Shown piece by piece: positions 1-24,697 of a stretch of DNA of 24,697 nucleotides. Location: positions 1 to 24,697 of IMG/VR virus record IMGVR_UViG_3300010885_037255. One strand, written 5' to 3'. Within the stretch, counting starts at the first letter, position 1, and each line of letters starts with the position of its first letter. This DNA is from a virus. Made by a program: the position numbers and the translations under genes. The notes under the pieces were generated by a model. The model was not told where the DNA came from, searched no databases, and worked only from the letters and a program-made list of their open reading frames with translations.

Positions 1-321
1 AATTCTTATTGTTATAGTTGCGGCTGCAGTTGATCCATCCCCATTTACCACTGCTCCTGTGGCTTGCACAGTGTTCAGTACTTCTAAATCTTTAAAAATT
101 GCAGATCTTTGATTTTCAGGGTCAACTAAAGTAAACTCAAATTTGCTAGATGCTATATCCTGTGCTTTTTGATCTTCGTTTTTAAACGTGAAAGAGAGTG
201 GGTTTGACACTCCTTTGTACAGCTTTAATCGTCTATCGTACACCATTGGATTCCTTCCATGATAACCAGTTGTGTATACAATTACCACGTTCTTTAGTAA
301 ATACCTTGATACAGTTTGCAT
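1..321 (-). CDS. Probable phage structural protein, N-terminal part (runs off window)
   Basis: An open frame reads on the minus strand from an ATG at 321 to the window edge, 107 codons with no stop. The product starts MQTVSRYLLKNVVIVYT and contains a YHGRNP segment followed by a basic LKLYKGV stretch. I recall similar N-termini in structural or conserved unknown proteins of marine T4-like phages, but no domain is diagnostic. The end of the visible part is rich in Ala, Thr and Gly with alternating beta-like residues, as in virion fibre or baseplate-associated proteins. A TATAAATA-like box lies 17 bases upstream, which fits a late gene. The C-terminus is outside the window, so the length is unknown. 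The coding call is firm; the structural role is inferred. Confidence 0.7.
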   Translation of the reverse strand, partial: MQTVSRYLLKNVVIVYTTGYHGRNPMVYDRRLKLYKGVSNPLSFTFKNEDQKAQDIASSKFEFTLVDPENQRSAIFKDLEVLNTVQATGAVVNGDGSTAAATITIRI

Positions 322-337
322 AGTTCATTGCTCACTG

Positions 338-345
338 TATTTATT
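338..345 (-). promoter_or_regulatory. Candidate late promoter box (AATAAATA) for the left-edge gene
   Basis: Read on the minus strand the bases are AATAAATA, seven of eight matches to the T4 late promoter box TATAAATA. The box ends 17 bases before the ATG at 321, a plausible leader length, and a purine-rich GTGAGC lies nearer the start. It sits in the divergent gap with the plus-strand gene at 355. The match is short in an AT-rich genome, so chance is possible. Confidence 0.35.
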
Positions 346-354
346 GAATATACT

Positions 355-729
355 ATGAATGAAATTTTTGAAACCCTAAAGACCAAATTCCCATTCTTAT
401 CGCTTATACGTAAAGGTGATTTGGAATATGTGGGCATAATACAGAATCAAGATAATCAAGTAACGAGCTTCTATGATTACGGTAGGATTATGTTACCAGC
501 TGATAAAATGAAGTTTTTAAGATTGGGAGAAACTTGGTGGTGGGAATCTAACAGAAAAATACCAATTAATATATTTCTTAAGAAAGATTTTGTTTATTTT
601 AGAAGCACGATAGTCACACTATCCACCAAAGATATAAAAATTGTACATGGTCCTGTGGTAAGATTAGATGATATATCCAAGAAAAGAATCAAACGCAGAA
701 CTATACAGTTGATGCGCCGACCAGTTTAA
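355..729 (+). CDS. Conserved T4-like phage protein of unknown function, 124 aa
   Basis: The frame is open from 316, but the natural start is the ATG at 355 (MNEIFETLKTKFPFLSLI). The 13 codons before it overlap the divergent neighbour's start at 321 and read as leader. The product is 124 residues, rich in aromatic and basic residues (ETWWWESNRKIP in the middle) with an Arg/Lys-rich tail (KKRIKRRTIQLMRR) that could bind nucleic acid. There is no signal peptide, membrane segment or recognised enzyme motif. It resembles short unknowns of marine T4-like phages from memory only. Its 3' end overlaps the convergent 39-aa ORF by four bases. Function unknown. Confidence 0.75.
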   Translation: MNEIFETLKTKFPFLSLIRKGDLEYVGIIQNQDNQVTSFYDYGRIMLPADKMKFLRLGETWWWESNRKIPINIFLKKDFVYFRSTIVTLSTKDIKIVHGPVVRLDDISKKRIKRRTIQLMRRPV

Positions 730-845
730 TTTTTCTTTTTCTTTTTCTTTTGTTTGGACCATCTGTTATCGTCCATGGTCTTAGCAAAGACAGCAATTGA
801 AAGTGTAATGCACACAACTGTCAAAATCAATAAAAGTTCACCCAT
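726..845 (-). CDS. Small single-pass membrane protein with poly-lysine tail, 39 aa
   Basis: The ATG at 845 shares bases with the TGA of the preceding gene (ATGA overlap), which suggests translational coupling and supports a real gene despite its 39 codons. Residues 2-21 form one hydrophobic helix (ELLLILTVVCITLSIAVFA). They are followed by KTMDDNRWS and a tail of nearly uninterrupted lysines (KQKKKKKKKN-like) that would lie in the cytoplasm by the positive-inside rule. The plus-strand poly-pyrimidine run at 729-753 is simply this lysine tail. The preceding gene also encodes a small membrane protein. Possible roles include holin, antiholin or envelope modulator; none can be assigned from sequence. 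Confidence 0.6.
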   Translation of the reverse strand: MGELLLILTVVCITLSIAVFAKTMDDNRWSKQKKKKKKN

Positions 846-1066
846 CAGTCTCGATCCTTGTAATATATATATAGTGCTAGAGCACAGATTAATCCTGTGC
901 TAAGTGCTAACGGTCCTAAACCAATGTAGGCAACTTTTTGTGATCCAGAGTTATTCCACACAGTTTGGTACAATAACACAGCGCCAGGACCCAGTAACAA
1001 CCAAACTATCGGTAATATCACATACTCAGGAAGATTTCTTATAAATTCAATAATTTTTTTCATCAC
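845..1066 (-). CDS. Small two-helix membrane protein, 73 aa
   Basis: The product begins MMKKIIEFIRNLPEY and has two hydrophobic segments, about residues 16-34 and 46-68, joined by a short polar loop (QTVWNNSGSQK). It ends in the charged tail YKDRD. Topology and size fit class II holins or other small phage inner-membrane proteins, but there is no lysis enzyme next to it, so holin is only a possibility. A perfect TATAAATA late-promoter-like box lies five bases before the first ATG. The gene overlaps the 39-aa membrane protein downstream by ATGA and follows the DnaE-like gene after 22 bases. Confidence 0.65.
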   Translation of the reverse strand: MMKKIIEFIRNLPEYVILPIVWLLLGPGAVLLYQTVWNNSGSQKVAYIGLGPLALSTGLICALALYIYYKDRD

Positions 1067-1070
1067 AGTC

Positions 1071-1078
1071 TATTTATA
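1071..1078 (-). promoter_or_regulatory. Late-promoter-like box TATAAATA
   Basis: The minus strand reads exactly TATAAATA, the T4 late promoter -10 element, in the 22-base gap between the DnaE-like gene and the 73-aa membrane protein. If used, transcription would begin at or beside the ATG at 1066, giving an almost leaderless message for that gene and normal leader for the 39-aa ORF. The exact match favours function; the spacing argues against it. Confidence 0.4.
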
Positions 1079-1088
1079 AGAAAGATTT

Positions 1089-1652
1089 CTATGTATTCTT
1101 GTGTATGAGATTCATCTGTACTACAATGGCTTGAGCGTAGGCCACAGCGTGTGATTTCTTAAAAAAATAACTGTCATCTTTGGGTCTTTGCCAAACTTCT
1201 TTCAATATTTCAGACCAATACTTGTGCATAAGATTTCTTTTGGCCGGTCTTATGATTGCTAATACTGCTGCTAACTGTTCTATATTCTTTGGTTCTAATT
1301 TAGATACAATATCAAAATGTCCGTTGATATGAAACAGCCGATCTACAACATTTTTATCTTTTAACATGTTCCAATCTGGCTCTTCCAACATTAACTCTAC
1401 TAATTCTTGTTCAGTTTTTATAACTTCATAAAGGTTTACATTTAATAAATCTATTTTAAAATAACCACGCTCTTCTGCTTTCTTATAATCAAGACTGCAA
1501 CAATTATTAATAGGATCCACAGGTACCTCTTGAAAGTACACACCTGTCTTATGTTTCTCTACATCGTCGTCCTTGATGATAGCGGCAGGCACATGTTTAA
1601 AAAGTTTCAGTGCTTGTTCTCTATTTGCAAAATCTATATCTACATCAGGCAT
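1089..1652 (-). CDS. Miniature DNA polymerase III alpha (DnaE)-like protein, 187 aa
   Basis: The protein reads as a compressed copy of the bacterial DnaE palm and adjoining region. It opens with PDVDIDFANREQALKLF, matching the DnaE motif PDxDxDF with its catalytic aspartates (here D3, D5, D7). It then has YFKIDLLNV (D68), matching the KFDFLGL motif of the third aspartate. Next comes LFHINGHFDIVSKLEP...AAVLAIIRPAK, matching the VFQLES...ALYRPGP region, and FFKKSHAVAYA (164-173), matching FNKSHA-type DnaE sequence. DnaE is about 1100 residues, so PHP, most of the fingers and all C-terminal domains are absent. Full polymerase activity is unlikely; a regulatory, decoy or structural role is possible. 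I recall similar short proteins in marine T4-like phages. The start overlaps the previous stop as TAATG. Confidence 0.75.
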   Translation of the reverse strand: MPDVDIDFANREQALKLFKHVPAAIIKDDDVEKHKTGVYFQEVPVDPINNCCSLDYKKAEERGYFKIDLLNVNLYEVIKTEQELVELMLEEPDWNMLKDKNVVDRLFHINGHFDIVSKLEPKNIEQLAAVLAIIRPAKRNLMHKYWSEILKEVWQRPKDDSYFFKKSHAVAYAQAIVVQMNLIHKNT

Positions 1653-1876
1653 TAGTTGTATTTCCTTCTATTGGTTGCTGATCTTATCAATGAACCTTTT
1701 TCTTTGTCAATAAATTCTAATATGTCTAGTGTTAATTTATAACCTTTGCTCTCTTGTGCGGGATTGTTCACTTCTGGCAGTATCACTTGACCAATAGACC
1801 CATCTTCTTTGATCACTATGATTGAATCTCCCACAGCAACATCTATACTCTCTTCTATTGCAATCTTACTACTCAA
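1652..1876 (-). CDS. Conserved small protein of unknown function, probable TTG start, 74 aa
   Basis: The frame is open from an ATG at 1915, but that start lies 47 bases inside the upstream gene and its first residues (MLYLCKRQHGRRK) read like out-of-frame sequence. A GGGAGG Shine-Dalgarno at about 1883-1888 sits seven bases before a TTG at 1876, which overlaps the upstream TAG by six bases, so I place the start there. The product has alternating charged and hydrophobic stretches (IDVAVGDSIIVIKEDGSIG) suggesting a small beta-barrel, then a helix (LTLDILEFIDKEKG) and a basic end (ATNRRKYN). No family recognised. Its stop overlaps the DnaE-like start as TAATG, so the two are probably co-translated. 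Confidence 0.6.
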   Translation of the reverse strand: MSSKIAIEESIDVAVGDSIIVIKEDGSIGQVILPEVNNPAQESKGYKLTLDILEFIDKEKGSLIRSATNRRKYN

Positions 1877-2555
1877 TTTTCGCCTCCCGTGCTGTCTCTT
1901 GCACAAATAGAGCATCTGCCATATTGGTCTTAAATCTGTTTGACCAAAATTCTGGATTAATAAATCTCTGTACCATTTGTAATTGTTCGTCTGTGAATGA
2001 TTTTAACATTTTTTTACCAGCTGAACAACCGAGTACTAACCATGGAGATAATTTGCCAGTTTGTATGTGTTGCACTGCTCGAGGTGTATTAACCAAACGA
2101 AAATAATCTGCCCATTGTACATTCTGTTCCTCGGCCCAATCCATCATGGTTTGTATGCTTCTTTGTAGAGCTGCTTCCACTGGTTCTGTTTTAAGTGTGT
2201 CTATGAGATAAGCCTCGTAAAGATCATCTCTAGCCCAGTTGTCTAATTTAATTCTAGAGCGTACCACATAGTCCACATACTTCTCTGGATATAGAGGATT
2301 AACATGCATGATGTATCTGCCAAATTTTACAAAAGCATTATAGTATGCGCTCTTACAAAAGTCTTCGTAAGTTTTTGGTTTTCCATTATTCTGATGTACT
2401 TGATAAAATTTTTGAAATACTAAGAAAGCATTCTGCACCCATTTTTCATTTTTTTGTAAATGTCTACGTTTGGGTTCACACACGTGAACTTGAAGAGTTC
2501 TTTCTTTTGTAAAACTCTTGCCGCAGAATGTACAGGTGTTAAGATTGCTTTCCAT
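1869..2555 (-). CDS. Zinc-finger-containing conserved phage protein, 228 aa
   Basis: The N-terminus carries a C2HC zinc-finger-like motif: C8 and C11 in CTFCGKSF, then H24 and C26 in LQVHVCEPK. The remaining 200 residues are helical and mixed charge without a known enzymatic signature, including KPKTYEDFCKSAYYNAFVKF and a Trp-rich middle (MMDWAEEQNVQWADYFR). I recall proteins of this layout in T4-like marine phages, always as unknowns. The finger suggests binding of nucleic acid or protein. It overlaps the upstream 148-aa gene by 17 bases and the downstream 74-aa gene by a few bases, so it belongs to the uvsW transcription unit and may act in replication or recombination. Confidence 0.75.
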   Translation of the reverse strand: MESNLNTCTFCGKSFTKERTLQVHVCEPKRRHLQKNEKWVQNAFLVFQKFYQVHQNNGKPKTYEDFCKSAYYNAFVKFGRYIMHVNPLYPEKYVDYVVRSRIKLDNWARDDLYEAYLIDTLKTEPVEAALQRSIQTMMDWAEEQNVQWADYFRLVNTPRAVQHIQTGKLSPWLVLGCSAGKKMLKSFTDEQLQMVQRFINPEFWSNRFKTNMADALFVQETAREAKIE

Positions 2556-2985
2556 GATCCTCTAGCAGTTGTTCTAGTTCGCCGTCGGTTATGATCTTAT
2601 CTAATGTTTCTAAATCTGACTGTTTAGTATTAGGATAAATGTCCATTAAAGTTTGTAAAGATTTGTTCGGAGTTTTTTTCATAGGTTTGATCCATGGATG
2701 AAACTGTTGTTTTAATCCGCCACACATAGAAGTCAACTGCCAACAAAGTTTTTTGTGTTTGCCGCTTAATGTAAAAAGATGTTTATTAACAAATTCATTG
2801 ATCATTTCTACATAATGTTCTTGATAGAATCTTTCTCCCGACACAGCAGAAGCATAACGCATGATCATGTATGGACTATATAAGGATCTCTCATGATCAT
2901 CTATCCTATCATAGTAATCTTTGTTACGAAAGTCTATGGCTTTCATGCCATTTCTTAATTCAAAAAATTTTTTCTTTTCACTCAT
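2539..2985 (-). CDS. Conserved phage protein, weakly clamp-loader-small-subunit-like, 148 aa
   Basis: A 148-residue helical protein starting MSEKKKFFELRNGMKAIDF. Its layout (SLYSPYMIMRYASAV, then EMINEFVNKHLF, then KHKKLCWQL, then a basic HPWIKPMKK) resembles the order seen in T4-like gp62 clamp-loader small subunits, where an N-terminal 'PF-x-x-NR' region is followed by 'MN..H' and a basic patch. The resemblance is at pattern level and I would not name the gene from it. The C-terminus is acidic (DGELEQLLEDHG). It overlaps the upstream 80-aa gene by eight bases and the downstream zinc-finger gene by 17. The context with uvsW makes a replication or recombination role reasonable. Confidence 0.7.
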   Translation of the reverse strand: MSEKKKFFELRNGMKAIDFRNKDYYDRIDDHERSLYSPYMIMRYASAVSGERFYQEHYVEMINEFVNKHLFTLSGKHKKLCWQLTSMCGGLKQQFHPWIKPMKKTPNKSLQTLMDIYPNTKQSDLETLDKIITDGELEQLLEDHGKQS

Positions 2986-3220
2986 CTTCTTTCCATGTTA
3001 GTGCAAACACAGATGCGTGTTTGGAATTCTTAAAAGTTATTTCTATGTTCTTACCTCGCAATTGATAACCTTGTATGCTTAATTTCTTTTTTTTGGCATG
3101 GTCCATTATCCAATCGATATAATGCCGATTCATCAATACAGGTATCTCTCTGTCCTGTTCATCTGGGACTATGATAACAGGAGCTTCCATACGAACCACA
3201 TTATCTTTTGTTTTTACCAT
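2978..3220 (-). CDS. Small conserved phage protein of unknown function, 80 aa
   Basis: An 80-residue protein starting MVKTKDNVVRMEAP with no membrane segment. The first half is acidic to neutral (IIVPDEQDREIPVL). The second half has a lysine cluster (HAKKKKLSIQG) and alternating beta-type residues (GKNIEITFKNSKHASVFALTW), giving a small alpha/beta fold. No family recognised. It overlaps the upstream 167-aa gene by seven bases and the downstream 148-aa gene by eight, so it is almost certainly translated as part of the uvsW operon. The overlaps on both sides are the main support for the coding call. Confidence 0.65.
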   Translation of the reverse strand: MVKTKDNVVRMEAPVIIVPDEQDREIPVLMNRHYIDWIMDHAKKKKLSIQGYQLRGKNIEITFKNSKHASVFALTWKEDE

Positions 3221-3717
3221 ACTGCTCCATATTCTAGAAATTCTGATTGTCTAGATATATCCTTGACAAAATATGCACAAGGGGGATTGTCATCATCTGT
3301 GAGAGGTACAGCCAATATTTGTCCTGATTTAACTTTAGGGAAGTACCATTTAACTTCCTGATATATGTCCACAATATCTACTTCAGCGAAAGTAGGTTTT
3401 GAATCTGTAATAGGATTGAACATAAACGCATTGAATCCTCGGTCATTTAAACTAGTCAACGGTAACACATGTAATTCTCCTTGCTCCGGATCTCCTATGA
3501 TCATCTTCCAATCTAGAGGCATCTTGATCTTATACCGACCAATCTGTAACACCGCCGCCGGAGCATTGAATGATTCTAAGAATATCAATGGTATAAAGAA
3601 GTAATCTGGGTCAGCAGGATTAGAATTATCTAACACTGCAAATCTTAATTTATCATCCACATATTCTGGTATCTTTTCTAGTACGTATGTTTTATTTTCT
3701 AATGTGAGGATTTTCAT
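3214..3717 (-). CDS. Conserved T4-like phage protein of unknown function, 167 aa
   Basis: The start MKILTLENKTYVLEKIPEYV lies at an ATGA overlap with the upstream SGNH-like gene. The protein is beta-rich with repeated hydrophobic strands (YFFIPLIFLESFN; AAVLQIGRYKIKMPLDW) and a conserved-looking C-terminus (CAYFVKDISRQSEFLEYG). I recall close relatives as unknowns near uvsW in marine T4-like phages, which suggests a core, not accessory, gene. If so, the SGNH-like gene between it and uvsW is the newcomer. There is no enzyme motif, signal peptide or membrane segment. Function unknown. Confidence 0.75.
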   Translation of the reverse strand: MKILTLENKTYVLEKIPEYVDDKLRFAVLDNSNPADPDYFFIPLIFLESFNAPAAVLQIGRYKIKMPLDWKMIIGDPEQGELHVLPLTSLNDRGFNAFMFNPITDSKPTFAEVDIVDIYQEVKWYFPKVKSGQILAVPLTDDDNPPCAYFVKDISRQSEFLEYGAVW

Positions 3718-4439
3718 AATTTATTATTCATTATATAAGATTTTAGATAATCAATCAATTTTTTATTAGGTTCTAATCCATAATGATGTGCATTTTTTCC
3801 TAAATAATCAATTTTTTCTTCTACGTGTTGTTCTGGGGTTAAATTTTGATACATAAAATCATTACCACAAAATTTGAATATGTCTATAATATTTTTATTT
3901 TTTGATAGAAATTTTCTTTTTTTAATACTAGAATAATTTTTTTTATTAAAATTATTACACATATCAAATATTATATGATTTATATTTTCATTTTTCAACC
4001 ATCCCGAAAAAGTTATAATTTGTGTTAACATATTATTAAATGATGAGTCTTCATTATAAACTAAAGTTTTTAATTTTATCAGTTGATTAATTTGTTCAAC
4101 ATCTATTCTAGAATTAAATCGAGTATTCATTTCTTCATTGTTTTTTAATGGATCCATAGATGCACAAAGTGTCTCATCAAAAGCATTCCAAACATCATAT
4201 TTTAATCCAATTGATTCATCATATCTGGTAATATGACTAAGAGGAAGTAGCACAAGATCTGGTGGTCCAAAAAATGATATCCATTCTATAACTGCTTTTA
4301 TTTGTCTGAAAATCGAACTTCCTTGTTTGCTTATGTTTACTATTCGATCCACCCGAAATTTTTCCTTAACATAATTCTGTAAATTTATTAAAGAAAAAAT
4401 TTCGCAGTAACTACAACCGCTTATTAAAATTGTTTTCAT
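3714..4439 (-). CDS. SGNH/GDSL-like hydrolase-like protein, 241 aa
   Basis: The N-terminus MKTILISGCSYCEIF has a beta strand followed by G-C-S, as in the SGNH block I of phage and bacterial SGNH-like proteins, where the catalytic Ser sits in G-x-S. Further on, PDLVLLPLSHITRYD fits the strand of a flavodoxin-like fold. The C-terminal LGKNAHHYGLEPNKKLIDYL resembles block V (D-x-x-H region), although the usual Asp is replaced by Asn-Ala-His-His. Family members hydrolyse esters, often acetyl groups on glycans. The gene is noticeably more AT-rich than its neighbours (many AAA, AAT, ATT codons) and lies inside the conserved uvsW block, overlapping uvsW by 29 bases, so it looks acquired. Fold assignment moderate; activity uncertain. 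Confidence 0.6.
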   Translation of the reverse strand: MKTILISGCSYCEIFSLINLQNYVKEKFRVDRIVNISKQGSSIFRQIKAVIEWISFFGPPDLVLLPLSHITRYDESIGLKYDVWNAFDETLCASMDPLKNNEEMNTRFNSRIDVEQINQLIKLKTLVYNEDSSFNNMLTQIITFSGWLKNENINHIIFDMCNNFNKKNYSSIKKRKFLSKNKNIIDIFKFCGNDFMYQNLTPEQHVEEKIDYLGKNAHHYGLEPNKKLIDYLKSYIMNNKL

Positions 4440-5883
4440 AATCTATCTTTTCTATATTATAAGGATAATTGGCCTCTTTATAAAATTTTTTTCTTTGTCC
4501 AAGATGTCTTTTTGCAAATTTACAACTGGAAGTTATATCCCAAATGTTAACGTGATCTTTATCTTCTGCTTTTCTTATACCCCTACCAATGCTTTGGATC
4601 ACACGCACAAAGCTCTTTCCAGGTTCTATCAATACCAAATTAAAGATTCTAGGTATGTTTATGCCCACAGCAGCCACACCATAGGTAGCAATGATAACTT
4701 TGTGTTGTGCTATGGAAACTTCATCATAGTGTTCTTTTCTTTCGGTGTTCTTTGTAGATCCAGATATAAACACACTGTCTGGTATTTTCTTTTCTAATAA
4801 CTCTCCTGCAGATATTCTATCCACGAGTATCATTGTGTTGCCTGTGGCGGCGATATCTTCTATGGTTTTTGCGATCCACGACATTCGAGTTTCGTCCGTG
4901 GTTAACCATTTTAATTCTTCTTGATAATTTTTAAATTCCGGATGGTCCTGAGTTTGTAATACATTAACATTACATTGTGCCAATACTCCTTTATCTTGTA
5001 ATTCTTTGGCTGCTATCTTATTGGCCACTTCTCCTATGCTGCATTTTAATCCGTAGAATTCATAGTCGGCTTTCGGCACAGTGCCTGTAAGTCCCCAACG
5101 TATGCCACATCGGGCAAACGGTCCGGTCAACATTCTTTTTAACACATCTGCCTTCGCCATGTGCACCTCATCCACTATTATGGTATTGATATTTTCTATC
5201 GCTTCTAGGAACGCAGTCGTTTCATCATCTCGGCTTTTCTTTTCCAATACATTCAATGACTGCCAGGTGGCAATGGTGTTCTGTCGGCCTAACTCTTTTC
5301 GGTCACCATAATACACTCCTACATCCAAATTGCAAGCCAAGAAGTCATCTTCGGTTTGTGTGACTAGACTTTTGTTAGGTACAATGGTTAGAGTACGTCC
5401 ATAATTCTCAACCAGTTTGCATAGAGCTGCTGTGATGATGGTCTTGCCCGCTCCTGTGGCAATCTCCTGAATGCACTGAGGATTTTCTAAAAATTTGTTT
5501 ATGGTTTCCACTTGATAATCTCTCAACACTATAGGCTGTCCAGCACAAGGATGATTTTTAGGCCAGTTAATTGTTGATAGATAATTTTGATCAATTAATT
5601 TAAATTCAAAGTTGTGAGGAGTTCTTTGATCTTCTAATTCCACATACACTCCAGCATCTTCCAATATTGGCAGTATCTGCCCAACCAATGCTAGATAAGT
5701 GTTACCACCCAATCCAAAGAAACTGACTTTACCATCCCATCTGCCCAGTTTTACTGCTGGTAGATGTCGAGCATAAGGTATTTCAAATTTAAATTTGTTA
5801 CTGAGATGCTTTCTATGTTCTAGAGAAAGATTTTCAAATTTAACATTTACTTCGTCTCGTATTACTAATTTGCATGAACTCAT
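4411..5883 (-). CDS. uvsW: UvsW, ATP-dependent recombination DNA helicase
   Basis: A 490-residue superfamily 2 helicase, close to the T4 protein's length (about 500). Visible motifs in order are Walker A ATGAGKT (142-148), DEVH (238-241), the TGT of motif III (266-268), and motif VI QSIGRGIRK (430-438). The N-terminal 115 residues (KLGRWDGKVSFFGLGG) match the small DNA-binding domain typical of UvsW. In T4, UvsW unwinds branched DNA and R-loops, drives fork regression and switches replication from origin-dependent to recombination-dependent mode. The start overlaps the upstream gene's stop as ATGA. It is transcribed with the 445-aa gene from the promoter at 7233-7260. Identification is firm. 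Confidence 0.95.
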   Translation of the reverse strand: MSSCKLVIRDEVNVKFENLSLEHRKHLSNKFKFEIPYARHLPAVKLGRWDGKVSFFGLGGNTYLALVGQILPILEDAGVYVELEDQRTPHNFEFKLIDQNYLSTINWPKNHPCAGQPIVLRDYQVETINKFLENPQCIQEIATGAGKTIITAALCKLVENYGRTLTIVPNKSLVTQTEDDFLACNLDVGVYYGDRKELGRQNTIATWQSLNVLEKKSRDDETTAFLEAIENINTIIVDEVHMAKADVLKRMLTGPFARCGIRWGLTGTVPKADYEFYGLKCSIGEVANKIAAKELQDKGVLAQCNVNVLQTQDHPEFKNYQEELKWLTTDETRMSWIAKTIEDIAATGNTMILVDRISAGELLEKKIPDSVFISGSTKNTERKEHYDEVSIAQHKVIIATYGVAAVGINIPRIFNLVLIEPGKSFVRVIQSIGRGIRKAEDKDHVNIWDITSSCKFAKRHLGQRKKFYKEANYPYNIEKIDYENNFNKRL

Positions 5884-7217
5884 ATAGATTGTAGTATAAT
5901 GTCAGATGGCATCTGACTCATATAATACAACCTTTTTGGCAAACTTTCAACCAACTTGTCCAATGTATTGGTAGACATAGGCCATCTAGGATAATCCTGC
6001 AACATGAATGCAACTCGAGGCTTAATACCAGATTTCATAAGAGTTCTTGGTATTTTGTTTCTAACAAATATAATTTTTGTTGCAGCAGTAATTTTACGAT
6101 TGTTAACACTGAACTCATACAGTTCTTGCCAGTCTTTGTATATTTTTGATCGTTCTTCTATCGGAGTATCTGCTCCATAAAAGAGGTCGGGAGATGGAAA
6201 TTGTTCTATTTCAGGATTAGGATCGATGTTTATGGGACGATCAAATTCAAAACCAAAAGCGATATTATCCTGCGATATGCCCACAGATTCAAATGTTTTT
6301 AACCATTCATGAATTGAAACAATTTCTTCCTTAGACTGTATGTCTCCGCTGAATGGACAAATTGCTGGCAAATTACCCAACTCTATAATTGCTTCTAATA
6401 ATGTTTTTTTATCATGTGTTTTTCTATCCACGAATAGATTAGTATTCAAAGAGTAGGCTATCTTCTCTGCTAGAGTGTTTGCTGGCAATGATTTATTCCT
6501 TACAGAAGAAATATTGAATTGTTTTAACTGATCTCTTTGTTTGATATAAGGTAATGATTGGCAATGTTCTTGCCAATATTCTGCGAGAGATTCAGGAGCG
6601 TTAATGAATCTTACGGAACTCTCATCTATGTCCGCAATAACGGGTTGATATTTTTTCTTTTCTCGTTTGATCTCCTCGTAATCTTCTAATATTTTTGTTT
6701 TGAGTATTTTAAAATCATATCTCACAGCAATTAGAGTAGCATAGTAGGCCACAGTGTCAGTGTAGTTCATAGTCCATTTTTTAGTCTCTCCATCATACAA
6801 CATGGGAACCAGTTCTTGTGTTTTCTTTTTAAGACATCGTATCAATGCAATAATTTTTTCATTGTAAGGAAAACGCATCTCTAATATTTCTCGACCGTCT
6901 TCGGCTGCAAAAGTATCTATGCTTTTCTCAAAACTGATCACTCGAAAAGGTTGATCATAACGAGGATTGTTTATCAATTCATCTGCATCAAATCCAAATT
7001 TATTCAGCAGAGTTTTATATCTCTTTAGGAACATCATGGCTAGATTGGCCTGTTTCTCTGTCCAAGCATAAGGAGCATCAGCGAGACTCTGTATAGTTTT
7101 AAAATCTTTATCATGCACCCCAGAATTTTGAAAAATACCACCGGTATTATAGGCCAATATTCTGAGAGCAGCCTCCATGGATTCTATAATACGAAGAGGT
7201 ATGTTTGAATTTGTCAT
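5880..7217 (-). CDS. Conserved phage protein upstream of uvsW, possible HARP-like DNA-binding region, 445 aa
   Basis: This 445-residue protein is not recognised by a catalytic motif. The stretch APYAWTEKQANLAMMFLKRY (49-68) and the later YDGETKKWTMNY (141-152) recall the annealing-helicase HARP pattern in which a strand ends in W-x-(V/M). No Walker A or DEAD/H motif is present. The second half contains a CPF (Cys-Pro-Phe) and a cluster of basic residues near the C-terminus (KIIFVRNKIPRTLMKSGIKP). It is the first gene after a strong sigma70-like promoter and its TGA overlaps uvsW's ATG, so it probably works with UvsW, perhaps as a DNA-structure recognition or regulatory partner. Function is inferred from context only. 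Confidence 0.7.
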   Translation of the reverse strand: MTNSNIPLRIIESMEAALRILAYNTGGIFQNSGVHDKDFKTIQSLADAPYAWTEKQANLAMMFLKRYKTLLNKFGFDADELINNPRYDQPFRVISFEKSIDTFAAEDGREILEMRFPYNEKIIALIRCLKKKTQELVPMLYDGETKKWTMNYTDTVAYYATLIAVRYDFKILKTKILEDYEEIKREKKKYQPVIADIDESSVRFINAPESLAEYWQEHCQSLPYIKQRDQLKQFNISSVRNKSLPANTLAEKIAYSLNTNLFVDRKTHDKKTLLEAIIELGNLPAICPFSGDIQSKEEIVSIHEWLKTFESVGISQDNIAFGFEFDRPINIDPNPEIEQFPSPDLFYGADTPIEERSKIYKDWQELYEFSVNNRKITAATKIIFVRNKIPRTLMKSGIKPRVAFMLQDYPRWPMSTNTLDKLVESLPKRLYYMSQMPSDIILQSI

Positions 7218-7232
7218 TTTTAAGATAATTAC

Positions 7233-7260
7233 AGTATAGCACGAAGCAAGAAAAAGTCAA
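7233..7260 (-). promoter_or_regulatory. Sigma70-like promoter for the uvsW operon
   Basis: On the minus strand the -35 element reads TTGACT (bases 7260-7255) and the -10 reads TATACT (7238-7233), with 16 bases between. That is five of six matches at each element. Seventeen bases follow before the ATG at 7217. This is one of the clearest host-type promoters in the window and implies early expression of the 445-aa gene, uvsW and probably the following block. Confidence 0.7.
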
Positions 7261-7276
7261 CAGTGATGGAACTTTT

Positions 7277-7681
7277 ATGAGAAGGAAAAAAGCACTAAAA
7301 TTAAGACGCAAAATACAAGCGGAAACACTCGGTCATAAAGGTCCTTATCTTACCAGTAGACGTGCCATAGATCTTTGGTTTCGTTATATTAATCGAGCAG
7401 TGTTCGATAATCACTTGCCTAATTTTGACAAGATTATAATCAAAAAATGGTTGAAGCAGGCCATGGGACAGGTGTGTGCTTATCCAGACAAAAATCCTAA
7501 AAGATTTGAATTGGAAATGTTAAAAAAATATAACACCAAGCGAGATTTTATAGAGACATTAGCACACGAGATGATCCATCTATACCAAATGAAATTGAAG
7601 AAAGATACTGGCAATCACAACAGCATATTCTATAGTTTTAGACCAAGATTTAAATTTATTGGCTTAGGACTTTCTTTGTAA
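7277..7681 (+). CDS. SprT-like zinc metallopeptidase, 134 aa
   Basis: The zinc-protease signature is HEMIH at residues 97-101 (ETLAHEMIHLYQ), followed by TGNHNSIFYSFRPRF with the likely third ligand H114. This is the SprT-like arrangement (HExxH then an NH/GH-containing helix). The N-terminus is strongly basic (MRRKKALKLRRK), suiting DNA association. Cellular SprT/SPRTN proteins cleave DNA-bound proteins; phage versions are common in marine T4-like phages but their targets are unknown. The length covers only the catalytic domain without the C-terminal zinc ribbon. The start ATG at 7277 is the first in frame. It is divergent from the uvsW operon and converges with the glycan operon, overlapping it by 26 bases. 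Confidence 0.8.
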   Translation: MRRKKALKLRRKIQAETLGHKGPYLTSRRAIDLWFRYINRAVFDNHLPNFDKIIIKKWLKQAMGQVCAYPDKNPKRFELEMLKKYNTKRDFIETLAHEMIHLYQMKLKKDTGNHNSIFYSFRPRFKFIGLGLSL

Positions 7682-8399
7682 ATTCTTCGTAAGTTATTAA
7701 TTGAGTGTTTCCTAAATCTGTTCCTGTTTGAAGATGGTGTAAGAATTCTGGGGGATTGTCGTGCACCACAGTGAAGTTGCAATAAGGACGTTGTTTTATC
7801 AGTGTTCGAAATTGTTTCAGCCATCCTCCAAAAACAAGATCGCTATGTCTTTCGTTATAAAAAATAGTGTCTTGATAGATATTATTAAGTTTATTTTTTC
7901 CGTATTCTCGAAAATCAAATCCTATGAGATGTATATTTTTATGACCGTGAACACAAGCCGTCCACATGGCCTGTTGGCCAGAAACCCAATGAGGATTATT
8001 GGGTATAAGATGTAGTTTTCCAGGATAACGATTAACTTCCAAAGAAGGAGCATAACATATGCATTTTTCATAAACTCGATCTTCTATTATGCCTTTGGTC
8101 ATTTTTGAGTCAACCATGAACAAATAATCGGGGATAAAATCTCTATAGAGAGCGTTACACCCGTATATCTGCCCAGATGTTTTTAAAAGATTCAAATCAA
8201 ATCCTTTCCTAGAAGGACCGTTGCCAATGATATAAGCATTTCCTTGAGGTACTGCTCTAACTCGATCTTCATAGAACGCAGTTTCCTGTATTTTTTTACC
8301 TCCTCTTATAATAGTTTTTACTACGACGGTCTCTCCTTTATAAGGTTTCCACTCTAGAGGAGTTATTTCTTCTGTATTTCTAATTTTTATATTTTTCAT
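7656..8399 (-). CDS. Glycan-associated protein with GNGPS motif (GT42 or DUF115/MptE-like), 247 aa
   Basis: Residues 55-66 read AYIIGNGPSRKG, the nucleotide-binding loop seen in GT42 sialyltransferases (CST-type 'NGPSL') and in DUF115/MptE-like proteins. A strand-turn follows (IYGCNALYRDFIPDYLFMVD) as in the same Rossmann-like fold. A later HLIGFDFREYG carries the 'GxDf' element of DUF115-type proteins. The first 50 residues lack a signal peptide. A transferase using a CMP- or other NDP-sugar is the likely role; substrate unknown. The start overlaps the previous gene's stop as ATGA, making it the last of a three-gene minus-strand operon (10173 to 7656). The assignment to GT42 versus DUF115 is open. 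Confidence 0.65.
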   Translation of the reverse strand: MKNIKIRNTEEITPLEWKPYKGETVVVKTIIRGGKKIQETAFYEDRVRAVPQGNAYIIGNGPSRKGFDLNLLKTSGQIYGCNALYRDFIPDYLFMVDSKMTKGIIEDRVYEKCICYAPSLEVNRYPGKLHLIPNNPHWVSGQQAMWTACVHGHKNIHLIGFDFREYGKNKLNNIYQDTIFYNERHSDLVFGGWLKQFRTLIKQRPYCNFTVVHDNPPEFLHHLQTGTDLGNTQLITYEEFTKKVLSQ

Positions 8400-9268
8400 C
8401 TTATGTATTTTTCTTCAAGACGTTGTCTTATTCTAGCCCATGGCAATCCTTCACGTATCTCTGATACCGTCCATTCTGTATAAGCCAATTTATTTGCCCA
8501 CTGTTGACGTTCGGGCATTGTAGGATTTTCTATTTTTGATAAAGAATGATTGCCCACATCATAGCATAGACTTGATTCGCTCACAAATACAGGTATACCA
8601 TTGATAACAGATTCTATAGCTGGATTAGAAGAATAATTAATTACTGCCCAAGCCGACTTTAAAGTTTTTTTAAAATCTGTGTCATCATAGGTATTTAGAT
8701 CTCTTTGTGGTTTTCCTATTTTAACGTTGGTATATTTTTTTTCGTTAAGATCAAATACATTTCTAGGATGTGGTCTCACCAATATTGGACGATCACTATA
8801 TTTTCTAATCTCAATTATTTGTTGTTCAACCCAATCATTCATACTTGGTTTTTCTCTCCACTGATGACTAGCATCGTGTTGTCCACATATTATTATAGTG
8901 TTTCCGGTCTGTTTCCATGGTTTCATTTCTATATTAAATTTAGGCCATCTTTTATCATCAAACTTATCATTTGCAAAATCAGCATCTCTGTTTATACCAT
9001 TGATACCTATTTTCCATGTGCTATTTCTTTTGAGACCTCCCACTTCCATTACAACAACAGGTTTATTACGTTCTTGAAAATTATTCCATATTTCTCTATT
9101 GGCAGACATTCTGCCAGACCATAATACAGACCAAATAACAGCAACATCACAGTCTTCATCTTTATTGATAGACATGTTTTCTCCTTTTGATCGTAGATGT
9201 TCTATAAAAGCATTAAAAACAGGACGGCTATTTAAACTGCCATTTTGTGGGAATATTGCTATTTTCAT
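8396..9268 (-). CDS. GT-B-like glycosyltransferase paralog A (capsule-synthesis type), 290 aa
   Basis: The frame is open from 9310, but the ATG at 9268 overlaps the upstream TGA as ATGA and begins MKIAIFPQNGSLNSRPVF, so I use it. The product is one of four related proteins here. Family features are a first-domain block WKIGINGIN...KFNIEMKPWKQTG, then IIICGQHDASHQW, a strand-HP motif ILVRPHPRN, and AWAVINYSSNPAIESVINGIPVFV. The last resembles the donor-binding 'S-x-x-x-x-E-x-x-x-x-G-x-P' of GT-B capsule and Kdo-type transferases. It closes with a shared tail LSKIENPTMPERQQW. Likely to transfer an activated sugar in the island's glycan; donor and acceptor unknown. Middle gene of the 10173-7656 operon. 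Confidence 0.7.
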   Translation of the reverse strand: MKIAIFPQNGSLNSRPVFNAFIEHLRSKGENMSINKDEDCDVAVIWSVLWSGRMSANREIWNNFQERNKPVVVMEVGGLKRNSTWKIGINGINRDADFANDKFDDKRWPKFNIEMKPWKQTGNTIIICGQHDASHQWREKPSMNDWVEQQIIEIRKYSDRPILVRPHPRNVFDLNEKKYTNVKIGKPQRDLNTYDDTDFKKTLKSAWAVINYSSNPAIESVINGIPVFVSESSLCYDVGNHSLSKIENPTMPERQQWANKLAYTEWTVSEIREGLPWARIRQRLEEKYIR

Positions 9269-10173
9269 TTTAATGAAGGTGGAACTTTTTTCCAATAATC
9301 CACGTTCCATATATTTGCTGGAGCATCTTTCATGGGTGGTCTCAAATCTGCTTTGGCACTGCTGCCTAGTTTTTTTCTTTTGCCTTTCATATGATCCATA
9401 TACAATCCTAATTCACTATTAATAAACACATGATGTCCTTTCACATTCTTACCGTAGCCAATATCATTTACCTGTATGTTGTATTTCTCTTGAAATTTTC
9501 TAGCTAGGTGCCAAAATACAAAACTATCATGCCATTCTAATAATTGAAATACTTCATTGGTAATGTATAATTTTTCCCATTCAGAAACAAATTCTTGTAT
9601 GTTAGGATGTCTTAAATTATATCCCACAAACCCGCATTCGGGATATTTGCCACCATCTTTTAATGCATATCTTTCTCGACCTAGGAAAGTTAACATAGTA
9701 TCTTTAGGTAGTAGAGTCTCAAGGAAATTTAATGGTACGGGTCTAAAAGTAAATGTATCAGCATCAATCCAAAGAACATAATCGTAAGCAGCAGAATTTC
9801 TCACAGCATTAATAACACAGAAAACTTTATTACTGAATCTCACAGCGTCCCAAAGAAAAGATCCTTTATTTTTATCCAATCCTCCTTGTTTTTTTAGAGC
9901 GGCCGGTCTTCGAACTCCATTCTCTATCTCTTGTAATTCTCCACATGCTATAGGATCATTTCTATGTTTGTTTTTAAATTTTAATAATTCTGGCTCGGCA
10001 GAGTTAAGATCTATCCAAGTAATTCTAGGATGATCATAGTTGGGTTTGGGCTCTTCAAGATAGACTACCAGATCCGTTTCATTTGGCCATTGTTCAGCGA
10101 TGCTCTTGATACCTCTACCTGAATAGAGATCCCATGTGCCTGGCTTATAGGAAGTGATTACTTTAATTTTCAT
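9265..10173 (-). CDS. GT-A glycosyltransferase, GT8-like, 302 aa
   Basis: A DxD metal- and nucleotide-sugar-binding motif sits at residues 137-139 in YVLWIDADTFTF, after an alpha/beta N-terminal domain starting MKIKVITSYKPGTW. Downstream are GFVGYNLRHP and a C-terminal His-rich element (LGLYMDHMKGKRK) where GT8-like enzymes place the second metal-binding His. Together these support a GT-A fold transferase, probably membrane-peripheral and cytoplasmic, since no transmembrane segment or signal peptide is present. It is the first gene of the operon continuing to 8396 and 7656. Upstream lies a 32-base divergent gap with the methyltransferase at 10206. Sugar and linkage cannot be told from sequence. 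Confidence 0.75.
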   Translation of the reverse strand: MKIKVITSYKPGTWDLYSGRGIKSIAEQWPNETDLVVYLEEPKPNYDHPRITWIDLNSAEPELLKFKNKHRNDPIACGELQEIENGVRRPAALKKQGGLDKNKGSFLWDAVRFSNKVFCVINAVRNSAAYDYVLWIDADTFTFRPVPLNFLETLLPKDTMLTFLGRERYALKDGGKYPECGFVGYNLRHPNIQEFVSEWEKLYITNEVFQLLEWHDSFVFWHLARKFQEKYNIQVNDIGYGKNVKGHHVFINSELGLYMDHMKGKRKKLGSSAKADLRPPMKDAPANIWNVDYWKKVPPSLK

Positions 10174-10205
10174 ATTAAATATATGATATATTTACTTGGT
10201 ATCAA

Positions 10206-10805
10206 ATGCAACGAATTATTCACGATTTAACCTATATGCCCAAGGGTCATACAGGACATCTTTGTCCAACCAAAGACGTGGTTGATGCATGGCAAGAATT
10301 TTATAAAATATTTCCTTTTACCAATATGTTGCAATTTGGCTTCAACACCGGATGGAGCAGTGCATTATTCTTAACTATGTTTCCTGATGTAAAAATAACC
10401 AGTATAGAGATTGCAAAAACAGAAGCGGCTCAAAGAGGAGCGGAGATTTTAGAGAATAAATTTTTTAATAGACACCACATTGTGTGGGGAGACAGTCAAG
10501 AAGTAGGTAAAGAAATAATGGAAGGAAATAAAAAATTACCCTTAGAAAAATATAATATTGCTTTTATAGACGGAGGACATTCTGCTCCTGTTGTAGAGAA
10601 AGATATAGAATTATCTCTACATTTAGGAATTAAAAATTTTGTATTTGATGATGCACAATTACCTCAAATTAATTTACCAACATTAACTAAGTCTAGAAAT
10701 TTAAGATTAATTAGTAAAAAAATTTATCAGGCAACAAAATGGAAATATTCGGGTTATCGTCCTTTAGGTAGTAAAATTATTCTTGCATATTATCAAAATC
10801 TTTAA
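10206..10805 (+). CDS. Class I SAM-dependent methyltransferase, 199 aa
   Basis: The SAM-binding motif I region is MLQFGFNTGWSSALFL (41-56), with the acidic end of strand 2 at TSIEIA (65-70). Motif post-strand 4 is IAFIDGGHSAPVVEKD (118-133), the 'DGGHS' typical of the Methyltransf_24 type O-methyltransferases. The 199 residues cover a minimal Rossmann methyltransferase. The partial gene at the right edge (24322-24697) has an equivalent DDGSH motif, so the phage carries two enzymes of this class. Within the glycan island a sugar O-methyltransferase is the natural reading. It lies alone on the plus strand between two minus-strand operons and ends one base before the convergent asparagine synthase gene. 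No clear Shine-Dalgarno precedes the ATG. Confidence 0.75.
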   Translation: MQRIIHDLTYMPKGHTGHLCPTKDVVDAWQEFYKIFPFTNMLQFGFNTGWSSALFLTMFPDVKITSIEIAKTEAAQRGAEILENKFFNRHHIVWGDSQEVGKEIMEGNKKLPLEKYNIAFIDGGHSAPVVEKDIELSLHLGIKNFVFDDAQLPQINLPTLTKSRNLRLISKKIYQATKWKYSGYRPLGSKIILAYYQNL

Positions 10806-12521
10806 TTATTCCATACTATAACATTTAATCCAGTCTTTCATTACCCACGACGGAATTAAGGCTTTGCCTGCTTTTTGACTTACTGTAACTTGGTCTAATA
10901 TAGACTTTTCTCCCATACTATTTGTATAAAAATTTTTTAAATTTTTATCGACATCCATAGTTAACCATTGTCCAATCGGTACGGTCCACCCAGTTTTTTG
11001 TTTGTTAATTATTGCATCGGGTAGTAATCCTTTATAGGCAATTTTAGTTAACAACTTAGTTTCGTGTTTATTTTTGCCTATTTTATAATTTGTTGGTATG
11101 TCTAGACAGTATTGCATAAACATCTTTGTAGTTAAAGGAAAACGACCTTCCATACCGAATGCCATACCATACTTGTCATTCCTAGCAAAGAATTCATTGG
11201 GCGCTTGTGCTACACAATCAAGAGCCATATAAGATGCTATTGGATCTGCAGGATTCCATAAAGTATCAGGATATAATTTTATCAATTCTTCTCTCAACAC
11301 TGTTGCTGATAGAGTTGGTACTCCAACCACTAGTGGTCTTTTTATTCTTTTTAACCATTTATCTATAACGTCACTCCAAGAATTAAATCTTTCATCTCTC
11401 ATTTTCCAATACTTAGGATATCCTCCTAATATCTCATCTCCCATATCTCCTGCCATGGTTATAATCGTGCTTGCTTCGGATAATTTACGATTAGTGTGAT
11501 AGTACATGCTCATGCTAGGATTATATACAGGTTGCTCCATGAAATAGATACTATTATTCCATGATGCAATAATGTCGTTAGGAGTAATAATAATTTCGTT
11601 GTGATTAAATTTTTCTTGCTCTGCTAATATTTTTGCACAAGCAGCATCGCTATTATAATCTTCATCGGTTACGACATTGGGTTCCATTCGATTAGTAAAT
11701 GTATTCACTGCACCGTGTATCTTCATCATCTCATAAGCTACCACACTGCTGTCTAATCCACCACTGAGAAATACTCCCATCTGTCTTCGTCCTATGCTAC
11801 ACATCTGTACAGTCTTTTTAACTTTATCTCTAAATTCACCAGGATCAAAAGATCCGTTGGATCTAGGAGTGATATAAATTCTCTCTGATGATTTTATTCT
11901 TTTATTTGTGCAATCATATGTGATTGTTTCTCCAGGCATTAATTGTTTTATGTTAGAAAAGAATGTGTTTCTGGTAGCATTAATACCTGTGAGACTCATA
12001 CAACTGATTGCTAACTGATCTATCCTTCTAGAGTTAGGTACTCGATCTAACATACCTTTTATTTCAGAACCAAATATCAACCCTTCTTCTGTTTCAGCGT
12101 AGTACAGAGGTTTAATGCCAGCGTGATCTCGACTTAATATAAGTTGTCTTGTTTGAGTATTATAATAAGCAAAGGCATGCATACTATCAATTTGCTCAAT
12201 AAATCTTACACCGTAATAATCCAATCCCCATGCTAATAATTCTGTATCACATGAGGTCTTGGGTTGAAATTCTCTATATTTTTTTATTAAATCAAAATAG
12301 TTAAAGATCTCTCCATTATAGATTAATATGTTACCTCTGCCAGTGCTCCATGGCTGATGAGAGACTTCGGGTTGATCGGTTATACTTAAAAGATTATGTC
12401 CTAAAGTAATATAGTCGTCGTTCCAGATATCGTGCCCATCTGGTCCTCGATGTTCGCAAATCTTTATATATTTTTCTACAAATTCTCTATCTCGTTTGGT
12501 TATACCATATATGCCGCACAT
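10806..12521 (-). CDS. asnB: Asparagine synthase (glutamine-hydrolysing)-like amidotransferase, 571 aa
   Basis: The start MCGIYG exposes Cys2 as the N-terminal nucleophile of the class II glutaminase domain, followed by RGPDG (25-29) and NGEIFNY (69-75), all hallmark residues. The synthetase domain begins near residue 215 and contains the PP-loop SGGLDSS (253-259) that activates the carboxylate with ATP. Length is close to AsnB (about 550). Classical members turn aspartate into asparagine. Relatives in O-antigen and capsule loci amidate uronic acids or other sugar carboxylates, which fits the surrounding glycosyltransferases better. It is the third gene of the minus operon 14314-10806, starting one base after the stop of paralog B. 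Enzyme class is firm; substrate is inferred. Confidence 0.9.
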   Translation of the reverse strand: MCGIYGITKRDREFVEKYIKICEHRGPDGHDIWNDDYITLGHNLLSITDQPEVSHQPWSTGRGNILIYNGEIFNYFDLIKKYREFQPKTSCDTELLAWGLDYYGVRFIEQIDSMHAFAYYNTQTRQLILSRDHAGIKPLYYAETEEGLIFGSEIKGMLDRVPNSRRIDQLAISCMSLTGINATRNTFFSNIKQLMPGETITYDCTNKRIKSSERIYITPRSNGSFDPGEFRDKVKKTVQMCSIGRRQMGVFLSGGLDSSVVAYEMMKIHGAVNTFTNRMEPNVVTDEDYNSDAACAKILAEQEKFNHNEIIITPNDIIASWNNSIYFMEQPVYNPSMSMYYHTNRKLSEASTIITMAGDMGDEILGGYPKYWKMRDERFNSWSDVIDKWLKRIKRPLVVGVPTLSATVLREELIKLYPDTLWNPADPIASYMALDCVAQAPNEFFARNDKYGMAFGMEGRFPLTTKMFMQYCLDIPTNYKIGKNKHETKLLTKIAYKGLLPDAIINKQKTGWTVPIGQWLTMDVDKNLKNFYTNSMGEKSILDQVTVSQKAGKALIPSWVMKDWIKCYSME

Positions 12522-12522
12522 A

Positions 12523-13509
12523 TTATAATCCTAATCGCTGTTTAAATCTACGAAACACCGTACCGTTTTTAATTTCTTCAGTGGTCCACATTTTATATCC
12601 TAAGTCATTCAACCATTGTGTCCTATCAGGATATTCTGGTGATTCTATTTTGGTTAAATCTTTATTGGCCACCGGCCAGCATATCGCTAGATCTGAAGTA
12701 CAGAAGGTGGGTATACCTCTCACACAACTGTCTGTGCTAGCTGTTGAATTGTGTGTCACCACTGCATGACAATTAGCAATTGCTTCTTGAAAATTATATC
12801 GATAATATTTTTTTTCATCGCCCGACCAAAACTTTTTATCTCCTATAATTAATTCAACATCTTGTGGAAATTCTTTTCTTCTATCTTCCATTACAGCCAT
12901 ATGATTAGGATGTGGCCTCACTAAAAATTTTTTAGAAGTCAACGGTCTTAATATTTTATAAACTCTATTAAACCAATCAATAGGATCTAATTCATTCATA
13001 CTCCAGTTGTCTTTAGGTTGCAGCACAAATAGTATTGGATCTTCTGGGTTGGATTTTTTCCACGGATCGTTCTTAATACTCCATAAGTTTTTCATCATTT
13101 CCCAACGATCTGGTGGAGAGTTATCTGATAGGAAATTGCCGTTATTCATAGGAGAATATAGAGCCACTCTCCAGTGATGACGTGGATGATCCACTGTGTT
13201 TCCAAAACTGCTCAATAGACCACCATCGAATGTGATAATATAGATACCTTTCTCTTTGGCACGTTCTACTAATTCTAATCTTCTGCCTTTGGTATGATGT
13301 CTTTGATTCGTACCTCCATAACCAAACATACAACCAATTGGCGCTGTGGGTTCCATTTCTCCTTTGATAGTTGGACCGTCTAGTTTTTCATTCACAATGA
13401 TAGGATTATCTCCACAAGCTCGTATTCCTTCGGCCATGTGTTTAAGAAGGTCCCAGCTGGCTCCTCGACGCCTATCTTTTACTGTCCTTCTAAAAATCTC
13501 AACATCCAT
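12523..13509 (-). CDS. GT-B-like glycosyltransferase paralog B (capsule-synthesis type), 328 aa
   Basis: Longest of the four paralogs. It keeps the motifs most completely: ILFVLQPKDNWSMNE with a Q-P pair, KKFLVRPHPNHMAV with an H-P pair, then CHAVVTHNSTASTDSCVRGIP and the shared tail LTKIESPEYPDRTQW. Q-P and H-P pairs are reported for beta-Kdo type GT-B enzymes of capsule export systems, so this copy is the best candidate for an active transferase, although the match is by eye. The N-terminal block (ITFDGGLLSSFG, HWRVALYSPMNN) replaces the 'WRI-x-x-N' segment of the other paralogs. It starts 11 bases inside paralog C and is followed by asnB after one base. Confidence 0.72.
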   Translation of the reverse strand: MDVEIFRRTVKDRRRGASWDLLKHMAEGIRACGDNPIIVNEKLDGPTIKGEMEPTAPIGCMFGYGGTNQRHHTKGRRLELVERAKEKGIYIITFDGGLLSSFGNTVDHPRHHWRVALYSPMNNGNFLSDNSPPDRWEMMKNLWSIKNDPWKKSNPEDPILFVLQPKDNWSMNELDPIDWFNRVYKILRPLTSKKFLVRPHPNHMAVMEDRRKEFPQDVELIIGDKKFWSGDEKKYYRYNFQEAIANCHAVVTHNSTASTDSCVRGIPTFCTSDLAICWPVANKDLTKIESPEYPDRTQWLNDLGYKMWTTEEIKNGTVFRRFKQRLGL

Positions 13510-14314
13510 CTAATATACTCCACATCCATTTGTTGCTCATTTCTTCTTTTGTGAATTGTCCATATGCCAGCGAGTAATAACACGGCTCTCTGTCTACATA
13601 TTTAGGTGTTTCTATTTTTGAAAAATCTTGTTCTGCTATAGGCGCACAAGAATTCATGATATCTGTGAACACAGGTATGCCTCTTGCTGTAGCTTCTATG
13701 GTTATGTTGCTGTTAAATGTTACAATAGCATGTGTGTTGTCCCAATCAATTGGTGTTGTTGTGTCTTCGGTATCATTGGGTCCTGGCATTAGTCGACCCA
13801 ATTCGTCAATCTTACTATCTGGGTTATAACCTTTATTTCTTATAACTATCTCTCTATCAGTATTGGTACGAAGTGTTTCTAAAGTTTTAGATAACCAATT
13901 TTCCTGTTCAAACATAACCGCCATACTGTGTGTGGGTGGACACACCACAATTTTACGACCACCTTTCCTCCATGGTTCTATTTTGAATGGAAAATATTTT
14001 TTAAATCTATCACTGGGTCTAGCTTCTAAGAAATTTTTTACATGACCATTTTTAGTTATTCTCATCAGATACGGTTCGCCTCGACTTTCTCCCCAATAAG
14101 GTCGATCCATGAAATAAAAATCAATTTTATTTTTTTGAGCCCAATTATAGACTATGTTGGTGCCTCGTAATATTCCAAGTAATACGACTTTTTTTGCATC
14201 TCGTTGTTGTATCAATTGATTCCATGATAAAATTCTTGATCCTGGTAATCCTTGATGTATCCAATTTATATATTTTTCTGTAGCAGGTCTGTCAGTTTTA
14301 CTTAGGTAAATCAT
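13499..14314 (-). CDS. GT-B-like glycosyltransferase paralog C, 271 aa
   Basis: It shares with its paralogs the first-domain block FMDRPYWGESRGEPYLMRI...ARPSDRFKKY...IEPWRKGG and the second-domain series IVVCPPTHSM, REIVIRNKGYN, THAIVTFNSNITIEATARGIPVF and FSKIETPKYVDRE. The H-P pair that paralogs A and B have is replaced here by N-K-G, and the Q-P pair by P-P. Either substrate chemistry has changed or the copy is no longer a transferase. The 'N-S-x-x-x-x-E-A-x-x-x-G-I-P' donor region is intact. It is the first gene of the minus operon to asnB and overlaps paralog B by 11 bases. Start ATG at 14314 gives MIYLSKTDRPATE; no signal peptide. Confidence 0.7.
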   Translation of the reverse strand: MIYLSKTDRPATEKYINWIHQGLPGSRILSWNQLIQQRDAKKVVLLGILRGTNIVYNWAQKNKIDFYFMDRPYWGESRGEPYLMRITKNGHVKNFLEARPSDRFKKYFPFKIEPWRKGGRKIVVCPPTHSMAVMFEQENWLSKTLETLRTNTDREIVIRNKGYNPDSKIDELGRLMPGPNDTEDTTTPIDWDNTHAIVTFNSNITIEATARGIPVFTDIMNSCAPIAEQDFSKIETPKYVDREPCYYSLAYGQFTKEEMSNKWMWSILDGC

Positions 14315-14361
14315 TATTATTAATTATTTGTTTTTTCTATCGCTTAAATATAAAGATTGTC

Positions 14362-15114
14362 ATGAAGAATCTCATAATTCAATATTATATAGATACCAAA
14401 CTATATACTCAACCAAATTTCAATAATCTTGGTCCTAGTCCCGCCGAGCAATATTCTAGCTATAGTTTTCAATTGTATTGTAAAAAATATTCAATCGACT
14501 ATATTAAAATTACCAAACCTAAATTAGAATTTAAACATCCAACTTGGGAAAGATTTGATCTATGGTTAGATCGTTCATGGTGGAATAGATATGATAGAAT
14601 ACTATATGTGGATAGTGATGTTTTTGCGTTGCCATATGCTCCAAATATATTCAATGAATATCCGGATCTAGATACTTTTAAGGGAGCAAGATATGAAAAA
14701 TATAGAGGAGGAACAGCACAACAATGTAAAGAAATTACTAAAAATATTAGTTTATTTCAAGACATAAATGGAGAAGATATAAAAGCAAAATTTATACAAC
14801 CGGGAGTATTCATGTTGAACAAAAAATGCACAGAAGATATGTTACCTTACATTAGCCGATATAAAGATATTACAGATAATAAAATAGACGATGGTATGTT
14901 TTTAAATTATTGCATAGTAAAAAGCGGAGTATCTTCCAAAGACATGATTCCAAATTGGAATTTTAAAAACAACGGTTGCGAAAAGTTTAATAAAAAGTTT
15001 ACATATTTTTTACATGCTGCCGGGGGGAAAAAACATAAAAAAGGTAATATGTGGAACGTGTTGTCCAATCTTTATCCAGAAATAAAAATAGATTTTTCAC
15101 AGTTTGTTAATTAA
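14362..15114 (+). CDS. GT-A glycosyltransferase, GT8-like, 250 aa
   Basis: A DxD motif lies at residues 84-86 in RILYVDSDVFAL, with an N-terminal Rossmann-like strand MKNLIIQYYIDT. A mid-protein element GVFMLNKKC (148-156) follows, as in GT8-like enzymes (acceptor-loop 'G-x-x-x-x-N'). Near the C-terminus FLHAAGGKKHKKGNM has a His (H218) in the place of the GT8 H-x-x-G-x-x-K metal ligand. The 250-residue length is a bare catalytic domain. Codons are very AT-rich. It stands alone on the plus strand, divergent from paralog C with a 47-base gap, and overlaps the convergent GT61-like gene by 18 bases. Donor sugar unknown. Confidence 0.75.
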   Translation: MKNLIIQYYIDTKLYTQPNFNNLGPSPAEQYSSYSFQLYCKKYSIDYIKITKPKLEFKHPTWERFDLWLDRSWWNRYDRILYVDSDVFALPYAPNIFNEYPDLDTFKGARYEKYRGGTAQQCKEITKNISLFQDINGEDIKAKFIQPGVFMLNKKCTEDMLPYISRYKDITDNKIDDGMFLNYCIVKSGVSSKDMIPNWNFKNNGCEKFNKKFTYFLHAAGGKKHKKGNMWNVLSNLYPEIKIDFSQFVN

Positions 15115-16173
15115 TTCAAATAGCACAGATGGATTAACAGATATGTTATTAAAATCTTTTTTTCTTTTAACTCCTTTAACTTTGTTTCCTCTAATTGGCA
15201 CTTTTTTTCCTAATAACACATGGTGAGATAATCCCAGGTGATGGCTTAGGATAGGGTAAACTTTCTTTTCTAACAATTCTTTTTGACTTATTTCTACCAC
15301 TTTTGTTCCTGGTTGGCACCATAGTAGATTAGTTAATCCGGCACCGTGTGTAGATATTACATGACCGGCCTCTGAAAAAAGTCCTATCTGTTTTTGTGTG
15401 CTCATTCCAGTTAGCGTTATTGTTTCCCAGCCTTGCAGAGCCATGAACACCTCTTCGGCGTTGATCAATTTCCTTGCAGGTGCATCATCTCTGCTGATAA
15501 AGATTTTTCTAGTAGGGTTTAGTTTTCTACCAAATTTATGTCTCAACCATTTCACTGCGTCAGGCACTGTTATACCGTCTTCGTGATTACTCATAGAAGG
15601 GGCCAATAGATGTGCAAATTTCCATGTGGTGTTTTTAGGCATCACATAATATCTTAGATCTGGAAATAATTCTTTGGCTACACGATCAAAATATTCACTA
15701 GGACTACTCAACACATAGATAAAATCTGTGTATTTGAGACTGAAATATTTTTCTATTAATCTAAACTTTGATATTACATCAATCCATATGTGCCAGGCAT
15801 TGTTAGCACTCTGCTCGTCGATAGGTAACCATACGTATTTGTACTCTTCAAAAAGTTGTTTGCTAGGAGCAGGTAGAGATATATCTACATTCTCTCCCCA
15901 GGTCTGCCATAATCCGTGAGTCTTGTGTGGTTTATATCGAGTATTGTGCAACAATGGCCAGATATGTGAAGTGATCATATGATTTTCATTAGTGATTATC
16001 AATGGTAGACTGTGTGTCACACAATCATGAAATTCTGCTATAAAAGTAGGATTAGTGGTAAAAGTTTTCTTAGGAGCAGCAGGATGATAATCCACAGTGT
16101 ATTGATATGGTACATCCAGAATATCGAAGCGTTCTTGGAAGTATTGTATGGTCGATATGTTTTTTACAATCAT
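15097..16173 (-). CDS. GT61-family glycosyltransferase (DUF563), 358 aa
   Basis: The C-terminal half holds the GT61 signature: RKIFISRDDAPARKLINAEEV, then LTGMSTQKQIGLFSEAG, then HGAGLTNLLWCQPGTKVVE (HGAGLTN at residues 276-282 from the start used here). GT61 enzymes transfer xylose, GlcNAc or related residues with inversion. The frame extends to 16227, but that start runs past the divergent gene's ATG at 16209 and its promoter. The ATG at 16173 (MIVKNISTIQYF) lies just downstream of a good promoter, so I prefer it. There is no transmembrane anchor, unlike eukaryotic members. It overlaps the convergent GT-A gene by 18 bases. Family firm, substrate unknown. Confidence 0.82.
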   Translation of the reverse strand: MIVKNISTIQYFQERFDILDVPYQYTVDYHPAAPKKTFTTNPTFIAEFHDCVTHSLPLIITNENHMITSHIWPLLHNTRYKPHKTHGLWQTWGENVDISLPAPSKQLFEEYKYVWLPIDEQSANNAWHIWIDVISKFRLIEKYFSLKYTDFIYVLSSPSEYFDRVAKELFPDLRYYVMPKNTTWKFAHLLAPSMSNHEDGITVPDAVKWLRHKFGRKLNPTRKIFISRDDAPARKLINAEEVFMALQGWETITLTGMSTQKQIGLFSEAGHVISTHGAGLTNLLWCQPGTKVVEISQKELLEKKVYPILSHHLGLSHHVLLGKKVPIRGNKVKGVKRKKDFNNISVNPSVLFELINKL

Positions 16174-16186
16174 TGTATTTTCTATA

Positions 16187-16215
16187 ATTATACTATAAAA
16201 TAGTACAGATGTTAA
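16187..16215 (-). promoter_or_regulatory. Sigma70-like promoter for the GT61 gene, overlapping the divergent gene's start
   Basis: On the minus strand the -35 is TTAACA (16215-16210) and the -10 is TATAAT (16192-16187) with 17 bases between, 11 of 12 consensus matches. The -35 lies inside the first codons of the plus-strand gene at 16209. A TATAAT also exists on the plus strand at 16183-16188, but with no good -35, so the rightward promoter is less certain. The arrangement makes simultaneous use in both directions unlikely. Confidence 0.6.
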
Positions 16216-17021
16216 CCATATACGCACCTCTAGAAAATACCAAAAGTAAATGCTGGGAAGTGTTTGATGGAATCAAGCAGTCTTGGCCCACCGCGGTTAA
16301 GATAAAGAGTAATTTGGAAAACACAGCAGAATCTCCTGCAATGTTTTGGGGATTTGTTAATAACAATATCGATCTTGTACATCAGTTAGAGCAGCAAGGT
16401 TTAGATTATTGGTACACCGATACTCCTTATTTTGGAAGGTTTGATAATAACAATTTAAAAGATGATAATCATTATTGGAGGATTTGCAAGAATCAAATAC
16501 ATGCTAGATATTGGAGAGATTGTCCCCCGGATAGATTTGATAAGTTTAATTTAAAAATTAAGATGAGAGATAAAAATCAGGGCGAGTATATTCTTATTTG
16601 TCCTAGCAGTATAGTCATACACAAATATCTTAAAAAAACCAATTGGTTAGATAACACTATAAAAGAAATAAAAAAATATACTGATCGTCCTATCAAGATA
16701 AGAGAGAAACCCAGGAAGGCTGGGACATCTGGTCCGGCTGTGGCCGATGTGCCGTTAGAACAAGATTTAAAGAATGCGTGGGCTTGCGTGACCAGTTGCA
16801 GCATCAGTGCCGTAGAGGCAGCATTAGAAGGGGTGCCAATATTCAGTGATCCAAAAAGTTTTGCTTGGTCCGTATCATCGTCTAGCCTAGCCGAAATAGA
16901 AAATCCATTATATGTAGATCCAACGGAATGGTTATATTCATTAGCTTATCAACAGTTCACCCCTCAAGAATATGCTAATGGCAAGGCAATCAGTATTTTA
17001 AAAGAAATCAGAATGTTATGA
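16209..17021 (+). CDS. GT-B-like glycosyltransferase paralog D, 270 aa
   Basis: Its first-domain block YTDTPYFGRFDN...YWRICKNQIHARYW...PPDRFDKFNLKIKM aligns by eye with paralogs A and C. The second domain has ILICPSSIVIHKYL, PIKIREKPRKAG, AWACVTSCSISAVEAALEGVPIF and the family tail LAEIENPLYVDPTEW. As in paralog C the R-P-H-P motif is lost (here R-E-K-P) and Q-P is P-S. The 'S-x-x-x-x-E-A-A-L-E-G-V-P' region is the most classical of the four. It leads a plus-strand operon continuing to the epimerase after 28 bases and the GT2-like gene. The start at 16209 overlaps the -35 of the opposite promoter. Being separated from B and C by two other genes argues for dispersal after duplication. Confidence 0.7.
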   Translation: MLTIYAPLENTKSKCWEVFDGIKQSWPTAVKIKSNLENTAESPAMFWGFVNNNIDLVHQLEQQGLDYWYTDTPYFGRFDNNNLKDDNHYWRICKNQIHARYWRDCPPDRFDKFNLKIKMRDKNQGEYILICPSSIVIHKYLKKTNWLDNTIKEIKKYTDRPIKIREKPRKAGTSGPAVADVPLEQDLKNAWACVTSCSISAVEAALEGVPIFSDPKSFAWSVSSSSLAEIENPLYVDPTEWLYSLAYQQFTPQEYANGKAISILKEIRML

Positions 17022-17049
17022 ATATAAAAATAGGAATAATTAATATATA

Positions 17050-18051
17050 ATGAAGATTTTTATAACAGGTGTTGCTGGATTTTTAGGATCGCATTTAGCA
17101 GATCTAATGATATCTAATGGTCATCAGGTAGCCGGTAATGATAACATGATCGGTGGATACAGCGATAATATACCAGAAGGTGTAGAGTTTCATCAGATTG
17201 ATTGTCGAGACTTAGATAAGATGACAGAAGCCATGCGAGGCAGCGACATAGTGTATCATTGTGCCGCTACTGCCTACGAGGGGTTGAGTGTATTCAGCCC
17301 ACTGTTAGTAACTCAAAATATATTTGAAGCATCAGTATCCACAGTGACAGCAGCAATAAAGAATCAAGTTAAAAGATTTGTTTACTGCAGTTCTATGGCA
17401 AGATATGGAACCAATCAGGTGCCTTTCCGCGAAGAATATGAGCCCAAACCACAGGATCCATATGGCATTGCCAAAGAAGCAGGCGAGAGAGTGATTAAAA
17501 ATTTATGTGACACACACGGCATAGAATGGAATATAGCAGTGCCACACAACATTGTAGGACCTAGACAGAAATATGATGATCCTTTCCGAAATGTAATGAG
17601 TATTATGTTGAATAGAATGTTACAAGGTAAAGCACCTGTAATTTATGGGGACGGAGAACAGAAAAGATGTTTCAGTTATATCGATGACTGTCTTTATTGT
17701 TTAAATGAGCTAGCATTCAATGAGAATGTCAAGGGAGAAATAATCAATATTGGCCCAGACGAAGAATTTGTAAGTATTAATCAACTATCAGAACTGTGTG
17801 CCAATGAAACAGGCTGCAACTTGGATCCTATACATTACGAGGACCGACCGAAAGAAGTAAAACTGGCCACTTGCTCGGCTGACAAAGCTCGTCGATTGTT
17901 AAATTATCGTACCACCACTAATTTAAAAACTGCTGTAAAGAAAACCGCAGATTATATACGACAAAGAGGCACACGAAAATTCAAATATCATCTTCCTCTA
18001 GAAATAATCAGTGACAAGACTCCTAAGACCTGGAAAGATAGATTAATATGA
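17050..18051 (+). CDS. NAD-dependent nucleotide-sugar epimerase/dehydratase, 333 aa
   Basis: An extended short-chain dehydrogenase. The NAD-binding loop TGVAGFLGSH (6-15), the catalytic Ser region VYCSSMARYG (111-120), and Y138-x-x-x-K142 in PYGIAKEAGE are all present. Also visible are VGPRQKYDDPF and IYGDGEQKRCFSYIDD, the substrate-domain features of UDP-sugar epimerases such as WbpP/GalE-like enzymes. Length is typical (about 330). It would interconvert or dehydrate an NDP-hexose for the transferases around it. A Shine-Dalgarno AGGAAT precedes the ATG. It is the second gene of the plus operon 16209-18779 and overlaps the next gene as ATGA. Superfamily firm; epimerase versus decarboxylase or dehydratase is open. 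Confidence 0.88.
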   Translation: MKIFITGVAGFLGSHLADLMISNGHQVAGNDNMIGGYSDNIPEGVEFHQIDCRDLDKMTEAMRGSDIVYHCAATAYEGLSVFSPLLVTQNIFEASVSTVTAAIKNQVKRFVYCSSMARYGTNQVPFREEYEPKPQDPYGIAKEAGERVIKNLCDTHGIEWNIAVPHNIVGPRQKYDDPFRNVMSIMLNRMLQGKAPVIYGDGEQKRCFSYIDDCLYCLNELAFNENVKGEIINIGPDEEFVSINQLSELCANETGCNLDPIHYEDRPKEVKLATCSADKARRLLNYRTTTNLKTAVKKTADYIRQRGTRKFKYHLPLEIISDKTPKTWKDRLI

Positions 18052-18779
18052 TATCAATTTTATGTCCGTCTAGAGGACGCCCGAAGCTCGCTAAAAGAAT
18101 GATAGACACTGCCTATAAAACAGTTAGCCAATCTAACAATATAGAAATATTGTTATATCTAAACGAAGATGATACAACGTTGGATGATTATAAAAAATAT
18201 ATTGATAAAAAATATTACACAATAGGACCTAATCAAAGCACTTGTTATAGTTGGAATCAATTAGCTGAAGCGGCCAAACACGATATATTATTTTTAGCAG
18301 GCGATGACATACAGTTTATGACTAAAAACTGGGATCTCAATATTATTAAAATTTTTGAAATGTTTCCAGATAAAATTTGTATGGCAGCACCATTCGATGG
18401 CAACGGCAAAGGAAATGGAAATGCGTTATTGATACACGAAGAGCCTTATCAATTAAAAGAAAATGAAAGAGTAGGCAGTCCGCACTTTGCTGTGCATCGA
18501 AACTGGATGAAAGCACTCGGCTATTTTGTTCCTCCATTTTTTTGGCATTGGTATGTAGATACCTACACTCAAAAAGTTGCTGCAAAACTTGGTCGTTGTT
18601 TTTTTCTAACTAAAACATTAGTTCAAGCAAAAAAAGTTTTCGATGATACTGCAGTATTAGTTAGAAAAAATTTAAATATTAACATTCGAGATAATTATGT
18701 TTGGGAAAAAGTTCGAGATCGACATTTAAATGCAGATGTAAAAAAATTACAAGAATTTATAGATAGTTATAAAAATTAA
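18048..18779 (+). CDS. GT2-like glycosyltransferase, 243 aa
   Basis: The N-terminus MISILCPSRGRPKLAKRMID is the GT2-type first strand with the P-S-R-G-R-P loop. The metal-binding motif is DILFLAGDDIQFM (GDD at 85-87) in place of DxD. Later, SPHFAVHRNWMKALGYF and FFWHWYVDTYTQKVAA provide the aromatic acceptor-side helix with an acidic residue (the 'D' of the E/DxW-like catalytic base region). These features fit a soluble inverting GT-A enzyme. The ATG overlaps the epimerase stop as ATGA, so it belongs to the same operon. Its 3' end overlaps the convergent unknown at 18776 by four bases. Confidence 0.72.
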   Translation: MISILCPSRGRPKLAKRMIDTAYKTVSQSNNIEILLYLNEDDTTLDDYKKYIDKKYYTIGPNQSTCYSWNQLAEAAKHDILFLAGDDIQFMTKNWDLNIIKIFEMFPDKICMAAPFDGNGKGNGNALLIHEEPYQLKENERVGSPHFAVHRNWMKALGYFVPPFFWHWYVDTYTQKVAAKLGRCFFLTKTLVQAKKVFDDTAVLVRKNLNINIRDNYVWEKVRDRHLNADVKKLQEFIDSYKN

Positions 18780-19234
18780 TTTAACAAAATTCTAATTTTT
18801 TCATTAGCAGATTCGCCAAAATATATTTCACAAAAAGGAATTTTCATTATACTTTTTCTAGGTCTGACATGAAGTTTATTTTCTTTATTTAAAATTAAAA
18901 TATCATTACCTAGACAAGACATGACCTTATCTTTTCCTTTCATCGAAAGATTTAAAGAATTATCGGCTTTTTTGTCTGTTCTTTGTTTAAAAAACCAATA
19001 ACCTACGTAAGGATTATTTTTTTTTAAAATAGGTTGTTCTATAAGATTCTCATGAAAATAAACTTCAATATTATTTTCTTCAATAAATTTTTGCCAATGT
19101 ATATGTTCTATATTATTCCATTGTTCGTATAATCTTTCATATATTTTTAAAGAAATAAATTTTTGACAATAGATATGCACAAAAGGCATTGTATAACAGT
19201 GTTTTTTTTCTATTTTCCAAATATCTTCTATCAT
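18776..19234 (-). CDS. Unknown protein at the end of the uvsXY-glycan operon, 152 aa
   Basis: I do not recognise this protein. The frame is open from 19267, but an ATG at 19234 overlaps the preceding TGA as ATGA, the pattern used throughout this operon, so I take MIEDIWKIEKKHCYT as the start. It is Lys-, Ile- and Asn-rich, more AT-biased than the gene before it, with aromatic clusters (NPYVGYWFFKQRTDKK) and a basic segment near the end (LHVRPRKSIMKI). There is no membrane segment, signal peptide or known motif. Its position after a GT8-like transferase suggests a glycan role or a recent acquisition at the operon end. Confidence 0.6.
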   Translation of the reverse strand: MIEDIWKIEKKHCYTMPFVHIYCQKFISLKIYERLYEQWNNIEHIHWQKFIEENNIEVYFHENLIEQPILKKNNPYVGYWFFKQRTDKKADNSLNLSMKGKDKVMSCLGNDILILNKENKLHVRPRKSIMKIPFCEIYFGESANEKIRILLN

Positions 19235-19905
19235 GATGAGAAAAGATTTATTAATTCTTTCTTCCAAATATCAGCGTATTCGCAATTTCTGTAATTTTCA
19301 AACCACGGACCACCTTCAGTATAATGTAATATTTTTGGAGAGCCATCCTGTGGTTCTTTGTACCAACCCACTAACCAATTATATTCGTGGGGTAGAGATC
19401 CTATGTCCGAATCTTCTAACCAATTAAATCTATGTAAAAATTTACCCGTTTCCTTATTCAATAATTCTGGAGTAAGAATTTTATTTTTAGGATGAGCGCA
19501 ATTCCACAATACCATAGAGCTCCAATTTTTTCTAGGATATGCCAGTTGCATTTGTCCATCCATTTTGACACCTTCTGGGGGAGTGTAATCGTGTTGCACA
19601 CATACCACTGCTTTGCTGTCATCACAGTATTGTTTTAATTCGTCGGCATCTATTCGCCAAACAAAATCACAATCACAGAATACTGCCCATCCTTGATAAT
19701 TTTGCAGATACGGTATAAAGAATCTTGTAAATGTAAATTCTGTGCTGGCAAGTCGATCTATTTCTCTAGTATAAATTCCAGCTTCTCTAAGAGTTTTCAT
19801 TTTTAGAGGTTCTACTTCGGTACCTCTATTTCTACGTTTTATAGAATGCTCGCACACTTGATATGTGATATCTTCTCGAGGATCATAACCTACATATACT
19901 TTCAT
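19231..19905 (-). CDS. GT8-like glycosyltransferase, 224 aa
   Basis: Starts MKVYVGYDPREDITYQVCEHSI, a first strand and helix common to GT8-like proteins. The DxD is at 78-80 in WAVFCDCDFVW. The GT8 C-terminal metal and phosphate element appears as KILHYTEGGPWF (H194, with H-x-x-x-G-G-P-W), and MVLWNCAHP supplies the acceptor-loop Asn. At 224 residues it is a minimal catalytic domain. I recall close relatives in marine phages and bacteria annotated simply as glycosyltransferases. It overlaps the kinase-nucleotidyltransferase gene by ATGA and the following unknown by ATGA, so it is co-translated with them and could use the activated sugar those genes help to make. Confidence 0.82.
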   Translation of the reverse strand: MKVYVGYDPREDITYQVCEHSIKRRNRGTEVEPLKMKTLREAGIYTREIDRLASTEFTFTRFFIPYLQNYQGWAVFCDCDFVWRIDADELKQYCDDSKAVVCVQHDYTPPEGVKMDGQMQLAYPRKNWSSMVLWNCAHPKNKILTPELLNKETGKFLHRFNWLEDSDIGSLPHEYNWLVGWYKEPQDGSPKILHYTEGGPWFENYRNCEYADIWKKELINLFSS

Positions 19906-20681
19906 AATTTTCCTTCCTCTCGCATTTTCTTTCTAATATCTGTGGCAGAGATTTTTTGTATATTCTCTGGCAAAACAATCTCTTCTATCTTATAACCAAC
20001 TCCTCTGCCATAACAAATATTAGTTATATTTGGTACTAGAGTTATTCTAATTCTGTTCTTGTAAGGTGTTAATGCTTGTTCTATATTCTTTTTAACAGTT
20101 TCAAAATCAAAAGGATTGTCTCCCACATTTTGCACATCGCGAACCTGTATGTTTACCTGTCCTGTTTTTTTAACAATCTCTTCAAACAGAGCCTGATGTC
20201 CTTCGTGCCACGGTTGCCATCTGCCCAACATTTGGGCTGTGGGCCTACGATTATCCCAAACATACTCTTGTATTTCATCTGCTATTCTTAGTGACCACAA
20301 CTCTGCATTCTGTGTAGGCACTCGAAAATCATATTCCTGTGGAGGCACAAACATTTGATTAGTGTCTTCAAAACGTCCTTCTTTAATGGTATCTATCCAT
20401 ACAATATAATCAGCAGCAAAATCTTGTCTAGTTTTTTCAGTAGGACAAACAAAGTCTGCAATCACATGTCGACCACTATCTAATCCTTCTTTTGCTAAAT
20501 GTTTCATTCTCTCTGCTTGTCTTATTCTGCCTTCAAGAGAAAAATCCCAATCGTTAGCTTCTGCTCTCACTCTGTCAGCATTCAGCCATACAGCACCTAA
20601 TATATTTGCTAGTTTATCGGAGAGATAACTCTTGCCCGATCCTGGCAAGCCCATCACTAATATTTTTTTATTTTTTGCCAT
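19902..20681 (-). CDS. Fused P-loop kinase (APS-kinase-like) and nucleotidyltransferase, 259 aa
   Basis: Two domains are visible. Residues 1-135 form a P-loop kinase: Walker A GLPGSGKS (11-18), VWLNADRVRAE (31-41), and GRHVIADFVCPTEKTRQDF (70-88), which parallels the APS-kinase order 'DGDNVR ... VVLTAFISP'. Residues 145-259 form an HxGH-type nucleotidyltransferase: GRWQPWHEGH (153-162), matching GRFQPxHxGH, and KISATDIRKKM (243-253), matching the ISaTxIR of NMN-, pantetheine-phosphate- and cytidylyl-type transferases. The reaction may be phosphorylation of a metabolite followed by NMP transfer, to make an activated sugar, sugar-like or phosphoramidate-like donor, or a cofactor. It overlaps the HAD gene by 14 bases and the GT8-like gene by ATGA. 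Confidence 0.82.
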   Translation of the reverse strand: MAKNKKILVMGLPGSGKSYLSDKLANILGAVWLNADRVRAEANDWDFSLEGRIRQAERMKHLAKEGLDSGRHVIADFVCPTEKTRQDFAADYIVWIDTIKEGRFEDTNQMFVPPQEYDFRVPTQNAELWSLRIADEIQEYVWDNRRPTAQMLGRWQPWHEGHQALFEEIVKKTGQVNIQVRDVQNVGDNPFDFETVKKNIEQALTPYKNRIRITLVPNITNICYGRGVGYKIEEIVLPENIQKISATDIRKKMREEGKL

Positions 20682-21261
20682 TGATGATTTTATGTATGTG
20701 TTGCCAATTATTTACTCGGATAATATTTTCATCTTCTAAGCCTTGGTTGTAATCATGATTATATAATAATGGTCTTAAACCATATTTTAAACCTTTTTTA
20801 GCATTAGTCCATTTATCTTCCACCCACCATAAACCTGTGCCGTGAAATTCCGCCAATGCTGCATCTTTGTGATCGCCAGTTTCTAATATAAAAAAATTTG
20901 TGAATACAGTATCACCAAATAATTCTGCTAGTCTTCTTTTCCTTAATTCCTGTGCCGGTATGTCAGATGTTTGTGATGTTATAGGTATAAATGTCCACCC
21001 TTCTGCATGTAATAATTTTACCCAAGTTTGTGCATCGGGCATTGGCAGTTGTGTACTCATCCATGCACTTTTATTAAATTCTCTAACTAATTCTCGAGAA
21101 AGATCTTTGTGTATGCCATATCGAATACTCATATCGTATTCATGATCTGTGTTCTCTAATTGAGGAAATCCTTTGGTAGACATCCATTTACTAAAATGGT
21201 CTTCCCATTCCAATAGTACACCGTCAACGTCTGTGAGTATTATTCTATCTGATCGTGGCAT
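20668..21261 (-). CDS. HAD-superfamily phosphatase, 197 aa
   Basis: HAD motif I is IILTDVDGVLLEW, with nucleophile D11 and general acid D13. Motif II is FIPITSQTSD. A Lys-containing helix (TGDHKDAALAEF) and the motif IV-like acidic VEDKWTNA follow in order. At 197 residues it is a compact phosphatase of the nucleotidase or sugar-phosphatase size. It overlaps uvsY by 17 bases and the kinase-nucleotidyltransferase by 14. An HAD phosphatase beside a P-loop kinase also recalls T4 polynucleotide kinase-phosphatase, but here the partner has an added nucleotidyltransferase domain and APS-kinase-like motifs, so small-molecule activation is the better reading. Substrate unknown. Confidence 0.78.
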   Translation of the reverse strand: MPRSDRIILTDVDGVLLEWEDHFSKWMSTKGFPQLENTDHEYDMSIRYGIHKDLSRELVREFNKSAWMSTQLPMPDAQTWVKLLHAEGWTFIPITSQTSDIPAQELRKRRLAELFGDTVFTNFFILETGDHKDAALAEFHGTGLWWVEDKWTNAKKGLKYGLRPLLYNHDYNQGLEDENIIRVNNWQHIHKIINGKK

Positions 21262-21703
21262 CTTCCATTCCAGCCACTCGTAGTTTAACTATGTTAGTTA
21301 ACTGCCATTGTTTTTGATCTAATCCTTTGGTTATGCCCAACCATTTATTTCTTAATAGAGCAAACTCATTGATAATTTTTTCCATATCCACTACATCTGC
21401 CTCTCCATCCACATACTTGTCAGCATCTCGAGATGTTAATGCTCTATTGTAATTTTCTAAAAATTTCTTAAATGTTTTGGATCTTAATCTTCGATTTTCT
21501 ATGTTAAGATATTCTAATATGGCTTCTATCTCTTGTAACTGATTGAATCTTTGCTCGACCACTCCCGGCAAAGATGCTGCTGCCTTTTCAAGATTTCCAA
21601 AGATGTATATTTCTTTTCTTGCTGTTTCTAGTTCCTGATCAAAATGTTTTATACAATCAGGTATTAAACTAATATCCTGACTTACTTTTGTATACCAGCT
21701 CAT
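21245..21703 (-). CDS. uvsY: UvsY, recombination mediator protein
   Basis: The 152-residue protein has the conserved UvsY series LEYLNIENRRLRSKTFKKFL, YNRALTSRDADKYVDGE, NEFALLRNKWLGITKGL and a C-terminal VKLRVAGMEDATIR. T4 UvsY is 137 residues. UvsY loads UvsX recombinase onto gp32-coated single-stranded DNA as a ring-shaped oligomer, and both partners are encoded just upstream. The start overlaps the acidic 74-aa gene as TAATG. The stop lies 17 bases inside the HAD gene, which couples the recombination genes to the metabolic and glycan genes downstream. Identification is firm. Confidence 0.93.
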   Translation of the reverse strand: MSWYTKVSQDISLIPDCIKHFDQELETARKEIYIFGNLEKAAASLPGVVEQRFNQLQEIEAILEYLNIENRRLRSKTFKKFLENYNRALTSRDADKYVDGEADVVDMEKIINEFALLRNKWLGITKGLDQKQWQLTNIVKLRVAGMEDATIR

Positions 21704-21927
21704 TATTCGTCGTATCCGTCTTCTTCTTCATCATCAAACACGCTCTCAATTGCTTCTTCTAATTTTTCATCATACTCTCCAGCGGATTTGATCACTTTAG
21801 TGGGAACACCAATATCTACCAGTGTCTTAATAAAGTCCACGGCACAGTCTACTTTCTGTCTATCAGGCACATAGTGACTGATTGAGTTCCATATCTGTTC
21901 TATTTCTTCGTGTGTAAATTCTTGCAT
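21703..21927 (-). CDS. Acidic conserved phage protein upstream of uvsY, 74 aa
   Basis: A small acidic protein starting MQEFTHEEIEQIWNSISHYV, with VPDRQKVDCAVDFIKTL in the middle and an extremely acidic tail (FDDEEEDGYDE). I recall a closely similar protein next to uvsY in marine T4-like phages, always unknown, so it looks like part of the core set. The acidic tail could imitate DNA or contact a basic partner such as UvsY, or the Lys-rich 33-aa peptide encoded just before it. It overlaps uvsY as TAATG and the 33-aa ORF as TAATG. Function unknown. Confidence 0.75.
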   Translation of the reverse strand: MQEFTHEEIEQIWNSISHYVPDRQKVDCAVDFIKTLVDIGVPTKVIKSAGEYDEKLEEAIESVFDDEEEDGYDE

Positions 21928-22028
21928 TAATTTTTATCCTGCCAAAGTGTTTTAAAAACTCTTTTTTTCTTTTTACTATCCCAGTAACCGTAGTAACCTG
22001 CAATTTTTTTATTTTTTTTCTTTTTCAT
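21927..22028 (-). CDS. Tiny lysine-rich protein, 33 aa
   Basis: This ORF is short but tightly placed: its ATG at 22028 overlaps the preceding ORF's TGA (ATGA) and its TAA overlaps the next ATG (TAATG). It opens MKKKKNKKIAGYYGYWD, has a second lysine run (SKKKKRVFK) and ends LWQDKN. About 14 of its 33 residues are Lys or Arg. It may bind nucleic acid or the acidic protein encoded next. The double overlap is the evidence; there is no homology claim. Confidence 0.5.
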   Translation of the reverse strand: MKKKKNKKIAGYYGYWDSKKKKRVFKTLWQDKN

Positions 22029-22099
22029 AATTGAAATATTGTAATAATTAAATAGGTAATCAACGATGTTCCTCCTATCCATAAAACATCTGACCACAT
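22025..22099 (-). CDS. Tiny hydrophobic membrane peptide, 24 aa
   Basis: Beginning four bases after the uvsX stop, this ORF encodes M-W-S-D-V-L-W followed by a hydrophobic helix (IGGTSLITYLIITIFQL). It stops at a TGA that overlaps the ATG of the 33-aa ORF. AAAGGA abuts the ATG directly, a poor Shine-Dalgarno spacing, so it may depend on translation reinitiation after uvsX. A one-helix peptide in a recombination operon is unexpected. Coding status is tentative. Confidence 0.4.
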   Translation of the reverse strand: MWSDVLWIGGTSLITYLIITIFQL

Positions 22100-22103
22100 T
22101 CCT

Positions 22104-23174
22104 TTATTTTTTTTCTTTTTTAGTTTCTTTCTCATCTTCTTTTGGTTCTGGTTTTTTAACATTTTGATAATCGTTCATTATCATTGTTAATTTATCTCCA
22201 TCCCAGTCTTTTCTATATTCTAGATGTTCTTTGCCTTTGCTGTCCACATATTTTAATCTGTTTCCAGATTGAACCAGTACTCCTTGTTTTTCAAAAAGAT
22301 CAACCAACCCAGAATAAGGATCCATACCTGTGTCATATGGAATTTTAACCTGCACACTCTCAAAAGGTTTAGCATAACGAGTCTTCATAACTTTACATGC
22401 TGCTCGAATACCTCTCACTTCTGAAATTTTATTACCCGCTTCGTCTTCTTTTAATTTTAATTTTTTCATTGCTATCACAATAGAAGAAGCATAGATAAAT
22501 CCCTGACCTCCAGATATTTTATCATCTGGATCAAACATATCCTGTGATGCATACGTGTGATTGGTTGCTATTAATCCTACATTGTAGGACCCAAACATAT
22601 TCACGCAGTTTCTAACCAGAGCTGTCAGCGCCTTGGGTTTTCTTCCTAAATCACCTTTCATCTCTCCTGCTTCAAATTGATTCACATCTGTGGGAGTCAA
22701 TAACATACCCAAAGAATCTATCACAAATAGAATTTTGGGTGCATTCTCTCTATTTTCTAAATTTTCCTCTTTGTAACCTTTCATGAATTCTGATATGGTT
22801 TTAGCCACATCATCCACCATTGAAAGACTCAATTTTAATAATTTCTTCTCATCAGTGTCCACACCCAATGCCTGCAACCAAGACTCGTCTAAAGCATTCT
22901 CAGTGTCAATTAGAATAACATAGATACCTTGTGCCTGTGCATTCTTGATTATGTTGCCTGACGCTATGTAAGACTTACCTGCACCCGACTCTCCCGCCAG
23001 TACAGATACTTTTCCCAGAGGAATACCTTTGTTGAAATCCCCTGATATCAAATAGTTTAATGCGTAATTACCTGTGGAAATCCAGTCTGTGGGATCATTA
23101 AATCCTAAACCTAAACCTTGAATTGATTTTGTAATACTTTTTCTAAATTTTGTTGCGTCAAATACTTTTGTCAT
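22104..23174 (-). CDS. uvsX: UvsX, RecA-like recombinase
   Basis: A 356-residue RecA/Rad51-family protein. Walker A is GESGAGKS (61-68), the catalytic-Glu strand is VILIDTENALDESW (86-99), and Walker B is KILFVIDSLGML (147-158, D153). The L2-region sequence DDKISGGQGFIYASSIVIAM and a Lys/Glu-rich tail (PEPKEDEKETKKEKK) follow. T4 UvsX is 391 residues and drives strand invasion for recombination-dependent replication. The tail is highly charged, like RecA's regulatory C-terminus but basic and acidic mixed. A Shine-Dalgarno TAGGAA lies upstream. The gene has its own probable promoter inside the gp32 hairpin (23193-23221). Identification is firm. Confidence 0.96.
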   Translation of the reverse strand: MTKVFDATKFRKSITKSIQGLGLGFNDPTDWISTGNYALNYLISGDFNKGIPLGKVSVLAGESGAGKSYIASGNIIKNAQAQGIYVILIDTENALDESWLQALGVDTDEKKLLKLSLSMVDDVAKTISEFMKGYKEENLENRENAPKILFVIDSLGMLLTPTDVNQFEAGEMKGDLGRKPKALTALVRNCVNMFGSYNVGLIATNHTYASQDMFDPDDKISGGQGFIYASSIVIAMKKLKLKEDEAGNKISEVRGIRAACKVMKTRYAKPFESVQVKIPYDTGMDPYSGLVDLFEKQGVLVQSGNRLKYVDSKGKEHLEYRKDWDGDKLTMIMNDYQNVKKPEPKEDEKETKKEKK

Positions 23175-23192
23175 TTTTATTCCTATGTTCTT

Positions 23193-23221
23193 ATATTAAC
23201 ACTAATTGGCTCCAGTGTCAA
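23193..23221 (-). promoter_or_regulatory. Sigma70-like promoter for uvsX inside the gp32 hairpin
   Basis: On the minus strand TTGACA (23221-23216), a perfect -35, is followed after 17 bases by TAATAT (23198-23193), matching four of six -10 positions. Eighteen bases then lead to the uvsX ATG with a TAGGAA ribosome site between. The -35 occupies the loop of the gp32-uvsX hairpin. Confidence 0.55.
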
Positions 23222-23252
23222 TATGCTGGAGCCAAAAGGGAAATTAGTGTTA
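23197..23252 (-). terminator. Large hairpin after gp32, probable terminator or processing site
   Basis: An inner perfect 8-bp stem GGCTCCAG (23208-23215) / CTGGAGCC (23226-23233) encloses a 10-base loop. An outer 11-bp stem TAACACTAATT (23197-23207) / AATTAGTGTTA (23242-23252) flanks it, with eight unpaired bases (23234-23241) on one side. The outer arm includes the gp32 stop codon. There is no U-run after the stem on the minus strand, so it could be a weak or bypassable terminator, an mRNA-stabilising 3' end, or a processing site. T4 also has a terminator after gene 32. Confidence 0.7.
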
Positions 23253-23579
23253 TTTGCTTTGTCTTGATCTGATCAGTTTCAAGATATCCTCTGCTCTTTT
23301 AGCGCTATCAGTGGATGGCTGAGGTGCTGCCGCAGCAGGAGCCGCTTTTACCTCTTCTACTTTGGTAACAACAGCTTCTCCGTCAACTGTAGCAGTTACA
23401 GAAGATGATCCGTTTGCAGAACCATTTGCTGTAGCTGATACTCCAGCTGGTCTGAAATACTGACCATATTTTTCTAGATCATAAGCTTCACCTTCTACAG
23501 ATTTTTCAAATAATTCTTTGATTATTTTTATTTCTGCTTCAGTGGGTTTCTTAGGTCTGAAGTCTGAAAGATTAAACAA
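23250..23579 (-). CDS. 32: gp32 single-stranded DNA-binding protein, C-terminal part (frameshifted)
   Basis: This frame carries the C-terminal third of gp32. It is open upstream of the Met at 23579 to about 23678, where it continues the 23528-24220 frame after a one-base shift. Reading across gives TSKGGYADYSTSKWSRRERAL, then the FNLSDFRPKKP region, and a tail AEDILKLIRSRQSK typical of gp32 in marine T4-like phages as I remember them. A low-complexity Ala/Ser/Pro linker (roughly 23290-23440) separates core and tail. The tail lacks the strongly acidic run of T4 gp32, which recruits partner proteins. Met23579 is probably not a real start. Confidence 0.85.
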   Translation of the reverse strand: MFNLSDFRPKKPTEAEIKIIKELFEKSVEGEAYDLEKYGQYFRPAGVSATANGSANGSSSVTATVDGEAVVTKVEEVKAAPAAAAPQPSTDSAKRAEDILKLIRSRQSK

Positions 23580-24220
23580 CCCAAACTTGTCAATAGCTGC
23601 TCTCTCTGCTTCGTCCAGAGCTCTTTCTCTTCTGCTCCATTTTGAAGTAGAGTAATCAGCATATCCACCTTTGGATGTTTTGTGATCCTAAAATCTACAC
23701 CTCTCACAGAATCAGTTGGTAACTCTTCCATTTCTGGATCCAGTAACGCGGATCTGATTATGTTGAAAATTTGTGGACCAATGATGAATCTTCTTATTGG
23801 ATTCTCTGGTGTTTTGTCATCGGACAATGGATTTTGTAACACAAAACCTTGGAATATGTAACTTTTCTTTTTCCAATACTTTCTGCCCATGTCTTCCATT
23901 GACTTGTCTTTAAACCACGGTCTAACCTCGGTTAGCACTGGGCAGGTCTCACCATACATTTCCATGCATGGTACTTGTACTTGCACTGGTCTTGAATCCG
24001 CTTGTCCTTTGATCCCAGCAAAAGGCAATTTAATCATTGCTCTTTCGGTCCAGAAAAAAGTGTTATTTGGATCTTTGTCAGGTAAGAAACGAACTACTGC
24101 TTCTTGATTTTCCTGTATGTTCCAGTGAGGGTAGATGGCGTTGTCGCCGCCTGTTGATGAAGTGGAGCGATTCACTTCTTGAGATTTTAACCTCGCTCTT
24201 ATTTCAGCTAGTGTAGCCAT
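23528..24220 (-). CDS. 32: gp32 single-stranded DNA-binding protein, N-terminal part (frameshifted)
   Basis: Starts MATLAEIRARLKSQEV after a strong Shine-Dalgarno AGGAGG. The core OB-fold region follows, with VVRFLPDKDPNNTFFW, VQVPCMEMYGETCPV and YIFQGFVLQNPL, matching T4-type gp32. Past residue 180 (GVDFRITK) the sequence HPKVDMLITLLQNGAEEKEL is out of frame; the true continuation lies in the other frame and ends at 23250. With one base restored, the protein would be about 323 residues, near the T4 length of 301. The zinc-site pattern retains C85 and C93, but the T4 CPxC last Cys is Leu96, so zinc binding may be altered. gp32 coats ssDNA and organises UvsX/UvsY loading. Confidence 0.88.
   Translation of the reverse strand: MATLAEIRARLKSQEVNRSTSSTGGDNAIYPHWNIQENQEAVVRFLPDKDPNNTFFWTERAMIKLPFAGIKGQADSRPVQVQVPCMEMYGETCPVLTEVRPWFKDKSMEDMGRKYWKKKSYIFQGFVLQNPLSDDKTPENPIRRFIIGPQIFNIIRSALLDPEMEELPTDSVRGVDFRITKHPKVDMLITLLQNGAEEKELWTKQREQLLTSLGCLIFQTSDLRNPLKQK
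23678..23681 (-). other. Frameshift point in gp32 (A-run one base short)
   Basis: On the minus strand the gene reads GATCACAAAACATCC. Adding one A (five instead of four) restores ITKTSKGGYADYS, the expected gp32 sequence. A homopolymer miscall or a real one-base deletion is most likely. A programmed -1 slip on AAA is possible in principle, but the heptamer is not a canonical slippery site. Confidence 0.8.
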
Positions 24221-24287
24221 AATGTAAGCCTCCTAATGTGCCTATGTTTGTTTTATATTTGCCTAATGTATATTAGACATAAAGAAT

Positions 24288-24316
24288 AATATACACACTT
24301 ATTTATCAAAGAGCAA
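24288..24316 (-). promoter_or_regulatory. Candidate promoter region for gp32
   Basis: Minus strand: TTGCTC (24316-24311), 17 bases, then TATATT (24293-24288), a moderate sigma70-like pair. Within the spacer GATAAATA (24307-24300) matches seven of eight bases of the late box TATAAATA. The 5' leader of about 70 bases before the ATG at 24220 is long enough to carry translational control, as in T4 gene 32, but I cannot see a convincing pseudoknot. Confidence 0.4.
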
Positions 24317-24321
24317 GTGAA

Positions 24322-24697
24322 TTATTTTATTATTTCTACCAACACATCATCGTGTCTATTGGTAATATTTCTAAAATCGTATATTTTTGCACTGCTGTGC
24401 AGATCGATAAATGTTTGTTTAACTTCGTCTATAGAAACTATATCTTCTATGATATATAATCCACCAGTTCTAAGTTTAGGAAATAATATATTAAAAGATT
24501 TTATTTGATCAACGAGTTTGTGAGAACCATCATCAATTACTATATCAATATCGTTGGGTATTTCTTTATATGTGGAAATATCATTGGAACTACCTATAAT
24601 TACTTTACATCTATTGTTATAATTTCCTATATTTTTCCAAGCAGGTCTCTTATCAATACCGTATATTGTGGCATTTGAAAAATAGTCATGCCATAAT
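24322..24697 (-). CDS. SAM-dependent methyltransferase, C-terminal part (runs off window)
   Basis: The minus-strand frame is open from the window edge to a TAA at 24322, 124 complete codons. Visible segments are IYGIDKRPAWK (end of strand 2 with the SAM-ribose-binding acidic residue) and DIDIVIDDGSHKLVDQIKSF, the motif typical of sugar and macrolide O-methyltransferases and cephalosporin-hydroxylase-like proteins. FPKLRTGGLYIIEDI follows. The start and motif I lie outside the window. With the methyltransferase at 10206 it makes two enzymes of this type, consistent with methylated sugars in the phage-directed glycan. It ends about 100 bases upstream of gp32, so it is a separate unit or lies upstream of the gp32 promoter. 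Confidence 0.78.
   Translation of the reverse strand, partial: LWHDYFSNATIYGIDKRPAWKNIGNYNNRCKVIIGSSNDISTYKEIPNDIDIVIDDGSHKLVDQIKSFNILFPKLRTGGLYIIEDIVSIDEVKQTFIDLHSSAKIYDFRNITNRHDDVLVEIIK

Follow-up and report, generated by a model that had tools for sequence, protein, structure and literature searches.

A kinase–nucleotidyltransferase gene in the uvsXY operon

The window analyzed here, a 24.7-kb IMG/VR fragment of a marine T4-like phage, carries on its minus strand a single 259-aa open reading frame (19902–20681, ATG start) that joins a P-loop kinase to a nucleotidyltransferase. We refer to this kinase-nucleotidyltransferase fusion as KNT and to its nucleotidyltransferase domain as NT. Genes resembling uvsX, uvsY, and gp32 lie at 21.2–24.2 kb on the same strand; gp32 and uvsX were recognized by eye and uvsY through PHROG 231 (E = 4.9e-15), and the UvsY-like recombination mediator (21245–21703, minus strand) forms the upstream anchor of the operon. 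Between it and KNT sits a HAD-like phosphatase (20668–21261, minus strand; PHROG 420), which overlaps KNT by 14 nt (20668–20681), while a putative transferase downstream (19231–19905, minus strand; PHROG 28018, unnamed) overlaps it by 4 nt (19902–19905). A preliminary description of this DNA had noted both overlaps correctly, but its label of a GT8-like transferase for the downstream gene finds no profile or structural support: the protein matches no Pfam family and no solved structure, and PHROG alone places it in a family. The upstream gene described there as a HAD phosphatase is HAD-like, with its identity supplied by the syntenic copy in phage contig L049, which matches the NT5C 5′-nucleotidase family (PF06941, 7.5e-6); the window copy has no Pfam match, and its pathway role is putative. 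Elsewhere in the window, a slot in the glycan cluster (10206–12521) is occupied by a methyltransferase on the plus strand and an AsnB-like amidotransferase on the minus strand; in the syntenic sister phage L182, a sulfotransferase is found there instead. The glutamine amidotransferase previously placed near KNT is an asparagine-synthase/GATase_7 protein, and one of the methyltransferases is confirmed (10206–10805).

The KNT protein consists of an APS-kinase-like P-loop domain (about residues 1–141; 20259–20681, minus strand) followed by a minimal HxGH nucleotidyltransferase domain (about residues 149–259; 19905–20237, minus strand), which we propose to be a small ATP sulfurylase. In Pfam, residues 6–89 are hit by AAA_33 (1.4e-9) and, with a score that exceeds the gathering threshold, by APS_kinase (5.8e-7); residues 151–206 give a weak match to CTP_transf_like (0.0065), and the whole protein falls into PHROG 10255 (E = 2.6e-61), which is named only “kinase”. 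The AlphaFold model displays two well-folded domains (pLDDT 92.6, pTM 0.87), in agreement with the fusion that was initially read from the open reading frame. Our search of viral contigs yielded 492 confirmed candidate stretches with relatives of KNT; the gene is conserved in the 80 of these loci that were fetched and is therefore no chance reading frame.

Alignment of 33 relatives shows that the P-loop, GR.QP.H.GH, NPF, YGR.VGY, and SAT..R elements are unchanged throughout. In the window protein, the P-loop reads GLPGSGKS (residues 11–18; 20628–20651, minus strand), with Gly11, Leu12, Pro13, Gly14, Gly16, and Lys17 invariant. The HxGH motif is HEGH (residues 159–162; 20196–20207, minus strand), lies within GRWQPWHEGH, and has invariant His159, Gly161, and His162. 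It is followed by YGRGVGY (residues 224–230; 19992–20012, minus strand), in which Tyr224, Gly225, Arg226, Val228, Gly229, and Tyr230 are invariant, and by ISATDIR (residues 244–250; 19932–19952, minus strand), in which Ser245, Ala246, Thr247, and Arg250 are invariant. Most of the KNT family has YGR[D/G]VGY at the first of these two positions; the second motif has the form ISAT.IRK.

Family relationships of the two domains

The kinase domain aligns best with APS kinase domains among solved structures, with Z scores of about 18 and rmsd values of 2.0–2.2 over 139 residues. A profile of the KNT family gives the same ranking, with APS kinases on top (2yvu, 6e-11; 2gks, 7e-10) and NadR far below. 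This bears out the earlier use of APS-kinase kinship as the key clue, and the domain, with a Pfam match above the gathering score and APS kinases as its top structural neighbors, belongs with the APS kinases. It shares with CysC-type enzymes the fold, the P-loop, and the GD/AD..R and F..P motifs, but in the phage and SAR11 versions the lid is shortened and Asn replaces the first Asp of DGDN. Against the reference residues Asp87 and Asp89 of human PAPSS1 (PMC11697783), sequence comparison places Asn34 of KNT at the position of Asp87. The window protein scores 19.9 bits with the TIGR00455 APS-kinase equivalog and does not reach the cut-off of 138.7 bits, which the kinase domain of a Halocatena homolog (L186) passes at 147.8 bits. 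The preliminary description had considered a NadR-type NAD salvage enzyme as the outcome that would overturn its reading; that outcome did not arise, as the window protein scores 18.3 bits with the NadR model, whose cut-off is 341 bits. NadR also combines a P-loop kinase and an HxGH nucleotidyltransferase in one protein, but its nucleotidyltransferase comes first and its ribosylnicotinamide kinase, from a different kinase family, second.

Because a VIA search with the whole KNT model barely probed the second domain, NT was modeled and searched on its own. The separate prediction adopts a minimal PPAT/NMNAT-type fold (Z scores of 10–11 to PPAT and NMNAT), which together with the invariant HxGH and S-A-T..R elements assigns NT to the HIGH superfamily of nucleotidyltransferases. 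Its first 65 residues are NadM-like, with an hhalign probability of 96.5% against one phage NadM, and a profile search of the PDB returns NMNATs. NT shares with archaeal and NadM-type NMN adenylyltransferases the GRxQPxHxGH...NPF...helix arrangement of its first half and the terminal IS[AG]T..R. It differs from them in that YGR.VGY replaces a GHEKD-like segment and in that all KNT NT domains, when aligned with the phage X1 NadM, lack about 27 residues between the NPF/NPW helix and the GH motif, a segment that holds its only Trp in the phage NadM.

To our knowledge, ATP sulfurylases are of two unrelated kinds, Sat and CysDN. By sequence, NT appears to lie outside both families: Pfam and curated-model scans of KNT give no PF01747 or CysD match, and hhalign scores NT against canonical SAR11 Sat at 21%. 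Canonical SAR11 Sat presents RN.PH..H, an invariant GRDHAG, and ISG..R (ISGT.IRK) in the order in which KNT presents QPWH.GH, YGR.VGY, and ISAT.IR, but since the profile comparison gives just 21%, this shared HxGH, GRD-like, and IS[AG]T..R order is a resemblance only, and homology of NT to canonical Sat could not be demonstrated. For the same reasons we do not file KNT as a member of the PAPS synthetases and propose only that it works alike.

The likeness to PAPS synthetases lies in the layout. Human PAPSS1/2 likewise carry the kinase first and the HxGH nucleotidyltransferase second in one chain, and both Foldseek and VIA align the two domains; the alignment with human PAPSS1 spans KNT residues 1–258, with the domains placed differently (rmsd 11–16). 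The ATP sulfurylase motif of PAPSS1 is HNGH (PMC11697783), where KNT has HEGH. The bifunctional Sat/APS kinases of Aquifex and Thiobacillus also unite an APS kinase domain and an HxGH nucleotidyltransferase in one chain. KNT departs from the human enzymes in size, with 259 aa where the PDB chain has 630 residues, and in its NT domain, which at about 110–120 aa is without the PUA-like and Sat domains. In the open-licence literature that we searched, we found neither a small ATP sulfurylase nor such a kinase-NT fusion described.

Genomic neighborhoods of KNT and its NT half

KNT is linked to sulfation genes in bacteria, archaea, and phages. In Rhizobium sp. BK376 (L102:7134–8798), a single 555-aa protein comprises a sulfotransferase (Sulfotransfer_2, PF03567, residues 21–231), an APS kinase (residues 292–373, 1.2e-14), and an HxGH NT (residues 436–466). 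A sulfotransferase gene adjoins KNT in SAR11 and related marine genomes (L088, 2.9e-22; L090, 6.2e-6; L096, 6.3e-15) and in SAR116 (L103, 1.8e-25), and in each of these four genomes it is the sole PF00685 gene found. Random placement would predict 0.04 such adjacencies (P about 5e-8), a calculation to be read with the fact that glycan islands make gene placement non-random. Haloarchaeal plasmids from four genera (Halocatena, Natrinema, Haladaptatus, and Natronococcus) have the order sulfotransferase–KNT, with a small reading frame between the two in some; these homologs are full-length (94–97% coverage) and carry the annotation cysC, and the C-terminus of the Halocatena protein matches CTP_transf_like.

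Among phages, records from the 50–55%-identity group contain sulfotransferases. The phage contig L049/G248 preserves the order uvsX-uvsY-HAD-KNT-transferase seen in the window and adds a sulfotransferase, which sits between homologs of window genes 12523–13509 and 9265–10173 and thus takes the place of the AsnB-like and methyltransferase genes. A search for PF13469 and PF00685 sulfotransferases found none in the 24.7-kb window fragment or in most of its close relatives, which are also fragments; PF03567 was covered by Pfam scans of selected window proteins. The HAD-like and downstream transferase genes adjoin KNT solely in uvsXY-type phages, and we rejected them as members of the pathway on account of this confined linkage. 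Casjensviridae homologs of KNT adjoin a NADAR gene, a neighbor that hints at NAD or ADP-ribose chemistry and that PAPS synthesis leaves unexplained.

In a phylogenetic tree of 42 proteins, the window copy falls together with further marine viral sequences into a group that includes Pelagibacteraceae and is supported (97/95), so that capture of KNT from a SAR11-like host is likely. The haloarchaeal, Rhizobium, SAR116, and Stenotrophomonas-phage copies fall outside this group; the association with sulfotransferases therefore recurs in distant branches.

Two further settings concern the exchange or loss of NT next to established sulfate-activating enzymes. In SAR11 glycan islands (L173 and L178–L180, not every part being present in each), a canonical APS kinase and Sat pair has as neighbors the pyruvate-kinase-like c194, a gene for a TauE exporter, and, often, a sulfotransferase gene, with Sat beside c194 and TauE in L178–L180. 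KNT adjoins c194 in L099, L170, and L171 as canonical Sat does elsewhere, an apparent displacement (DISPLACEMENT). Microvirga lotononidis carries a row of NodC, a NodH-like sulfotransferase, KNT, CysD, and CysN, the last two above their curated cut-offs. This row recalls NodH with NodPQ in Nod-factor sulfation, KNT lying between the NodH-like sulfotransferase and the NodP/NodQ-like CysD/CysN, but differs in that no APS kinase domain other than that of KNT was seen in the cluster and in that the NT half of KNT looks decayed. The kinase is intact, while the NT motifs read HESH, HGLDLGY, and VSPT: HxGH no longer has its invariant Gly, YGR is without its Arg, and ISAT..R is gone. Loss of NT beside a canonical ATP sulfurylase fits the prediction that KNT is a PAPS synthetase; it is a single case and may reflect general gene decay.

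The NT half also occurs alone. Many SAR11 genomes encode it as a 126-aa gene, about 80% identical to the window domain, directly upstream of a membrane protein (cytb), AprB (APS-reductase_C, 8.2e-32), and AprA. NT lies directly upstream of aprBA in about 30 loci, hand comparison puts the NT and aprA starts 0.7–3.2 kb apart in at least 18 genomes, and in another SAR11 group (L165, L166) split kinase and NT genes stand tail-to-tail with the same aprBA operon. Across 198 Pelagibacterales genomes, AprA exceeds its cut-off in 164, NT is present in 160, and a canonical ATP sulfurylase is present in 11. NT accompanies AprA in 149 genomes and is missing from 15, compared with 11 present and 23 missing where AprA is absent (odds ratio 21, p = 2.5e-12, with kinship among the genomes uncorrected). 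Genome incompleteness perhaps accounts for the 15 AprA-positive genomes from which NT is missing. CysD was not found in the SAR11 genomes of a smaller set. AprBA in SAR11 is thought to remove sulfite. The step missing from these genomes is APS + PPi → ATP + sulfate, for which NT is the obvious candidate; a 2025 study calls the SAR11 sulfate pathways incomplete (PMC12636525).

A predicted compact PAPS synthetase

Taken together, these observations make PAPS synthesis by a compact enzyme carried by the phage the most likely function of KNT, a prediction that for both activities draws on sequence, modeled structure, and gene context. APS would first be made by the NT domain, a putative small ATP sulfurylase (ATP + sulfate → APS + PPi); the kinase domain would then phosphorylate the 3′-OH of APS (APS + ATP → PAPS + ADP), in an enzyme that keeps the domain order of human PAPSS1/2 at well under half the length. 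The PAPS would feed a phage or host sulfotransferase whose target may be a surface or virion glycan made by the phage glycosyltransferase cluster or by the host. Beside AprBA in SAR11, NT is predicted to run in reverse, converting APS and PPi to ATP and sulfate and so finishing sulfite oxidation. If the HAD protein is NT5C-like, it might clear PAP or other nucleotides, a speculation that concerns only the uvsXY-type phages to which its linkage is confined.

This scheme retains part of an earlier proposal, in which the kinase, NT, HAD phosphatase, and “GT8” transferase could together activate a substrate into a nucleotide-linked donor. The kinase and nucleotidyltransferase steps stand, while the flanking genes are not needed. 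The donor is most likely PAPS rather than a nucleotide sugar, and the order and chemistry consequently differ from those first envisaged, with nucleotidylation first and 3′-phosphorylation second.

An unlikely variant accepts the kinase as a true APS kinase but assigns NT to another small substrate, for example, an NDP-linked sugar to be sulfated, so that the link to sulfation would run through the pathway and not through APS. The position of NT outside both ATP sulfurylase families and the glycan genes among many of its neighbors would accommodate such a role, but it does not explain why an NT-only gene should stand in the aprBA operons, why canonical ATP sulfurylase is so scarce in SAR11, or why NT has decayed alongside CysD/CysN.

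We consider it quite unlikely that KNT serves NAD salvage, with the kinase acting on nicotinamide riboside and NT adenylating NMN, as in a NadR with swapped domain order that perhaps rebuilds NAD during infection. Phages are known to encode NAD-salvage enzymes (PMC9503650), the front half of NT resembles NadM, and the NADAR neighbor in Casjensviridae would suit this chemistry. Against it stand the kinase, which resembles APS kinases rather than NadR, and the absence from NT of the Trp-containing NadM segment. Most NT-bearing SAR11 genomes also possess a separate NadD-like gene (TIGR00482 above cut-off in 18 of the 28 tested), and the sulfotransferase and aprBA contexts would go unexplained. 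Family scores, motif alignment, and the presence of NadD in SAR11 thus disfavor NAD salvage.

A different objection concerns SAR11 alone, where APS could be consumed by another protein, such as the HIT-family c36 encoded near some aprBA operons, and NT would do something else. Thiobacillus has a non-Sat APS:phosphate adenylyltransferase, which sets a precedent, and a HIT-like gene occurs in 8 of the aprBA loci. Most aprBA loci seen are without c36, whereas NT stands directly upstream in about 30, and the involvement of c36 would not explain the sulfotransferase-KNT fusion; we regard this possibility as very unlikely. Least probable, to the point of being remote, is a nucleotide-sugar route in which the kinase makes a sugar phosphate, NT an NDP-sugar, and the HAD and transferase proteins complete the pathway, or the O-methyl-phosphoramidate-like decoration suggested in the preliminary description: the glycosyltransferase-rich surroundings and the nearby AsnB-like protein and methyltransferase invite it, but the kinase is kin to APS kinases, KNT occurs without the HAD and transferase genes beyond the uvsXY-type phages, a sulfotransferase fills the amidotransferase/methyltransferase slot in the syntenic sister phage, and the neighbors scanned yielded no families matching the Campylobacter O-methyl phosphoramidate pathway, in which the kinase has glutamine kinase, cytidylyltransferase, and hydrolase partners.

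The broader proposal, that NT represents a third class of ATP sulfurylase, that it completes sulfite oxidation in SAR11, and that phages acquired it as part of a fusion with an APS kinase, a complete PAPS synthetase for glycan sulfation during infection, seems to us probable. An ATP sulfurylase of a third kind, about 120 residues long, would be unexpected, and the labels “kinase”, “cysC”, and “NMN adenylyltransferase” would have to be changed on the genes that now bear them. The proposal implies phage-driven sulfation, of which we found no description in the open-licence literature searched, and a sulfate-activation enzyme may be part of the gene set of marine phages and of some phages that infect Stenotrophomonas, Xanthomonas, and Clavibacter. 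For SAR11, the most abundant bacteria of the ocean, in which nearly all aprA-bearing genomes are without a recognizable ATP sulfurylase, NT would offer a concrete candidate for the enzyme that finishes sulfite oxidation.

Further reading frames in the window

A conserved 74-aa ORF lies between uvsX and uvsY (window 21703-21927) and is present in most of the related phages of the uvsXY type. KNT here denotes the fusion of an APS-kinase-like domain with an HxGH nucleotidyltransferase (NT). The glycosyltransferase-rich cluster contains mutually similar ORFs at 8396-9310, 12523-13509, 13499-14314 and 16209-17021, none of which has a Pfam match. Many of their relatives fall in one viral cluster, and these ORFs perhaps represent an unrecognised transferase family.

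Other viral settings of KNT

In a Stenotrophomonas siphovirus, a NADAR gene (PF08719, 4e-26; L003:5559-5999) sits immediately upstream of KNT, and Casjensviridae relatives have an unnamed gene of equal length at this position. In another viral group (L030, L032, L038, L041, L046 and L048), KNT comes after ORFs of 768 and 367 aa instead of uvsXY; judged by eye, these resemble the two subunits of a class I ribonucleotide reductase. At a further viral locus, a 320-aa ORF (L071:5040-5999) immediately precedes an intact KNT. Towards the C-terminus this ORF is similar to the kinase domain of KNT in a degenerate form, and the preceding part, which has no Pfam match, looks oxygenase-like by eye.

Neighbours of KNT relatives in bacteria

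In SAR11 glycan islands (L099, L170, L171 and L178-L180), a gene for a pyruvate-kinase barrel protein immediately adjoins KNT or the canonical ATP sulfurylase, Sat. Some SAR11 loci of the APS reductase operon aprBA (e.g., L129 and L137) carry sulfolactate sulfo-lyase-like genes and a HIT-family ORF close to aprBA, and this HIT protein could be a further APS-consuming enzyme.

The Nod-factor cluster on a Microvirga lotononidis plasmid (L185:5232-10767) comprises NodC, a NodH-like sulfotransferase, KNT, CysD and CysN. The motifs are gone from the NT half of this KNT, and CysN bears a DUF2061 tail at the position usually held by APS kinase in NodQ.

On a Rhodoferax ferrireducens plasmid, a sulfotransferase gene overlaps that of a kinase-only KNT relative (L190:4210-5573), and a tail-fibre assembly gene adjoins the pair. 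This arrangement suggests that sulfation modules are carried by prophages too.
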